A stretch of DNA of 64,000 nt, from NCBI GenBank assembly GCA_017398765.1, contig JAFQEY010000093.1, positions 1 to 64,000 on the forward strand, in the 5' to 3' direction. This stretch comes from Akkermansia sp. (GTDB lineage: Bacteria > Verrucomicrobiota > Verrucomicrobiia > Verrucomicrobiales > Akkermansiaceae). The notes under the pieces were generated by a model. The model saw only the letters and a program-made list of their open reading frames with translations, ran no database searches and was not told the origin of the DNA. Shown here one piece after another: positions 1 through 64,000 of this stretch; the first letter of the stretch is position 1; every line of letters starts with the position of its first letter. A program made the translations under genes and the position numbers.

Positions 1-176
1 ACTCTATTATTGCTTGTTTACTCATTTTGAGTGACATGTGTATATGTTAGTGCCTGATTTATGAGGCATCCAGCTTTTCACGTGTCAGCCTAACTCGTGA
101 AAAGTGTCAGTTCGGTGACTGGATTTTTGAGGCAATGCGCCCCCGGAACAACCCACTCACTTGAGCTTGATTTGAC
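1..176. other. Non-coding leader region before dnaB
   Basis: No plausible gene is seen here. An inverted repeat with 9-bp arms (CTTTTCACG at 74-82 and CGTGAAAAG at 96-104) could be the tail of a transcript from outside the window or a regulatory hairpin. No T-run follows it on the plus strand, so a terminator role is uncertain. Confidence 0.4.
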
Positions 177-205
177 TTGCCAAGCCGCCGGGAGCAGTGT
201 ATGAT
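177..205 (+). promoter_or_regulatory. Promoter of dnaB
   Basis: TTGCCA (177-182), a 17-bp spacer and TATGAT (200-205) form a sigma70-type promoter. It covers an in-frame upstream ATG at 197, so the next in-frame ATG at 227 is the better dnaB start. Confidence 0.6.
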
Positions 206-226
206 AGCCGACCGCAAGCCGTTATC

Positions 227-1672
227 ATGAGTAAAGAGAAAACAAAAAAGGAAAAAGCTGACCTGAAAACAGGCTCAGTCACGCCTGATACCACCCAGCT
301 GATGATGCCGCAGGCCCCCGGTGTGGAAAAAAGCCTGCTCTCCATGATGACGATTGACCCCACCAATATCGTGTCCCGGTGTATCTCTGAAGGCATGACC
401 GGGGAGTACTTTTACATACCCGCTCACCGTATTCTGTGGGATATCTTCCGCGCGCGCTACGACAAGGGTCTGCCGATAGATGCCACCTCCGTGGCACAGG
501 AACTCACGGACCACCACCGGCTGGAAGCCGTGGGCGGCCAGGCCGGGCTCATGGATATTTTCTCCTTTGCCACCACCACGGCACTTTTCCGCATGCATTT
601 TGACACACTGCGTGAAAAGTTTGTGCGCCGCGCCATCATCCTGGCCTCCAACCGTGCCTCTGAGGCGGCTTACACCGGCGAGGCGGAGATTGAAACCCTG
701 CTTGACCAGACAGAGCAGGAAGTGCTGCAGATACGCCAGAGCACGGATAAGGGTGAGGAGTGGAGCCTGAACCGCGATATCAACGCTGCCATGACCAATC
801 TGGAGCGTATGATGAATAGTAACGGTGAAATTCTGGGGCTTTCCACCGGTTATCCGCGCTTGGATAAGATGATTAACGGGCTCAAGAGCGGTGAGCTCTT
901 TGTTATTGCCGCTCGCCCGTCTATGGGTAAAACCTCGTTCATGCTCAATATTCTGGAGCATCTGGCTCTGGATGTAAAGAAACCGGTGCTGGCATTTTCC
1001 TGTGAAATGCCCAGTGTGCAGCTGGTGGAACGCCTTCTCTACGCACGCAGCGGTGTAAGCAAGCAGCAGTTACTCTCCAAGGGCGGCTCATTTTCCAAGG
1101 AGGAAATGAAGCGGCTCAAGTACGCCATCACTGAGCTGCGTGCCAGCAAGCTGGTGATTGATGACACCGCCGGTATCTCCATCTCTGAGCTGAGAGCCAA
1201 AGCTCGCCGCGTGATGCGTGACCACCCCGACCTCTGCTGCATCGGCATTGACTATCTCCAGCTCATGCGCTCCCACACCAAGCAGGCCCAGAACAGCCGC
1301 GAACGTGAAATTGCCGAAATCTCCGGCGGGCTCAAAGCTCTCGCCAAAGAGCTGCGACTCCCCATCATCGTGCTGGCTCAGCTGAACCGCGGACCGGAAA
1401 ACCGCCCGGGCAAAAATAAAGGTGTGCCGATGATGAGTGACCTCCGCGAATCCGGTGCCATTGAGCAGGACGCTGACATGATTGGTCTGCTGTACCGCTC
1501 CGCTTACTATGCAGAGGATGATGAGGAGCGGCAGGAAATCGGCTCAGATGCCAACCTTGCCCTTGCCAAGAACCGAAATGGCCCCACGGGTGATGTACCG
1601 CTGACTTTCCACGCGGAACTGATGCGCTTTATCCCGCGCATTCCGCGTCCGGATGAAGACGGCGGGGAGTAA
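227..1672 (+). CDS. dnaB: Replicative DNA helicase DnaB
   Basis: A 481-residue hexameric replicative helicase that unwinds DNA ahead of the fork and recruits primase. The N-terminal DnaB domain covers about residues 35-140 and the RecA-like helicase domain about 195-470. The Walker A loop (ARPSMGKTS) is near residue 230, the Walker B segment (CIGIDYLQLM) lies downstream, and the DLRESGAIEQDAD motif typical of DnaB is intact. Length is normal for the family. The start at 227 is chosen because the in-frame ATG at 197 lies inside the promoter. The residues before the N-terminal domain are Lys-rich and probably disordered. The amidase gene follows after 7 bp, suggesting co-transcription. No intein is present. 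Confidence 0.95.
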   Translation: MSKEKTKKEKADLKTGSVTPDTTQLMMPQAPGVEKSLLSMMTIDPTNIVSRCISEGMTGEYFYIPAHRILWDIFRARYDKGLPIDATSVAQELTDHHRLEAVGGQAGLMDIFSFATTTALFRMHFDTLREKFVRRAIILASNRASEAAYTGEAEIETLLDQTEQEVLQIRQSTDKGEEWSLNRDINAAMTNLERMMNSNGEILGLSTGYPRLDKMINGLKSGELFVIAARPSMGKTSFMLNILEHLALDVKKPVLAFSCEMPSVQLVERLLYARSGVSKQQLLSKGGSFSKEEMKRLKYAITELRASKLVIDDTAGISISELRAKARRVMRDHPDLCCIGIDYLQLMRSHTKQAQNSREREIAEISGGLKALAKELRLPIIVLAQLNRGPENRPGKNKGVPMMSDLRESGAIEQDADMIGLLYRSAYYAEDDEERQEIGSDANLALAKNRNGPTGDVPLTFHAELMRFIPRIPRPDEDGGE

Positions 1673-1679
1673 AAGCTTT

Positions 1680-2591
1680 ATGAAGAATAAGATGGTGCAG
1701 TTAGTGGTGGCTCTGGTGCTGGTAGTACTGGGGCTGAGTGCCTGCAGCAGCGTGCCGACCGGTAGCCGGAGCGGTGTGGTGGTGCTGGATATCGGTCACT
1801 TTATCGGCGCAGGTGGAGCTTCCACTCCCGGGGCCGTCAATGGCAAAGTAATCAGCGAGTGTGCTTTCTGGTACGAATACTCCTACTACGTGAAGCGTGA
1901 AATTGAGCGTGCCGGGTACAAGTGCGTCATCTGCAACCGGGGAAATGCGCCCACGACTGAGCCCTTGCTTTCCTTTGCCCGCCGCGCCGGGGTCATTCAC
2001 CTGCGCCGGCCTGACCGCAACGCCGCACGCTACCCCTCCCGCTACCACCCTGACCGCGTGGCAAGCGGTATGGTGAGCGCGGACTACGCCATCTATCGCC
2101 GCGCGGCAGCCATGGTGTTCCTGCACCACAACAGCTCCGGCGGATGGACCAATTCCCCCATGCCCTCCATCATTCTCAGTAACCGCTACAACGGGCGTCC
2201 CCTGGCGGCTGCCATTGCAACAACCCTGAATCGGGAAGTGCTTAATCACGGTATGCCCAACGGCGGTCGCGAGTGCACGGTACAGGTGCGTTATGTGGAT
2301 GCCGACCGCGCCGCCGGCTGGCTGAACGCCTGCGATGATTCCGGGATTCCCGCCGCAGTCATTGAAGCGGCTTTCTTAAACAACCGCAACCACGCCACCT
2401 ATCTCGCCAATCCCGCCAATGCTCGCCACTACGCTGAAAGCATAGGACGCGGTGTGGCGACCTACCTGCGCAGCGGCAAGGCTGTGGGGCACATCCGCGC
2501 AGATGAAAATCGGGCAGATGAAGGCTCTTTCGGCTACGCCGCTGAATCTCGTCGCCTCAAGGTACCGGGTGCCAAATTGCTCATTCGCTGA
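1680..2591 (+). CDS. N-acetylmuramoyl-L-alanine amidase (Amidase_3), lipoprotein
   Basis: A 303-residue cell-wall hydrolase predicted to cleave the amide bond between muramic acid and the stem peptide. A lipobox (LGLSAC, Cys22) follows a hydrophobic stretch, so the enzyme is probably a membrane lipoprotein. The Amidase_3 zinc and catalytic residues appear in order: His in DIGHF, Glu in ISECAFW, the FLHHNS histidines and Glu in VIEAAFLNN. The start at 1680 is preferred over an in-frame ATG at 1653 because it places the lipobox correctly and has a GGGGAG ribosome site 10 nt upstream. It follows dnaB closely. The substrate is inferred from the family; a role in cell separation is likely but not shown. 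Confidence 0.85.
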   Translation: MKNKMVQLVVALVLVVLGLSACSSVPTGSRSGVVVLDIGHFIGAGGASTPGAVNGKVISECAFWYEYSYYVKREIERAGYKCVICNRGNAPTTEPLLSFARRAGVIHLRRPDRNAARYPSRYHPDRVASGMVSADYAIYRRAAAMVFLHHNSSGGWTNSPMPSIILSNRYNGRPLAAAIATTLNREVLNHGMPNGGRECTVQVRYVDADRAAGWLNACDDSGIPAAVIEAAFLNNRNHATYLANPANARHYAESIGRGVATYLRSGKAVGHIRADENRADEGSFGYAAESRRLKVPGAKLLIR

Positions 2592-2641
2592 CAGAATAAA
2601 TCACCTCACCCTGTAAAATTATAAAAACGGCACTTTTTATC

Positions 2642-2669
2642 TTGCCAAACCTCCATGATGTGCTATATT
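2642..2669 (+). promoter_or_regulatory. Promoter of the small lipoprotein gene
   Basis: TTGCCA (2642-2647), 16-bp spacer, TATATT (2664-2669). Transcription would start near 2676, giving a leader of about 60 nt. Confidence 0.55.
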
Positions 2670-2676
2670 GGTAGTG

Positions 2677-2711
2677 TTCCCTCCGTAATACCTACGGAGC
2701 GTGGAACGCAT
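2677..2711 (+). promoter_or_regulatory. 5' leader hairpin upstream of the small lipoprotein
   Basis: The leader can fold into a two-part stem: an outer GTTCC/GGAAC pair and an inner CTCCGTA/TACGGAG pair around a 5-nt loop. An unstructured A/C-rich stretch without a Shine-Dalgarno then runs to the start codon at 2735. The hairpin may stabilise the mRNA or regulate translation; this is inference. Confidence 0.45.
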
Positions 2712-2734
2712 TAACAACAAACAATAAAACAACC

Positions 2735-2860
2735 ATGAAATACATTACCATGCTTGCCCTTACGGCAGCTGCTTTCGTGTCCTGCCAGCAGCAACAGCAG
2801 CAGACTCCTCCTCCCTCTGACCCCGTTCCCCCGCCCCCCGTGGAACCCGTCAAGAAGTAA
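2735..2860 (+). CDS. Small Gln/Pro-rich lipoprotein (41 aa)
   Basis: A very short gene encoding 41 residues: a Lys-containing start, a hydrophobic stretch (LALTAAAF) and a lipobox-like VSC with Cys17, then a run of six glutamines and a Pro-rich tail ending VEPVKK. It has its own promoter at 2642, a structured leader and a strong terminator at 2882-2917, so it is a complete monocistronic unit despite its size. The mature peptide would be only about 25 residues attached to lipid. It resembles small entericidin- or Lpp-like lipoproteins in plan only; no family is recognised. Confidence 0.65.
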   Translation: MKYITMLALTAAAFVSCQQQQQQTPPPSDPVPPPPVEPVKK

Positions 2861-2881
2861 GAGTCATCTCAGCTCTGACAT

Positions 2882-2917
2882 GACAGCGCACCCCGAAATG
2901 GGATGCGCTGTTTAGTT
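2882..2917 (+). terminator. Terminator after the small lipoprotein
   Basis: Perfect 8-bp arms ACAGCGCA and TGCGCTGT around a short loop, followed by TTTAGTTTTA. Confidence 0.7.
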
Positions 2918-3020
2918 TTATTCTTCACTCAAAACAGCCCCGCCCCCCGGTGAGGAGAGCTTCACACCGCCATTTTTTCACCTACCATGTCAGTATGTCA
3001 AAAGAGTAATGGTAGAAAGC

Positions 3021-3049
3021 TTGCGTACGCTGAGGGAATATGCTATGCT
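3021..3049 (+). promoter_or_regulatory. Promoter of metY
   Basis: TTGCGT (3021-3026), 17-bp spacer, TATGCT (3044-3049). The -10 ends 9 nt before ATG 3059, so the leader is only a few nucleotides long. Confidence 0.6.
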
Positions 3050-3058
3050 GAGCGCACG

Positions 3059-4336
3059 ATGAAAACCTCCACCATTTGCGTTCAGAGCGGCTGGAACCCG
3101 AAGAAGGGTGAGCCGCGTGTGCTGCCCATTTACCAGTCCACCACCTTCAAGTACGAGACGAGCGAGCAGATGGCACGCCTGTTTGATTTGGAGGAAGCCG
3201 GATTCTTCTACACCCGCCTGCAGAACCCCACCAACGAATGTGTGGCCAAGAAAATTGCCGAGCTGGAGGGCGGCGTGGCGGCCATTCTGACCTCTTCCGG
3301 TCAGGCGGCTTCGTTCTACTCCATCTTCAACATCTGCGAGGCCGGTGACCACTTCGTCTCCACCTCTGCCATCTACGGCGGCACCTTCAACCTCTTTGCC
3401 GTCACGTTCAAAAAGCTGGGTATCGAGGTCACTTTCGTGGATCAGGATGCCCCGGAGGAAGAAATCCAGAAGGCATTCCGCCCCAACACCAAGTGTCTGT
3501 TCTCAGAGACGATATCCAACCCCTCTCTGCAGGTGCTCGACATCCGCAAGATGGCCGACATTGCCCACAAGAACGGGGTGCCGCTGATTGTGGACAATAC
3601 CTTTGCCACCCCCATGAACTGCCGCCCCTTTGAGCACGGTGCCGATATCGTCATGCACTCCACCACCAAGTACATGGACGGTCATGCCACCCAGGTGGGC
3701 GGCGTGATTGTGGACAGCGGCAAGTTCGATTGGGCCGCCCACGCAGACAAGTTCCCCGGGCTGACTCAGCCGGATGATTCCTACCACGGGCTTGTGTATA
3801 CGCAGGCTTTCGGTGCCGGTGCCTACATCACCAAATGCACCGTCCAGCTCATGCGCGATCTGGGCTCCATTCCCTCACCCATGAATGCCTTCCTGCTCAA
3901 CCTGGGGCTGGAGACGCTGCACCTGCGTGTGCCCCGCCACTGCGAAAACGCCCAGAAGGTGGCCGAATTCCTCGAAACCCAGCCGGATGTGGCCTGGATT
4001 AACTATGCGGGGCTTCCCTCCAACAAATACTATGCGCTGGCGCAGAAGCAGTTCGACGGCGGCCGCACCTGCGGCGTAGTCACTTTCGGCATCAAGGGCG
4101 GGCGTGAGCGCGCCATCAAGTTCATGGACAGACTGAAGCTCGCCTCCATCGTGACCCACGTGGCCGATGCCCGCACCTGTGTGCTGCACCCCGCCAGCCA
4201 CACCCACCGCCAGCTCTCCGATGAGCAGCTCATCGAAGCCGGCGTGAAGCCCGACCTCATCCGCTTCTCCGTGGGCATTGAGGATGCTGAGGATATCATC
4301 GATGACCTCAAGCAGGCTCTCGCCGCCATCCAATAA
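3059..4336 (+). CDS. metY: O-acetylhomoserine sulfhydrylase / aminocarboxypropyltransferase
   Basis: A 425-residue PLP enzyme of the Cys/Met-metabolism family. It is expected to join O-acetylhomoserine (or O-acetylserine) with sulfide to make homocysteine (or cysteine). The opening PIYQSTTFKYET, the FYTRLQNPT segment, the aspartate in IVDNTFATP and the PLP lysine in HSTTKYMDGH are all present. Length matches MetY rather than the shorter MetB/MetC enzymes (about 380 aa). An in-frame ATG at 2987 is rejected because it lies upstream of the promoter at 3021-3049. It stands alone between two terminators. Discrimination of MetY from homologous lyases rests on length and motifs only. Confidence 0.88.
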   Translation: MKTSTICVQSGWNPKKGEPRVLPIYQSTTFKYETSEQMARLFDLEEAGFFYTRLQNPTNECVAKKIAELEGGVAAILTSSGQAASFYSIFNICEAGDHFVSTSAIYGGTFNLFAVTFKKLGIEVTFVDQDAPEEEIQKAFRPNTKCLFSETISNPSLQVLDIRKMADIAHKNGVPLIVDNTFATPMNCRPFEHGADIVMHSTTKYMDGHATQVGGVIVDSGKFDWAAHADKFPGLTQPDDSYHGLVYTQAFGAGAYITKCTVQLMRDLGSIPSPMNAFLLNLGLETLHLRVPRHCENAQKVAEFLETQPDVAWINYAGLPSNKYYALAQKQFDGGRTCGVVTFGIKGGRERAIKFMDRLKLASIVTHVADARTCVLHPASHTHRQLSDEQLIEAGVKPDLIRFSVGIEDAEDIIDDLKQALAAIQ

Positions 4337-4367
4337 TCGGATTGGCAACCGAAACCATTCATCTGAA

Positions 4368-4403
4368 ACACCCCTCCGGCATCACCATGCGGAGGGGTGT
4401 TTT
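4368..4403 (+). terminator. Terminator after metY
   Basis: Perfect 11-bp arms ACACCCCTCCG and CGGAGGGGTGT around an 11-nt loop, followed by TTTTATAT. Confidence 0.8.
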
Positions 4404-4424
4404 ATATCCCCCGACTCCGGCACC

Positions 4425-4467
4425 ATTCCCGAAATTCGGGAGTAGCGTTCCCGAATTTCGGGAATTT
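4425..4467. repeat. 43-bp compound palindrome, copy 1
   Basis: It consists of TCCCGAAATTCGGGA, a 7-bp spacer and TCCCGAATTTCGGGA. Each 15-mer is itself a palindrome around one central base, and the two are reverse complements of each other, so the unit is a palindrome of palindromes. An exact copy in the same orientation is at 5743-5785. This copy ends 2 bp beyond the stop codon of the ATPase gene. It could be a terminator, a REP-like element or a recombination site. Confidence 0.9.
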
Positions 4468-4469
4468 CA

Positions 4470-5702
4470 TTAAAGTGCTGAGATGGGGAAACCGCAGGCA
4501 CCATCGGCCATAGGGACAAAGCGCTCTGCTGTGCAGAACACGATACCGGGCATGAGCAAGGCCTGCCCCGGGGGAATGGAACGCGCCCACTTCAAATCTG
4601 CGGAAGAGGGGCTGCTGCTGCGCTTCACCTCCATGGGATAAATACGGCCATTCTGCTCCAGCAGGAAATCCACCTCTCCGCCATCGAGATTACGGAAATA
4701 GCTGATTCTCGGTCGAATACCGGCATTGGCGAAACGCCGCATCAGCTGCCCGAATACCCAAGTCTCCAGGATGGCGCCGGCATAGGTACTCTGCATCATC
4801 ATATCAGGATTCTGCCAGCCGGCCAGCCAGGAACAGAGCCCCGTGTCCATGAAATACAGCTTCGGGGTTTTGGCCAACCGCTTGGTGCTGTTGACATGGT
4901 AAGGCTCCAGCAACGTGACAATGCCGGAGGTTTCCAGTATGGAAACCCAGGCGGCAGCCGTTTTGGGAGAAACCTCGGCATCGCGCGCCAGGTCGCTGTA
5001 GACTAACTGCTGCCCGGTGCGCAACGCGGCGGAACGCATCAGGCGGACAAAGGCGCTCCTGTTGCCCACCTGCGAAAGAGCCTGAACATCCCGCTCCACA
5101 TAGGTCTGCACATAGGCATCAAAGAATGCATCGCGCGGCAGTGCCGTCTGCTGCGCCATCTGCGGATAACCACCACGCCATATCCCGGTGTACAAATCAT
5201 GGATGTTGCACAATGTACCCGAACATACCATATCCGAAACGCGCTCCGGATCGAATGCCGGAACACCGAGGCCGAGACCGCATGACTCCTGACGCGACAG
5301 GCTGAACAACTCTACTATTCCGATGCGCCCGGCCAGGCTTTCACTCACGCCGGACATCAGGTGGAAGCGCTGTGAACCCGTCAACCAATACATCCCCGGT
5401 TTGCGATTCGCATCCACACGCATCTTGATGGCACGAAACAGCTCCGGTGCATACTGAACCTCATCTATGCACAAGGGTTCTCCGTACTGCTCCAGAAACC
5501 CGATGGGGTCCTTGCGGGCTCTGTCGGCTTCCAGATAGTCATCCAGCGAGATATACCTCATCCCCTCCGGCATCATTTCCTTCAACAGAGTCGATTTCCC
5601 CACCTGCCGGGCTCCCGTCACCAATACACAGGGGAAGAATCGGCTCAATTCCTCCACTTTGGCCCGCATCGTTCGCTCCAGATATATCAACTCTGCTCCC
5701 AT
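4470..5702 (-). CDS. AAA-family ATPase with DUF4143 domain (copy 1)
   Basis: A 410-residue P-loop ATPase of the AAA_14/DUF4143 family. Walker A is GARQVGKST and Walker B is CIDEVQY. TGSQRFHLM and ESLAGR follow, then the C-terminal region with GEVDFLLEQNGRIYPMEVK, which resembles a PD-(D/E)XK nuclease core (D...ExK). The role of the family is poorly known; many members sit in variable genome regions. The gene is bracketed by identical 43-bp palindromic repeats at 4425-4467 and 5743-5785. A promoter at 5708-5737 covers the alternative start at 5717, supporting 5702. A paralogue of 405 residues lies at 37607-38824. The open frame continues far upstream through the M16 protease gene, but that extension is antisense shadow. 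Confidence 0.8.
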   Translation of the reverse strand: MGAELIYLERTMRAKVEELSRFFPCVLVTGARQVGKSTLLKEMMPEGMRYISLDDYLEADRARKDPIGFLEQYGEPLCIDEVQYAPELFRAIKMRVDANRKPGMYWLTGSQRFHLMSGVSESLAGRIGIVELFSLSRQESCGLGLGVPAFDPERVSDMVCSGTLCNIHDLYTGIWRGGYPQMAQQTALPRDAFFDAYVQTYVERDVQALSQVGNRSAFVRLMRSAALRTGQQLVYSDLARDAEVSPKTAAAWVSILETSGIVTLLEPYHVNSTKRLAKTPKLYFMDTGLCSWLAGWQNPDMMMQSTYAGAILETWVFGQLMRRFANAGIRPRISYFRNLDGGEVDFLLEQNGRIYPMEVKRSSSPSSADLKWARSIPPGQALLMPGIVFCTAERFVPMADGACGFPISAL

Positions 5703-5707
5703 GAGCT

Positions 5708-5737
5708 TATAATGCATGATAACGAAGAGGAGGTCAA
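5708..5737 (-). promoter_or_regulatory. Promoter of ATPase copy 1
   Basis: On the minus strand, TTGACC (5732-5737), 18-bp spacer, ATTATA (5708-5713). It ends 5 nt before the start codon at 5702 and lies just inside the right-hand 43-bp repeat. Confidence 0.45.
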
Positions 5738-5742
5738 TACAA

Positions 5743-5785
5743 ATTCCCGAAATTCGGGAGTAGCGTTCCCGAATTTCGGGAATTT
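5743..5785. repeat. 43-bp compound palindrome, copy 2
   Basis: Identical to 4425-4467 over 43 bp and in direct orientation; the flanking bases differ. It lies between the divergent ATPase and M16 protease genes, upstream of both promoters. Confidence 0.9.
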
Positions 5786-5818
5786 GGCAGAAAAAGGGGG
5801 AGAATTCACGATTCTGCG

Positions 5819-5848
5819 TTGTCGTGGCGGGGGAAGATGTGGCATAAT
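5819..5848 (+). promoter_or_regulatory. Promoter of the M16 protease gene
   Basis: TTGTCG (5819-5824), 18-bp spacer, CATAAT (5843-5848). The -10 ends 7 nt before ATG 5856 and overlaps the other candidate ATG at 5847. Confidence 0.45.
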
Positions 5849-5855
5849 GCAGGGT

Positions 5856-8351
5856 ATGCAGCACGAGGTACATGTATGCCCGAACGGACTGACGGCCATG
5901 GTGGCAGCGCAGCGGAATCTGCCGCTGGTGTCGCTCCAGTTCTGGGTGGAAAGCGGGTCGATACACGAGGAAGAGCACGCGGGGGCGGGGATATCGCATC
6001 TGATTGAGCACATGGTGTTCAAGGGGACGGAGGAATTCAGCGGACAGGAGCTCAACGAACGCGTACCCGCACTGGGCGGAAGCTGGAATGCCTATACCAG
6101 CACCGACCGCACCGTGTACCACATCGACGGCCCGGCAGAGCACTGGCGGGAGTTCCTGCACCTGCTGGCGCAGCTGGTGTTTCACCCCACCTTCCCGAAG
6201 GAAGAGTTTGAGCGCGAGCGCGATGTCATCCGCCGCGAGATGGCCATGTACAACGATGACCCGCAGGACGCCTCCTACCGCGCGCTCATCACGACCCTCT
6301 TCAAAAGTCACCCGCGCCGCCTGCCCGTCATCGGCGAGCCGGAGGCATTCGACCGCTTGAGCCACAGCGACATGGTGAACAGCCACCGCCGCCGCTACGT
6401 GCCCGGCAATGTGTTCATCTGTGCGGCCGGAGATGTGCCGACAGAGAGCTTTTTCCAAGCCGTGGAGCAAGAGGTGGGGCAACTGCCTGCCGCCCCGCTG
6501 CCGCCGCGCCCGCACACGGCAGAGGCACGGCAATGGGGGCCACGCCTGCACCGCCGGGAGTTTGCCCAGCCGACCTCCACGCTGATGCTGGCCTGGCGGG
6601 TGCCGCATTCCAACCACCCGGATGCCGCCGCCATCAGCATGCTGGGTTCCATCCTGGGTGAGGGTCGAAGTGCCTGGCTCTATAAGAAGTTTCACGACGA
6701 GGAAGGGCTGGCGCACGATGTGAGCGTGATGATGGTGCCGAACCGCGAGGGCGAAGGAGCCATGGTGCTGGAGGCCGATGTGGAGCGCACCGACCGCGAT
6801 ACCCTGCGTGACGCCATGCTGGACTACCTCCGCACACTGCCGGAGGCCGACTTTGAGGAAGCGCGACTGCGCACCCGCCGCCAGATGAAAGTGGCGCGGC
6901 TGCGCACCCTATCCACGGTGCAGGGGCTGGCGGGCACAGTCGGCATGTCCTGGCATCTGAACCGCAACCTGAACTGCATGGAGGAATGGGATGCCGCGCT
7001 GGAACAGGTGACAGCCGCAGACCTGGCACGCGCTGCCGCCACCTACCTGCGCCCGGAGCGGCTCACGGAGGTGAGCGTTGACCCTATCGGCACCAACCCG
7101 CCGCAGGCAGAGGAAAACGCCATCGGTATCGGGGATGCTCCGGTCGTTCATGAACTCGCCAACGGGCTTCGCATCGTCACCCGCATTGACCGCCGCGTGC
7201 CCATGGCACACGCCACGCTGGCGGTGCGCGCCGGCAGCCCCACGGAAACGGCGCAGACCGCCGGTATCAACAGCCTGCTCTCCGAATGTCTGCTGAAAGG
7301 CACCGCCACCCGCAGCACCGCGCAGTGGGCCGACGAGGTGGAAAATCTGGGGGCTTCCATCTCCGGCAATGCCGGCAATAATACCCTGAGCCTCAGCGGG
7401 CGATGCCTCCGGGACGACCTGTCTGCCCTGCTGGAGCTGCTGGCGGATGCCGCTCTGCACCCGGCACTACCGGCAGAGGCCATTGAGACAGAAAAGAAAG
7501 CCATGATAGCCGATGTGCTGGATGCGGAGGAGGACCCGGCGGCACTGGCGTTCCGGCGCATCCGCAGTCTGTGCTTCGGCAGCGTCTCTTATGGCAACCA
7601 CCGCGACGGCACGGTGGAGAGCATCAGCTCCCTGAACCGCAGCACTCTGGCCGCCCACCATGCACGCCTGATGTGCGGCCGCAACGCCGTGCTGGCTGTG
7701 GCGGGAGATATTAACCCGGAAGCCGTGGTGCAGCTGGCAGAGCAGCTCTTCGGCTCCATGCCCGCCGGATGCCCGGCCACCGGCACACCCACCCCGCCCC
7801 AGATGCCCGGGGATGAAACCATCTCTGCCGGCAAGGAGCAGGCCGTACTGGTCGTGGCTCTGCCTGCGCTCACCGCCACGGATGATGATGTGCCCCTGCA
7901 AACGCTCTTTGAAGAATGGTGCCGCGATATGTCCGGCCCCGTGTTCTCCGAAATCCGCGAACGCCGCGGGTTGGCCTACTACGCCGCCGCTGCTTCCCTG
8001 CTGGGGCTTGACACCGGCTGCCTGTACTTCTACCTGGGCACCGCCCCGGAGCAGGTGGAGGAAGCCAGCACTGCCCTCTCGGATATCCTCTGCCAACTGT
8101 CCGAAAACGGCATGCCCGCAGACGCGCTGGAGCGCAGCCGCTCCGCCGCGCTGACCGGGCGACTGCTCTCCCTCCAATCCTGCGGCAAGCAATGCTCTGC
8201 CATGGCGGTCAACACCCTGCTGGGACTGGGGGCGGATTACAATGACCGCCTGCCCGACATGCTCAAGGCAATCACCCCGCAGGCCATGAACAGCTACATC
8301 GCCCGCATTCTCTCCCCCACAGCCACCCGAACCCGGGTCACCGTCCGCTAA
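5856..8351 (+). CDS. M16 family zinc metallopeptidase (pitrilysin-like), duplicated
   Basis: An 831-residue protein made of two tandem M16 halves. The first half carries the inverted zinc motif HLIEH (His48, Glu51, His52) and the third ligand Glu at about residue 128 (RREMAMYNDD), so it is the active half. The second half, starting near residue 430, repeats the fold but has INSLLSECL where the zinc motif should be, as in the inactive domain of two-domain M16 peptidases. RERRGLAYYAAAA matches the usual R...Y region of inactive halves. No signal peptide is visible, so the protein is probably cytoplasmic or exported by another route. ATG 5847 is an alternative start that overlaps the -10. The nnr gene follows after 12 bp. 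Confidence 0.88.
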   Translation: MQHEVHVCPNGLTAMVAAQRNLPLVSLQFWVESGSIHEEEHAGAGISHLIEHMVFKGTEEFSGQELNERVPALGGSWNAYTSTDRTVYHIDGPAEHWREFLHLLAQLVFHPTFPKEEFERERDVIRREMAMYNDDPQDASYRALITTLFKSHPRRLPVIGEPEAFDRLSHSDMVNSHRRRYVPGNVFICAAGDVPTESFFQAVEQEVGQLPAAPLPPRPHTAEARQWGPRLHRREFAQPTSTLMLAWRVPHSNHPDAAAISMLGSILGEGRSAWLYKKFHDEEGLAHDVSVMMVPNREGEGAMVLEADVERTDRDTLRDAMLDYLRTLPEADFEEARLRTRRQMKVARLRTLSTVQGLAGTVGMSWHLNRNLNCMEEWDAALEQVTAADLARAAATYLRPERLTEVSVDPIGTNPPQAEENAIGIGDAPVVHELANGLRIVTRIDRRVPMAHATLAVRAGSPTETAQTAGINSLLSECLLKGTATRSTAQWADEVENLGASISGNAGNNTLSLSGRCLRDDLSALLELLADAALHPALPAEAIETEKKAMIADVLDAEEDPAALAFRRIRSLCFGSVSYGNHRDGTVESISSLNRSTLAAHHARLMCGRNAVLAVAGDINPEAVVQLAEQLFGSMPAGCPATGTPTPPQMPGDETISAGKEQAVLVVALPALTATDDDVPLQTLFEEWCRDMSGPVFSEIRERRGLAYYAAAASLLGLDTGCLYFYLGTAPEQVEEASTALSDILCQLSENGMPADALERSRSAALTGRLLSLQSCGKQCSAMAVNTLLGLGADYNDRLPDMLKAITPQAMNSYIARILSPTATRTRVTVR

Positions 8352-8363
8352 CCTGTTACCTCC

Positions 8364-9821
8364 ATGATTATCGCCACAGCAGATGAGATTCGCGCAGCGG
8401 AGCAACAACTCTTCGCCACAGGTGCCATCACCTCCGGCGAGCTGATGGATGCCGTCATTGAGCGGCTGTGGCAAGCCTGGCAGCGCGAAACACTCACCGC
8501 CGGGCTGCATCCGCAGCGGGTCGTTGTCTATGCCGGGCGCGGCAACAATGCCGGAGACGCCCTGGGCCTGGCCGCCCGCTTCGGCTGCCCGGTCACGTTG
8601 CGGTCCGTCTGCGAGGCAGAGGAGCTTTCCCCGGATTCCCGCCGGGAGCTCTTCCGCATCACCGCGCCGATTGATACGGAACGGCCCGCCCCTCAACCCG
8701 GGCTGCTGATTATCGACGGATTGCTGGGCAGCGGTGCCCGCGGCGAGCTGCGCCCCTCCTATGCCGAGCTCGTGCGCGAAATGAACACCCTGCGCGCCGA
8801 ATCTCCCCGCAGTCTGCTGTTATCCATTGATATACCCACCGGATTGAATGCCGCCAATGGCAGAGGCGGTGCCCATGTGGTGATGGCTGATATCACCGCC
8901 GCCATCGGCTGCGTGAAACCCGGCATGCTGGTGGATGGTGCAGAGGATGCCGTGGGCCGCCTGCTCTGCATCCCGCTGCCGGAGGTGACGCTTCCCCCCT
9001 GCTCCGAGGCACAGGTACTCTGTCCCGAACTCACCCGCGGTTGGCTGCGCCGCCGACCCTACTCCCATTTCAAGAACCGCGTGGGACGCGTCGGCATCAT
9101 CGCCGGCAGCAAGGGGATGATTGGCGCGGCACAGATGTGCGCCGAAGCCGCCGTGGCAGCCGGGGCCGGGCTCGTGAACCTCTACTGCCCGGAGGAGGTC
9201 TGTGACCTGCTGGCGGCACGGGTTACCCCGGAAGTGATGGTGTCCCCCCTGCTGCCGTCCCTCGTGCTTTCGGCACTGTCCGTGCAGGCCTGGGTCATTG
9301 GCCCCGGTATCGGCTACCAGAACACGCCCCGGGCACAAAATCTGCTGCAACTCATCAACCACGCCACATGCCCCGTGGTGCTGGATGCAGATGCGCTCAA
9401 CACCGCCGCTGAAAGAGGCTGGACCTTCCGCAGCAACCACATCCTCACCCCGCATCCGGGCGAAATGAACCGCTTGCATACCCTCGGCGGACGCCGCCGC
9501 GACATCGTGCAGCGTTTTACGGAAGCCAACCCCTGCACCCTCCTGCTGAAAGGAGCCCGCAGCATCATTGCCGACAGGAGCAACTGCTATTACAACGTGA
9601 GCGGCGGCCCCTTCATGGCCAACGGCGGTCAGGGCGATGTGCTGGCCGGCACCATCGGCGCCCTCGCGGCTCAGGGGCTTGCCCCCCTCCGCGCCGCTGC
9701 GCTGGGGGCTTACGCCTGCGGCCGCGCCGCAGAAGCCGCTCTGGCTGCCACCGGCTATCCCCCCGCCATCCGCGCCGGCCAGGTCATCGCCCACCTGCCG
9801 CAGGCTCTTGCAGGATGCTGA
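8364..9821 (+). CDS. nnr: Bifunctional NAD(P)HX epimerase/dehydratase
   Basis: A 485-residue NAD(P)H-repair enzyme. It epimerises damaged hydrated NAD(P)H and dehydrates it back to the active coenzyme. The N-terminal YjeF_N epimerase domain (about residues 1-210) has the nucleotide loop GRGNNAGDALGLA and DIPTGLNA. The C-terminal ribokinase-like dehydratase (about 220-480) has HPGEMNRL and a final NGGQGDVLAG, where most relatives have GTGDVLAG. Length is normal. It is closely spaced with the M16 protease and probably shares its transcript. Confidence 0.92.
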   Translation: MIIATADEIRAAEQQLFATGAITSGELMDAVIERLWQAWQRETLTAGLHPQRVVVYAGRGNNAGDALGLAARFGCPVTLRSVCEAEELSPDSRRELFRITAPIDTERPAPQPGLLIIDGLLGSGARGELRPSYAELVREMNTLRAESPRSLLLSIDIPTGLNAANGRGGAHVVMADITAAIGCVKPGMLVDGAEDAVGRLLCIPLPEVTLPPCSEAQVLCPELTRGWLRRRPYSHFKNRVGRVGIIAGSKGMIGAAQMCAEAAVAAGAGLVNLYCPEEVCDLLAARVTPEVMVSPLLPSLVLSALSVQAWVIGPGIGYQNTPRAQNLLQLINHATCPVVLDADALNTAAERGWTFRSNHILTPHPGEMNRLHTLGGRRRDIVQRFTEANPCTLLLKGARSIIADRSNCYYNVSGGPFMANGGQGDVLAGTIGALAAQGLAPLRAAALGAYACGRAAEAALAATGYPPAIRAGQVIAHLPQALAGC

Positions 9822-9869
9822 ATATCAACGAAAATTTACAAAAGTTACTGACATTTTGTGATTATGGGC

Positions 9870-9898
9870 TTGCAAACACGCTTGTTGCATGATATACT
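9870..9898 (+). promoter_or_regulatory. Promoter of rpoZ
   Basis: TTGCAA (9870-9875), 17-bp spacer, TATACT (9893-9898). It overlaps an upstream in-frame start at 9889, so the real start is 9943 with a leader of about 38 nt. Confidence 0.6.
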
Positions 9899-9942
9899 CA
9901 CCGACCGCACACGGGGTGCGGAGTGTCACCATCATTTTCCCC

Positions 9943-10248
9943 ATGAAAGTCGAACTCATCGAAAAAGCCGTAGAAATCGTAGGCGATAACCAGCTGCTGG
10001 TCAACATCGTGTCCAAGCGCGTGCAGCAGCTCAACCACGGTGCTGATCCCTACGTGGTCACCACGCCGGAAATGCAGTGCGGCGATATCGCACTGACCGA
10101 AATCATTGAGGGTAAAATAGTCTGGCGTGAGCAGACAGACGAGGAACTGGCCGCCGCCCGTGCCGCCAATGACGACGTTGATCCCTTTGAAGCTCTGGCC
10201 GCAGAGGCCGGTGAGCCCCCCGTCATTGAAACCACCCTCAACCTGTAA
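9943..10248 (+). CDS. rpoZ: RNA polymerase omega subunit
   Basis: A 101-residue protein whose first 65 residues match the omega fold: a VGDNQLLVNIVSKRVQQLNHG helix region corresponding to the usual RYxLVxxAAKRARQL, and ALTEIIEGKI, equivalent to ALREIxEGKI. Omega helps assemble the beta' subunit and is part of the ppGpp response in some bacteria. The C-terminal tail is acidic and probably disordered. The start at 9943 follows from the promoter position. It is followed by smpB after 90 bp containing a strong hairpin. Confidence 0.8.
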   Translation: MKVELIEKAVEIVGDNQLLVNIVSKRVQQLNHGADPYVVTTPEMQCGDIALTEIIEGKIVWREQTDEELAAARAANDDVDPFEALAAEAGEPPVIETTLNL

Positions 10249-10272
10249 CTCAGACCGGGTAATTTTTCTACA

Positions 10273-10306
10273 CGGCCCGGCTCTCCGAATCATCGGAGCC
10301 GGGCCG
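10273..10306 (+). terminator. GC-rich hairpin between rpoZ and smpB
   Basis: Long arms CGGCCCGGC...TCCGA and TCGGA-GCCGGGCCG with a 2-nt bulge. No strong T-run follows, so it may be an attenuator, a weak terminator or an mRNA-stability element. Confidence 0.5.
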
Positions 10307-10338
10307 ACACTTTAACCAGCCCCCCCCCAAGATAACAC

Positions 10339-10821
10339 ATGGCCAAGAAGCCCGCACCGCAGAATAACCTGATAGCCAGCAACAAGAAAGCAGGCCGGGA
10401 TTATGAAATCCTCGGCAAACATGAGTGCGGCATCGAGCTGCGCGGCACAGAGGTCAAATCCATCCGCGCGGGGCGGGTCAACATCGCGGACTCTTTCGCG
10501 CGCGTGGAAAAAGGTCAGCTCTTTCTCTATGGCTGCGATGTCCAGCCTTGGGAAACCGCCGGCAAGTGGTTCCAGCACGAAGCCAAGCGACCGCGCCGCC
10601 TGCTGATGCACAAGCGCGAAATCCTCAAGCTGGAAATCCAGCAGGCTCAGAAAGGCTTTGCCCTGCCCCTGCTGCGCCTCTACTGGAAAAACGGCAAGGT
10701 GAAAGCCGAGCTCGGTATCGGCCGCGGTAAGACCCACCGCGACCAGCGCTACGACCTCAAGGCCCGTGTCGAGCTGCGCGAGGCTCAGCGCGAGGTAACC
10801 CGTTTTAACAAGGGGTATTAA
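10339..10821 (+). CDS. smpB: SsrA-binding protein SmpB
   Basis: A 160-residue small OB-fold protein that binds tmRNA and delivers it to stalled ribosomes in trans-translation. It has the family landmarks NKKAGRDYEI, ELRGTEVKSIRAGRVNIADSFA and the basic tail containing GRGKTHRDQRYDLKAR. Length is typical. The tmRNA gene itself was not found in the window. A Rho-independent terminator follows immediately. Confidence 0.95.
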   Translation: MAKKPAPQNNLIASNKKAGRDYEILGKHECGIELRGTEVKSIRAGRVNIADSFARVEKGQLFLYGCDVQPWETAGKWFQHEAKRPRRLLMHKREILKLEIQQAQKGFALPLLRLYWKNGKVKAELGIGRGKTHRDQRYDLKARVELREAQREVTRFNKGY

Positions 10822-10835
10822 AACCCGGCAAAAAA

Positions 10836-10863
10836 GAGGGGGCCGCGCCCCCTTATTTTTTTG
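10836..10863 (+). terminator. Terminator after smpB
   Basis: Arms AGGGGGC and GCCCCCT followed by TATTTTTTT; a strong intrinsic terminator. Confidence 0.8.
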
Positions 10864-10895
10864 CTGCGTGAATGCAGTATCAGCTCAACATCCTG

Positions 10896-11786
10896 TCAGG
10901 ACTTATTTTGCTGAGGAATCTGCCGCCAACGGCAGGTGGGTTTTTCCACCTTTTCTGCGGTACGCTCCAAATTATCCCCACGGTAGATGCACACCTCACG
11001 GGGCGGTTCACAAAAACAATTCACCAGCCGCCGACACAAATTAACGGCTCGGGTAAAGAACCAGCCTATCAGCAAGACGATGGGAGAATTCTTTGAGCGA
11101 TAATACTTTTCTTCTTTCTCCAAATTAAGCGACCAGGCCAGGTTTGTCCCCGTCATTGCATCTGTAGTGGTAAACAGTTTCGGCATAGCATATACCTTGG
11201 GATGCGTTTTCAGAATATCCAGGAAAAAGACTCTGTCTGAGATAATTCTGTATGCTGTGTCAAAACGCACCCCGTGCCGTCTCATCGTGCTTGCTCTGTG
11301 GAAACAGGAACTCGATCGAATCATGCACTCATTTACACTTCTCCAAATCGTCGGTTTTATCGGTCTGTAGTGGCAGTGGTAACTCTCATCCGGATTCAGT
11401 ACTATAAATGTTGCCGTGAGCATATCCATATCTGCCTTTTTCGCAAATTCTGCGCCCACCTGAGCCAACGCCTGCGGGAGATATTGCTCATCAGAGTTCA
11501 GATGGGCAGTTACATCCGCATCACCCGGCAGCTTATCCCACGCATGATTCAGGGCATCATACATCCCCTTATCCCGGTTGCTTTCATAGGTAAAGGTATA
11601 TCCCGGCTTCCCGGCTTGCTCTCGCTGCCAGTTTTCCAGCCACTCCGGCGTGCCATCCGTTGAACACCCGTCCTGCACATGGTGATGAACTTCCACACCC
11701 TCCCCCACCTGGTCAGCCACAGAGCGTATGGCCCGCTTCAACCAATTCAATGAGTTGTATGTGGGAGTTACAATATAAAACTTCAT
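10896..11786 (-). CDS. Family 2 glycosyltransferase
   Basis: A 296-residue GT-A fold glycosyltransferase. The N-terminal half has the family start FYIVTPTYNSLNWLKRAIRSV, the nucleotide-sugar segment QDGCSTDGT, the DKGMYDALN motif and a later DxD-like NSDEQ. GT2 enzymes of this plan add sugars during capsule, O-antigen or exopolysaccharide synthesis; acceptor and donor cannot be told. The start at 11786 removes an N-terminal extension encoded by the promoter and hairpin region. The gene stands alone between convergent smpB and divergent clpB, away from any polysaccharide cluster. Codon use is less GC-rich than that of its neighbours, which may mean later acquisition. Confidence 0.8.
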   Translation of the reverse strand: MKFYIVTPTYNSLNWLKRAIRSVADQVGEGVEVHHHVQDGCSTDGTPEWLENWQREQAGKPGYTFTYESNRDKGMYDALNHAWDKLPGDADVTAHLNSDEQYLPQALAQVGAEFAKKADMDMLTATFIVLNPDESYHCHYRPIKPTIWRSVNECMIRSSSCFHRASTMRRHGVRFDTAYRIISDRVFFLDILKTHPKVYAMPKLFTTTDAMTGTNLAWSLNLEKEEKYYRSKNSPIVLLIGWFFTRAVNLCRRLVNCFCEPPREVCIYRGDNLERTAEKVEKPTCRWRQIPQQNKS

Positions 11787-11794
11787 GTGTCGGA

Positions 11795-11824
11795 GTCTAA
11801 CACACTTGCCTTTTTTTGGCAAGT
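11795..11824 (-). promoter_or_regulatory. Promoter and inverted repeat upstream of the glycosyltransferase
   Basis: On the minus strand, TTGCCA (11817-11822), 16-bp spacer and TTAGAC (11795-11800), 8 nt before ATG 11786. An inverted repeat ACTTGCC/GGCAAGT around seven T's (11804-11824) covers the -35 and could be an operator. Confidence 0.4.
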
Positions 11825-11904
11825 TTTTACTAAATCTGCAAAAAAAATAACAACTTCGCATAATTATTTTTGAACAAAGGCAAAAAAGGACGGGTCAACA
11901 CGGC

Positions 11905-14481
<2,577 letters not shown>

Positions 14482-14486
14482 CCCAC

Positions 14487-14543
14487 CCGCATTTCCCGTC
14501 CCGCAGCAAGTCCTCGCTTCGCTGCCGCGGACGGGAAATGCGG
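14487..14543 (+). terminator. Long hairpin after clpB
   Basis: Perfect 15-bp arms CCGCATTTCCCGTCC and GGACGGGAAATGCGG. The loop is also GC-rich. No T-run follows, so it may be a structural or processing element rather than an intrinsic terminator. Confidence 0.55.
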
Positions 14544-14595
14544 TATACATCAAATTAGTCTTGTCAAACTACAAAAAAGAAGATAAAAGAGGAGC

Positions 14596-15141
14596 ATGGC
14601 AACCACAATAGAAAATCTTAAAACAGCAATCACAGGAGAAAGCAAAGCCTGCGCCAAGTATTCCGCCTACGCAACACGTGCCGCACAAGAAGGCTACCCC
14701 CAAATTCAGAAGATGTTTGAGGCTGCTGCCAAGGCAGAACGAATTCACGCCACAAATCACAACAAGGTGCTGGTAAAGCTGGGCTGCGATCCCATAGAAC
14801 TTGACATCGAAATGCACGTGGGCAATACCATCGAAAACCTGCGGGATGCCAAGGCCGGGGAAATTTACGAGTTCGCTGAAATGTATCCCCCGATGATTGC
14901 AGACGCAGAAGCAGAAGGGGTCAAAGACGCAGTGCGTTCCTTTACCTGGGCCATGGAAGCTGAAAAGGGACACGCAGAGTTCTACGGCGAGGCATTGCGC
15001 CAGCTGGAAGCAGGAGAAAAACTCAACCTGCCGGAAAAATATTACGTATGCCCGCTCTGTGGTGATACCTTTGCTGCGGAGAGTGCACCGGACAAGTGCC
15101 CGGTTTGCAATCTTCCCAAGTCCAAATACCTGAAAATCTGA
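14596..15141 (+). CDS. rbr: Rubrerythrin
   Basis: A 181-residue non-haem iron peroxidase that reduces hydrogen peroxide in anaerobes. The ferritin-like four-helix domain (about residues 1-140) carries the di-iron Glu/His ligands (GESKACAKYSAYA, AERIHATNH, EAEKGHAEFY). The C-terminal rubredoxin-type domain has CPLCG and CPVCN cysteine pairs (from about residue 152). A good ribosome site (GAGGAG) lies 5 nt before the ATG, unlike many genes in this window. Its presence fits an anaerobic or microaerophilic gut organism. It is monocistronic, with a terminator at 15171-15205. Confidence 0.94.
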   Translation: MATTIENLKTAITGESKACAKYSAYATRAAQEGYPQIQKMFEAAAKAERIHATNHNKVLVKLGCDPIELDIEMHVGNTIENLRDAKAGEIYEFAEMYPPMIADAEAEGVKDAVRSFTWAMEAEKGHAEFYGEALRQLEAGEKLNLPEKYYVCPLCGDTFAAESAPDKCPVCNLPKSKYLKI

Positions 15142-15170
15142 CCATTCTGACACAAAAAAACATCAACAAA

Positions 15171-15205
15171 GCGGAAACTCCTGCAACGGGGTTTCCGCCT
15201 TTTTA
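15171..15205 (+). terminator. Terminator after rubrerythrin
   Basis: Arms GCGGAAAC and GTTTCCGC with a short loop, followed by CTTTTTAT. Confidence 0.8.
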
Positions 15206-15316
15206 TGCAGAGTACTGAAAACGGCGGCGGTATACGGAACAGCTGCGGTGTGTTCAAGAGCCCGGCGTGAAATCTTGTTCTGACACAAAGCACATTGTCA
15301 CCAACGCGACAGATGA

Positions 15317-15345
15317 TTGACGGCGCGTACAAAATTGTGTAATAT
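15317..15345 (+). promoter_or_regulatory. Promoter of ispE (leaderless)
   Basis: TTGACG (15317-15322), 17-bp spacer, TAATAT (15340-15345). Only 6 nt separate the -10 from ATG 15352, so transcription should begin at or next to the start codon. Confidence 0.65.
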
Positions 15346-15351
15346 AGCGTC

Positions 15352-16194
15352 ATGACCACGTACACAGCCCCGGCAAAAATCAACCTCTCCCTGCGTGTAC
15401 AGAGCAAGCTGCGCGAGGACGGATACCACAATGTGGATATCCTGATGGCTCCCATCGACCTCTACGACCAACTGGACTTCCACAACTCACGCACCACTAC
15501 CCTGCTCTGCGATACTCCGGGAGTACCGACGGATGAGAGCAATCTGGTCATCAAGGCGGTTCGGGAGTTTGAAAAATCATACGGACGCAAAGCCAAGCAA
15601 CGCATCACGCTCACCAAGCGTATTCCCCACGGTGCCGGGCTGGGAGGCGGTTCGGCAGATGCCGCCGTCACCCTCAAAGCAATCAACGAAATCATCGGCA
15701 CCAACTATGACGCTGAAGAGCTGGGAGCCATGGCTGCCAATCTGGGGAGCGATGTGAACTTCTTTCTCAACCCGGTTATCAGCCGCTGCACCGGGCGTGG
15801 TGAAATCGTGAAGCCCGTGCCGGAGCTGGCAGGGTGGAGCAGCCCCATGGTACTCATCAAACCTCAGTTCGGAGTCTCCACACCCTCTGCCTATAAAGCA
15901 CTTACCTGCTCCAAACGCTACAAATCGGTCAACTACGGCGTGCAGAAGGCAGACGGCATCAACTTTGTGAACGAGCTGGAGCGTCCCGTGTTCGCCAAGT
16001 TCCCCATTCTGGGTATCATGAAGATGTGGCTACTGCAACAGCAGGGTGTGCGGGTGGCACTCATGAGCGGCTCCGGTTCCTCCCTCTTCGCCCTCACCGA
16101 GTCCCCGGAGCAGGCACAAACCATAGCATCCCTTGCCCGCGCGGAGTTCGGTGAAAGCCTCTTCACCCACTGTGGTACTGTCAATCCCCAATGA
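15352..16194 (+). CDS. ispE: 4-diphosphocytidyl-2-C-methyl-D-erythritol kinase
   Basis: A 280-residue GHMP kinase of the MEP isoprenoid pathway. It phosphorylates CDP-methylerythritol at the 2-hydroxyl. The substrate segment PAKINLSLRV with GYH, the ATP loop PHGAGLGGGSADAA and the C-terminal MSGSGSSLFAL are all intact. Length is normal. The -10 lies 6 nt before the ATG and no Shine-Dalgarno is visible, so the mRNA appears leaderless. The stop overlaps the next start by 4 nt (ATGA), indicating translational coupling with the duplicated Lrp-like protein. Confidence 0.93.
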   Translation: MTTYTAPAKINLSLRVQSKLREDGYHNVDILMAPIDLYDQLDFHNSRTTTLLCDTPGVPTDESNLVIKAVREFEKSYGRKAKQRITLTKRIPHGAGLGGGSADAAVTLKAINEIIGTNYDAEELGAMAANLGSDVNFFLNPVISRCTGRGEIVKPVPELAGWSSPMVLIKPQFGVSTPSAYKALTCSKRYKSVNYGVQKADGINFVNELERPVFAKFPILGIMKMWLLQQQGVRVALMSGSGSSLFALTESPEQAQTIASLARAEFGESLFTHCGTVNPQ

Positions 16195-17297
16195 TTCCCA
16201 CCACCTGCGACGATTCCACCAACCGCCGCATCCTCTGCGTGGCAGAGGATTGCATCACCGGGTTTCACGCCCGACCGTTCGACGAAATCGCCCGTCTCTC
16301 AGGCGTGGAAACGCCCATAGTCATTGAGCGACTGCGCGCCATGCTGGCAGCCGGCACCATCCGCCGCGTGCGCCAGACCCTGCTTTCCACCAGTCTGGCA
16401 GAGGGGGCCCTCATCGCATGGAAAGTGCCGGAAGAAAAGTTGGAGAGAGCCTACACATGGCTGAAGGACAATGACCCCTTCACCGGGCATGTTGTCCTGC
16501 GCAGCTGTGAAACCCCCGGTGCACCGGGAGCGGATTACCGGCTCTGGACCACACTGAAAGTCCCGACCGGCTACGGCAGTATGCAGGAACACTGCGCCAT
16601 ACTCTCCCGAACCATCGGTGCCACAGATTGTATACCCCTGCCCGTGGTAGGCATGTTTGCACTAGCCGTGGGACACATCCGCCGCGCCGGATTGAAACCG
16701 GGAGACAAGCTGCCGGAGGCTCCCGCCATGCAGGTGCCGCAGCAGCCCATCCTGAGCCCGGAGGAATGGCAGGTACTGCTCAGCCTCAAGGAGAGTTTGC
16801 GCCCGGAGGAATTCTGCCCTGAGCCATGGGCAGCCCGCGCCGCGGCTCTCGGCATGAGTGAGCAGCAGTACTGCGATATTGCCTCCGCGCTGGATTCCCG
16901 CAGAGTCATCGGCCGCTTCGCCACTTTTCTGGATCACACTGCCCCGCGCAACCGACAGGCAGGAACAGGTGCCGCCGGGCTCTTCCACTGGGCAGTTCCA
17001 CCCGGCATGGAGGAAAGAGCCGGGGCCGAATGCGGTCGGCACATTTGTATGACCCACTGCTACTGGCGCAGCGGCGGCAGTGTGTTCGGCGGTGCACAGA
17101 TTATGGGTGTTGTTCACGCCCCTGCCCGTGAGGAAGTGCTGGCACACAAAGCAGCCATTGACTCCCACCTGGCAGCCTGCGGCATTCCCCTTCTCCACAC
17201 CGCTGTGTTCTGGAGCAACCGTGCCGAAATACGCCCCAGCGAAATCAGCCCGGTGATTTACCGGAAATGGATTCAGCAATACCGACAGGCGCTGTGA
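16191..17297 (+). CDS. Duplicated AsnC/Lrp-like protein resembling siroheme decarboxylase (AhbA-AhbB type)
   Basis: A 368-residue protein built as two Lrp/AsnC-like halves. Half one (about residues 15-180) has a winged helix (PFDEIARLSGV...GTIRRVRQTL), then a ligand-binding-type domain with DYRLWTTLKV and CIPLPVVGMFALAVGHI. Half two (about 185-368) repeats the plan and contains MTHCYWRSGG near residue 287, resembling the conserved HxYxR region of siroheme decarboxylase subunits (AhbA/AhbB, NirD/L/G/H). In those enzymes two such subunits pair to remove carboxylates from siroheme en route to haem or haem d1. The fused arrangement would supply both halves in one chain. No other haem genes are visible here. 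It could instead be a transcription regulator. It is translationally coupled to ispE. Confidence 0.6.
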   Translation: MIPTTCDDSTNRRILCVAEDCITGFHARPFDEIARLSGVETPIVIERLRAMLAAGTIRRVRQTLLSTSLAEGALIAWKVPEEKLERAYTWLKDNDPFTGHVVLRSCETPGAPGADYRLWTTLKVPTGYGSMQEHCAILSRTIGATDCIPLPVVGMFALAVGHIRRAGLKPGDKLPEAPAMQVPQQPILSPEEWQVLLSLKESLRPEEFCPEPWAARAAALGMSEQQYCDIASALDSRRVIGRFATFLDHTAPRNRQAGTGAAGLFHWAVPPGMEERAGAECGRHICMTHCYWRSGGSVFGGAQIMGVVHAPAREEVLAHKAAIDSHLAACGIPLLHTAVFWSNRAEIRPSEISPVIYRKWIQQYRQAL

Positions 17298-17389
17298 GCG
17301 GTATAAAACGCCGCCGACAGAAACAAACGAAAACCGCCCGACCGGCGGCAAAGCGCGGGCGGGCGGAAAAAGGAGAACGAAGCACCGGA

Positions 17390-19885
17390 TTAACGGAACT
17401 TGAGGTTCTTCACCTTGGCTGCGAGGGTATCGAGCACCTGCTTGTGGGCGGCATCGACCTCAGGCGCGGTGAGGGTCTTCTTCGCATCGCGATAGAGGAA
17501 GGTGTAGGTCATGGCCTTGCGGTCAGCGGCGAGTTTCTCGCCGGAGGGGTCGCAGAACACATCCTTGAGCCGGCAGGATACCAGCAGCTTCTGCTTCGCG
17601 GCCTGTATGGCCTTCACAATATCGGCGTTGCGAGTATCAGCAGGAACATCCAGCGAGGCATCACGGTCAGAACCGGGGAACTGAGGCAGCTCTGCCGCCT
17701 TGAAGGGTGCAGTAGCCACCTGCTGCAGCTTGCGCAAATCCAGCTCGGCGTAGTAGGACTCCATGGGCAGCCCCAGCGCACGGCAGCTTGCCAGCGCAAT
17801 GCGTGCCACATAGCCGCAAGCCTGATTATTAATCAGAATATCAGCCCCCACAGCAGCGGTCTTGCGAGCCTGCTTGGAGGGGTTGAGCGTGATTTCCGCC
17901 TTGGGCACCAGAATGTCCAGCACAGCACGCAGGTGCTCAAAATGAGCCTCGCCCGGCCTGGTATCTGCCCAGCTGGCGGGGTTGAGCTTGCCGGCCATGA
18001 AGATGCCCAGCACCTCATTCTCAATATCCTTGCCCTTGCCACCACCGGTATTGCGGAACACGCGGCCGCACTCGAAGAAGCGCAGCACCTCCAGCCCCTG
18101 GTTTATGTTGCGGGCAGCCACGGAGATGAGGCCGGGTGCAAGCGAGGGACGCAGGGTGGAGTGGTCCTCAGAGATGGGGAGAGACACGCGGATGATATCC
18201 CCCTCCATGAGCGGCTTGATGGGCAGCGCATGCTCCACACTGGCAATGGTGGGGTCAATGCTCTCTGCGGCGATGAGCTTGAAGGTCTGCGCCTCCCAGA
18301 AACCGGCACCGGCCAGCTTGCGGGAGAGGGCCATGCGGTAGTCGCTGGCGCGGTCGTAGGCGCTCTCCTCCACATAGATGGAGGTGTTGGTAGCAGGAAT
18401 GTTGTCGATACCGTACACGCGCACCACTTCCTCCAGCAGGTCGCAGCTGCGCTTCAGATCCAGACGCCAGGGCGGGCAATCCCAGGTGCCCTTGCCGTCA
18501 ATCTCGCGCAGACCGAGCCGGCGCAGAATGCGGGCAGCCTCCAGATGGGGAATAGACGCGTTGGTCATGACATCCAGCTCCTTCCAATCCAGCTGCACCT
18601 GGTCGAGGGCGTAGTAAATCTTACCCTCCGTGCCCTGTTCCAGCACGGTGGCATTGGTGGCGTTCTCCTCCGGCACCAGACAGGGAGCCTGACCACCCAC
18701 CATCACCGGCTCAGCCGTGCCGCCGGCACACTCCAGAATCAGCTCAATGGCGCGGGCAGCAGCGCGCAGCACATTCCAGGGGGAAGTTCCGCGCTCGAAA
18801 CGGTAGGAGGAATCGGAGCCCAGTGCCAGACGACGGCTGGTAAAGCGGATGTTGCTGCGCAGGAACCAGGCGGATTCCAGCACGATGTCCGTGGTACTCT
18901 CCGTCACGCCGGAATCCAGACCACCCATCACACCACCCAGTGCCAGCGCGGCACCGGAGGCATCGGAAATGACGATATCTTCCGGCGTGAGACTGTACTG
19001 CTCATTCATGAGACTGGTGAAGGATTCACCCTCCGCAGCGCGGCGGATGTTCAGCCCGCCGGTGAGCTTGGCGGCATCGAAGGCGTGCAGCGGGTGACCC
19101 AGCTCGAAGAGACAGTAGTTGGTGATATCCACCACGTTGTTGATGGGGCGCAGACCGATGGATACCAGGCGGTCGGCCAGCCAGGCCGGGGAAGGGCCAA
19201 TCTTCACGCCGCTGATGCGGGTGGCGGTGTAGAACGGGCAGATTTCCGGCGCAGAAAGCGTGATGTAATCACCCGCAGGGCATGTCTGAATAGCTGCGGT
19301 GGGCTGCTCTGCCGGGTCCTGCTTGAGGTTGCGACCGGTGATACCGGCCAGCTCACGCGCCATGCCCCAGTGACTCAGCAGGTCGGGACGATTCGGCGTG
19401 ATTTCCAGCTCGAAAATGGTATCAGTGGGAACAAAGGAGCGCACGGGAGTACCCACGGCGTAGTCCTGCGGCAGAATCCACAGCCCGTGTTCCTTGTCCG
19501 GCAGCCCCAGCTCAGAAGCGGAGCAGAGCATGCCGCGGCTCTCTACACCGCGCAGCTTGCCGTCCTTGATTTCCCAGCCGCCGGGCAGCACTGCCCCGGG
19601 CAGGGCGCAGGGCACCTTGTCGCCCACCTTGTAATTCTGTGCGCCGCAGACAATCTGGCGCAGCGAGCCCTCCCCGGCGTCTACCATGCAGACGTTAAGG
19701 TGGTCACTGCCCTCCACGGGTGTCTTTTCCATGACCTGAGCCACAACCACGAGGTCGGTGGTCACGCCGCGCTCCTGGATACCCTCCACCTCAATACCGG
19801 CAAAGGTGAGCATATCGGCCATCTCCTGAGTGCCGAGACCCTCCAGGTCGATGTAGCTTGAAAGCCAATTAAGAGAAACGTTCAT
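17390..19885 (-). CDS. pheT: Phenylalanine-tRNA ligase beta subunit
   Basis: An 831-residue subunit of the (alpha-beta)2 synthetase that charges tRNA-Phe. The N-terminal MNVSLNWLSSYIDL is followed by a tRNA-binding OB domain (about 40-150), the B3/B4 editing domain (about 210-380), the B5 domain and a C-terminal anticodon-binding ferredoxin-like domain (about 740-831). Length is near the bacterial norm. It lies 24 bp downstream of pheS in the usual order and is co-transcribed from the promoter at 20935-20963. A very long open frame on the opposite strand is a codon-bias shadow. Confidence 0.96.
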   Translation of the reverse strand: MNVSLNWLSSYIDLEGLGTQEMADMLTFAGIEVEGIQERGVTTDLVVVAQVMEKTPVEGSDHLNVCMVDAGEGSLRQIVCGAQNYKVGDKVPCALPGAVLPGGWEIKDGKLRGVESRGMLCSASELGLPDKEHGLWILPQDYAVGTPVRSFVPTDTIFELEITPNRPDLLSHWGMARELAGITGRNLKQDPAEQPTAAIQTCPAGDYITLSAPEICPFYTATRISGVKIGPSPAWLADRLVSIGLRPINNVVDITNYCLFELGHPLHAFDAAKLTGGLNIRRAAEGESFTSLMNEQYSLTPEDIVISDASGAALALGGVMGGLDSGVTESTTDIVLESAWFLRSNIRFTSRRLALGSDSSYRFERGTSPWNVLRAAARAIELILECAGGTAEPVMVGGQAPCLVPEENATNATVLEQGTEGKIYYALDQVQLDWKELDVMTNASIPHLEAARILRRLGLREIDGKGTWDCPPWRLDLKRSCDLLEEVVRVYGIDNIPATNTSIYVEESAYDRASDYRMALSRKLAGAGFWEAQTFKLIAAESIDPTIASVEHALPIKPLMEGDIIRVSLPISEDHSTLRPSLAPGLISVAARNINQGLEVLRFFECGRVFRNTGGGKGKDIENEVLGIFMAGKLNPASWADTRPGEAHFEHLRAVLDILVPKAEITLNPSKQARKTAAVGADILINNQACGYVARIALASCRALGLPMESYYAELDLRKLQQVATAPFKAAELPQFPGSDRDASLDVPADTRNADIVKAIQAAKQKLLVSCRLKDVFCDPSGEKLAADRKAMTYTFLYRDAKKTLTAPEVDAAHKQVLDTLAAKVKNLKFR

Positions 19886-19909
19886 TACTGTGTAAGGAGA
19901 GTTAGAGGT

Positions 19910-20920
19910 TTATTGGAACTGAGCGAGGAAGCGGACATCGTTCTCGATGAGCAGACGGATATCGCGGATACCCCAGCGAATCATGGCCAGACGCTCCAGG
20001 CCGATACCGAAGGCAAAGCCGGTGCAGCCGGAGTAGAGCTGCTTGCCGGTTTCGCGGTCAATGGCCTCAAACACGGCGGGGTTCACCATGCCGCAGCCGG
20101 CAATCTCAATCCAGCGAGGGGCCTGACCTGCTGCCTGCAGCAGCACGTCAATCTCAAAACTCGGTTCCGTGAAGGGGAAGAAATGCGGGCGGAAACGCAC
20201 AGCGGTGTCGCTGCCGAAGAGTGCCTTGAGCATGTATTCCAGCGTGCCTTTCAGGTCGCCCACGCTCACGTTCTTGTCAACATACAGCCCCTCAATCTGG
20301 TTGAAGGCAGAGAGGTGCGTGGCATCGATGGCATCGCGGCGGAACGCGGAACCCGGGCAGATGATGCGCACGGGGGGAGCCTGTTTCTCCATGGTGCGAG
20401 CCTGCACAGTGCTGGTCTGCGTGCGCAGCAGCTTGCCGCTGTCGAAATAGAAGGTGTCCTTCTCATTGCGGGCAGGGTGATCATCCGGCGTATTGAGCGC
20501 GTCGAAGCAGTGCCACTCGTCCTCAATCTCCGGGCCGTCGGACAGCGTGAAGCCCATGCGACGCAGGATGCGCACCGCTTCATCGCGCACAATGGAGATG
20601 GGGTGCAGCCCGCCGGTCGGCAGGGTAGCACCGGGCATGGTAAAGTCCACGCCTGCCACAGCAGCGGCATCCAGCTGTTGCTGCAACTCGTTGCGGCGGT
20701 TTTCCAGCGCAGCGGTAATGGCGGCGCGAGCCTCATTGAGCAAAGCACCCACGGCGGGTTTCTCCTCTTTGGGCACATCGCGCATCCCCTGCTGCACCTG
20801 GGTCAGACTTCCCTTCTTACCGAGGATACCCACACGGGCATCCTCCAGAGCCTTCATGTCGGCAATGCCGGCAATGCGCTCCAGGGCCTCTGCTTGTACG
20901 CTTTCTATCCGTTCTTTCAT
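19910..20920 (-). CDS. pheS: Phenylalanine-tRNA ligase alpha subunit
   Basis: A 336-residue catalytic subunit. An N-terminal coiled coil (about 1-85) contacts tRNA. The class II core holds motif 2 (FRRDAIDATHLSAFNQIEGL) and motif 3 (GFAFGIGLERLAMIRWGI). The PHFFPFTEPSFE region that binds the phenylalanine side chain is intact. The promoter ends 14 nt before the start codon. It forms an operon with pheT; no leader peptide or T-box is seen. Confidence 0.96.
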   Translation of the reverse strand: MKERIESVQAEALERIAGIADMKALEDARVGILGKKGSLTQVQQGMRDVPKEEKPAVGALLNEARAAITAALENRRNELQQQLDAAAVAGVDFTMPGATLPTGGLHPISIVRDEAVRILRRMGFTLSDGPEIEDEWHCFDALNTPDDHPARNEKDTFYFDSGKLLRTQTSTVQARTMEKQAPPVRIICPGSAFRRDAIDATHLSAFNQIEGLYVDKNVSVGDLKGTLEYMLKALFGSDTAVRFRPHFFPFTEPSFEIDVLLQAAGQAPRWIEIAGCGMVNPAVFEAIDRETGKQLYSGCTGFAFGIGLERLAMIRWGIRDIRLLIENDVRFLAQFQ

Positions 20921-20934
20921 GATGTTCGCGCAAG

Positions 20935-20963
20935 ACTATACGCCCCTTAGCCCCTGTGGTCAA
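20935..20963 (-). promoter_or_regulatory. Promoter of pheS-pheT
   Basis: On the minus strand, TTGACC (20958-20963), 17-bp spacer, TATAGT (20935-20940). Confidence 0.65.
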
Positions 20964-21073
20964 GCCAAATGAATGGCTTACTCAGCGTAACACACGCGCA
21001 GCCTGCGTTGGCTGCACCTCCCTGTGCGCAAGGTGTGAGAGCAAGACTTGCTGCATCGTCAGCAAAATAAAAC

Positions 21074-21101
21074 TTGCCTTAACTACGGGTTTTCGTTAGA
21101 A
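21074..21101 (+). promoter_or_regulatory. Promoter of fabG
   Basis: TTGCCT (21074-21079), 16-bp spacer, TTAGAA (21096-21101), ending 10 nt before ATG 21112. No Shine-Dalgarno is visible. Confidence 0.45.
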
Positions 21102-21111
21102 TGCAATCGTT

Positions 21112-21858
21112 ATGAACAGACTTGCAGGTAAAACAGCAGTTGTAACCGGTGCCGGGCGCGGTATCGGACAAGCTATTGCTCAGCGTTTTGCAGCTGAGGG
21201 TGCTAAGGTTATTCTCATTTCCCGCAATCCCGCCTCCTGCGGCAACGCTGCGGATGCCATCAACGCCGAGTTCCCCGGAAGCTGCAAAGCATTCCCCTGT
21301 GATGTGGCGGATGCCGCCGCCGTGGATTCCTGCGTGAAAGAAATCCTTGCGGAATACCCCACCATTGATATTCTGGTAAACAACGCCGGTATCACCAAAG
21401 ACGGCCTGCTCATGCGCATGAAGGAAAGTGATTGGGATGCCGTTATCACCACCAATCTCAAGAGTGTATTTCTCTTTGTCAAGGCATTCCAGCGCACGCT
21501 CATGAAAAGCCCGGCCGGCCGTATCATCAACCTCAGCTCAATTGTCGGCATGACCGGCAATGTAGGTCAGGCCAACTACTCTGCCTCCAAGGCAGGCGTT
21601 ATCGGCTTCACCAAGTCCATGGCTCAAGAGATTGCCAGCCGCAAAGTTACCGTCAACGCCATTGCTCCGGGTTTTATTGCCACGGATATGACGGATGCCA
21701 TCCCGGAAAAAGCCAAGGAAGCCATGCTGGCTCGTATCCCGCTGGGGGATTTGGGCAAGCCGGAAGATATCGCCAACTGCGCCCTCTTCCTCGCTTCTGA
21801 TGAAGCACGCTACATCACCGGTCAGGTCATTGTCTGCGATGGCGGCATGACCATGTAA
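21112..21858 (+). CDS. fabG: 3-oxoacyl-[acyl-carrier-protein] reductase
   Basis: A 248-residue short-chain dehydrogenase that reduces beta-ketoacyl-ACP with NADPH in fatty-acid elongation. It has the cofactor motif TGAGRGIG, NNAGIT, the catalytic Ser in LSSIVG and the YSASKAG catalytic Tyr/Lys. The ending ITGQVIVCDGGMTM is typical of FabG. Length is exact for the family. It is monocistronic here, not in a fab cluster, and ends in strong hairpins. Confidence 0.93.
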   Translation: MNRLAGKTAVVTGAGRGIGQAIAQRFAAEGAKVILISRNPASCGNAADAINAEFPGSCKAFPCDVADAAAVDSCVKEILAEYPTIDILVNNAGITKDGLLMRMKESDWDAVITTNLKSVFLFVKAFQRTLMKSPAGRIINLSSIVGMTGNVGQANYSASKAGVIGFTKSMAQEIASRKVTVNAIAPGFIATDMTDAIPEKAKEAMLARIPLGDLGKPEDIANCALFLASDEARYITGQVIVCDGGMTM

Positions 21859-21880
21859 AAGAAAAAGGATTTTTCTTCCT

Positions 21881-21914
21881 GCCCGCAATCCCGCAGCTTT
21901 TGCGGATTGCGGGC
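21881..21914 (+). terminator. Terminator after fabG
   Basis: Arms GCCCGCAAT...CCGCA and TGCGG...ATTGCGGGC with one bulged base and a 5-nt loop. A smaller AGAAAAA/TTTTTCT hairpin precedes it. Confidence 0.6.
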
Positions 21915-21952
21915 ATGTTGCTTTCAGGAATCCCCCCGAATCAAGTAGCTTA

Positions 21953-21982
21953 AAAAGGCTGTCCCGTGTGGGACAGCCTTTT
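21953..21982. terminator. Bidirectional terminator between fabG and rplI
   Basis: Perfect 13-bp arms AAAAGGCTGTCCC and GGGACAGCCTTTT around a GTGT loop. It has T-runs in both orientations and serves the minus-strand rplI gene. Confidence 0.8.
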
Positions 21983-22006
21983 GAAAAATGCAGTGGGAAG
22001 AAGCAA

Positions 22007-22501
22007 TCAGGCTTCCTCATCAGCAGCGGGAGCCTCTTCAACCTTCTCGCCCTTGACCACGAGCACCACCTTGACGGTAGCGGTGACCTGAGCGTGAAGC
22101 TTGGCGGCAACCTCATAGGTGCCGGACTTCTTAAGCGGCTTCTCCAGCTCGATGCTGTGGCGGTCGATTTCGATACCCAGGGCAGCCAGACCTTCGGTAA
22201 TCTGCTGGTTGGTAATGGTACCGAACACCTTGCCATTCTCGCCGGCCTCCAGGGTGAGGTTCACCGTGACGGCAGCAATCTTGGCAGCAATCTCCTGGAA
22301 GTTGGCCAGCTCAGCGGCCTCGCGCTCAGCGCGCTTCTTCTGGAGCATGTTGATGAAACGCTGGTTTGCGGGAGTAGCCTCAAACGCAAGTCCCTGAGGA
22401 ATCAGGTAGTTGCGACCGTAACCGGCCTTCACGGTAACGAGGTCGGCTTCACAGCCCAGACCTTCGATTTTCGTAGCGAGAATAACTTTCATGTTAGCCA
22501 T
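22007..22501 (-). CDS. rplI: 50S ribosomal protein L9
   Basis: A 164-residue ribosomal protein. The N-terminal domain MKVILATKIEGLGCEADLVTVKAGYGRNYLIPQGLA is diagnostic, followed by the long connecting helix and C-terminal domain. An Ala/Glu-rich tail (EEAPAADEEA) extends it slightly beyond the usual 150 residues. Translation may start at MANMKV (22501) or at the inner Met (22492); neither has a Shine-Dalgarno. It is transcribed alone rather than with rpsF and rpsR as in many bacteria. Confidence 0.95.
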   Translation of the reverse strand: MANMKVILATKIEGLGCEADLVTVKAGYGRNYLIPQGLAFEATPANQRFINMLQKKRAEREAAELANFQEIAAKIAAVTVNLTLEAGENGKVFGTITNQQITEGLAALGIEIDRHSIELEKPLKKSGTYEVAAKLHAQVTATVKVVLVVKGEKVEEAPAADEEA

Positions 22502-22532
22502 AACTCAGTAATTTTGGGTTAAGTGAGCGGAT

Positions 22533-22561
22533 TGTGTACACTATTTTGGGTGTAAAGTCAA
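22533..22561 (-). promoter_or_regulatory. Promoter of rplI
   Basis: On the minus strand, TTGACT (22556-22561), 17-bp spacer, TACACA (22533-22538). The leader is about 25 nt. Confidence 0.5.
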
Positions 22562-22576
22562 GCAAAACCCGGCATT

Positions 22577-24280
22577 TTACGCCTCATCCGTTATTTTTCT
22601 GCCACCTTTTTTCTTCTTACCCTTCTTTTTACCTTTTTTCTTATCTGAATCATCATCAGCATCGGTATCCGCCCCCTTTTTCTTTTTAGAGAGTTTGACG
22701 GGGAGGTGCTCACCTGACATGATGCTTTCCAGCGGGAAGCTCAGGAAACTGATACCGCGCTCACCACGGCCGGGCAGGCTGTGACTGGTTTCATAAAATA
22801 CCCCCACATTCCGTGAATCTATCATGGCCAGACAGGAATAGCCCATGCACTGGCGGGAATCATAGAGATACCCCTCACTCCAGGTAGCACCGTCATCCTC
22901 AGAATAACGGATAGTCATGTTATTACGACCACCGGACTTGGGGTTAGAGAAGAGCAGCAAGTCATGCTTCTTCGTCTTGAAGCGAATGATGGAAGCCTGA
23001 CAGGTAGGTTCGCGCAGGGTGTTGTTGTTGGTCGCATGCGGCTCCCATGTCTCGCCCATGTCTTTGGTCACATAGACAATGCGATTTCCCTGGCGGGCTT
23101 CATTGCGGCAGTTAATCATGATGGAGCCGTCGTTGAGCTCCACCACCTGGCACTCAGAAGTGGAGTGGGGAACGCCTTTGCCGTAATGCCAATTTTTCCC
23201 GTCTTTGGAATAGCAGATCGTGCTCATGCAGCGCGGGTTTGCGCCATTCTGCCAAATCTGTGCAGGGAATACAATGGTGCCGTCCTTGAGCGTTATTCCG
23301 CAGCCCGGGCCGGCCAAAATGGTGGTCCACTCCGGTTTTTTAATATCCTTGGTAGGATTCACGTGCTCCTTGGACCAGGTTTTACCGTCATTATCACTGT
23401 ACACCATCTCCCACTGACCGGTTGTGGCAGGATCCAGACCGGCTTTGGATACATTGAGACTGGCACCGCCGGCAAAGTGGCAGGCCAGAGCCTGCATCCA
23501 GATACGGCCCTTTTTGTCCTGCAGGATGCAGGGGTCACCGCAGCCGTTATTCCCGCCGGGGCCGGCATCCATGCCTACAGTAGGCAGGGTCCAGGTCTGG
23601 CCGCCGTCCTCAGAGCGCACAACCGCCACATCAATATCCGCACAGAGGTCACGCTCGTGGTCATAGCGGGCATCAAAACAGCCGATGAGCGTACCTTTTT
23701 TGCTGCGAATAAGACCGGGAATACGGAAAGCCTTGCAGGCGCGGCCTGTTACCTCCTCACCGGGTACAGCCACCATGTAACCCATACGCTGAGTCACCTC
23801 CCCCTCCAGATCTGTCTTCTTGCCTTTGGTCGTCACAGAAATGTCTGAGAACGTGAGCAACCCGCCAACGGGGGCTTTCTTGCTGAGCTGTACGTCCACC
23901 CAGAGCCAGTTTTCAGCAGAGGCAGGAACGCTTGCAGAAGTTTTTTTGAGAACCACACCCTCTCCGCTTGGCTTACCTTCTGCCAGCACCGTATCATCAG
24001 CAAACCTGATACCGGCCTTGTCGCTCAGACGCAAGCGCACCAGCTCCACAGCTTTGGGATCAGATATGCGAAAAGATACCTTTTCCGGCACCGGCAGATT
24101 TCCCTCACCGTCACAGGTCAGTTTGATGGCAAACGCCGGGCTGATGGGTGCCCGGCGGAAAATAGGATAAACGCCGGGGTTGTGCAACTCCACAGCAGAA
24201 ATTTCAGGTGCGGCTGAGGCAAACATGGGCAAGCTCAGCAACCCACAGAGCAGTAGGGATAAGATACCGGAACGAATCAT
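22577..24280 (-). CDS. Secreted exo-alpha-sialidase (GH33)
   Basis: A 567-residue sialidase that should release terminal sialic acid from host glycans such as mucin. A signal peptide (about residues 1-24, ending ASA) precedes a sialidase-associated N-terminal beta domain (about 25-165) and a six-bladed propeller. FRIP with the first catalytic Arg is at 185-188. Asp-box repeats appear as SEDGGQTW, SDNDGKTW, SKDGKNW, TKDMGETW and SEDDGATW. The second and third Arg are likely in NCRNEARQG and TIRYSEDD. The last 40 residues are an Asp/Lys-rich tail with poly-Lys blocks, probably disordered and unusual for the family. The start at 24280 is set by the promoter, whose -10 ends 7 nt upstream. Confidence 0.92.
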   Translation of the reverse strand: MIRSGILSLLLCGLLSLPMFASAAPEISAVELHNPGVYPIFRRAPISPAFAIKLTCDGEGNLPVPEKVSFRISDPKAVELVRLRLSDKAGIRFADDTVLAEGKPSGEGVVLKKTSASVPASAENWLWVDVQLSKKAPVGGLLTFSDISVTTKGKKTDLEGEVTQRMGYMVAVPGEEVTGRACKAFRIPGLIRSKKGTLIGCFDARYDHERDLCADIDVAVVRSEDGGQTWTLPTVGMDAGPGGNNGCGDPCILQDKKGRIWMQALACHFAGGASLNVSKAGLDPATTGQWEMVYSDNDGKTWSKEHVNPTKDIKKPEWTTILAGPGCGITLKDGTIVFPAQIWQNGANPRCMSTICYSKDGKNWHYGKGVPHSTSECQVVELNDGSIMINCRNEARQGNRIVYVTKDMGETWEPHATNNNTLREPTCQASIIRFKTKKHDLLLFSNPKSGGRNNMTIRYSEDDGATWSEGYLYDSRQCMGYSCLAMIDSRNVGVFYETSHSLPGRGERGISFLSFPLESIMSGEHLPVKLSKKKKGADTDADDDSDKKKGKKKGKKKKGGRKITDEA

Positions 24281-24287
24281 GCCCCAC

Positions 24288-24316
24288 ATCCTACCAGATT
24301 CCGGCTCACTCAGCAA
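24288..24316 (-). promoter_or_regulatory. Promoter of the sialidase gene (leaderless)
   Basis: On the minus strand, TTGCTG (24311-24316), 17-bp spacer, TAGGAT (24288-24293), ending 7 nt before ATG 24280. It lies in the gap between the MATE stop and the sialidase start. Confidence 0.5.
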
Positions 24317-24336
24317 GCGAAAAGGGCTCCACCCCC

Positions 24337-25710
24337 TCAATTCCTGAAAACGCGCTTCCGGGTTCGCAGAAAACGCATGGTAAAAAACACGGCAGCAATA
24401 GACAGTGCCACGATAAAGCTCACCCAGGCCCCGGCGGGTCCCATGGCAGGGACAATCCAATCAGTCCGAATCAGGATACAGGAGAGCGGGAAACCCACCA
24501 GCCAATAGCTGCCGAGACTAACCCAGGTAATGATGGCGGTATCATGACACCCGCGCAAAAGACCGCTCATAATCACCTGCAAGGCATCCGGAATCTGGTA
24601 TACCGCGCAATAGAACAGCAGCACCGTTGCTGTGGCAATCACAGGTGCGGATTCCGTGTACAGCCCCACTATTTCCTGCCGCAGCAGCATGGTCAGCACC
24701 ATGAATACCACTACCAGTACAAAGGCTACTGTCAGCAGTGTCCGCACCATTGCATCAAAGGAATGCTTATTCCGGGCACCCAGGTGATAGGAAGCGCGGA
24801 TTGAGCCGGCAATCCCCAAACTGAGCGGCAGCATGAAAATAACGCCTGACACGTTGATAGCCACCTGCTGGGCACTGACCATCAACTCCCCAAGCGGTGC
24901 TATCACCAGCACTACAGCACTGAAAAATGTCATCTCGCACAATGAGGCCACCCCCAGCGGTACACCCAATCGGAACACAGCCCGAACCATGCCGAACTCC
25001 GCTCTCCGCAGGGTCCACATCTGCCGCACTCGGACACGGTGCCGGGAACAAAACATCAGCAACAGCATACCCAGGCACATCATCCAGTGTATAAGCGACG
25101 TTGCCAGACCGCAGCCGGCACCTCCCATCGCCGGTATCACTCCCCAGCCGAATACAAATGCATAATTCAGCGGTACATTTGCCAACAAACCCAACAGAGA
25201 AATCACCATAGCCGGGCGCGTTTGCCCATAGCCCTCAAAATTGCCCTGAATGATTCTCATCAGCAACACAGCCGGTGTTCCCAGCATGATGAAGTAGACA
25301 TAACGCTTTGCTTTTTCCGCCAGCAGGGCATTATCTGTCACATAATCAAAGGCAAAGGAGGATCCGTAGAGTGCCAGCAGCATCACCCCCATCAATATCA
25401 GCGCGGCATAGCGAGCGTTGTTGAGCAGCAGCCCCACCTTTGATTCATAACCGGCACCCCGATAACGCGAAATAATGGGTCCGACTATGGTCAACACCAT
25501 ACCGATTGCAACCGATATGGGGGCCGAAACTGATACACCCAGTGCCACGGCTGCCAACTCTCCCGTGCCGGCCTGCCCTGCCACGATAGTGTCCACCACA
25601 CCCATACCCATGTGCATAAGATTGGCTATGTAGAGCGGTACCATCAGAACAAGCAGCTTCTTGAGCTCACCCATATCCACCCATGCTTTGCGCTGTCTCT
25701 CTGCATTCAT
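24337..25710 (-). CDS. MATE family efflux transporter
   Basis: A 457-residue inner-membrane protein with about twelve hydrophobic segments in two MatE halves. MVPLYIANLMHMGMGVVDTIVAGQAG in helix 1 is typical of the NorM/DinF family. Such transporters expel cationic drugs or metabolites using sodium or proton gradients; the substrate is unknown. The start at 25710 is preferred because an AGAGGTGG ribosome site lies just upstream; an in-frame TTG 18 nt earlier is less likely. The C-terminal RTRKRVFRN is a cytoplasmic basic tail. Confidence 0.88.
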   Translation of the reverse strand: MNAERQRKAWVDMGELKKLLVLMVPLYIANLMHMGMGVVDTIVAGQAGTGELAAVALGVSVSAPISVAIGMVLTIVGPIISRYRGAGYESKVGLLLNNARYAALILMGVMLLALYGSSFAFDYVTDNALLAEKAKRYVYFIMLGTPAVLLMRIIQGNFEGYGQTRPAMVISLLGLLANVPLNYAFVFGWGVIPAMGGAGCGLATSLIHWMMCLGMLLLMFCSRHRVRVRQMWTLRRAEFGMVRAVFRLGVPLGVASLCEMTFFSAVVLVIAPLGELMVSAQQVAINVSGVIFMLPLSLGIAGSIRASYHLGARNKHSFDAMVRTLLTVAFVLVVVFMVLTMLLRQEIVGLYTESAPVIATATVLLFYCAVYQIPDALQVIMSGLLRGCHDTAIITWVSLGSYWLVGFPLSCILIRTDWIVPAMGPAGAWVSFIVALSIAAVFFTMRFLRTRKRVFRN

Positions 25711-25730
25711 AGTCCACCTCTTCTCCAACG

Positions 25731-25760
25731 AAAAGGTCGGTTCCTCACAGGAACCGACCT
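25731..25760 (-). terminator. Terminator downstream of tRNA-Glu
   Basis: On the minus strand, AGGTCGGTTC and GAACCGACCT arms, then TTTTCG. It separates the tRNA from the MATE gene. Confidence 0.75.
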
Positions 25761-25769
25761 CTGTTACAG

Positions 25770-25842
25770 CATCTGGAACGGGATTCGAACCCGTGTTGCG
25801 CGCGTGAAAGGCGCGAGTCCTAGGCCTCTAGACGATCCAGAC
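25770..25842 (-). tRNA. tRNA-Glu (anticodon UUC)
   Basis: A 73-nt cloverleaf on the minus strand. The acceptor arm GTCTGGA pairs with TCCAGAT (first pair G-U) and the discriminator base is G. The anticodon stem CGCGC/GCGCG holds loop CTTTCAC, giving UUC. The T loop is GGTTCGAATCC. CCA is not encoded. A promoter lies 25 bp upstream and a terminator just downstream, so it is transcribed alone. Confidence 0.93.
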
Positions 25843-25867
25843 GTTGTTTCGCCTCTCGGACTCGCAC

Positions 25868-25896
25868 AATTTAACACATTCCGGAGCACATGGCAA
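25868..25896 (-). promoter_or_regulatory. Promoter of tRNA-Glu
   Basis: On the minus strand, TTGCCA (25891-25896), 17-bp spacer, TAAATT (25868-25873). Confidence 0.55.
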
Positions 25897-25981
25897 GCTT
25901 TATTATTATTTTTTGTTCATTTTTTTGAATTTTTTGTCAATTTGCGTGATATTCTCCCCTGGGAAGAGTCTCCGGCGTATG

Positions 25982-26014
25982 AAAAAACCGGCACCCCCTT
26001 TTGGGAGCACCGGC
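25982..26014 (-). terminator. Terminator after the EF-hand gene
   Basis: On the minus strand, GCCGGTGCTCCC and GGGGGTGCCGG arms (imperfect) are followed by a T-run. It lies about 35 bp after the stop at 26049. Confidence 0.65.
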
Positions 26015-26048
26015 TGTATTATCGCATGGAAAAAAGTATGGAAAACTA

Positions 26049-26861
26049 TCAGGCAGCGGGCTGCTCAGCAGGAGCATCACACTTCTTCTCAGGCTTCGGG
26101 CCGCAGGGAGGGCAGCAACGGGGACCTTTCGGACCGCGCTCACCGCACTTGCCGCGACGCTCGGAACGCTTGGCCTCAAAAGCAGCCTTAGCGGCAGCCT
26201 TTTCAGCGTCATCGAGCTGACCATCCTTGTTAGCGTCAAACTTCTCCAGCATCTTATTCTCAAAAGCGGCTTTCATCTCGCCACGCTTTTTGTCTACATC
26301 TGCTTTGAAAGCGGCTTTCTCAGCCTCGTCGAGCTGACCATTCTTATCAGCATCATACTTCTCTTTCACCAGGTCATGCATCACCGCGCAGCGGGCAGGA
26401 TCCATGTGACGGCCACCGCGGGGACCACCGCAGCAGGGGCGTTTCGGACCGTGGTGACCGCGCTTGCCGCACTTCGGACCGCGCTCAGCACGCATCTTCT
26501 CAAACTCAGCCTTGGCGGCAGCCTTCTCGGCATCGTTAAGCTGACCGTCCTTGTCCGCATCAAACTTCTCCAGCATCTTCTTTTCAAACGCAGCCTTCAT
26601 CTCGGCACGCTTGGCCTCAAACGCAGCCTTGGCAGCAGCTTTCTCGGCATCGTCGAGCTGACCGTCCTTATTGGCATCAAACTTCTCCAGCATCATTTTG
26701 CGGAAGTCGGGGCGCTCACCGTGCTTACCGCAGCAGGGCTTGGCAGGAGCGCAGGGCATAGCCTTGCAGCAGGGCTTCTGAGCGGGGCACTGCTCCGGGG
26801 CAGCTTCCTGGGCCATCACCGGCAGAGCGGCAAACAGGGCAAAAAAGAGTGATTTCTTCAT
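26049..26861 (-). CDS. Secreted Cys-rich EF-hand protein
   Basis: A 270-residue protein with a signal peptide (MKKSLFFALFAALPVMA). It has four canonical EF-hand calcium loops: DANKDGQLDDAE (62-73), DADKDGQLNDAE (101-112), DADKNGQLDEAE (170-181) and DANKDGQLDDAE (209-220). Each is followed by a Lys/Ala-rich helix (EKAAAKAAFEAKR). A Cys/Pro-rich N-terminal stretch (CPAQKPCC, KPCCGKHG), a central Gly/His/Cys linker (about 128-158) and a Cys-rich C-terminal tail flank the loops, suggesting metal binding or disulfide cross-linking outside the membrane. The repeats are also near-identical at DNA level (around 26191, 26519 and 26635), indicating recent internal duplication. Function unknown beyond probable calcium binding. 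Confidence 0.82.
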   Translation of the reverse strand: MKKSLFFALFAALPVMAQEAAPEQCPAQKPCCKAMPCAPAKPCCGKHGERPDFRKMMLEKFDANKDGQLDDAEKAAAKAAFEAKRAEMKAAFEKKMLEKFDADKDGQLNDAEKAAAKAEFEKMRAERGPKCGKRGHHGPKRPCCGGPRGGRHMDPARCAVMHDLVKEKYDADKNGQLDEAEKAAFKADVDKKRGEMKAAFENKMLEKFDANKDGQLDDAEKAAAKAAFEAKRSERRGKCGERGPKGPRCCPPCGPKPEKKCDAPAEQPAA

Positions 26862-26983
26862 AATCTGACTTTCTGTTATACTTGTTTAAGTGGTTCAGCG
26901 TGGCAATCTCACCCCGCTTCACTCATCAGAACGCAGTTTTTACTTACCTATCTACAGCAAATATGATTTTTTTTGAAAAAAAC

Positions 26984-27011
26984 TTGCGGATTTGTAGCTT
27001 TGCGGGATTAA
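26984..27011 (+). promoter_or_regulatory. Promoter of the 27-37.5 kb operon
   Basis: TTGCGG (26984-26989), 16-bp spacer, GATTAA (27006-27011). It overlaps two candidate ATGs (27011, 27014), so ATG 27026 is chosen for the first gene. Confidence 0.4.
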
Positions 27012-27025
27012 TGATGGTAGAAACC

Positions 27026-27781
27026 ATGCGAAACATTTTTTCCACCATCATGTGTGCAGCAGCGGCACTCACTGCTCTGTGCAGCGCTGAGGAAATGCCG
27101 GGAGTACCCTATGCCGGGTTGGCCGCAGCAGATGCAGAGGGCGGCGGGGTCATCGTCACCGCAGTGGCGCATTATGGGCCGGCTGACCGCGGCGGGGTGA
27201 ATGCGGGTGATACCGTGCTGAGTGTCAACGACCATCCCATTTCCGGCAAGGATGAGCTGCAAAGCATCCTCACAGCAGCCCGCCCCGGCGACAAGGTGAA
27301 GCTGGTGGTGCAGAGGCGGCACTTGCAGCTTACCCGCACCATCACCATCAGCAATCGGCTGGAGCCGCAAGCCGTGTACCGCCCCTCCGACAAACACCTG
27401 AGCGATGAAGAATGGGATGCGCTGGAGCACCGGCAGCGTCTCATCGCCGCCCAGTTGGCCACAGAGGAGCCGGACAGTGCCGCCATTGCCGCCTCTTTTG
27501 CGGAAATACGGCGACTGCGTGGGGATGATTGGTACGGCGAGTGCTGCCACCTGTTTTTCTGGGGCAGCAAAAGTGTGTTACATATACGCGGGAATGAAGA
27601 CTCACTGGTTGCCACAGAAATATTCTTTGACAAGGACAAACCCCATGAAATGTACCGTCTGAGCGGGCGCGGTGCCGTCCCCTGTCTGCCGGAACGCCTC
27701 CGCAAACGCATCCGCTACCAGCTCGAAACCCTCCCCGACTTCCAATTAAACTTCTCCCTGGAAATCCGCGACAAACAATGA
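27026..27781 (+). CDS. Secreted PDZ-domain protein
   Basis: A 251-residue protein with a signal peptide (MRNIFSTIMCAAAALTALCSA). A PDZ domain spans about residues 25-110 (PYAGLAAA...GPADRGGVNAGDTVLSVNDHPISGKDELQSIL). The C-terminal 130 residues (DEEWDALEHRQRL...) match no family I recognise. PDZ domains bind protein C-termini; no protease domain is attached. It overlaps the next gene by 4 nt (ATGA) and heads a probable four-gene operon of secreted proteins. Earlier in-frame ATGs at 27011 and 27014 are possible starts. Confidence 0.75.
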   Translation: MRNIFSTIMCAAAALTALCSAEEMPGVPYAGLAAADAEGGGVIVTAVAHYGPADRGGVNAGDTVLSVNDHPISGKDELQSILTAARPGDKVKLVVQRRHLQLTRTITISNRLEPQAVYRPSDKHLSDEEWDALEHRQRLIAAQLATEEPDSAAIAASFAEIRRLRGDDWYGECCHLFFWGSKSVLHIRGNEDSLVATEIFFDKDKPHEMYRLSGRGAVPCLPERLRKRIRYQLETLPDFQLNFSLEIRDKQ

Positions 27782-28731
27782 AACAGTTACCCTCTATTCT
27801 CCTGCTCACCGCCTGCCTGATACCCGCCACCGCTCAGGATGTTTCCCCGGAGCTCCGCCGTGATATATCAGAACTCATCTCCCTGTATGCTGCCGATAGT
27901 TTTCGCAGCGTGAGTGAATCTCTCGGCAAAGCTTTTGTGCCGAATATCTACCACGAACAATTCCGAACCGTCTTACTGAGCGGAAAACCTGTGGATGAAC
28001 CGGAAAAGACAGACTGCCCCATGGCAACGGGTCGTGCCTCCGTCTTTCTGAAGCAATTTGAGCCCCGCGATTTTGACTGTCAGCTGGTGTTGGAGCGTAT
28101 GCATTTTCACCTGGCTGAAACTCCCCCGGAAGATGTGGAAAAGTCCATGAAGGAACGAATAAATCTCTCCGAGAAGGTAAGGGAGGCTTACCGCCCGGTG
28201 CTCCGCGCCCGCGAAAAATCGAAAGAAGACGAAATTCTGCGCGGCAATGCCACGCGGGAGGGCGTGGTCACGCTGGAGTTCGGGGTGCAGATGGAAACGG
28301 AAGCGGGCGGCGATGACATCCGCAGCATCAACCGCGGCACCACGGAAACGGGTGTGGCCTTCTACACCCGCACCACCCGCCGCCTGGAGTGGTCTGACCT
28401 GCCGGAAGCCATCCGTCTGCAGGAGGATAAGCTGCCGAAGGCTCGCAGCTGGACCTTCTGGGTGCCCGCTGATGCCGCCGCCCAAGTGGAGGAGTTCAAA
28501 AAGAAACAGGAAGAGAGCGAGGATAACCGCCGCGCCGAGCTGATGCAGAAGCTCATGGGCGCACACGGCGGAGTCGGTGCCGTCATCAGCTCCGGCAAGA
28601 AGAAGAAAGCCGCCCATCGCCGCCCGCATCTCCCGGAAGAAGAACCGGTGATGCAGAAAATCAAGGTCTGGAAGGACAACCCGGATGCCCCGGTGGAAAC
28701 CCAGCCGGATGTGGTGAGTGACATGATTTAA
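27778..28731 (+). CDS. Secreted protein of unknown function sharing a module with the giant ankyrin protein
   Basis: A 317-residue protein with a signal peptide (MKQLPSILLLTACLIPATA). No known domain is recognised. Residues about 165-235 contain GDDIRSINRG, TTRRLEWSDLPEAIR and SWTFWVPA. This block is clearly related to the last 75 residues of the 1492-residue protein downstream (EDDIRRITHA, MTWDKLPKEIR, RWTFRMPA). The stretch after it is charged and Lys-rich and ends in KIKVWKDN, again echoed by ITITVWKQ at the end of the giant protein. Translational overlap upstream and an 17-bp gap downstream indicate one operon. Confidence 0.75.
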   Translation: MKQLPSILLLTACLIPATAQDVSPELRRDISELISLYAADSFRSVSESLGKAFVPNIYHEQFRTVLLSGKPVDEPEKTDCPMATGRASVFLKQFEPRDFDCQLVLERMHFHLAETPPEDVEKSMKERINLSEKVREAYRPVLRAREKSKEDEILRGNATREGVVTLEFGVQMETEAGGDDIRSINRGTTETGVAFYTRTTRRLEWSDLPEAIRLQEDKLPKARSWTFWVPADAAAQVEEFKKKQEESEDNRRAELMQKLMGAHGGVGAVISSGKKKKAAHRRPHLPEEEPVMQKIKVWKDNPDAPVETQPDVVSDMI

Positions 28732-28748
28732 CCCCCTTGCCTGCACCG

Positions 28749-31700
28749 ATGAAAAGAGCATGTGTTTCTCTTCTCCTGCTGATGGGGGGGCTGGTGGTAT
28801 CTGCCGCAGAGGAGATGGAGCTGAGCCTCTACCCCTACATCCGCGGCATTTCCGATGAACAGCGGGAAAAATGGTCGCCACAGGAAGCCATCAAGGCACT
28901 GGGTCCCCTGCCCGGTGCCCCCACACAGGCCACCCTCGACCTGTTGGCAGAGACCTGGAAACAGCCGGAGGAAGAGCGACTGAGTCACCGCCACAGGCAG
29001 ATGGAACAGCTGGTGAAGGACGGCCGCACCACGGATATGAACACCTTCCTGCTCATCCTCTCCAACCGTCTCTGGTTCGAGCACCTGAGCCACCGTGACC
29101 GCGCCCTCTACGTCAACCACATGCTCAAGCCCTACGAGACGGAGAAGCCGCAGGAGCTGCCCCACCAGCAGAACTGGCTCGGCTCCCTCTGCTTCGTGAG
29201 TGACTTTTACGCCGAATACATGCTGGGTATCACGGATGCCCAGCGCGGCATACCCGCCCGCATCACAGAAAAACGCTACAACCTGTACAAGATGTGCCAA
29301 CAGCGCGCCGCAGAGGTGAACCGCCTGTGGAGCGCGCCGGAGGAGAATGCCGCCCTGCTGACCTCCTGCGGTTCCCCCTGGGCGCGGCGGATGCTGCGCT
29401 GCCTGCTGCACGACAGCTCGGTGCTGTACGACAAGCTCACCCGCAGCGGGCTCACCTGCTGGCACTATACCTGGGGCAAAGACCTCCCGCTCCCGCTGGA
29501 ACTGGGGCTGCGCATCATGCAGCAGCGCAGCCGCGGCACCCTGCCCACGGAGGACGAGCTGCAACAGATGCGCCGCGCAGCAAGCACCCTGCCGCCGGAA
29601 ATGAAAGCCTTTTCCGTGCGCAACCTGCTGGCCGCGGCACCGGAAAGCTCCCCCTGGAAAAAGCTGGACGACCCCACCGCCACCCCGGAAGAAATGCCGG
29701 ACTGCACCGCCGTACTCCTCCCGCAATGGAGCGATGAATGGCTGGGCGAGCCGACCACGGTGGCGCAGGACATCGCCGCGCTGGAGCAACAGGTGCAGGA
29801 GGAAGCCGCCGCAGACAGACTTTCCTCTCTGGTGCTGTTCACGCTGGCAGAGGATGCCCGCCTCCTGCCGGACTATGCCTACACGCATGACATCCCCACG
29901 CAGGGGCACTTCCGCAGCTCCTCCACCTTTGACGTGGAGGTGTCGGAGAACGGCATTGATGTGCTCATCGATGAACAGGGCCCCCGCTTTGCCCGCGATG
30001 ATGAGGAAATGCGCCGCCGCTGCCGGAATCTGAAGGTGGCGCTGCACCGCTGTGCCCTGCAACTGGCTCTGCTGGAAAAGAAAGGAAAAACGGACGAAGT
30101 CAGAACCCACACCGCCGCGCTGGCCGACCTCCTCAACCGCCACCGGCTCTGGCCGCTGCTCATCAGCCAGTACTGCATGCGGCATCTGGGCGCGGAAACC
30201 ATGGTGCAGCTCATGCACCACTGCGGGGCAGACAGCCGTGTGCTCAACTGTCTGGGCCGCCGCTTCACCAACTCCGTCTCGTCCGCCCCCCATGTGTGGG
30301 CTAATCCGGAAACCAGGCGCAGGGATGAATCCGGCAAACCCGACCCGGAGCCGGAGCTGCTGGCCGCATGCCTGCGGGATGTGCTCATCAACCGCGAGCT
30401 CATGCCCCACAGCCCGGAGCAACAGGAGGCGGTGCAACGCCGCTTCCTGCGGCGCGTGGGGCAGCACCCCGACAGCCTGACGCTCATGGAGCTGCTGCGC
30501 GTCGGGCGCATGAACGACCTCCTGTACCGACCGGAGATGCCCGCAGAGCAGCTTTCCGGCAACAAGAGCCGCTACGGCTACCTCCTGGTGCGCCACGCCC
30601 TCCGCAAAGGTGATTTGCCCACGGCAGAAAAAATACTCGCCCGCATGACCGCCGACCCGAAGCACTACAGCTACGTGGGAACCCGACTGGCCGCCGCGCT
30701 GGTGGCACGCGCGAAAGGCGATGAAGCCACCGCCCGCGAGCAGGAGCGACTGGGTATCACGCTGGCAGCCATGCACCTCAATTCCCGCAATGTCTATTAT
30801 TGGGAAGATGCGCACCGGCTGCTGCTGGAGCATGGATTCACCCGGGAATCCGAGCGGCTTTTCCTGTTGCTGCCGAACCATGAGATGCGCTTCATGCGCC
30901 CGGAGCTGGTGCGCTCTCTGGCGGCACAGAAACGCTTCCGCAGCGCTGCCTTCTGGCTGGAATTCAACCTGGTGGACTACCTCAGCACCGCCACCCCCAC
31001 CAACAGCATGGGTACGCATGCCGATTTGGTGCGCTGGCGGCTCATGGCAGATGTATATCGCGCGCTGGATTTGTTGCAACAGCAGCAGACCGATGCCGGT
31101 ATGCGCCTCCTGCAGCAAGCCCTGCCAATGGTGGAAAAGATGCCGGAACTGGCGGCAGAGCTGGCTCCCGCCATCCTGTCATGCGCCGATATCCCCGCCG
31201 CCGACCGTGCGGAGTACCGCCAACGGCTGCTGAAGCTCATTCCTGAGTCACAGCATGCAGCCATGAGCATCGACGACTGCCCCACGGCGGATGAAAACAT
31301 CTCTTTCTCCGCCGCCGAGGGAGTGCGGTCAGCGCGCCCCTTCGAATCTCCCCTCTACACCTGGCACCTGACAAAAGAAGCAGCCGGAGATGCCGCGCCG
31401 GAGGATGAGCGCCGCGCCACCCGCAGCACCGTGCAGGCTCGCATCATCCGCGCCAACTACCACCAGAAAAACCTGCCGCTGCGCGTGGTGCTGGAGACGG
31501 AGAGCAAGCGGCAGCTGAGCGTCCCTCTGGACGAGCTGGAACCGGATGACCTCAACAACCTCATTGACTGGAAAGAGCGCAACAACATCCAAACCTGGAA
31601 AATCAACGAGAAGAAAGTCTACGACAGACGCCCGCTGGAAGCCCGCCCCGACCGCTACATTCAGGAAAGCACGAACGGTGCCCGATTTATTCTGGATGGG

Positions 31701-33227
31701 GTGGACGTGACGGACGGGCGCGTGGTAGAGTTCACCACCAGCAACGGCGAGCCGCAGAAAATCTATGCCAACATGCTGGATGAGGAATCCCGCCGCCGGA
31801 TTGAACAAGAGCTCCCCCTGGAGCAACGGCAGGCCACCCTCCATACCTCCCTGCCCGCCGCAGAAGCAGAAGCCTACCAACGCAAGGATGCCATCATGGT
31901 CTTCATGCTGGGCAAGCGCGGCGGCCCGGAGGAAAAGGAGTTTCTGCGAACGCTGAATGACACAGAGGGCAAGAGCTGGGCCGCCGGTTATGTGCTGCTG
32001 GTCTGCTACAAGGACGAGCAGGGGCAATGGGAACGGACAGGGCAGCAAATCATGCGCATCATCGAGCGCGAAGCCGCCATCGCGGACCCGCCCGGCACGC
32101 CCGAGCATGACCGCATGCTGGACAGCGGCTTCAGCATCAGACTTGACCACAAGCCGCACATCATCGCCCACCGATTCCGAGGGTCTCTTCCCCCGGAATA
32201 CGAAACGCTGACACAGGCCATCAAGCGGGGCGATGCCGCAGCCGTCACGCAGCTGCTGGAGGCCCACCCGCAGCTGCTGCACACGCGCACGGTGGATTAT
32301 TCGGGGTGCTGCCCGCTGCAAGTCGCCATCCGCAGCGGAAAGGCAGACATCGCAGAACTGCTGCTGCAGCGTGGGGCGAGCCCCAACACCCGCAACTACA
32401 GCGGCATGACACTGCTGCATAGTGCTATCGAAAGCCGCACGCCGAACATGGTACGCCTGCTGCTCCGATACGGAGCAGACCCCAACCGCCCCTCTCTGGA
32501 GCACCACGGCGCCATCACCTACCCGCTGTTTATCGCACAGCGCCGCCCGCAGATGCTGAACATCCTGCTGGAGCATGGCGTGCAGGTTGACCGGCTCGAT
32601 GAGAACGGAGAGCACGCCCTCTTCCGGCTCACCGCGCAGGCTCCCGATGCCGACTTCCGGCAACTGGAGGCCAATGCGCGCCTGCTGGTACCGAAGGGAC
32701 TGCCGCTCAACCACCGCAACAAACAGGGGCAGAGCATCCTGTTCAGTCTGGCTCTCTGCTCCTCCCACGATAAGTACGGCAAGAACCCGCAGCGGCGTGC
32801 CAACCTGCTCCGCGCCATGAAAACGCTCATCGAGCTGGGGGCAGATGTCCACGAAACGGCTGACGGTTCGCCCTCCCTCCTCTCCCGCCTGGCAGACAGG
32901 AAGATTCATCCCGAAGTCGAGCAGCTGCTGCGGGCTCACGGTGCAGGCGGTGACTCCCCTCCCCCGGCGGAAAAGAAAACTCAGGATACCGGCGGTATCA
33001 ATATGCAGGTGGAGCCGGGGGAAGACGATATCCGCCGGATAACTCACGCCACCTTCACCATCGAAGCCCCGGTCAACAGCAGCAGAACCACCCCCATGAC
33101 CTGGGATAAGTTGCCAAAAGAAATCCGCGACATGGGCGACCGCATCCCCAAGGGCAGCCGCTGGACCTTCCGCATGCCGGCCACCCCGCCGGCACCCGTC
33201 ATCACCATTACCGTCTGGAAACAATAA
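28749..33227 (+). CDS. Giant secreted ankyrin-repeat protein, copy 1
   Basis: A 1492-residue protein with a signal peptide (MKRACVSLLLLMGGLVVSAAEE). Residues about 25-880 are mostly helical with TPR-like stretches and match no family I know. A block at about 888-945 (STVQARII...VLETESKRQLSVPLDELEPDDL) resembles the small beta domain SHD1. A following block with VFMLGKRGGPEEKEF (about 1045-1100) may be a thioredoxin-like fold lacking CxxC. Ankyrin repeats fill about 1150-1380 (CCPLQVAIRSGKADIAELLLQRGASPN). The last 75 residues form a module shared with the upstream 317-residue protein. It is followed 21 bp later by a full-length paralogue. Start 28749 is preferred over 28737 because it gives a cleaner signal peptide. 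Likely periplasmic or surface-exposed; function unknown. Confidence 0.8.
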   Translation: MKRACVSLLLLMGGLVVSAAEEMELSLYPYIRGISDEQREKWSPQEAIKALGPLPGAPTQATLDLLAETWKQPEEERLSHRHRQMEQLVKDGRTTDMNTFLLILSNRLWFEHLSHRDRALYVNHMLKPYETEKPQELPHQQNWLGSLCFVSDFYAEYMLGITDAQRGIPARITEKRYNLYKMCQQRAAEVNRLWSAPEENAALLTSCGSPWARRMLRCLLHDSSVLYDKLTRSGLTCWHYTWGKDLPLPLELGLRIMQQRSRGTLPTEDELQQMRRAASTLPPEMKAFSVRNLLAAAPESSPWKKLDDPTATPEEMPDCTAVLLPQWSDEWLGEPTTVAQDIAALEQQVQEEAAADRLSSLVLFTLAEDARLLPDYAYTHDIPTQGHFRSSSTFDVEVSENGIDVLIDEQGPRFARDDEEMRRRCRNLKVALHRCALQLALLEKKGKTDEVRTHTAALADLLNRHRLWPLLISQYCMRHLGAETMVQLMHHCGADSRVLNCLGRRFTNSVSSAPHVWANPETRRRDESGKPDPEPELLAACLRDVLINRELMPHSPEQQEAVQRRFLRRVGQHPDSLTLMELLRVGRMNDLLYRPEMPAEQLSGNKSRYGYLLVRHALRKGDLPTAEKILARMTADPKHYSYVGTRLAAALVARAKGDEATAREQERLGITLAAMHLNSRNVYYWEDAHRLLLEHGFTRESERLFLLLPNHEMRFMRPELVRSLAAQKRFRSAAFWLEFNLVDYLSTATPTNSMGTHADLVRWRLMADVYRALDLLQQQQTDAGMRLLQQALPMVEKMPELAAELAPAILSCADIPAADRAEYRQRLLKLIPESQHAAMSIDDCPTADENISFSAAEGVRSARPFESPLYTWHLTKEAAGDAAPEDERRATRSTVQARIIRANYHQKNLPLRVVLETESKRQLSVPLDELEPDDLNNLIDWKERNNIQTWKINEKKVYDRRPLEARPDRYIQESTNGARFILDGVDVTDGRVVEFTTSNGEPQKIYANMLDEESRRRIEQELPLEQRQATLHTSLPAAEAEAYQRKDAIMVFMLGKRGGPEEKEFLRTLNDTEGKSWAAGYVLLVCYKDEQGQWERTGQQIMRIIEREAAIADPPGTPEHDRMLDSGFSIRLDHKPHIIAHRFRGSLPPEYETLTQAIKRGDAAAVTQLLEAHPQLLHTRTVDYSGCCPLQVAIRSGKADIAELLLQRGASPNTRNYSGMTLLHSAIESRTPNMVRLLLRYGADPNRPSLEHHGAITYPLFIAQRRPQMLNILLEHGVQVDRLDENGEHALFRLTAQAPDADFRQLEANARLLVPKGLPLNHRNKQGQSILFSLALCSSHDKYGKNPQRRANLLRAMKTLIELGADVHETADGSPSLLSRLADRKIHPEVEQLLRAHGAGGDSPPPAEKKTQDTGGINMQVEPGEDDIRRITHATFTIEAPVNSSRTTPMTWDKLPKEIRDMGDRIPKGSRWTFRMPATPPAPVITITVWKQ

Positions 33228-33248
33228 ACTCTCACCTCCCGTTTTTTC

Positions 33249-36200
33249 ATGAAATTCCATACCCTTTCCCTCCTAGTTCTACTGAGCATTCTGCCGACAT
33301 CGGCCATCGAAGAAGTCGGCAAAGTATACGGCAATAACAATAAACCCATTTCTCAGAAAAACTTTGATACATGGGATTTCACCAAGGCAATTCGAGCCTT
33401 GGGCAATCCGCCCGGTCCTGTACTGCAATCCACCTATGACATGCTGCGCAGCACATGGAAGATGGATTCCTATTACAAACGGGATGGGCGGCAACACTAC
33501 CTTATGCTCATGTTGATGAAAAACGGACAGACAACAGATATGAACACCTGGATGCTGATTCGGGCCAACAGTATCTGGCTGAACCACAGCTGTAGTGTCG
33601 ACCGTCGTCTCTTCTTCACCCACCTGATTAAACCCTATGAACAGGAAAAACCGCAGGAACTGCCACACCAGCTTAAATGGGTGGAATCACTCGATTATCA
33701 TCCGGTTTTCAAGACACCCTACCTGTTGGGTATCATCAGTGCGCAGCGCGGCATTCCCGCAACCCTCATCGAGCGCGTTAACCCTTTCACCCGAACCACC
33801 TATCTGCCGGCAGAGATAAATCGGCTCTGGAGCGACCCTGTGGCACATGCCCCTTTCATCATGCATCACGGCAGTACCTTTGCCCGCCACACGCTGCGTT
33901 TCCTGCTGCATGACAGCTCTGCAATCTATGAAAGTGCCCGGCATAGAGGTCTGACCTGTTGGAACTACACCTGGGGCAGAGATTTACCGGAACCGATAGC
34001 TCAGGGGCTTCTGCTGATGCAGAAGCGAAATGCCGGACTTCTTCCCACCAGAGAAGAACTGAGCAGCATCCGCAAATCTGCAGAAGGACTGCCGCAGGAA
34101 ATGAAAGGGTTCATTGTCCGCAACATGCTGGTAGCAGATCCCACCTGCATGCCCTGGAAAAAGCTGGATGACCCCGGTGCCACACTGGCGGAGATGCCGG
34201 ATTGCTCCGCTGTCCGCACAGCACAGTGGGATGATTCTCTACTGGGGCAAACGCAGGGCATAGAGGCTGACCTTGCAGCGCTGGATACGCTGACGGCACA
34301 GGAGCAGGAGCAAGACATGCTTTCCTCGCTGGTGCTGTTCACGCTGGCAGAAGGAGCCCGAACCCGCAAGGATAATGACCTCAACAGAGAAATCCCCACG
34401 CAGGGCCATTTCCGCGTATTCTCTTCCTTTGATGTGGAAATCTCAGAAAACGGCATCGATGTTCTTATTGATGAAAAAGGACCGCGCTTTGCCAGCAAGG
34501 ATGAGGAAATGCGTCGGCGCAGCCACCGATTGAATGTCTCGCTGCACCGCTGCGCACTCCGGCTCGCCCTGCTGGAACGCGATGGCAAAACAGAGGAGCT
34601 GACAACATACTGTGCTGCACTGGCAGAACTGCTGAACCGCCACCGCATCTGGCCGCTGCTGCTCAATGAAGCCGCTCTGCGCGAACTCAGCCCGGAATGC
34701 AAGGTGCTTCTCCTGAAGCACTGCAAAGCCGGTGACAATATCCTGCGCAGTATGGTGAATATCTTTTCAGGAGGATGTGCAACCACGATTTACAACCTGG
34801 CTCAATCGGTCACTCAACGCCGCGACGAAGACAACAAACCCGACCCGGAACCGGAGCTGTTAGCCTCTTTCCTGCGGGATTGCCTTATTGACATTTTCCC
34901 CCTGCTCTTTACACCGGAACAGTTGACAGAGATGCAGAAACGATGGTTGGAGCTTGATGACCGCTTTCCCAAAAAGAGTATTACCATATCGCTGTTCAAA
35001 CCGGGGTACATGAATGACACCTTGTACAGCCCTTCCATTGAGCCATATCGCTTCTCCGGTGAAAGCAGCCGGCGCGGTTATTTCCTCATCAGTCATGCAC
35101 TCAAAAAGGGAGATGTGGACACAGCTGAAAAGCTGTTATCAGGCATGACGGCGGATCCGAAAATGTACCGTCACCTCGGCACCCGGTTGGCGGCAGCACT
35201 AGTGGCACGTGCCGGGGGAGATGAAGCAGCTGCACGCGAACACGAGCGATGGGGAATCACCCAGGCAGCCATGCAACAGTTTTCCTACTACATTTTCCAT
35301 TGTGTAGATGCACACCGCCTCTTGCTGGAGCACGGCTTCACACAGGTAAGCGAACGCCTCTTGAGGCTGACTCCTGACCGGGAGCTGAACTATATCCTTC
35401 CGTATCTGGCAGAAAAACTGGCAGAGCAGAGAAAATTCCGCAGTGCGGCCTTTACCATGGAGCTGCTGTTGGCAAGATTTTGCAGTTATGCCGCACCCTT
35501 TACCGGACTGGGTACCCAGGCAGATTTGATTACCTGGCGACTCCGGGCAGATGTGTACCATGCGCTGGCACTCCTGCAACAAGGCAAGCAACAGGCTGCC
35601 AACACCCTGCTGAACACCGCCGTGGCTCAGCTGGAACGCATGCCGGAGGCCGCCGCCCTGTCGGCTCCTGCCCTGCTCACCTGTGCGGATATCCCCGCCG
35701 ATACCCGCCGGAGCTACCGCGAGCGGCTTCTGCGGGGTGCGGCAGCGCACCCGGCGGCTCTTGCAGCCCTGCAACAGGTGCCGCAGGCGAACCTGCCCAC
35801 CGTGGATGAAAGTGACGAGGTGGCGGCACTGCAAAAAATCCGTGAGCCGGAGGGAGTCAAGCCCCTGGAATCACCTTATTACACCTGGCACCTGCAAAAA
35901 CAGGGAGAAACCGATGAAGAAACCGAGCAGGATGAACGCACGGCCACCCGTGTCACCATCGATGCCCGCATCATCTCCACCGTGTACGGTCAGCAGGGTC
36001 TGGCTCCCCAAGTGGAACTGGAAACGGAAACCGGGCGCAAATTTAAGGTCGAGTTCGATGATTTGCAGGCGGACGACCTCGCCAATATCATTGATTGGAA
36101 GGAGCGCAACAATATCCGCACCTGGGTCTACCGCAAGACAAAATACACAGGAAAGCCCCCCTTCGATGCTCGGCTTGACCGCATGGTACAGGGCAAATCC

Positions 36201-37520
36201 GGCGGAAAACACCTGCGCAACGGCATAGATGTTTCCGATGGAAGACTGGCGGAATTCACCCTTACAGACGGCACTTATCTTAAACTGCATGTCAATCTGC
36301 TGGATGACGAAGCAGTATCCTACATCGAGCAATTCCCGATTAAGGAAAAAGCGCAACCGCATCTTCACAGCTCTCTGTCAGAAGCAGAGGCAGATGCCGT
36401 GCGCCGCAATGTCGCCCTCCGCATCTTCATGCTCGGCAAACGCGGCGGTCCGGAAGAGGCCGATTTCCGCAACCACCTGAGCAAAGAGGGGGTCAGCTTG
36501 CAGGAAAACAATGCTCTGCTGGTATGCTACAAAGATGACAAGGGCGAATGGGAGGAATCCGGGCAAGCTGTTATGCAGATACTGAATCATGCACGGGAAT
36601 TATATGAAACACCCGGTGAAAACAGCTTATCCGGTGGTTTTGCGCTGAACATCTCACGAGCGAACGCTTTCAGGGAAAATCGCCCTGCCATCTTCCTCTA
36701 CCGCTATGGAAACGACGCAAGCAATGACCCGGATTATAAAGCACTTACAGAGGCTATCCGAAAGGGGAATCGCGCGCGGGCAGAACAGCTGCTGAATGCC
36801 CGCCCGGAGCTGGTAAAAGCCCACTCATACTACACCGGCATGAGTGGTGTTATCTCCACCGCTATTCTGAACCGTAAACCGGACATGCTCGAACTGATGC
36901 TGCAACGCGGAGCCAACCCCAACACCCGCACGGCAGACGGTCACACGGTTCTCTTTCAGGCAGCGTTCTCTCCGGAAATGCTCCGCATTCTGCTGAAATA
37001 CGGCGCACGGCCTGATATGCTCTCCCGCGAACTGAACGGAAACTGCATCCACACCCTCTTTGCCGCGCGCAAACACCCGGAAGCCATCAAAGTGCTGCTG
37101 GAGCACGGGGTAGACCCCAATACCCTGAATGAGGAGGGGGAGAATATCCTGCACTCCCTCATCAACAGCAATATGCAGATAGACGGAAATGCCCTGATTC
37201 AGCTTGCCAGAGTCATGGTTCCCGCCGGCTTGGATATCAACGCCACAGATGCTATGGGGCGCAGCCTCCTTTACAAAGTAGCGGAATGCGCCGCTCTCAA
37301 TGCACCCGGTCATGCCTTCGGCAAACCCGAGCAACACGAGTTGATGCTCCGGACGATGAAAGAACTCATCGACCTCGGGGCCGACCCGGAGGAAAGCTCC
37401 GGCGGTTTCCCCCCGCTGCTGGACAGGCTCAAGAATGCCTACACCCCGACCATCAATACCGAACTCTGCCCGGAAGTCGAGCAAATCCTCCGCGAATACC
37501 GCAGGAAACCGCAAAACTGA
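33249..37520 (+). CDS. Giant secreted ankyrin-repeat protein, copy 2
   Basis: A 1423-residue paralogue of the preceding gene with the same order: signal peptide (MKFHTLSLLVLLSILPTSA), a long helical region, SHD1-like block (about 898-955, ARIIST...VELETETGRKFKVEFDDL), a GKRGGPEE block near 1062 and ankyrin repeats from about 1165 to 1350. Shared landmarks include KPYE-EKPQELPHQ, LLHDSSA-YE, TCW-YTWG-DLP, SENGIDVLIDE-GPRFA and IDWKERNNI. It ends after the ankyrin repeats and lacks the C-terminal module of copy 1. The copies are clearly diverged, so the duplication is not recent. It closes the operon and is followed by a hairpin at 37553-37574. Confidence 0.8.
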   Translation: MKFHTLSLLVLLSILPTSAIEEVGKVYGNNNKPISQKNFDTWDFTKAIRALGNPPGPVLQSTYDMLRSTWKMDSYYKRDGRQHYLMLMLMKNGQTTDMNTWMLIRANSIWLNHSCSVDRRLFFTHLIKPYEQEKPQELPHQLKWVESLDYHPVFKTPYLLGIISAQRGIPATLIERVNPFTRTTYLPAEINRLWSDPVAHAPFIMHHGSTFARHTLRFLLHDSSAIYESARHRGLTCWNYTWGRDLPEPIAQGLLLMQKRNAGLLPTREELSSIRKSAEGLPQEMKGFIVRNMLVADPTCMPWKKLDDPGATLAEMPDCSAVRTAQWDDSLLGQTQGIEADLAALDTLTAQEQEQDMLSSLVLFTLAEGARTRKDNDLNREIPTQGHFRVFSSFDVEISENGIDVLIDEKGPRFASKDEEMRRRSHRLNVSLHRCALRLALLERDGKTEELTTYCAALAELLNRHRIWPLLLNEAALRELSPECKVLLLKHCKAGDNILRSMVNIFSGGCATTIYNLAQSVTQRRDEDNKPDPEPELLASFLRDCLIDIFPLLFTPEQLTEMQKRWLELDDRFPKKSITISLFKPGYMNDTLYSPSIEPYRFSGESSRRGYFLISHALKKGDVDTAEKLLSGMTADPKMYRHLGTRLAAALVARAGGDEAAAREHERWGITQAAMQQFSYYIFHCVDAHRLLLEHGFTQVSERLLRLTPDRELNYILPYLAEKLAEQRKFRSAAFTMELLLARFCSYAAPFTGLGTQADLITWRLRADVYHALALLQQGKQQAANTLLNTAVAQLERMPEAAALSAPALLTCADIPADTRRSYRERLLRGAAAHPAALAALQQVPQANLPTVDESDEVAALQKIREPEGVKPLESPYYTWHLQKQGETDEETEQDERTATRVTIDARIISTVYGQQGLAPQVELETETGRKFKVEFDDLQADDLANIIDWKERNNIRTWVYRKTKYTGKPPFDARLDRMVQGKSGGKHLRNGIDVSDGRLAEFTLTDGTYLKLHVNLLDDEAVSYIEQFPIKEKAQPHLHSSLSEAEADAVRRNVALRIFMLGKRGGPEEADFRNHLSKEGVSLQENNALLVCYKDDKGEWEESGQAVMQILNHARELYETPGENSLSGGFALNISRANAFRENRPAIFLYRYGNDASNDPDYKALTEAIRKGNRARAEQLLNARPELVKAHSYYTGMSGVISTAILNRKPDMLELMLQRGANPNTRTADGHTVLFQAAFSPEMLRILLKYGARPDMLSRELNGNCIHTLFAARKHPEAIKVLLEHGVDPNTLNEEGENILHSLINSNMQIDGNALIQLARVMVPAGLDINATDAMGRSLLYKVAECAALNAPGHAFGKPEQHELMLRTMKELIDLGADPEESSGGFPPLLDRLKNAYTPTINTELCPEVEQILREYRRKPQN

Positions 37521-37552
37521 TTCATCGAACTGAGTGATGCCGAATGGCACAT

Positions 37553-37574
37553 GCGGGGCTCAGATGAGCCCCGC
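37553..37574. terminator. Hairpin between the giant gene and ATPase copy 2
   Basis: GCGGGGCTC and GAGCCCCGC arms around AGAT. It sits between two convergent genes and may terminate both, although T-runs are weak. Confidence 0.55.
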
Positions 37575-37606
37575 AGACGGAATGTAATGCTGCTTCTCCG
37601 TGAGGC

Positions 37607-38824
37607 TCATATCATGGATATGGGGTAGGCGTAGTTCCCCCGCCCCAGAGGCAGAATTTCCATGGCCGTGCACAGCACGATACCCGGTTGTACCTGCACT
37701 CCCGGGGCTGTGGGGATGGTGGCGGCACCGCTTAAATCCCCCGGGCGGGGCGAGCTGCTGCGCTTGACCTCCATGGGATAGAGTTTTCCGTTCTGTTCCA
37801 GCAAAAAATCCACTTGTGCACCGTTGCTGTTGCGGTAGTAGGTGAGATTGGCGCGAATCCCTCTGTTGGTGAAGCTGCGGCGCAGCTGCCCGTATACCCA
37901 TGTTTCCAGTACCGGGCCGGCCATGGCTCCCTGTTGCAATACTCTGGCGCTGTGCCAGCCTCCCAGCCACGCGCATAAACCTGTATCATTAAAATACAGC
38001 TTGGGGCTCTTTGTCAGTCGCTTGCTTGTATTGACGTAGTATGGCTGCAGAATGTCTACCACTCCCGATGTTTCGAGTACGGAAAGCCATTTCTTAACCG
38101 TATTGGGCGACACGTCGGCATCTTTGGCCATGTCGGCATATACCACCTGTTGAGCCGTACGTGCTGCCGCTGATCGGATGAAACGCATGAAGGCGTGGGT
38201 GTCACCTACCTGTGTGAGTGCCCGTACATCCCTTGCAATGTATGTGTTCAGGTAAGCGCTGAAATAATCTTCCGGCGTGGTGCCTGCGTATTTGAACATG
38301 CGGGGATAACCGCCTTTCCAGATGCGGTCATATAGTGCGCTGATATCACACACGGGTGCTCCGAGGCGAGTCTTGAATGATTCCGGCTCGAAGGGTTCGG
38401 CAGAGCTCCCCTTGCCGTTGACCTCGCTCTGTGAAAGGGTATACAACTCCACTAAGCCGACTCTGCCCGCCAGACTCTCCGAAACTCCCTGCATGAGATG
38501 GAATCTCTGAGAGCCGGTAAGCCAATACTGCCCCGGTTCGCCGGTGATATCCACCTTCATCTTGATGGCGCGCAGCAACCGTGGTTCATATTGCACTTCA
38601 TCGATGCACAGGGGACTTCCCATTTCCTCCAGAAAGCCGACCGGGTCTTCTTTGGCCCGCAGCAGCATGAGTTCGTTATCCAGGGTCACATAATGCATTC
38701 CCTCCGGCAACAATTGTCGGAGCAGGGTGGACTTGCCGACTTGACGTGCCCCCGTCACCAGAACACAGGGGAACACGCGATGTAATTCCATTACCTTTGC
38801 GGCCATCGTACGCTCTATTTCCAT
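37607..38824 (-). CDS. AAA-family ATPase with DUF4143 domain (copy 2)
   Basis: A 405-residue paralogue of the ATPase at 4470-5702. Walker A is GARQVGKST, Walker B CIDEVQY, then TGSQRFHLM and ESLAGR. The C-terminal nuclease-like motif reads AQVDFLLEQNGKLYPMEVK. The start at 38824 has a good ribosome site (GAGAGGAG, about 7 nt upstream) and aligns with copy 1. Unlike copy 1 it is not flanked by the 43-bp palindromes. The two differ through much of the length. Many DUF4143 ATPases occur in multiple copies per genome in anaerobes; function unresolved. Confidence 0.8.
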   Translation of the reverse strand: MEIERTMAAKVMELHRVFPCVLVTGARQVGKSTLLRQLLPEGMHYVTLDNELMLLRAKEDPVGFLEEMGSPLCIDEVQYEPRLLRAIKMKVDITGEPGQYWLTGSQRFHLMQGVSESLAGRVGLVELYTLSQSEVNGKGSSAEPFEPESFKTRLGAPVCDISALYDRIWKGGYPRMFKYAGTTPEDYFSAYLNTYIARDVRALTQVGDTHAFMRFIRSAAARTAQQVVYADMAKDADVSPNTVKKWLSVLETSGVVDILQPYYVNTSKRLTKSPKLYFNDTGLCAWLGGWHSARVLQQGAMAGPVLETWVYGQLRRSFTNRGIRANLTYYRNSNGAQVDFLLEQNGKLYPMEVKRSSSPRPGDLSGAATIPTAPGVQVQPGIVLCTAMEILPLGRGNYAYPISMI

Positions 38825-38887
38825 GGGGTATCTCCTCTCGCCCGCATTTTGCGGTATTTGCTGTCGATTGTCAAGGGAAGAAATAAG

Positions 38888-38944
38888 AAAAACCATGCAA
38901 TTCTGCAATGAGACTGCGAATTTACATGGTTTTTTGCTTGTGGG
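38888..38944. terminator. Bidirectional terminator
   Basis: AAAAACCATG (38888-38897) and CATGGTTTTT (38935-38944) arms with further partial pairing inside. It lies 6 bp after the minus-strand stop at 38951. Confidence 0.65.
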
Positions 38945-38950
38945 GGGTAT

Positions 38951-39202
38951 TTATGCTCCGCAGATGCGTTCGCCCAGGGGGCGCAGGGCAGCCATCAGGA
39001 TGAGAGTCGGCAGGAAGGAGAGCAGGGTAATAATCAGGCATACCCAAGCACCTGTGGAGGGCCATATACTGAGGGTAACCCAAAGCCCGAACATAAAGAT
39101 GCCGAACGGGCCGCTACCGTACCACATCAGCCTCTGCCGCAGGCTCGCGAAACGGAAGCTGCGGAAGAGCAGCAGCGTGGCCGGCGGCAGAATCGTCAGC
39201 AT
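38951..39202 (-). CDS. Small membrane protein of unknown function
   Basis: An 83-residue protein with two strongly hydrophobic segments (about residues 25-45 and 50-72). It starts within the last codons of the upstream gene (ATGCTGA overlap), which supports real coupled translation. No family recognised. Confidence 0.55.
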   Translation of the reverse strand: MLTILPPATLLLFRSFRFASLRQRLMWYGSGPFGIFMFGLWVTLSIWPSTGAWVCLIITLLSFLPTLILMAALRPLGERICGA

Positions 39203-39756
39203 ACAGAGCCAACAGAGCGGAGAAATAATGAGGGATATATTTCAGCTCGCGTCAGAGTGGGGTGCAAATGTCTGAAACGCGGCAGCAGGACGTAACTGCT
39301 GTGCGGTGGGGCATCACTGAGCTGCATGTACAGCAGCGTTTTGCCTTGCGTCGTCTCGGCAATCAGCATGTCCTGAATGGAGTATCCGCTTTCGGAATTG
39401 CCGCGCAGCATGGTCAGCGGCTTCTCCGGGAAGAAGACGCGCAGCAATTCCTGACCGGGGAGCACGCGATTCAGGAGTTCTCTTTGTTCGGGTGTCGGCT
39501 CCGCAGGGCTGCAAGCGAAAGCTTCTGCGGTGGAGTCAATCCATTCTGCCGAGGTTTCGAGGGTAAAGATAAATCGCTGAAAATTCAACCACCGGCAAGC
39601 GGGAACGGACGGAGCGGGCCCCAGCCAGGGGGATAACTCTGCCCACCGTTGCATGGGTGACAGAGTCTTGTCCACATGAAGCGGTACACCCCATGCCCCC
39701 GTCAGCAACAGAGCCACTAACAGCAGATACCAAGGTAAGTAGTGCAGCCGCAGCAT
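39196..39756 (-). CDS. Hypothetical protein with N-terminal membrane anchor or signal
   Basis: A 186-residue protein. One hydrophobic segment (YLPWYLLLVALLLTGAWG, about residues 6-23) acts as signal or anchor; the rest is soluble (PTPEQRELLNRVLPGQELLRVFFPE). No family recognised. It overlaps the 83-residue membrane protein by 7 nt, and the pair ends at a terminator, so they are a two-gene operon. Confidence 0.55.
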   Translation of the reverse strand: MLRLHYLPWYLLLVALLLTGAWGVPLHVDKTLSPMQRWAELSPWLGPAPSVPACRWLNFQRFIFTLETSAEWIDSTAEAFACSPAEPTPEQRELLNRVLPGQELLRVFFPEKPLTMLRGNSESGYSIQDMLIAETTQGKTLLYMQLSDAPPHSSYVLLPRFRHLHPTLTRAEIYPSLFLRSVGSVC

Positions 39757-39850
39757 GGCTCAACGCTGAAACTCACCAAATAAAAAATGTTGAGATTTAC
39801 GATTTGGTAAGTTACGGATTCAACACTCGCTGCGCTTCGCGCAAATTTAA

Positions 39851-39878
39851 AATTCGTCACTCGTAATTCGTCACTCGT
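39851..39878. repeat. Tandem 14-bp repeat
   Basis: Two perfect adjacent copies of AATTCGTCACTCGT in the AT-rich gap between the efflux operon and the 39.8-kb pair. Role unknown. Confidence 0.85.
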
Positions 39879-39882
39879 CATT

Positions 39883-41256
39883 TCATTTCTCCCAGCCGCC
39901 GCCGAGGGCGGTGCAGAGGCGTGCCAGCGTCATGCGAATCTGCTGGCGGGTGGTGATGAGGTTCAGCTCCGCTGCCAGCCAGGCGCGTTCAGAGGCAGCC
40001 ACGTTCAGGAACTCACCCTCGCCGGCGTTGTAACGCTCCAGCGAGAGCTGGGCGGCTTCCTTGTTCGCCGCGCAGGAGGCCGCATACTGCGGCAGCTGGT
40101 TGGTGAGCCGGGCGTAGTCGATGAGGCATTCCTCCACCTCGGCAAAGGCTGCCAGCACAGTCTTGCGGTAGCTCTGCATGGCAGATTTCTGCTGGATTTC
40201 CGCCTGTTTCACGCTTTCGTTGAGCGAGACGCGGTTGAGCAGGGTCTGGCTGGCAGAGGCTCCCAGGCTCCAGGTGGTGTTCTGGAAGAAGTTGGCAAAA
40301 TCCGAACCGGCAGAGGATGAGGTGCTGCCGGTGAGCGACAGTCTCGGGAAGAGGTTGGCCACGTTCACGCCGATGTTGGCCGTGGCGGCGTGCAGGTCAC
40401 GCTCCGCGCGGATGATGTCCGGGCGGCGGCGCAGTAAATCTGAGGGCAGCCCGGTGGGGACACGCGGGATGAGGTTGTACACGGAGGCACCCGGCATTTG
40501 CAGGCTCACATTGTTCACCGTGGTGCCCAGATAGGTGGCCAGCGTGTTCTCACACTTGCGGATGTTGGCTTCCAGCGCAGGAATCTGGGCGCGGGTGGAG
40601 GCGATGGTGGCGCGAGCCTCTGCTAAATCCAGCGAACTTTCCATGCCGACACCGTGGCGTTTAGCGGTGATTTGGTAGGTGCGCTCCTGGTACTCCAGCT
40701 GTTCGCGGGCAATACGCAGGCTTTCCCGCGCGGATATCCACTCAAAATAAGCACTTGCTATGCCGGAGGCCAATGCTGCGCGGGTGGCGGCTGCTGCGGC
40801 CTTGACTGAGCCCACGTTGGCGAAGGCTGCTTCTACCTGGCGGCGGGTGCCGCCCCAGATATCCGGTGTCCAGGAGGCGGAGAGTCCGCCGCTCCAGCGA
40901 CCATGGGAGAGGGAGGTGTTGAAGCTGCCGGTGTTGGTGCCGCCCATGTTGACGCCCACGCCGGGGAAGAGGCCGGACTGCGTGGAGCGCAGGGCAGACT
41001 CTGCCTTGCTGATGGAGAGGGCGGCCGTTATCATATCCGGGTTGGCGACGAAGGCGGTCTCTATGAGTGCGGAGAGCTGCGTATCACCGAAGCTCTGCCA
41101 CCAGCGGGTGAGGGTGTAGGCATCTGTGCCGGGAGGCAGGGCGTTTACCCAGGTTTCCGGCAGAGCAGTGTCCTGCGGGCCGAGGTAATCCGGCCCCAGC
41201 AGGCAGGAGCTCAGCAGCAGGGCACTCAGAGAAAGTGTGGTCAACGTGCGTTTCAT
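39883..41256 (-). CDS. Outer-membrane efflux lipoprotein (TolC/NodT family)
   Basis: A 457-residue outer-membrane channel. A lipobox (LLLSSC, Cys18) is followed by the two repeated OEP domains, with DRWRSGG-like GRWSGGLSASWTPDIWGGTRRQV and LPSDLLRRRPDIIRAERDLHAATANIGV, which are landmarks of the NodT/OprM group. It forms the exit duct for the MacA/MacB proteins encoded just upstream. The gap to the permease is 23 bp, so it is the last gene of the export operon. Confidence 0.88.
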   Translation of the reverse strand: MKRTLTTLSLSALLLSSCLLGPDYLGPQDTALPETWVNALPPGTDAYTLTRWWQSFGDTQLSALIETAFVANPDMITAALSISKAESALRSTQSGLFPGVGVNMGGTNTGSFNTSLSHGRWSGGLSASWTPDIWGGTRRQVEAAFANVGSVKAAAAATRAALASGIASAYFEWISARESLRIAREQLEYQERTYQITAKRHGVGMESSLDLAEARATIASTRAQIPALEANIRKCENTLATYLGTTVNNVSLQMPGASVYNLIPRVPTGLPSDLLRRRPDIIRAERDLHAATANIGVNVANLFPRLSLTGSTSSSAGSDFANFFQNTTWSLGASASQTLLNRVSLNESVKQAEIQQKSAMQSYRKTVLAAFAEVEECLIDYARLTNQLPQYAASCAANKEAAQLSLERYNAGEGEFLNVAASERAWLAAELNLITTRQQIRMTLARLCTALGGGWEK

Positions 41257-41279
41257 GAATGAAATAGAAAAGGTTAAGG

Positions 41280-42650
41280 TTATTCGTGGCGCAGGGCATC
41301 AATGGGATCCATGCGCGAGGCTTTCCAGGCCGGATACCACCCGAAGACAATACCGATGGCGGCGGCCACGGTGACGGCAAGCCCCATGGCGGCAGGAGAG
41401 GTTTCCACCGGCCAGCCGTTCTGTGAACTGACGAACTGGGATGCGCCGTGTCCCACGGCAAGCCCGATGAGCCCGCCGATAAGGCAGAGCAGCACGGATT
41501 CCAGCAGGAATTGGTACATGATATCCCGCGGGCGGGCACCCACGGCCATGCGCAGACCAATCTCGCGGGTACGCTCCGTGACGGAGACCATCATGATGTT
41601 CATGATACCCACGCCGCCCACGACCAGCGAAATCATGGCCACCGCCACGAGCAGACGGCTCATGTTCTCGCTGGTGGAGGTCATCATCTTGCTGAATTGG
41701 GCGCGGTCGCGCATCTCGAAGTCATCCAGCACGCCCGGCTCCAGCATGTGCTGGCGGCGCAACACGGTGGTCATCTCATCCATGGCGGTCTGAGCACTCA
41801 CCCCGTCCTTAATCTGCACCAGCAGTGAATCCACCGTGCGGGTACGCAGCGGGTGCGGGGCATTGGTAAAGGGCTGAAGGTCGCAACCGGGGTAAAAGTT
41901 CACGGCAGAGGTGGAGAAGGTGCTGTTGGCAGAGATGGTCTGAGTGCTGTTGGCAGCCCCACCCTTGGAAATGACAGCAGAGCCGGAAGCACCCATCAGA
42001 CGCGTGCGGATGCTGGTCCAGGGCAGGATGAGGCAGTCATCCTGGTCATTGCCCATGGCATCTGCACCCTTGGTGGCCAGCACGCCGATGATGGTGAACA
42101 CCACGTCCTTGATGCGGACATCCTGCCCCACCGGGCTCTTGTCACCAAAGAATTTTTCCGCGATGGTATTGCCGATGAGGCAGACGCGTGCGGCTTCATC
42201 CACCTGCTTTTTGGTGAAAGCGCGGCCTTTCTGCACCGTCCAGCCCTCAATGTCCAGATAATGCTCATTGCCGCCCTTGATGGAGTTCGGGCTCCAGTTC
42301 TCATTGCCCACAATAATCTGACCGCTGGCGCGGACATAGGGAGAGGCCAGCTTGACCGTGCCGGTGCATTCGCGCATGATGGCATCGGCATCTGTCGGGT
42401 AGAGCGAGGCGCGCCCGCCCATGCCGGAACTGACACCGGAGGTGCTGACGGAAGCCCCGAAGATGTTGATGACGTTCGCGCCCAGCGAGGAAAAAGAGGC
42501 GGCAATCTGCTTCTTGGAGCCCTCACCAATTTCCGAGATGGCTACCACGGCGGCAATACCGATGACGATACCCAGCACGGTGAGAGCCGCGCGCATGGGG
42601 TTGCGCACCAGTGCCCGAAGGCAGGTGATGAAGAGGGTGGTAAACTTCAT
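41280..42650 (-). CDS. MacB-type ABC transporter permease
   Basis: A 456-residue membrane protein. One N-terminal transmembrane helix (about residues 20-45) is followed by a large periplasmic MacB_PCD domain (about 50-320) and an FtsX domain with three helices at the C-terminus. MISLVVGGVGIMNIMMVSVTERTREIGLRMAVGA is diagnostic. In E. coli MacB the ATPase is fused to this permease; here it is a separate gene overlapping by 4 nt. It works as a mechanotransmitter, moving periplasmic substrates (macrolides, peptides, lipids) through the tripartite pump; the substrate is unknown. Confidence 0.9.
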   Translation of the reverse strand: MKFTTLFITCLRALVRNPMRAALTVLGIVIGIAAVVAISEIGEGSKKQIAASFSSLGANVINIFGASVSTSGVSSGMGGRASLYPTDADAIMRECTGTVKLASPYVRASGQIIVGNENWSPNSIKGGNEHYLDIEGWTVQKGRAFTKKQVDEAARVCLIGNTIAEKFFGDKSPVGQDVRIKDVVFTIIGVLATKGADAMGNDQDDCLILPWTSIRTRLMGASGSAVISKGGAANSTQTISANSTFSTSAVNFYPGCDLQPFTNAPHPLRTRTVDSLLVQIKDGVSAQTAMDEMTTVLRRQHMLEPGVLDDFEMRDRAQFSKMMTSTSENMSRLLVAVAMISLVVGGVGIMNIMMVSVTERTREIGLRMAVGARPRDIMYQFLLESVLLCLIGGLIGLAVGHGASQFVSSQNGWPVETSPAAMGLAVTVAAAIGIVFGWYPAWKASRMDPIDALRHE

Positions 42651-43354
42651 TTGCTGAGCGTGGCTGAGAGTTCATCCGATACGCCGTCCAAAATGAGGCC
42701 GTCGCACATGTTGATGGCGCGGTCGGTAAAAGCGGCGGTCTTGCGGTCGTGGGTCACGATGATGATGGTGATACCTTTCTGTCGGTTGAGGTCGCGGAAC
42801 ATGTTCATGACCTCCACGGAGGTGGTGGAATCCAGATTGCCGGTGGGCTCGTCTGCCAGCAGGATACCGGGGTTGTTGATGAGTGAGCGGGCGATGGCCA
42901 CGCGCTGCTGCTGACCGCCGGAAAGCTGTGCCGGGGTGTGGTGCATGCGCTCCTCCAACCCCACCATGCGGATGAGCTCCAGCGCGCGCTGGCGGATTTC
43001 CGCCGTCGGCAGAGCGGGGTGGTGGTAGTAGGCGGGCATCATCACATTCTCCAGTGCAGAGGTGCGCGCCAGCAGGTTGAAGTTCTGGAACACGAAGCCG
43101 ATACGCTGGTTGCGCAGGCGGGCGCGCTGGTCGGCATTCAGCCCGGCCACGTTCTTGCCGTCTATCCAGAACTCGCCGCCACTGGGGCGATCCAGACAGC
43201 CCAGAATATTCATGAGCGTGGATTTGCCGGAACCGGAGGCCCCCGTGAGCGAGACGAACTCTCCGTCTTCAATGCGCAGGGAGATACCCTTGAGCACCGG
43301 CAGGTCAATCTCGCCCAGGTGGTAAACCTTGGTGATGTTTTTCAGTTCAATCAC
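42647..43354 (-). CDS. MacB-type ABC transporter ATP-binding protein
   Basis: A 235-residue LolD/MacB-group ATPase. Walker A is GASGSGKST, the signature LSGGQQQRVAIARSL and Walker B ILLADEPTGNLD. It powers the permease encoded by the overlapping downstream gene. The adaptor gene ends 29 bp upstream. Confidence 0.93.
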   Translation of the reverse strand: MIELKNITKVYHLGEIDLPVLKGISLRIEDGEFVSLTGASGSGKSTLMNILGCLDRPSGGEFWIDGKNVAGLNADQRARLRNQRIGFVFQNFNLLARTSALENVMMPAYYHHPALPTAEIRQRALELIRMVGLEERMHHTPAQLSGGQQQRVAIARSLINNPGILLADEPTGNLDSTTSVEVMNMFRDLNRQKGITIIIVTHDRKTAAFTDRAINMCDGLILDGVSDELSATLSK

Positions 43355-43383
43355 GGTAGGAAAAACGGGATGAAAAGGGAAAC

Positions 43384-44853
43384 TTACATGGGAGGACCGC
43401 CGCGATGTCCGGCGTTCTGATTCTGCCCGGGCTTGGCTTCCACACCGCCGGCAGAGCGTTGACGACGCTCCGGGCGTTTGAAGGCAAAGGGATTATTGGA
43501 GCCGCCCGGTGCCGCCTCATCATCTGAGGAAACAGCCAGAACGCCGGTGACCAGTTCCATGCCCGGGTCAAGGGTTTCCCCCTCAGCCGGCACAACAATG
43601 GTGCGGGTGCCGTCCGTATCCAGCTTACGCACCCGGACAGGAGCCACAGTCTTATCCCCCACCTTGCGCCAGACAATGGCACGCTCACCCTGCTCTGCCT
43701 GTTCGGCAGGGGCGGCGGCTTCATCCTCTGCCGCTACCTGCACGGGCGGCGGTTTCGGGCGGGACTTGCGGTGCTTCTCGTCAATCATGTCAGGCAAGGG
43801 ACGGAAATCGAACACAGCATCCGGCACCATGAGGGCATCTTTCACCTCCTTGACGATGAAGTTGGCATTGGCACTCATGTAGGGCAGCAGTTTGCGGTCG
43901 GGGTTCTCAATATCCACCTCCACAATGTAGGTCACCACGTTGGAGCTCATGGTGGCGTTCGGGCGAATCTTGTTCACCACGCCGGTGAAGTTCTCATTCG
44001 GCAGGGCATCCACCGTGTAGCGCACCTCTTGCCCGGGCTTCACCTTGGCAATATCCGCTTCATTCACGCTGGCCCAAATCTGCATTTTGGAGAGGTCACG
44101 CGCCACGAGAAAGAGGGTGGTGGCGTTCATACTGCTCACCACGGTCTGACCCACATTCACCTGGCGCACTACGATGGTGCCGTCCACCGGGGTGGTGATA
44201 CGGGTGTAATCTCGGTTGCGGAGCTCGCTTTCCAGCTGAGCCTGAGCGCTCTGCAACTGTGCGGCAGCACTCGCCTGCTGAGCGGTGGCCGTCTGCAGCT
44301 GGGCCTCTGCGCTTTCCAGAGAAGCGGCGGCGGTTTCCGCTGCGTTCACATACTGGTCATAGCTCATCTGGGAGAGGGCATCACCCACGCCCAGCTTTTT
44401 GGCGCGGTCCAAATCGCGGTCGGCCTTGTTTTTATTAGCCTTTGCCTGGGAGATAGAGGCCTTGGCCTGGGCGAGCCCGGCCTCTGCAGAAAGAATCTGG
44501 GCGCGAGCCTGAGCCACGCTGGCTTCAGCGCGTTTGATATCCAGCTCCACGATGGTGTCATCGATACGTGCCAGCAGCTGACCGGCCTTGACCTCGCTGC
44601 CGTAGTCCACGCGGTTGCCGTTGGCATCGGTACCGAATTCCTTGATTTCGCCCGTCACCTGGGCACCCACGTCTACCAGTTCCTCCGGTTCGAGCGTACC
44701 GGTGGCCTGCACTTTGCTCACAAAGTCACCCTTGGTAACTCTGTCCGTCTTGAAACGGAAATCCTGCTGCACCTTATCGCCCAGGCTGAGCCAGACTGCT
44801 ACACCGCCGCCGACTACCAAGGCTGCTGCACCCCATTTATAAATTGCTTTCAC
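43384..44853 (-). CDS. MacA-type periplasmic adaptor (HlyD family)
   Basis: A 489-residue membrane-fusion protein. An N-terminal anchor or signal (WGAAALVVGGGVAVWLSL) is followed by a split barrel-sandwich (lipoyl) domain, a long Ala/Gln-rich coiled-coil hairpin (about residues 95-220) and a beta-barrel domain (VPVDGTIVVRQVNVGQTV). The C-terminal 130 residues contain a Pro/Glu-rich insert (about 350-385) that is longer than in E. coli MacA. The start codon is GTG at 44853. It is the first gene of the order adaptor, ATPase, permease, outer-membrane duct. Confidence 0.87.
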   Translation of the reverse strand: MKAIYKWGAAALVVGGGVAVWLSLGDKVQQDFRFKTDRVTKGDFVSKVQATGTLEPEELVDVGAQVTGEIKEFGTDANGNRVDYGSEVKAGQLLARIDDTIVELDIKRAEASVAQARAQILSAEAGLAQAKASISQAKANKNKADRDLDRAKKLGVGDALSQMSYDQYVNAAETAAASLESAEAQLQTATAQQASAAAQLQSAQAQLESELRNRDYTRITTPVDGTIVVRQVNVGQTVVSSMNATTLFLVARDLSKMQIWASVNEADIAKVKPGQEVRYTVDALPNENFTGVVNKIRPNATMSSNVVTYIVEVDIENPDRKLLPYMSANANFIVKEVKDALMVPDAVFDFRPLPDMIDEKHRKSRPKPPPVQVAAEDEAAAPAEQAEQGERAIVWRKVGDKTVAPVRVRKLDTDGTRTIVVPAEGETLDPGMELVTGVLAVSSDDEAAPGGSNNPFAFKRPERRQRSAGGVEAKPGQNQNAGHRGGPPM

Positions 44854-44941
44854 GTGAATGATTCGGTTAAATTAAACTTATCCCGGTATGAATAACGCAG
44901 ACACAGCGTCAGCATCTACACCACCGACAGATTTTTTTTAT

Positions 44942-47200
44942 TTATCTGCGAGAACGCCCGTCATCCCACCCGCTGCGGGAGCGGCGTTTTTCCTGCTCGC
45001 GTTGGCGAACTTCCTGTGCAGCGGCTTCAGCAGCTTCGGCAGCTTCTTCCTGTTCTTTCATCAGGCGTTCCTCTTCCGTCAGTTCATCTGTCGGCACTTC
45101 TGCAGCCCCTGCCTGCGGCACAGTCAAGGCTGCCTGCATGCTGGTTTTGATGCTTTCAAAAAACTCTCTTACCACGGTGGCAGCCATGTGACCGCCGGAA
45201 ATGCGCTGGTGAGGCTTGCCTTCGTAAAGAGCCGCATAGGCATAGCGCGGTTCTTCCGCCGGCATGAATCCGGCAAACCAGGCCAGGCGGCAGTCGTCGG
45301 AAGGGCGCCCCCACTGAGCCGTACCGGTCTTGCCGGCATTGGAAACGTAGCTCAGCTTGGCGCGGCGGCCGGTGCCGCCGTTTACCACAGCTTTCATGCC
45401 TTTGCGCACGATGGCAAGAGCATTTTCCATGTCGCTGAGATTAGTCTGTACGGCCGGAGTGAACTGGTAAACCACGTTGCCCTCCGCATCCAACACCTGG
45501 CGTACCAACTGGAGTTTGGGCAGGTATTTACCGTTGGCAATACCGGAAATGGCATGTGCCACCTGAAGCGGTGTTGCCAGCAAAGCCCCCTGACCGATGG
45601 AGAGGTTAGCGGCATCACCCGCCATGAATCCGCGACCGTAGCTACGGTGCATCCAGTTTTCATCCGGCACATTGCCGGCTTTGTCCGGCAGGGGTATATC
45701 AGCGGTGGAACCATAGCCGAAGCGACGGGCAATATCACAGAGTCTCTGAGCACCCAGATGGGGGGTTCGCGTGGCAGCCACCTGGTACATGAAAGGGTTA
45801 TTGGAAAGCACCAATGCTGTCACGCAATTGATAGAACCGGTGAATTTGCTGTGATTCTTGAAATCATGATTTCCGATACGCACACTGAACGGACAGTTCA
45901 CATAGGTATTTTCTGAGATGATGCCGTAACGCAATGCCGCTGCTACCGTGATTGTCTTGAATGTGGAGGCCGGGGGATACACACCGGCAAAGGCGCGGGA
46001 TACCAGCGGGGTGTTCGGGTCATTACGCAAATCATCATAATCCTTTTGCGAGATAGCCGGGATAAACTTGTTGGGGTCAAAGTTCGGTGCAGAAGCCAGC
46101 ACTACTATTTCGCCGGTACGCACGTCTACCATGACAAAAGCACCGCGCCCCAGAGTATTTTTCTTGAGTGACTGCTCAGCAGCTTTCTGCCACTCTAAAT
46201 TAAGAGTGGTGACAATAGTGCCGCCGGGTTTGGGCTTGGTTTGCAGTTCATCCAGAATTTTGTTGCCGCTTTCATCGAACATGAGTCGCCATATACCCGG
46301 TTTGCCGGTGAGCTGTTTGTTAAACTTCAGCTCCAGCCCGGCGCGGCCCTCCTGCCGCTCAAAGATGGGGTCATTGTGGTTGATGGGACCGGTGGGCAGC
46401 TTTGCCTTGGCACCGGTGTAACCCAGAATATGGCAGGCTGTCATGCCGGATGTGTAGTTGCGGATATAAAGCGGAATGAGGTGGGAATACTCAATTTGTT
46501 TTACTTTTTCGCGCAGGGGTTTCAACTCTCTTTCCCGCACAGTCGGCCCTATAGCCAGGGGCAACCAACGCCTGTTGCGGTAGTGGTCCAGCAGCTGAGA
46601 ATCCGTCTTTTCCAATACCTTGAACCCTGCCGCCTCAAATGCTCCGATTGTCTTGCGGGCTATGCTCAGGATATTTGCCTCACTCTCATCTTTCAGTTGT
46701 CCGAAATTGATGGCGGGCTGCCAGGCTACCTCTGAGCATGCCATCACATGCCCATCGCGGTCCGTTATCAGCCCGCGGGGTCCGGGAACTGTGAGTGACA
46801 TGGTACGGGCATTCGGGCGGGTTGAAGCATACGCCACGCGGGAGGGGTCATGCACGGTGGGATCCATGACCTCTTCATCTGTCTTAAGCGGTGGGGTAGT
46901 CACCTCTTCTCCACCACCACCACCTATCTCTACATTGGTGGGTGAATCCGGGGCTACGGTATCCTCATAAGACTCTGCCTGCTGCACACCTTCCTGCACG
47001 GTGGTTTTGTCCTCACCGCCTAATTTAACGGTTTCCACGGTCTCTTCCACCTCATCCGCCGGCACGGCTTCCGCATCATCCGGCATGGCAGCCGCGGCCT
47101 GTTCCGGCGTGAGCGGCTGCTGAGACTGCGCCCCGACCGGTGCCGCCACCCACGGCATCAGCAAACTGATTATAGAAAATATAAGCTTTCCTCGCACCAT
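44942..47200 (-). CDS. Penicillin-binding protein 2-like transpeptidase
   Basis: A 752-residue class B PBP that cross-links peptidoglycan, probably during elongation. The transpeptidase motifs are all present: STFK near residue 410, SNN near 466 and KTG near 623. The pedestal region with GRAGLELKFNKQL and the N-terminal PBP dimer domain (about 130-330) also fit. Unusual features are an apparently cleavable signal (ending VGA) instead of a retained anchor, a 95-residue acidic Glu/Pro/Val-rich linker before the dimer domain, and a 50-residue Glu/Arg-rich coiled-coil tail. MrdA is likelier than FtsI, but the assignment is by motif only. No rodA or mreB is adjacent. Confidence 0.82.
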   Translation of the reverse strand: MVRGKLIFSIISLLMPWVAAPVGAQSQQPLTPEQAAAAMPDDAEAVPADEVEETVETVKLGGEDKTTVQEGVQQAESYEDTVAPDSPTNVEIGGGGGEEVTTPPLKTDEEVMDPTVHDPSRVAYASTRPNARTMSLTVPGPRGLITDRDGHVMACSEVAWQPAINFGQLKDESEANILSIARKTIGAFEAAGFKVLEKTDSQLLDHYRNRRWLPLAIGPTVRERELKPLREKVKQIEYSHLIPLYIRNYTSGMTACHILGYTGAKAKLPTGPINHNDPIFERQEGRAGLELKFNKQLTGKPGIWRLMFDESGNKILDELQTKPKPGGTIVTTLNLEWQKAAEQSLKKNTLGRGAFVMVDVRTGEIVVLASAPNFDPNKFIPAISQKDYDDLRNDPNTPLVSRAFAGVYPPASTFKTITVAAALRYGIISENTYVNCPFSVRIGNHDFKNHSKFTGSINCVTALVLSNNPFMYQVAATRTPHLGAQRLCDIARRFGYGSTADIPLPDKAGNVPDENWMHRSYGRGFMAGDAANLSIGQGALLATPLQVAHAISGIANGKYLPKLQLVRQVLDAEGNVVYQFTPAVQTNLSDMENALAIVRKGMKAVVNGGTGRRAKLSYVSNAGKTGTAQWGRPSDDCRLAWFAGFMPAEEPRYAYAALYEGKPHQRISGGHMAATVVREFFESIKTSMQAALTVPQAGAAEVPTDELTEEERLMKEQEEAAEAAEAAAQEVRQREQEKRRSRSGWDDGRSRR

Positions 47201-47209
47201 GACACCGGC

Positions 47210-47238
47210 ATTCTACCCCATTTTGAACTGCTCTGCAA
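47210..47238 (-). promoter_or_regulatory. Promoter of the PBP2-like gene
   Basis: On the minus strand, TTGCAG (47233-47238), 17-bp spacer, TAGAAT (47210-47215), ending 9 nt before ATG 47200. Confidence 0.5.
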
Positions 47239-47341
47239 TCTTTCATTTCTTCATCTTTTCATCTTTCCCGGTTTATTTTTATCTTAGCAAAGCACTCTGT
47301 CTCTCAACAGTTCAATGACACGCTTGAGCAGGCAGAAAGAT

Positions 47342-47372
47342 GCCGCACCCTGACAATGTATCAGAGTGCGGC
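47342..47372 (-). terminator. Terminator after carB
   Basis: GCCGCAC and GTGCGGC arms with a secondary CTGA/TCAG pairing inside, between carB and the PBP2-like gene. Confidence 0.55.
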
Positions 47373-47398
47373 AAAATGATTTTGCAGGAGTTTTCTTA

Positions 47399-50300
47399 TC
47401 AGGCCTGATTGGAGGCGTGAAGCTCCTGAAGGGTGCGTACTTCTGACTGCTTATTCTTGCTGTGCAGAATAGCAGCGGCAGAGGCGCGGGCACTGGAAAG
47501 ATCCGTGGTATAGGAAATACCGGTGGAAACGGCCGCGGCGCGGATGGCAACCTCATCTGCACGGGCATCATGGGAACCCGGGGTGTTGATAACGTAGCAG
47601 ATTTCGTTGTTCTTGATGCGGTCCACGATGTTGGGACGGCGACCTTCCAGCACCTTGTAGGCGCGGTCGCACTCTATACCATTCTGCAGCAGGTGAATCA
47701 TGGTGCCCTTGGTACCGCAGATGGTGAAGCCGGCATCGGCTATGTTCTTTGCCACCTCCAGCACACCGGCTTTGTCGCGGTCGTTCACGGAGATAAATAC
47801 CGTTCCTTCCTTTGGCAGCGGGTTGAATGCGGATATCTGGCTCTTCATGTAGGCCACTTCAGGGTCAAGATCCACACCCATCACCTCACCGGTGGAGTGC
47901 ATTTCCGGCCCCAGCACCACGTCAATTCCCGGGAAGCGGTTCCAGGGGAACACGGCTTCTTTCACGGTATAGTACGGCGGCACCACTTCCTTGGTGAAGC
48001 CAAGCTCGCGGAGCTTCATACCGCTCATGACCTTGGCAGCCAGCTTGGCCAGCGGCACGCCGATGGACTTGGAGACGAAAGGCACGGTACGGGAGGCGCG
48101 GGGGTTCACCTCGATGACGTAGAGCTGCTCGTCCTTGATGGCGAACTGGCAGTTCATGAGCCCCTTTACATTGAGCTTGGAGGCCAATTCCTTGGCAGCA
48201 CGCATCATCTCTGCATGCATGGCGGGGGACACACGGTTGGGCGGAATCATGCAGGCAGAGTCACCGGAGTGAATACCGGCGGGCTCCACGTGCTGCATAA
48301 TGGCTCCTACCACGCTCATTTCACCGTCAGCAATGACATCCACGTCTATCTCCATGGCGTTCTCCAGGAAACGGTCTACCAGCACGGGACGCTCAGGAGA
48401 GGCATCAACCGCTTCACGCATGTAGGTTCGCAGTTCCTTCTCATCGTACACAATCATCATGGCGCGGCCACCCAGCACAAAGGAGGGACGAACCAGCACC
48501 GGGAAACCGATGCGCTGTGCCACTGCCACGGCTTCTTCCTCATTGGTGGCGGTACCGGCTTCTGCCTGCTTGAGGCCGATTTCATCCAACAGGGCGGAGA
48601 AGTACTTGCGGTCTTCTGCCAGCTCGATGCTGCGGGGACTGGTGCCGATGATGGGTACGCCGCGTTCCTCCAATGCTGCGGCCAGATTCAGCGGGGTCTG
48701 ACCACCGAACTGAACGATGACACCCTCCGGCTTTTCTTCATCCACAATGTTAAGCACATCTTCCAGCGTGAGCGGCTCAAAGTACAGCTTGTCTGAGGTG
48801 TCAAAGTCTGTGGAAACAGTTTCCGGGTTGGAGTTGACCATGATGGTCTCATACCCCAGCTCCTTGAGGGCAAAGGAGGCATGCACGCAGCAGTAGTCAA
48901 ACTCAATACCCTGCCCGATTCGGTTCGGACCACCGCCCAGAATCATAATCTTGCGGCGGTCGCTCGGGCGGGCTTCGTTCTGCTCCCCGTATGTGGAGTA
49001 GTAATAGGGGGTAATGGCCTGATACTCACCGGCGCAGGTATCCACCAGACCGTAGATGGCGGTGATTCCCTTAGCCTTGCGCTCTGCGCGTATATCGTCC
49101 TCACTGCAACCGCGTGCCAATGCAATCTGGCGGTCGGAGAAACCAAGTTTCTTAGCCTCTGCCAAATCCAGCGTTGCCAGCTGCATGCCGGCTTCTGCCA
49201 GCTGCTTGAGCTGATCCAGGAACCAGGGGTCGATGGCGGTGAGCTCTTCCACTTCCTCAATGCTGAAGCCGTTTACAAAGGCAGTCTGCAACCAGAAGAT
49301 GCGGTCAGCATTCGGGGTGGCAAGCTTGTTGACAATTTCATCTCGCGTGGGATTCACCGGATCCTTGGCATCAAAGCCAAAGCCCCAGCGCCCGGTTTCC
49401 AGTGAGCGGAGAGCTTTCTGCAGGGATTCCTTGAAGGTGCGACCAATGCTCATGACCTCACCCACGCTCTTCATGGAGGTGGTCAAGCGCTCATCTGCCT
49501 TCTTGAACTTCTCAAAGGTGAAGCGCGGCACCTTGCAAACCACGTAATCCACGGTGGGCTCAAAAGCAGCCGGTGTGGTCTTGGTGATGTCGTTGCGCAG
49601 CTCATCCAGCGTGTAACCCACGGCAAGTTTGGCGGCAAACTTGGCAATGGGGAAACCGGTAGCCTTGGAAGCCAGGGCGGAAGAGCGGCTCACGCGTGGG
49701 TTCATCTCGATGATGACCTGACGGCCGGTCTTGGGATCTACGGCGAACTGGATGTTACTGCCGCCGGATTCCACACCGATTTCGCGGATGATATCAAAAG
49801 ATGCCTGACGGAGGATGGCATACTCACGGGCTGTGAGGGTCTGGGCGGGAGCCACGGTGATGGAGTCACCGGTGTGGATACCCATGGGATCCAGGTTTTC
49901 AATGGAGCAGATGATGATGCAGTTGTCGTTGCGGTCACGCATCACCTCTATCTCAATCTCCTTCCAACCCAGCAGCGATTCCTCAATCAACACCTCACTT
50001 ACGGGGGATAAATCCAGCCCGCGCAGGCAGATTTCCTCAAACTCTGCCTTGTTATAGGCAATACCACCGCCGCTGCCGCCCAGTGTGAAAGCCGGACGAA
50101 TAATCATGGGGTAACTGCCAATGACATTCTTGGCGATATCCCATGCCTCGGTCATGTTGTGGGCAACGCCGCTGGCAGGAACGTCCAGTCCGATTTTGAC
50201 CATGGCATCCTTAAAGCGTTGGCGGTCCTCACCTTTGTCGATAGCTTCGGCATTGGCACCTATCATGCGCACACCGTACTTCTCCAACACGCCGCGCCGG

Positions 50301-50608
50301 TGCAGTTCCATGGCGCAGTTGAGGGCCGTCTGACCACCGAGCGTTGGAAGCATGGCATCCGGCCGCTCGCGGGCGATGATTTTCTCCACGTATTCGGGAG
50401 TGATGGGCTCAATGTAGGTGCGCGGTGCCGTCTCCGGGTCCGTCATGATGGTGGCGGGATTGGAGTTGACAAGTACAACCTCATATCCTTCCTCGCGAAG
50501 GGCCTTGCAGGCCTGGGTGCCGGAGTAGTCAAATTCGCAACCCTGTCCGATCACGATGGGACCGGAGCCAACGACGAGAATCTTCTTGATAGACGTGTCT
50601 TTAGGCAT
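47399..50608 (-). CDS. carB: Carbamoyl-phosphate synthase large subunit
   Basis: A 1069-residue enzyme that makes carbamoyl phosphate from bicarbonate, ATP and ammonia for arginine and pyrimidine synthesis. Two homologous ATP-grasp halves are visible (each with [11 protein letters not shown]- or [11 protein letters not shown]-type starts and an EVNPRASR- or EMNPRVSR-type segment), separated by an oligomerisation domain, and a C-terminal MGS-like allosteric domain begins near residue 940 ([12 protein letters not shown]). Length is normal. The start at 50608 (MPKDTS) is typical; an upstream in-frame GTG overlaps the promoter. The small subunit carA is not adjacent. Confidence 0.96.
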
Positions 50609-50628
50609 GATTGGTGTAAACTTGCAGA

Positions 50629-50657
50629 TATATGCCACAAATGAGGCTAAATTGCAA
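50629..50657 (-). promoter_or_regulatory. Promoter of carB
   Basis: On the minus strand, TTGCAA (50652-50657), 17-bp spacer, CATATA (50629-50634). No PyrR- or ArgR-like operator was recognised. Confidence 0.5.
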
Positions 50658-50839
50658 GACTAATATGCAATTAAATGCGTTTTTTCCACTCAATTTTCTC
50701 TCCACCCTCTCCTCAGAAGCGCAGCAAATCCCCCTCTACCCACCACAACTGTGGCAAATTTCGCTTCTTTATTGCATCCGAAACTCCCCCCACTGCGCTC
50801 GGACAAAATCGGCAGTACTCCATTCCACTAAAATTAGGC

Positions 50840-50868
50840 TTGTATTCTTAACAATAATACGTTATAGT
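50840..50868 (+). promoter_or_regulatory. Promoter of the AlbA_2-domain gene
   Basis: TTGTAT (50840-50845), 17-bp spacer, TATAGT (50863-50868). ATG 50882 lies 13 nt downstream. Confidence 0.6.
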
Positions 50869-50881
50869 GCAACAAACAAAC

Positions 50882-52357
50882 ATGCGTAAAGAACCTTCAT
50901 TCGCCCCTTTTCTAACCATTGATTATCTGAAAACAGCCAATGAAAACAAGCTATTCGACAGAAAAAGTCGCAATGTAAAACCATCCTCTCTTGCTGAGCT
51001 CATTTCTGCTTTTGCAAACGCGGATGGAGGAACAATTGTCGTGGGTGCTTCTGATGACAAAAGTTTCGAAGGAATCAAGGGCATTAGTAACGAGCGACTT
51101 AATCAGCTCATTAATGCTCCCAAGGATTATTGCAAACCCTCCCCCAAGTTCAGCTATGAACTTTTGCCCATCATCAACAAAAAGGGGGATGTTGATAATC
51201 TGCTTTTACTCCATATTGAAGCTGAAACAGATCGTATCATCCAAACTCAAAATGAATCAGTCTTTCTTCGCATAGGAGACCGAACCAAGGAACTGAAAGG
51301 GGAAGATCTTCGTATGCTCGAGTATGGCAAGAACCAAAGGCGTTACGAAGATGAATGTGATGAAGAGGCCATCATTGAAGATTTAGACCAAGAACTCATT
51401 CAGGAATATAAAGCACACATCAATGCAGAGGGATTACCGAATGAACAGGTTCTGAGAGCGCGTGGACTAATGAAACGCAAAAAGGGAAATTGGTATCTGA
51501 CTCGCGGAGCTCTTTTGTTATTTTCCCGAGAAGTGGTGCAGGCTCATCCCAATTGTCGAGTAAGATTCACGCGCTATAGCGGAACAACTGCCGGAGTAGG
51601 AAGTAATCTCAATATCATCAAAGATGTCAATATGGATTTACCCATATTAAAGCTCATTCCTCAGGCAAAACAACTTCTGGCAGCCCAACTAAAGGATATT
51701 ACAAAATTAAATCCGAGAACCGGAAGATTTGAGACGATGCCCGAATACCCTGAATTTGCGTGGTCAGAAGCACTTATCAATGCTATTGCTCACCGCGAAT
51801 ACGCATTGGAGGGTGCTTTTATTCAAATTAATATGTTCGATGATCGTCTGGAAATCATCAGCCCCGGTAAATTACCTAACATCGTTACAGTTGATAACAT
51901 TCAGCACACGCGTTACTCTCGCAATCCTCACATAGCAAGAGTATTAGTGGATTTCGGATGGGTTAGGGAACTTAATGAAGGGGTCAGACGCATTTTTGCA
52001 GATATGAAAGCATCAGCTCTGTCTGAACCAACCTATTCAGAACCGGATCAGCGCTATGTGCAAATCATACTGCGAAACGGATACGAAAGCCGGGAGATGG
52101 TTGAAAAACAAATCAACGATATTGTAATCTCCCTGTACCAACGTGAAGATTTAGATGTACTCGAAAAGGAAATCATGCTGCATTTAACCAAGGTTTCCCG
52201 ATTGAAACTACAGGAGCTGATGAAGTTGACCGGAAAAGCGCGCAACACGGTATCCAAAAGGATTAAGAATCTCATGAACAAGGGACTCGTTGATACTGTC
52301 GGAGATATCAATTCACCCTCGAGATATTACTGTTCCAAATCAAATTTGAGCAAGTAA
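50882..52357 (+). CDS. AlbA_2/Schlafen-type putative DNA-binding protein
   Basis: A 491-residue protein. The N-terminal AlbA_2 (Schlafen AAA_4) domain spans about residues 15-140, with ISAFANADGGTIVVGASDD and the LRIGDRTKEL segment. A HATPase_c_4-like region follows (EALINAIAHREYALEGAFIQINMFDDRLEIISPGKLP), as in proteins often misnamed RecG-like. A C-terminal winged helix (LMKLTGKARNTVSKRIKNLMNKGLV) ends it. Such proteins act as transcription regulators or in mobile-element and defence settings; the role here is not known. The gene is visibly richer in A/T than both neighbours, and the flanking gaps are AT-rich too, suggesting acquisition. No toxin or restriction partner is next to it. Confidence 0.82.
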   Translation: MRKEPSFAPFLTIDYLKTANENKLFDRKSRNVKPSSLAELISAFANADGGTIVVGASDDKSFEGIKGISNERLNQLINAPKDYCKPSPKFSYELLPIINKKGDVDNLLLLHIEAETDRIIQTQNESVFLRIGDRTKELKGEDLRMLEYGKNQRRYEDECDEEAIIEDLDQELIQEYKAHINAEGLPNEQVLRARGLMKRKKGNWYLTRGALLLFSREVVQAHPNCRVRFTRYSGTTAGVGSNLNIIKDVNMDLPILKLIPQAKQLLAAQLKDITKLNPRTGRFETMPEYPEFAWSEALINAIAHREYALEGAFIQINMFDDRLEIISPGKLPNIVTVDNIQHTRYSRNPHIARVLVDFGWVRELNEGVRRIFADMKASALSEPTYSEPDQRYVQIILRNGYESREMVEKQINDIVISLYQREDLDVLEKEIMLHLTKVSRLKLQELMKLTGKARNTVSKRIKNLMNKGLVDTVGDINSPSRYYCSKSNLSK

Positions 52358-52379
52358 CTCGTCAATTTTGAGCAAGTAA
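52345..52379. repeat. 13-bp direct repeat across the end of the AlbA_2 gene
   Basis: TTTGAGCAAGTAA occurs at 52345-52357 (including the stop codon) and again at 52367-52379. It may mark an imprecise insertion or duplication at the edge of the AT-rich segment. Confidence 0.8.
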
Positions 52380-52538
52380 ACTCTGCAACCTATGAATCCG
52401 GCAGCTCAAAATTAAACATAAAAGCTTTAATATTAGTATTTTACATACATTTTATCACTTTATCTGATTTGAGTGACGACAAGTCTGACTAACTTGTTTG
52501 AAAAAAGCCTCCGCTTCCGGACTGAATTCAGCCCCACA

Positions 52539-52572
52539 CGGAGCAGGGTGAATTGTTCCTCTGCCTGCTCCG
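52539..52572 (-). terminator. Hairpin downstream of the 52.6-kb lipoprotein gene
   Basis: CGGAGCAGG and CCTGCTCCG arms just past the minus-strand stop at 52584. No clear T-run follows. Confidence 0.5.
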
Positions 52573-52583
52573 CAGGAGAAAAA

Positions 52584-53345
52584 TCAATAAGAATAGAGTT
52601 TGCCGCTGCGCTGAAGTAATCCGCGGCGGCAGCGTTCCTGCATGAGTCTGCCCTGGCGCGTAGCTTGCCCCTCCGGGGTGAAGCTGTTGACATAGCTGCG
52701 AAAACCTTTACCGTCTTTCACACGTGCCCAATGCTCAAAGGGCCACCTGTGGCACTCCGGATAAACGCTCTGCAAAAAGGGCAGGACATCCGGCTCATCT
52801 TCCCAGCGCTTCAGCGGGAAATGTCCGTTTACCAGTACCTCCAGACGACCGTTCCACAGCCATGGATCCAGAATGATGGCCTGCGGCCAGGCTCCGGCAG
52901 CAGCGGCTACATAAACGCAGTGGTGCTCGGAGCCATCACCTTTATCCCGCACGCAGCAGCCTATGCGGAAATAGCTCAATGCCCGGCGACGCAGCTCACG
53001 GTACATGTCATGCTGGTAGTGCCAGCAGAGCCCGCGCTCGCTGAAATTCCACATGGAGTTGACCATGCGGTTATTCATCCATGCCATGAATACAGGGTCA
53101 TTGTATCGGGCGATGGCGGCTCCCGCTTTATATGCTGTATCAGCCAGCCAGCGGGCTTCTTCCTGCGCAGTGGGGTCAGGCTGCTGCTCAGCAGGCAGGA
53201 GACGCAGCATCTGTTCTTTTAGTTCCGCGCGTTTTTCAATGATGGGGGCGGTGTAGGCATACTCCGGAGGCGGTGCGGACTGGCACGCCGTCAATACCGA
53301 TATGATGACCGACAGCAACAGTAAAGCTGTAACGCGGGAGTGCAT
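52584..53345 (-). CDS. Lipoprotein with possible Cys-His-Asp triad, copy 1
   Basis: A 253-residue lipoprotein (lipobox LTAC, Cys21). No named family is recognised. Residues shared with its neighbour include EEARWLADTAYKA, RGLCWHYQHDMYRELRRR (Cys107), YFRIGCCVRD, SEH-C-YVAA (His141) and LD-W-WNGRL (Asp160). The order Cys at a helix start, His, then Asp on a strand resembles transglutaminase-like or papain-like folds; this is inference from pattern. It lies 3 bp after the paralogous gene, probably in one operon. Confidence 0.72.
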   Translation of the reverse strand: MHSRVTALLLLSVIISVLTACQSAPPPEYAYTAPIIEKRAELKEQMLRLLPAEQQPDPTAQEEARWLADTAYKAGAAIARYNDPVFMAWMNNRMVNSMWNFSERGLCWHYQHDMYRELRRRALSYFRIGCCVRDKGDGSEHHCVYVAAAAGAWPQAIILDPWLWNGRLEVLVNGHFPLKRWEDEPDVLPFLQSVYPECHRWPFEHWARVKDGKGFRSYVNSFTPEGQATRQGRLMQERCRRGLLQRSGKLYSY

Positions 53346-53348
53346 GTA

Positions 53349-54092
53349 TCAGTAATTGGTCAGTGAGCCGGGGTGTTCTTCCCTGCCCTTCAGGATATTC
53401 TGATACATGCGGCGATATTGGTCAGAACGCTGCGTTTCCTCCATCCAATACCCCTGGTAATCCCCGTCTGCGGAGCGCAGCACGCTCCAGTGCTCCATGG
53501 GCCAGGTGTGTCCCTCCGGGTAACAGGCAGCCTGCGTGCGGCATACCCCGGGGGAATCTTTCCAGCGGCGCGGATTCAGCTTGCGCGCATCATCCACTTT
53601 CAGACGCCCGTTCCACATCCAGGCATCCAGAACCCAGGCATTCGGCCAGGCTGAATTTTTGGCAGCCACATACAGACAATTGTGCTCAGAGGCTCGTGTG
53701 GCATCTCTCACGCAACAGCCGATACGAAAATATTTCAACGGGCGGCGGCGCAGCTCACGGTACATATCATGCTGGTAGTGCCAGCAAAGCCCTCTGTCTT
53801 GCAGGCGGGCGTTAATAAGTGCATTCCCTGCCCAACCGGGAAACCAGGAACCATTGATTCGGGAAATTCCGGCAGCGGCCTTGTAAGCCGTGTCAGCCAG
53901 CCAGCGGGCTTCCTCCTGCGCAGCATTTTCTTGCTGCTGAACTGCCGGCAGCAGTGCCACCAGATTATCTTTCAGCGTTATGCGTTTTTTGGTTACAGCC
54001 ACGGTATAGGGATACTGCACCTGCGCAGGATAACACCCTGCCAGCAGCAGCACAAACACCATCACTACCAACTGTTGTAGAGAAAATTTCAC
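53349..54092 (-). CDS. Lipoprotein with possible Cys-His-Asp triad, copy 2
   Basis: A 247-residue paralogue of the next gene: lipobox LLAGC (Cys20), candidate triad Cys103 (GLCWHYQHDMY), His137 (SEHNC) and Asp156 (VLDAWMWNG). The start is taken as GTG 54092, 8 nt after the -10; an in-frame ATG at 54110 overlaps the promoter and would put extra charged residues before the signal. The C-terminal 80 residues diverge from the sister protein. Function unknown. Confidence 0.72.
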   Translation of the reverse strand: MKFSLQQLVVMVFVLLLAGCYPAQVQYPYTVAVTKKRITLKDNLVALLPAVQQQENAAQEEARWLADTAYKAAAGISRINGSWFPGWAGNALINARLQDRGLCWHYQHDMYRELRRRPLKYFRIGCCVRDATRASEHNCLYVAAKNSAWPNAWVLDAWMWNGRLKVDDARKLNPRRWKDSPGVCRTQAACYPEGHTWPMEHWSVLRSADGDYQGYWMEETQRSDQYRRMYQNILKGREEHPGSLTNY

Positions 54093-54100
54093 GGTCGCGC

Positions 54101-54129
54101 ATTCTACCACAAGCCTTTATCCCTGACAA
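54101..54129 (-). promoter_or_regulatory. Promoter of the lipoprotein pair
   Basis: On the minus strand, TTGTCA (54124-54129), 17-bp spacer, TAGAAT (54101-54106). Confidence 0.55.
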
Positions 54130-54144
54130 GTATCATGACAGGAC

Positions 54145-54984
54145 TTATGAGCCCTGCTCCGCCAATGCGGGGTATCCTGCCAGCTCCAATATCAATATCT
54201 CCGGGCGGCAGTTGAAGCGCAACGGCAGCTGACTGGTGCCCAATCCCCGGCTGACATAGAATGGTTTCCCCTGCTCTTCATGATAACCGGCGGATTTTTT
54301 ACGGTTCACCTCCCTGTCCGGCATGACGATAGCACCGTAGAACGGCAAGCGTATTTGTCCGCCGTGAGAGTGCCCTGCCAGTGTAATGCTGGTGCCGCGC
54401 GGGGCATACTTCACCCCGGCAGGAGAATGGGTCAGCAAGATAAACGGCTTCCCCGTGTCCGGTTGTGAAACGGAACCGGGATAACGGTACGTGTAGGCAC
54501 AACGCATGCCGGCTATGGTGATGGGGGCACCCCCAACTGTAATTTCCTGTTTCTTGCCCTCCATGAGCGGTATCTTCAAACGCCGGAACATGGCCCGCAA
54601 ATCACGAATACCATAACAATAATCATGATTCCCCAGTACCGCAAAACAGGGTACCGCCGTGAGCGGGCGCAGTTGCTCCTCCATTTTTTCTAAAGACAAG
54701 GTATCTGACTGATCCCAATTCACATAATCCCCCAGCAACAACACGGCATCCGGCTTCTGCTGCATTGTCCGCTCCACGATGCGGCGCAGGTAATCCTCAT
54801 CATCCGGGTGCACGTGCAAATCACTCAACACTGCCAGGCGGGCTCCCCTGCCCTGCCACTTCGGCAGATTCAACCGGTGGTGTGTGACCTCTATCCATTC
54901 CCTTTCCACGAAAACCGCATATAACAACGCCGCTACCGCACTCAGCAGAATAAATATAATCACATACCATCTCCGGTATCTCAT
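54145..54984 (-). CDS. Membrane-anchored metallophosphoesterase (YaeI/YkuE-like)
   Basis: A 279-residue calcineurin-like phosphoesterase with one N-terminal transmembrane helix (about residues 7-25). Metal-ligand motifs are in order: SDLHVHPDD, GDYVNWD, GNHDYCYG, LLTHSP and GHSHGGQ. Related enzymes cleave phosphodiesters including UDP-diacylglucosamine in lipid A synthesis (LpxG/YaeI types); the substrate here is not established. It overlaps ribD by 4 nt. Confidence 0.88.
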   Translation of the reverse strand: MRYRRWYVIIFILLSAVAALLYAVFVEREWIEVTHHRLNLPKWQGRGARLAVLSDLHVHPDDEDYLRRIVERTMQQKPDAVLLLGDYVNWDQSDTLSLEKMEEQLRPLTAVPCFAVLGNHDYCYGIRDLRAMFRRLKIPLMEGKKQEITVGGAPITIAGMRCAYTYRYPGSVSQPDTGKPFILLTHSPAGVKYAPRGTSITLAGHSHGGQIRLPFYGAIVMPDREVNRKKSAGYHEEQGKPFYVSRGLGTSQLPLRFNCRPEILILELAGYPALAEQGS

Positions 54985-56027
54985 TCCAGTATTCCTCTTA
55001 AGATTATGTCAGGTTCACACGCCAGAATCTCCTCCTCCCGGAACTTGCACTCGCGTTTCAGATAGTCTCCCGGCACCATTGGTGCAGGACCACCACCCAG
55101 TATAGGTGCAATGTCCTGCACCCATTCATTCACGAGTCCTTCTTCCAGAAAATGCCGCAACAGCCTGCCGCCGCATTCCAGCAGAAGATTCACGATGCCG
55201 TACTTGCTGTATAGCTCCCCCAGCATCTCCCGAAAATCAGACACATTCTCCAGTATAATCGTTCGATCTGCATACTCATCTGTCAGCAGTTGACAGTCGC
55301 GGGGGATACTGTTGCGGTCACGAGTCATCACAATGCGGTACGGCTGTTTCTTGCGGGGAGACGGTGCCTGCAGCGGCGTGCGAATCGTCAGTGCCGGGTC
55401 ATCTATGCGTACTGTACCGCCGCCCACTAATATGGCATCACTCTCCGCGCGCAGTTGGTGTGCATTGCGCAGTGCCTTTGGGCTGGACAGCCAGCGGTCA
55501 TCGCGGCGCGTCATGCGCCCATCCATCGTGGTAGCCACCTTTGCCAGTACCCAGGGGCTGCGATGTTTGACAGACCATACCCAGGGCCGCACCAGGATTT
55601 CACATACCTCTCCGCACACGCCATGCACTACTTCTATACCGTGGGCGCGTAATATCTCATCTGCACGCCCACGGTGGCGATCATCGGGGTCTACCGCACC
55701 GTAAATGACTTTGCTGATACCGGCCTCTATAATGGCTTCCGTGCAAGGTGGCGTGCGCCCATAGCTCGAACAAGGCTCAAGTGTCACATAAAGTGTAGAG
55801 CCCTTCAGCCATTGTCCGTTACCTTTCCATTTGGCATTTTCTATGGCTCGGCGTTCAGCATGCTGTTCTCCCGCTATCTCGTGATAACCTTCCCCCAGTA
55901 TAAAACCATCCCGCACAATAACCGCCCCTACGGGCGGATTAGGGCTGGTGGTACCCACACCACGGCGAGCCAGATCTACGGCTCGCATCATCCAAAGATA
56001 ATCCTGATTGGGAGATAAATCGTCCAT
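54981..56027 (-). CDS. ribD: Bifunctional riboflavin biosynthesis deaminase/reductase
   Basis: A 348-residue enzyme for the second and third steps of riboflavin synthesis from GTP. The N-terminal deaminase domain binds zinc through HAE (His56) and the PCSSYGRTPPC pair (Cys86 and Cys95). The C-terminal reductase domain (about 150-345) holds VATTMDGRM and ILVGGGTVRIDDP. Length is normal. Its promoter leaves about 6 nt before the ATG, so the mRNA looks leaderless. It lies immediately left of the candidate replication origin and is coupled to the phosphoesterase gene. Confidence 0.95.
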   Translation of the reverse strand: MDDLSPNQDYLWMMRAVDLARRGVGTTSPNPPVGAVIVRDGFILGEGYHEIAGEQHAERRAIENAKWKGNGQWLKGSTLYVTLEPCSSYGRTPPCTEAIIEAGISKVIYGAVDPDDRHRGRADEILRAHGIEVVHGVCGEVCEILVRPWVWSVKHRSPWVLAKVATTMDGRMTRRDDRWLSSPKALRNAHQLRAESDAILVGGGTVRIDDPALTIRTPLQAPSPRKKQPYRIVMTRDRNSIPRDCQLLTDEYADRTIILENVSDFREMLGELYSKYGIVNLLLECGGRLLRHFLEEGLVNEWVQDIAPILGGGPAPMVPGDYLKRECKFREEEILACEPDIILRGILE

Positions 56028-56033
56028 GAGCTC

Positions 56034-56061
56034 ATTCTATCATCTTGTTTCGCTATGTCAA
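56034..56061 (-). promoter_or_regulatory. Promoter of ribD (leaderless)
   Basis: On the minus strand, TTGACA (56056-56061), 16-bp spacer, TAGAAT (56034-56039). Six nt separate the -10 from ATG 56027. No FMN riboswitch is present. Confidence 0.6.
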
Positions 56062-56099
56062 GGTGTGCACGCCTTGCTCAACCCGGCTTCCTTTCTGAT

Positions 56100-56345
56100 G
56101 ACTAATGAAAGATAAAATTTAAATTCATCATCATCAGTTGTGTGAATAAGTTTAATAACTATCCTTATCCCCTTATCAGGAACAATTTATTAAGCTCTAT
56201 ATTTGTTTATAACAAGGTGTATAAATAGCCTCCCCCGTGTGAATAAGAGTTATTCACCGCTTTATTCACGACTTATTCACATACTTATTCACCAAATTTT
56301 GTTAATAAGTAATATAATTTATTTATAATCAATGACTTATATTAG
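56100..56345. other. Candidate chromosomal replication origin (oriC)
   Basis: An intergenic AT-rich block with seven 9-mers like the DnaA box TTATNCACA. Reverse-oriented boxes are at 56141-56149 (TTATTCACA), 56216-56224 (TTATACACC) and 56238-56246 (TTATTCACA). Forward boxes are at 56250-56258 (TTATTCACC), 56262-56270 (TTATTCACG), 56273-56281 (TTATTCACA) and 56285-56293 (TTATTCACC). The forward boxes repeat every 11-12 bp, one helical turn, as in DnaA filament sites. The A/T-only stretch at about 56295-56345 could be the unwinding element. Four parS-like sites lie 0.8-4.3 kb to the right. No dnaA or dnaN gene is adjacent in the window. Confidence 0.7.
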
Positions 56346-57003
56346 AAATAGAATCGTCATCAATGATTAAATCACGGAAGAAAAGCACAGGTGCCATGAT
56401 AGGCATGGAAACATTATAGATAACTGTACCTGGAAAATCCACACAAACCAGAGCCAGTTTACTCAATATCCTGGTACCGACACCGGGTTGACGTATGGGT
56501 GCGCCATTGGGGGCTATATATGCTATATTCCCCTGCTCTGTCTTGATTTCTGCATATACCCGGTGCTGCATGCTCTCCGGAAGCTCAGATACTACACTTG
56601 AGTAGTTCGACCTCAGTTCATCAGACAAGGTTTCCAAACTGGCATAACCGTCTGTACGACGTAATACGTCGGCTGTTCCCTTTGAAATTCTAATATATTG
56701 ATAATCAGTGTAATAAGATAGTGGTTTAACTGTCCCGAAGGTCAGCTTGCGGCTATTATCCAACATGATTGAGTCATGCACAAAGGGACGAATTTTTCGT
56801 ACATCTATTTTTCGTACTTTCACATACCAATTTCCTTGTGATGAATATAAACTTAAAGGAAGTTCCACGGCAAACCCATTATATGTTGTTGCATTTTCCT
56901 CTATCTGTTTATTGAATTGTGTATACGCACAGGAACTGATGCTTGTCGGTAATGTTAGTAAAACCGTGAACGAAAAAATTGAACGTAATAAGGAAAATTT
57001 CAT
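56329..57003 (-). CDS. Hypothetical lipoprotein
   Basis: A 224-residue lipoprotein (lipobox SISSC, Cys25). The mature part begins AYTQFNKQIEENATTYNGFAVELPLSLY and ends with a hydrophobic stretch (FPGTVIYNVSMPIMAPVLFFRDLIIDDD). No family recognised; the overall plan recalls small YceK-like lipoproteins. It is AT-rich compared with most of the window. The start at 57003 is set by a promoter whose -10 ends 7 nt upstream; the longer open frame to 57096 runs across the promoter. It borders the oriC candidate. Confidence 0.7.
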   Translation of the reverse strand: MKFSLLRSIFSFTVLLTLPTSISSCAYTQFNKQIEENATTYNGFAVELPLSLYSSQGNWYVKVRKIDVRKIRPFVHDSIMLDNSRKLTFGTVKPLSYYTDYQYIRISKGTADVLRRTDGYASLETLSDELRSNYSSVVSELPESMQHRVYAEIKTEQGNIAYIAPNGAPIRQPGVGTRILSKLALVCVDFPGTVIYNVSMPIMAPVLFFRDLIIDDDSISNISH

Positions 57004-57010
57004 ATTAGGA

Positions 57011-57039
57011 AATATAGCATATTTTACTTTTGTAGTCAA
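57011..57039 (-). promoter_or_regulatory. Promoter of the 57.0-kb lipoprotein (leaderless)
   Basis: On the minus strand, TTGACT (57034-57039), 17-bp spacer, TATATT (57011-57016), 7 nt before the ATG. Confidence 0.65.
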
Positions 57040-57086
57040 CCGCTTAATCGTAATAATTTTGTTGACAATGATAATATGTAGAAAAT

Positions 57087-57102
57087 TGTTCCACATGGAA
57101 CA
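57087..57102. other. parS-like site 1
   Basis: TGTTCCACATGGAACA: perfect 7-bp arms TGTTCCA/TGGAACA around CA. The usual parS has CG at the centre (TGTTNCACGTGNAACA). Confidence 0.65.
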
Positions 57103-57195
57103 CTGAGATTTATTCGAGCAAACAGGAATAAAATCTTACCCCTGCCCTGCCCCCAAACTCACGCAGCATCAGGAAACAGGTAAATCAAACATAAC

Positions 57196-57227
57196 GGGCT
57201 ACGTAGTCAATCAAACTATCGTAGCCC
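57196..57227 (-). terminator. Hairpin after the TPR-like gene
   Basis: GGGCTACG and CGTAGCCC arms, about 40 bp past the minus-strand stop at 57268. Confidence 0.5.
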
Positions 57228-57267
57228 TGAGAATAATGATGATGCGCCTGACAAGGAGCACTATTAC

Positions 57268-58677
57268 TTACTTGTCTCTGAAAAGCATGGGCGGCAACAT
57301 ACGCAGCTGGAGTGGATTCTTCAATCCCTGCTCAAGTTTTTCGTTCCATATAGAAGAAGAATCCTTGTACAAAAGAGCACGCGCGTATGCAAGAGACATT
57401 TCTGCGCAATCCAGTGCTCTGCGGTAGCACATAAGATATGTCATGCTTTTCTGAGAAAATTGAGAACGTGAATCGCGAAGCTGCTCATAGTGATGCTCAG
57501 CCTTTTGTAAAACATCAAGTGCTTTTTCTCTGCGCTTGGAATGATGCAGTACCCTGACTTGTAAAACTGATTTCAGGCATTCTCCAAAATGATAAGCTAG
57601 CTGGTCATCAAGAAATGTTTCATGTGGAACATTGCATTGAGAAGCTTTGCGAACTTCTTTTGCTGAGGGAACTTTGCTGCGAAGAATTAAAGCACGCATG
57701 GGTAGAGTCATTACTTCCCAGCGGTACAAGATATCTGCGCGAGCAATGGACTCACGTTTCAGTGTCTGCTTGTAAAGAGTGTTCTCATTTTGCCGTACAG
57801 TACTCAGATATAAATCTGCACGAATAAGTTCGTATGCATCCTCCGGTGGTATAGCGTATGCGTCAAGGTGTTGGGTAAGTACAGAGTGTTCCTCATGGAG
57901 AAGCTTTTCAGCTGTTCCCAAATCATTGCTTCTAAAATGTAGATGAGCTGCCAGATGCAGTGCCATGGGGTGACGTTCCAATTGTTCTGCACTCATCAGC
58001 GAGAGCTTTAAGATATCGGTCGGTATTTCCTGCTTTGATTCATATCCTTGGCAATAAAGAAATGCGCAGAGCGGATGTTTCGGATTCCGTTCGTACAGTT
58101 CCTTTGCCATAGGAATGGCAGATTCCTCATGGGCGGCATGTCTTAAGGCAATGGCCCAGCAGCCTGATAATATATCAGCACGGTAAAGTTTACTCCGCTG
58201 TTCAAAATCAGTTGCTGCTCCTTTGACATCTCCTGAAATCAATTTCAGAAATGTTTCCACGTAGAATATTTCCTGTGGTGTTGCCATGTACTCTGCGCTA
58301 TTGATGATATTGGTCAGCTGCTTCAGCAACTGGGAGTACTCAGCGTGGTTGTGGTATTCGAGCAACATAAGACCACAGAGTGCTAATGCGGCGTTTGGTT
58401 CCTGTTGTAATGCCTGGCGAAATCGCATGCGAGCAAGCGAGTCATAGCCGAGCAGTGTATCCTGCAATCCTAAATTGACAAGACGTGAAACTTCCATGTT
58501 TTCTGTGGCGAGAATAATGGATTCAACGGCTTCTTCATTGCGTTGCAGAGGAAGGGCAGGGGAGTTACATTGATTGTTTTGCCCATAAAGCAGCTCTGCG
58601 CCGCCGGTCATCATGACCGAAGCGACGCAGAGTACAACAAACTTTTGTTCCATGTGGAACAGCCGGTTCGTTTTCAT
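57268..58677 (-). CDS. Secreted TPR-like helical protein
   Basis: A 469-residue protein with an N-terminal signal (hydrophobic FVVLCVASVMMTGGAELLYGQ). The body is helical with TPR-like spacing; one clear unit is LGLQDTLLGYDSLARMRFRQALQQEPNAALA (about 70-100). It may be a periplasmic or outer-membrane scaffold. The gene starts 5 bp after the argS stop, so it is probably co-transcribed with argS. Two parS-like sites lie inside its coding sequence (57616-57631 and 58646-58661). A later start at 58653 would shorten the signal. Confidence 0.72.
   Translation of the reverse strand: MKTNRLFHMEQKFVVLCVASVMMTGGAELLYGQNNQCNSPALPLQRNEEAVESIILATENMEVSRLVNLGLQDTLLGYDSLARMRFRQALQQEPNAALALCGLMLLEYHNHAEYSQLLKQLTNIINSAEYMATPQEIFYVETFLKLISGDVKGAATDFEQRSKLYRADILSGCWAIALRHAAHEESAIPMAKELYERNPKHPLCAFLYCQGYESKQEIPTDILKLSLMSAEQLERHPMALHLAAHLHFRSNDLGTAEKLLHEEHSVLTQHLDAYAIPPEDAYELIRADLYLSTVRQNENTLYKQTLKRESIARADILYRWEVMTLPMRALILRSKVPSAKEVRKASQCNVPHETFLDDQLAYHFGECLKSVLQVRVLHHSKRREKALDVLQKAEHHYEQLRDSRSQFSQKSMTYLMCYRRALDCAEMSLAYARALLYKDSSSIWNEKLEQGLKNPLQLRMLPPMLFRDK
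57616..57631. other. parS-like site 2
   Basis: TGTTTCATGTGGAACA, inside the TPR-like gene. One arm base differs from sites 1, 3 and 4, matching the T found in the common TGTTTCAC form. Confidence 0.55.
58646..58661. other. parS-like site 3
   Basis: TGTTCCATGTGGAACA, the reverse complement of site 1, within the first codons of the TPR-like gene. Confidence 0.65.
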
Positions 58678-58682
58678 ATTGT

Positions 58683-60437
58683 TTACATTCGTTCTGGCAT
58701 TGTAATACCGAAGAGACCCATTCCGTGTTTGAGGACACTTGCCGTCAAATCACAGAGTGCGAGTCGAGTTTCACGTGTTTCACCTTCGCTCTTGAGAACA
58801 GGGCAGGCTTCATAGAAACTGTGGAAGGCGCGTGCCAAATCATACAGGTAGGAAGCCAGCAGATTGGGGCGGCAATCATCCAGTGTGGAGGGGACCACTT
58901 CACCATATCTGACCAGCATGCGTGTCAGATGAATTTCAGTATCTTCTTTAATTGTAAGTCTTTGAGGCTTAATGAATTCCGAATCAATTTTACGGAAGAT
59001 GGAACGAACGCGAACGTAAGAATTCTGGAGGTAGGGAGCAGTGTCACCGGTGAGTGCCAGCATCTTATCCCAGTCGAAAATGTAGTCGCTCATGCGGTTC
59101 TGAGAAAGTTCGGCAAACTTGATGGCACCGATACCGACGGCCTGAGAGACGGCTGCTTTTTCGTCCTCCGGCATATCCGGGCTCTTTTCTTCAATGACCT
59201 TGGCGGCGCGGTAAACGGCTTCATCAATTACATCCTGAAGGCTCACGGTATCACCTGAACGTGTTTTGAAGGGGCGTCTGTCCTTACCCAGAATGGAGCC
59301 GAAAGCAACGTGGCGGAAGTCACCACTGACGCCGCGCATGCGTTCAATATCGAAAATTTGTTTGAAATGTTTTTCCTGCGGGGCACCCACCACGTACCAG
59401 ATGGAATCTGCGTTGAAATGAGTGGTGCGGTAGTCGAGTGTGGCCAGGTCTGTCGTTGCATAGAGGAAGCCACCGTCTGCCTTGCGTATGATGGCAGGTA
59501 CAGGCACCCATTCACCGTCTTTTTGCACCAGGAAGGGGTCGTTCTGGGGCTTGTGGAAACCATCTGAGAACACGCAGATGGCACCGTCGCTCTCACGGGC
59601 AATACCCTTGGCAATGAGGTCTTCTACAAGCGGTGCCAAGGCATCGTTGTAGGCACTTTCACCCAACCAGTGGTCAAATGATATATCCAATTGACTATAA
59701 ATCTTTTCCAGACCAATCTTAGTGACCTCGATACAGCGTTTCCAGATGGTGAGATTTTCCTCATCTCCGCTTTGGAGTTTCACCAGTTCTGCTTTGCAGA
59801 CAGGGAGCAGGGAAGCATCTTCCTTACAGCGGGCGTTGACCTCTTTGTAGACAGAAAGCAGAGCTTCGATGGGGTCTTTGTCCAGCTCGTCCTGGTTCAG
59901 GATATTTTTCCACCCCCAGAGAATCATACCGAACTGAGTACCCCAGTCACCAATGTGGTTGTCTGTAATCACGGTGTGACCCAGGAAGCGTGCAAGGCGG
60001 CCGAGGGTGTCACCAATGATGGTGGAGCGGATATGGCCCACGTGCATGGGTTTTGCAACATTCGGGGCAGAGAAGTCGATGACCAGTGTTTTGGGTTGTT
60101 CCGTTTTGGCAACTCCCAAGCGTTCATCGTTCATCATGGCTTCCGCCTTGCGGGCAAAAAACTCCGGTTTGATACGGAAATTGATGAAACCGGGACCCGC
60201 GATTTCAAGTGTAGCGGCTTCGGATTCACCGAATGCCTCTACCACCTGAGAGGCTAGAGCGCGGGGATTACTGCGCACCTGTTTGGCGAGCATCATGGCT
60301 GCATTGCTCTGGTAGTCACCAAAGCGTAAATCTTGAGAAGGAGTCACCGCAGGCACAAAGCCCTCAGGGAGGGTATCTCCCAATACGTTGCCAAGTGCTG
60401 CCGTGAGTTGTTTTGTTAATATCTGCGGTATTGTCAT
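58683..60437 (-). CDS. argS: Arginine-tRNA ligase
   Basis: A 584-residue class I synthetase. It has the N-terminal Arg-tRNA additional domain (about 1-85), the HIGH-type signature PMHVGHIRS, the region FKTRSGDTVSLQDVIDEA that replaces KMSK in most ArgRS, and the C-terminal DALR anticodon-binding domain. Length is normal. The start at 60437 fits the promoter at 60450-60478, which overlaps an upstream in-frame ATG at 60458. Confidence 0.95.
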   Translation of the reverse strand: MTIPQILTKQLTAALGNVLGDTLPEGFVPAVTPSQDLRFGDYQSNAAMMLAKQVRSNPRALASQVVEAFGESEAATLEIAGPGFINFRIKPEFFARKAEAMMNDERLGVAKTEQPKTLVIDFSAPNVAKPMHVGHIRSTIIGDTLGRLARFLGHTVITDNHIGDWGTQFGMILWGWKNILNQDELDKDPIEALLSVYKEVNARCKEDASLLPVCKAELVKLQSGDEENLTIWKRCIEVTKIGLEKIYSQLDISFDHWLGESAYNDALAPLVEDLIAKGIARESDGAICVFSDGFHKPQNDPFLVQKDGEWVPVPAIIRKADGGFLYATTDLATLDYRTTHFNADSIWYVVGAPQEKHFKQIFDIERMRGVSGDFRHVAFGSILGKDRRPFKTRSGDTVSLQDVIDEAVYRAAKVIEEKSPDMPEDEKAAVSQAVGIGAIKFAELSQNRMSDYIFDWDKMLALTGDTAPYLQNSYVRVRSIFRKIDSEFIKPQRLTIKEDTEIHLTRMLVRYGEVVPSTLDDCRPNLLASYLYDLARAFHSFYEACPVLKSEGETRETRLALCDLTASVLKHGMGLFGITMPERM

Positions 60438-60449
60438 GTTTCTGCGGCA

Positions 60450-60478
60450 GTTATACACATTTCTTTACCTTTTGTCAA
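60450..60478 (-). promoter_or_regulatory. Promoter of argS
   Basis: On the minus strand, TTGACA (60473-60478), 17-bp spacer, TATAAC (60450-60455). It has a consensus -35 and spacing. Confidence 0.7.
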
Positions 60479-60559
60479 TTTTTTATCGTGCTTGCGCGCG
60501 CGCATTACTTTCATTGAAACATTGAAAACTGAGTGTTTTGATATGATAAATAAGAGAAA

Positions 60560-60575
60560 TGTTCCACATGGAACA
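60560..60575. other. parS-like site 4
   Basis: TGTTCCACATGGAACA, identical to site 1, in the intergenic region between argS and the small RNA. Confidence 0.65.
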
Positions 60576-60615
60576 AACATAATCCAACAGTTGTAAAAGA
60601 TGTGTCAAAATTGAC

Positions 60616-60644
60616 TTGTCAGGGCAGCTGATGTGTGGTATATA
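60616..60644 (+). promoter_or_regulatory. Promoter of the small RNA
   Basis: TTGTCA (60616-60621), 17-bp spacer, TATATA (60639-60644). The expected start is about 60651. Confidence 0.6.
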
Positions 60645-60650
60645 AATCAC

Positions 60651-60838
60651 CAGCTGCTGTGCTCGTGACGCGTGGTTCTATAAGGCCCGGACCGATGTAA
60701 ATATATAAGGGGCACCAAGTACGAGGGGTTTTATGTTCCGTCCAATGGATACCTCAGCGACCCCCACTCCGCACCCACCTGACAAATGGGAACGTGGCTT
60801 CTCATACCACCGACGGCACAGCGGTGCTACTTTATTTT
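60651..60838 (+). ncRNA. Structured small RNA candidate (6S-like in size and plan)
   Basis: A non-coding stretch of about 188 nt with its own promoter. Its ends pair in a long closing stem: CTGCTGTGC (60654-60662) with GCACAGCGG (60816-60824, one G-U pair), then CGT with ACG, then GTGGT with ACCAC (60806-60810). A T-rich stretch (CTTTATTTTG) follows the 3' arm. The length, the end-to-end stem and the looped interior fit 6S RNA, but I do not recognise conserved 6S sequence. RNase P, tmRNA and SRP landmarks are absent. Confidence 0.45.
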
Positions 60839-60854
60839 GTGTCAGACTGATAGC

Positions 60855-60883
60855 TTGACATCGTGCGGGTGAGATAGGATAAT
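60855..60883 (+). promoter_or_regulatory. Promoter of the DUF805 gene array
   Basis: TTGACA (60855-60860), 17-bp spacer, GATAAT (60878-60883), 13 nt before ATG 60897. Confidence 0.7.
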
Positions 60884-60896
60884 AACGCAGTATTTT

Positions 60897-61982
60897 ATGG
60901 GAAACGCACAATATTACTATCTTGATGATTCCAACAGACCCCAGGGACCTTTTACGGTGGAACAGCTGGCGGCATTGATGTTATCCGGCACGGTGACTCA
61001 GGAGACAAAGGTGGCAGCCGCCGGAGACTCTAATTGGAAACCCGTGAGTGAACAAACATGGTTTGAAAATGGACAGGTGAAGAACGGGGCAGGGGAATCA
61101 GTCGGTTTTGCACGCGGTGGAGTGGGGGTGGAGCCCGGGGCTTGTCCCAAATGCGGCAAAGAGCTGACCGGTTGGTCTGTTCCGTTGAAGTGTCCGCACT
61201 GCGGATATCAGCTCCGACCAAACGGAGAAAGTTTCTGGGCAAACATGCTGTATGCCGGGCGGCAGTTGTTCACGCTTCGCGGGCGAGCAACCCGCAAGGA
61301 GTATTGGGCATTTACCGTGGGGATGATTCCCATCTTCTTGCTTTGGCTTTTTCTGTTGGCTGTCGGTTTAGCTATCTTTTTAATGGAATTGGATTTTGAT
61401 TCTGAAAGTGAAATTGAGTTACTGTTCAGCGTGTGGCCAAAGTTCGGCATGCTGATGGTTGTGACTTACGGAATCCTCTGCATTCCCTGTTTTTTTCTGT
61501 TGGGTCGGCGTTTGCATGATTTAGGCAAGTCAGCCTGGTGGTCGGGTCTGATGATGCTCATATCCGTAGCCGGCATGTATATGTGTATACCTGCCATGGA
61601 GGAAATAAGAATGTCCATGGAGAAGCCTCTTCAGGAGATGACATCAGAGTTCATCGAGAACCAGACAGCAGCTGCTGAGGCGGCACAGCGCCTGGCCGCC
61701 GCAGCACGTGAGAAGGGAGATGAAGCACTGGCACGTGAGATAGAAGAAAAAAACATGAAAGATGCTGAACTTGCCGGTGTCAACTTTGAGAAGAAAATAG
61801 ATAATCTCTTTTACAAAGTAGAGCATAATACGACAGCACAGCTTACCACATTCTCAGTGGTGTCCGGGCTGCTTTCGCTGGTGAATTCGCTGTGCAGTAT
61901 CATTATACTGGTGCTGGGGTGCATCGACAGCCGGCGTGGACCTAATAAGTATGGTCCTTCTATCAAGTATCCGCGCGGATAA
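60897..61982 (+). CDS. GYF_2 / zinc-ribbon / DUF805 membrane protein 1
   Basis: A 361-residue inner-membrane protein. A GYF_2 domain (about residues 5-55, YYYLDDSNRPQGPFTVEQL) is followed by a zinc ribbon (CPKCGKEL...CPHCGYQL, about 80-103). The DUF805 membrane domain (from about 115) carries RGRATRKEYWAF and RRLHDLGKSAWWSG. A charged Ala/Glu-rich helical insert (about 230-300) sits before the final membrane segment and the ending CIDSRRGPNKYGPS. DUF805 proteins have no firmly established function. It is the first of four consecutive related genes. Confidence 0.82.
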   Translation: MGNAQYYYLDDSNRPQGPFTVEQLAALMLSGTVTQETKVAAAGDSNWKPVSEQTWFENGQVKNGAGESVGFARGGVGVEPGACPKCGKELTGWSVPLKCPHCGYQLRPNGESFWANMLYAGRQLFTLRGRATRKEYWAFTVGMIPIFLLWLFLLAVGLAIFLMELDFDSESEIELLFSVWPKFGMLMVVTYGILCIPCFFLLGRRLHDLGKSAWWSGLMMLISVAGMYMCIPAMEEIRMSMEKPLQEMTSEFIENQTAAAEAAQRLAAAAREKGDEALAREIEEKNMKDAELAGVNFEKKIDNLFYKVEHNTTAQLTTFSVVSGLLSLVNSLCSIIILVLGCIDSRRGPNKYGPSIKYPRG

Positions 61983-61989
61983 CATTTTC

Positions 61990-62655
61990 ATGCCCGAATC
62001 GCTGCCTCAGACTGATGCTTGTGAAACCCGCTGGTACAGCCCGCGGGGCAGGGCAGGGAGGTGGGAGTTCTGGTGCTGGGCAGTCGGGCTCATTCCCCTC
62101 TGTATAGTGGGTATATTCCTGCTGACAGTGGGCTTGGCATGGCCGGTGCTGTGGTATTGCGGCAGCGGTGCAGGGGCTGCTTCGGCAGTGGCAGGAATCA
62201 TAGCCGGTATCGTGGTCATCATTTCCTTTTTTCCCTTCTTTATGATGCTATGCCGCCGCCTGCGTGATGTGGGGCTGAATCCGCTTCTTGCTGTTCTGGT
62301 ATGGGGTATCCTGACGGTAAGCGGCGGTTTGTGGGTATATGCAGGTTTTGAATTCAGCAGCCGGATTCTTGCAGAAGCACGGCCTGTGGCAGAGAAATAT
62401 GATGCCGCTGTAGCGGCAAGTTATCAGAGCCGGAATACGGCTGGCGGAAAAAGCCTGCGGAATGAGGAAAAGCAGGTGTTGCGTGCGTTGGTATACCGAA
62501 TCTTGCAAGAAGAATTTCAAGATAGAAAGGGCTTGTACATACTGCTGAAAGTTTCTGGCCTGGTGAGTGCTTTGTGCTTATTTTCTCTACCCGTTACAGG
62601 GCTGCTTCCTCCGCGTCGACATGCTTCTGAACTAAACAACCCAACTGAATCATGA
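61990..62655 (+). CDS. DUF805 membrane protein 2 (no GYF or zinc ribbon)
   Basis: A 221-residue paralogue reduced to the DUF805 part: SPRGRAGRWEFW corresponds to RGRATRKEYW and CRRLRDVGLNPLLAV to RRLHDLG. The N-terminal GYF and zinc-ribbon modules are missing, and the C-terminal KYGPS motif has degenerated to PPRRHASE. Start 61990 lies 7 bp after the previous stop; an earlier in-frame ATG at 61936 overlaps that gene. It overlaps the next gene by 4 nt (ATGA). Confidence 0.75.
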   Translation: MPESLPQTDACETRWYSPRGRAGRWEFWCWAVGLIPLCIVGIFLLTVGLAWPVLWYCGSGAGAASAVAGIIAGIVVIISFFPFFMMLCRRLRDVGLNPLLAVLVWGILTVSGGLWVYAGFEFSSRILAEARPVAEKYDAAVAASYQSRNTAGGKSLRNEEKQVLRALVYRILQEEFQDRKGLYILLKVSGLVSALCLFSLPVTGLLPPRRHASELNNPTES

Positions 62656-63614
62656 ACTATTATTATCTGGACAGTAAACGGAACATCTGCGGTCCATACA
62701 GCCGGGAGCAGATGTGTGCCTACCTTCTGAACGGTACCATCACACCGGAGTCACTTTGTGCCGCTGCCGGGGAGCAGAATTGGCGCCCGCTTTCCGAACA
62801 GGAGTGGATGCGTGGCAGTGAAGCAGCGGAGACTCCCAAATCTGTAAATATGGGAAATTGTCCCTACTGCGGAGCGGAGCAGGTGGGTTTTCAGCTCCCC
62901 TCAGCCTGTTCTTCCTGCGGAGCACCACAGGCACCGAAAGATAGTTCCATGTGGAGTTTTTTTTGTCTGGCTCTCAGGCGCCTGTTCTGTTTCAAAGGGC
63001 GTTCCCAGCGCAAGGAATACTGGGCATACGTACTGTTTTCATGTTTATTTATACTGCTGTCAGATGTGCTGATTATCGTGGGAATGTTCGGACATTGGAT
63101 ACAGATGGGTACACTGCTTATCGTTTATAACAGCTTGGTGGGTTTACTGATTTACCCGCTGTTGGTCCGCAGATTACATGATATCGGTCTGAGCGGGAGG
63201 TGGATGATCATACCTTTTGTTTTGTCTCTTATCTCCTGTATCACGACTGTGAATGCAATAATCCATAATACTACTCCCCCTACCGTCACAGCCCTTGTAG
63301 AGGAAGAAAGCGGCACCATGAGCAAAGAGGACTTCAGCAGGAAGTACCCCGGTGTTTTTCTTTCAGAAGGGCAGGGGGAGATACAGTACCGCGTTAGCAA
63401 AGAGAGATACAGCACTTTTGCCGGGTTTAAGCAGATTAAGGAAATAACCGACAGAATAAATTATCCCTTCGGCACATCTCCTGCCATGAAAACGGTAGCC
63501 CAATTGTTCTCCATACTGAATCAGTTGGTGGGTATCCTCATCTTTGTGGCGGCTTGTATCGACAGTCGGCGCGGTGCCAATAAATACGGACCTTCTTCAA
63601 AATATACCTGTTAA
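62652..63614 (+). CDS. GYF_2 / zinc-ribbon / DUF805 membrane protein 3
   Basis: A 320-residue paralogue with all three modules: GYF_2 (MNYYYLDSKRNICGPYSREQM), a CPYCG...CSSCG zinc ribbon (about 74-95) and DUF805 with GRSQRKEYWAY, RRLHDIGLSGRWM and CIDSRRGANKYGPSSK. The insert before the last membrane segment differs from that of protein 1. Translation is coupled to protein 2 by the 4-nt overlap. Confidence 0.82.
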   Translation: MNYYYLDSKRNICGPYSREQMCAYLLNGTITPESLCAAAGEQNWRPLSEQEWMRGSEAAETPKSVNMGNCPYCGAEQVGFQLPSACSSCGAPQAPKDSSMWSFFCLALRRLFCFKGRSQRKEYWAYVLFSCLFILLSDVLIIVGMFGHWIQMGTLLIVYNSLVGLLIYPLLVRRLHDIGLSGRWMIIPFVLSLISCITTVNAIIHNTTPPTVTALVEEESGTMSKEDFSRKYPGVFLSEGQGEIQYRVSKERYSTFAGFKQIKEITDRINYPFGTSPAMKTVAQLFSILNQLVGILIFVAACIDSRRGANKYGPSSKYTC

Positions 63615-63619
63615 GACTC

Positions 63620-64000
63620 ATGAGCTATTACTATCTGAACCGAAACCGACAGCCTGTGGGACCTCTGACGGAAGATGAGCTGAAAGTAGCCATACGCACG
63701 GAAGCTCTGGTGCCGGATACTATGGTGACCACGGAAGGCGGCAAAAAATGGGTCTGCCTGAATACCCTGCCCGGCATGGATGATGCTCTGGCGGCGGTGG
63801 AGGGCAGCACCATGGGGGTCTGCCCGCGATGCGGCGAAGAAATCACCGGTTTCTGTATGCCGCCGCGTTGTCCCCATTGCGGCTTTGAAATGGCACTTCC
63901 TTTCAATGAGCGCGATATGTTGTGGAAAAATTTTGTTTTTTCGCTGAAAAAAAGTTTATGTTTGCGCGGGCGAGCCACCCGCACGGAATATTGGAGTTTC
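63620..64000 (+). CDS. GYF_2 / zinc-ribbon / DUF805 membrane protein 4 (partial, runs off the window)
   Basis: The first 127 codons of a fourth paralogue, starting 5 bp after the previous stop. It opens with MSYYYLNRNRQPVGPLTEDEL, has a CPRCG...CPHCG zinc ribbon (about 69-90) and reaches the DUF805 start RGRATRTEYWSF at the window edge. No stop is reached, so the length is unknown. Confidence 0.8.
   Translation, partial: MSYYYLNRNRQPVGPLTEDELKVAIRTEALVPDTMVTTEGGKKWVCLNTLPGMDDALAAVEGSTMGVCPRCGEEITGFCMPPRCPHCGFEMALPFNERDMLWKNFVFSLKKSLCLRGRATRTEYWSF

Follow-up and report, generated by a model that had tools for sequence, protein, structure and literature searches.

Where does replication begin on an Akkermansia chromosome whose array of DnaA-box-like repeats lies apart from dnaA? 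The question is raised by a 64,000-nucleotide stretch (here, the window) of contig C93 (79,644 bp), which belongs to a 2.16-Mb Akkermansia MAG comprising 102 contigs, with 84% completeness. The initial annotation had proposed a chromosomal origin in this window with neither dnaA nor dnaN beside it, and both genes were found on other contigs: dnaA on C63 (5.6 kb) and dnaN on C89. Adjacency to dnaA, a common but optional feature of origins, was thus not observed. We nevertheless place at roughly 94% the probability that this Akkermansia begins chromosome replication in the intergenic region at 56028-56345 (its oriC), a proposal supported by the position of the skew minimum, by linkage to parS, and by the finding of no comparable box cluster elsewhere in the whole assembly.

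The array itself spans 153 bp (56141-56293) and consists of seven TTATNCACN 9-mers, three in reverse orientation followed by four in forward orientation. The reverse copies are the leftmost DnaA box at 56141-56149 (TTATTCACA), which adjoins a conserved AT-rich/TCATCATCATCA element and aligns with a reverse box in most Akkermansia species; a DnaA-box-like site at 56216-56224 (TTATACACC); and a second TTATTCACA box at 56238-56246, which forms an inverted pair with the first forward copy, a box-like site at 56250-56258 (TTATTCACC). The other forward copies fall at 56262-56270 (box-like, TTATTCACG), 56273-56281 (a DnaA box, TTATTCACA), and 56285-56293 (box-like, TTATTCACC), with start-to-start spacings of 12, 11, and 12 bp among the four. 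All of the seven box-like 9-mers described earlier (within ~155 bp, three reverse and four forward, 11 to 12 bp apart) were therefore re-found. Two weak boxes, each with one mismatch, were also identified on the reverse strand, at 56204-56212 (TTATAAACA) and 56300-56308 (TTATTAACA); the latter is probably a real site, given that many relatives carry TTATTCACA or TTATCCACA at the same position.

Such a clustering of DnaA boxes is well above chance. The observed maximum of seven TTATNCAC sites per 155 bp compares with two or fewer in 300 dinucleotide shuffles of the whole window, and 5000 shuffles of the 453-bp intergenic stretch alone never yielded more than two. Recurrence of the same cluster at many unrelated loci, which had been named as evidence that would speak against an origin, was not seen: the inverted pair GTGNATAA-N0-30-TTATNCAC was unique to this locus across the draft assembly, and direct box pairs no more than 30 bp apart occurred at just two further places, on contigs C31 and C77. 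The first of these is a second small group (C31:14102; L001:1500-1577, at ~14.1 kb of C31 in assembly G000) of two tandem and one inverted TTATTCACA, located just upstream of a short ORF resembling a winged-helix regulator; it may mark a gene under DnaA control or serve to titrate DnaA. As an origin it was ruled out, having fewer boxes and residing on a contig without parS.

On the left of the array lies ribD (54981-56027, minus strand; Pfam RibD_C, 1.7e-34, plus a deaminase domain), which is transcribed away from the array, with a promoter recognized by inspection at 56034-56061 on the minus strand (TTGACA, 16 bp, TAGAAT) whose -35/-10-like blocks were seen again in close relatives. By RibD protein, the nearest relatives (83-93% identity) are Akkermansia MAGs recovered from the guts of ruminants and other animals. 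On the right are genes for a lipoprotein-like protein and a TPR-like protein as well as argS, all on the minus strand. The nearby parS-like cluster previously invoked in favor of an origin proved to comprise four real parS palindromes, at 57087-57102 (TGTTCCACATGGAACA), 57616-57631 (TGTTTCATGTGGAACA), 58646-58661 (TGTTCCATGTGGAACA), and 60560-60575 (TGTTCCACATGGAACA); located 0.8 to 4.3 kb from the array, they have no counterpart elsewhere in the 2.16-Mb assembly, even when one mismatch is tolerated. Farther along the window, a tandem group at 60897-63614 encodes two membrane proteins of GYF_2/DUF805-like type and, as its third ORF, another DUF805-like product, and the N-terminal repeats of these DUF805-like proteins resemble one another (both observations by eye). 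Tandem 9-mers near an AT-rich stretch would also fit the iterons of an integrated plasmid or phage replicon, in which case the array would not belong to the chromosome; yet no replicon gene is apparent next to it, its neighbors being the housekeeping genes ribD, argS, and carB, and the array occupies the same place throughout the genus and varies with the chromosomal DnaA, as described below. We regard an iteron source as extremely improbable.

The cumulative GC skew of contig C93 reaches its minimum at 56.9 kb, and complete relatives, whose skew was sampled in 20-kb stretches, placed the orthologous arrays at or near chromosomal minima. For G038 (2,650,075 bp in one contig; 60 stretches sampled, ~1.2 Mb), negative skew values run from the first position to ~973 kb and give way to positive ones up to ~2.26 Mb, the sign reverting near 2.26-2.28 Mb, approximately half a chromosome from the minimum. 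The fine minimum of 973.0 kb coincides with an array at 973098-973205 that is the sole cluster of at least five boxes in the sampled sequence and sits just upstream of the ribD ortholog. Also nearby are dnaN (975.3 kb) and the single parS, at 971191 within mnmG. In G063, the fine minimum (1111.5 kb) likewise falls at the array (~1111.3 kb), and in G128 a flat minimum extends from 417.5 kb to ~426 kb, taking in ribD at 425.3 kb, such that the array is within ~8 kb of the minimum; the inverted-pair pattern was absent from G128. The inverted pair GTGNATAA-N-TTATNCAC was found once, beside ribD, in each of the complete chromosomes G028, G038, G063, G082, and G085. The skew check proposed in the initial annotation thus places the minimum on the array exactly in G038 and G063, and close to it on the contig and in G128. 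Two peculiarities of G038 were recorded as well: its ribD ortholog (L050:11956-12983; 971956-972983) was matched as two adjacent pieces, which suggests a frameshift or a sequencing error beside the origin, and one 20-kb stretch (L080; 2440001-2460000) had a GC skew of -0.42, far beyond all other sampled stretches.

These chromosomes also bear on whether the true origin might instead be at dnaA, with the array binding DnaA for regulation or titration, in the manner of datA, DARS, or a ribD promoter under DnaA control. DnaA box clusters do act outside origins too, this array is directly upstream of the ribD promoter, and mapping put the origin of the verrucomicrobial Methylacidiphilum infernorum 250 nt upstream of its dnaA gene (PMC2474590). 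In G038, however, dnaA lies at the start of the record, ~0.97 Mb from the array, in a region of uniformly negative skew with no sign change, the minimum being at the array, and the skew of G063 behaves likewise. Moreover, parS is found at the array and not at dnaA, and the dnaA locus L005 contains no exact TTATNCAC box. An origin at dnaA is, on this evidence, very unlikely, and an origin at the array is preferred.

Across the genus, a RibD match was obtained for 75 of 76 genomes, and at least three box matches to a fixed pattern were present in 64 of 70 arrays, as examined in the sequence upstream of the chosen RibD match; by this exact-pattern counting, the other 6 had fewer than three. The geometry is recurrent, with left and right reverse boxes, an inverted center, and forward boxes at intervals of 11 to 12 bp. 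Throughout Akkermansia, ribD is the gene kept beside the proposed origin. The arrays of five genomes (G002, G088, G079, G143, and G145; loci L134, L101, L241, L130, and L119) are drifting to TTATTAACA, TTATTGACA, or TTATCAACA while their DnaA is still of the DHGT type; weak-box origins or a further change in specificity are possible.

A comparison of DnaA domain IV across 53 genomes showed GGRDHGT in most of them, and boxes were counted with a pattern allowing C/G at position 6, A/G at position 3, and C/T at position 4, sites altered otherwise being uncounted. A clade of five species (G121, G122, G123, G124, and G127) instead encodes GGRSH (S433), and its arrays carry TTRYTGACA at the places where others have TTATTCACA: position 6 of the box is G in 25/27 sites of these five species versus 29/207 in the 42 DHG species, where it is C in 178/207. 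Tandem TTRYTGACA pairs were found in 4/5 S433 genomes, beside ribD only, and in none of three controls. A second clade, of four species (G087, G098, G107, and G115), encodes GRDH(S/T)T and has boxes that are mostly TTATCCACA, with C at position 5 in 16/20 sites of these DHS/DHT species versus 20/207 in DHG species; its sister, G105, retains both DHGT and TTATTCACA. D433S therefore goes with C6 to G, and G435S/T goes with T5 to C. When the recognition helix was left out of a DnaA tree, the S433 set and the DHS/DHT set each formed one clade, and hence only about two independent events are represented.

This covariation, the strongest of the indirect evidence, argues that the repeats would be read by DnaA itself. 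It fits with prior work listing D433, T435, and H439 among the base-contacting DnaA residues (PMC7561715). In epsilonproteobacteria, DnaA does not bind a TTATAGACA site (C6 to G), and position 435 has been discussed for box specificity (PMC5043019). We consider it likely that DnaA has undergone a rewiring of its recognition code within Akkermansia: in the first clade by D433 to S (together with G435A/H439N, or H439A in G127) with every origin box going from TTATTCACA to TTRYTGACA, and in the second by G435 to S/T with boxes going to TTATCCACA, the initiator and the origin having changed together while the layout and place of the array stayed as they were. Epsilonproteobacterial DnaA and boxes likewise differ jointly, with box position 5 T accompanying altered helix residues such as 435; there the difference is class-wide (PMC5043019), whereas the Akkermansia changes took place within a single genus, D433S paired with C6 to G being among them.

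Two AT-rich elements beside the boxes are candidates for unwinding, one on either side. The A/T-only stretch noted initially is present on the right (56310-56329, 20 nt) and falls within the 40-mer of lowest stability in 55-58 kb (56303-56342), an alternative unwinding element. The left candidate is an AT-rich block with TCATCATCATCA at 56112-56136, a possible DNA-unwinding element or trio-like repeat; it is the most widely kept non-box element in the alignment, with CCTTCTTCTTC, TTCATAATAATA, and similar forms in other clades. The initial annotation implied that a real origin opens solely at the right-hand stretch, toward which the forward boxes point and which is locally the least stable. 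Against this, the AT content of the right side is reduced in the G038-like clade (averaging 58%, versus 68% on the left), and it is the left element, with its trinucleotide repeat next to the first box, that can be aligned across clades. Opening limited to the right thus has somewhat less than an even chance; the A/T stretch stands as an observation but not as the sole predicted melting element.

The left repeat has likenesses to the basal unwinding system of Bacillus subtilis with its DnaA-trios (PMC8287927), in that it has 3 to 4 trinucleotide units no more than 16 bp from a box and beside AT-rich DNA. It is unlike that system in that the A-centered repeat shared by all clades lies on the box strand, whereas the published trio strand is the 5'-tail strand, on which only some Akkermansia clades have A-centered triplets. 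By eye, and against a threshold of three or more NAN trios on the 5'-tail strand no farther than 16 bp from a box, the 5'-tail strand of the window reads 3'-GAC TAC TAC TAC-5' at this repeat, while that of the G038 clade is without NAN trios, its opposite strand reading GAA GAA GAA GAT. We accordingly do not claim a clean trio element of the B. subtilis type, because the strand polarity fails in some clades.

The boxes, their uniqueness, the position of the skew minimum in relatives, the parS linkage, the conservation next to ribD, and the DnaA-box covariation were computed here; for binding and opening, we infer the steps from the families involved. DnaA, made from its distant gene, would bind the inverted and tandem boxes via domain IV and form an oligomer on the array, which the helical phasing of the forward boxes fits. 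The oligomer would then melt a flanking AT-rich element, on the left or the right, and helicase would presumably be loaded there in both directions. ParB bound to the four parS sites, 0.8 to 4.3 kb to one side, may separate the new origins.

For Akkermansia, a much-studied gut genus, no fewer than three complete chromosome records have dnaA as their starting point, which on this evidence is about one-third of a chromosome from the origin. The ribD locus should therefore serve as the reference for coverage-based estimates of growth rate, for origin plasmids, and for genome rotation. The two lineages in which the reading helix of DnaA and the boxes changed jointly offer a natural experiment on how initiator and origin can change specificity while replication is maintained. 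In the literature searched, we found no description of the element itself, its genus-wide linkage to ribD, or the DnaA-box switching, although a DoriC prediction may exist.

Origins distant from dnaA are known. A rough position has already been published for cultured Akkermansia muciniphila, in the one relevant study met in the literature searched for an Akkermansia oriC sequence: the origins of twelve mouse gut strains, including A. muciniphila YL44, were placed by parS, skew, and coverage, with a coverage peak reported in general terms at the origins so defined, and the origin did not systematically coincide with dnaA, making this gene an unreliable marker (PMC10197239). The same logic and the same genus are involved here; in the part of that work considered, the position is given at kilobase scale for another species, with no mention of a box array, a link to ribD, or any sequence element. 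With the box/DUE type of oriC in Escherichia coli and B. subtilis, the Akkermansia locus shares an intergenic box cluster, an AT-rich flank, a skew minimum, and nearby parS; in relatives, dnaN is ~2-2.5 kb away (G038 and G063) and mnmG (gidA) ~1.6 kb away (G038). It differs from them in that dnaA is unlinked and ribD is the marker gene, and in that the clade of the window has dnaN elsewhere as well (contig C89).
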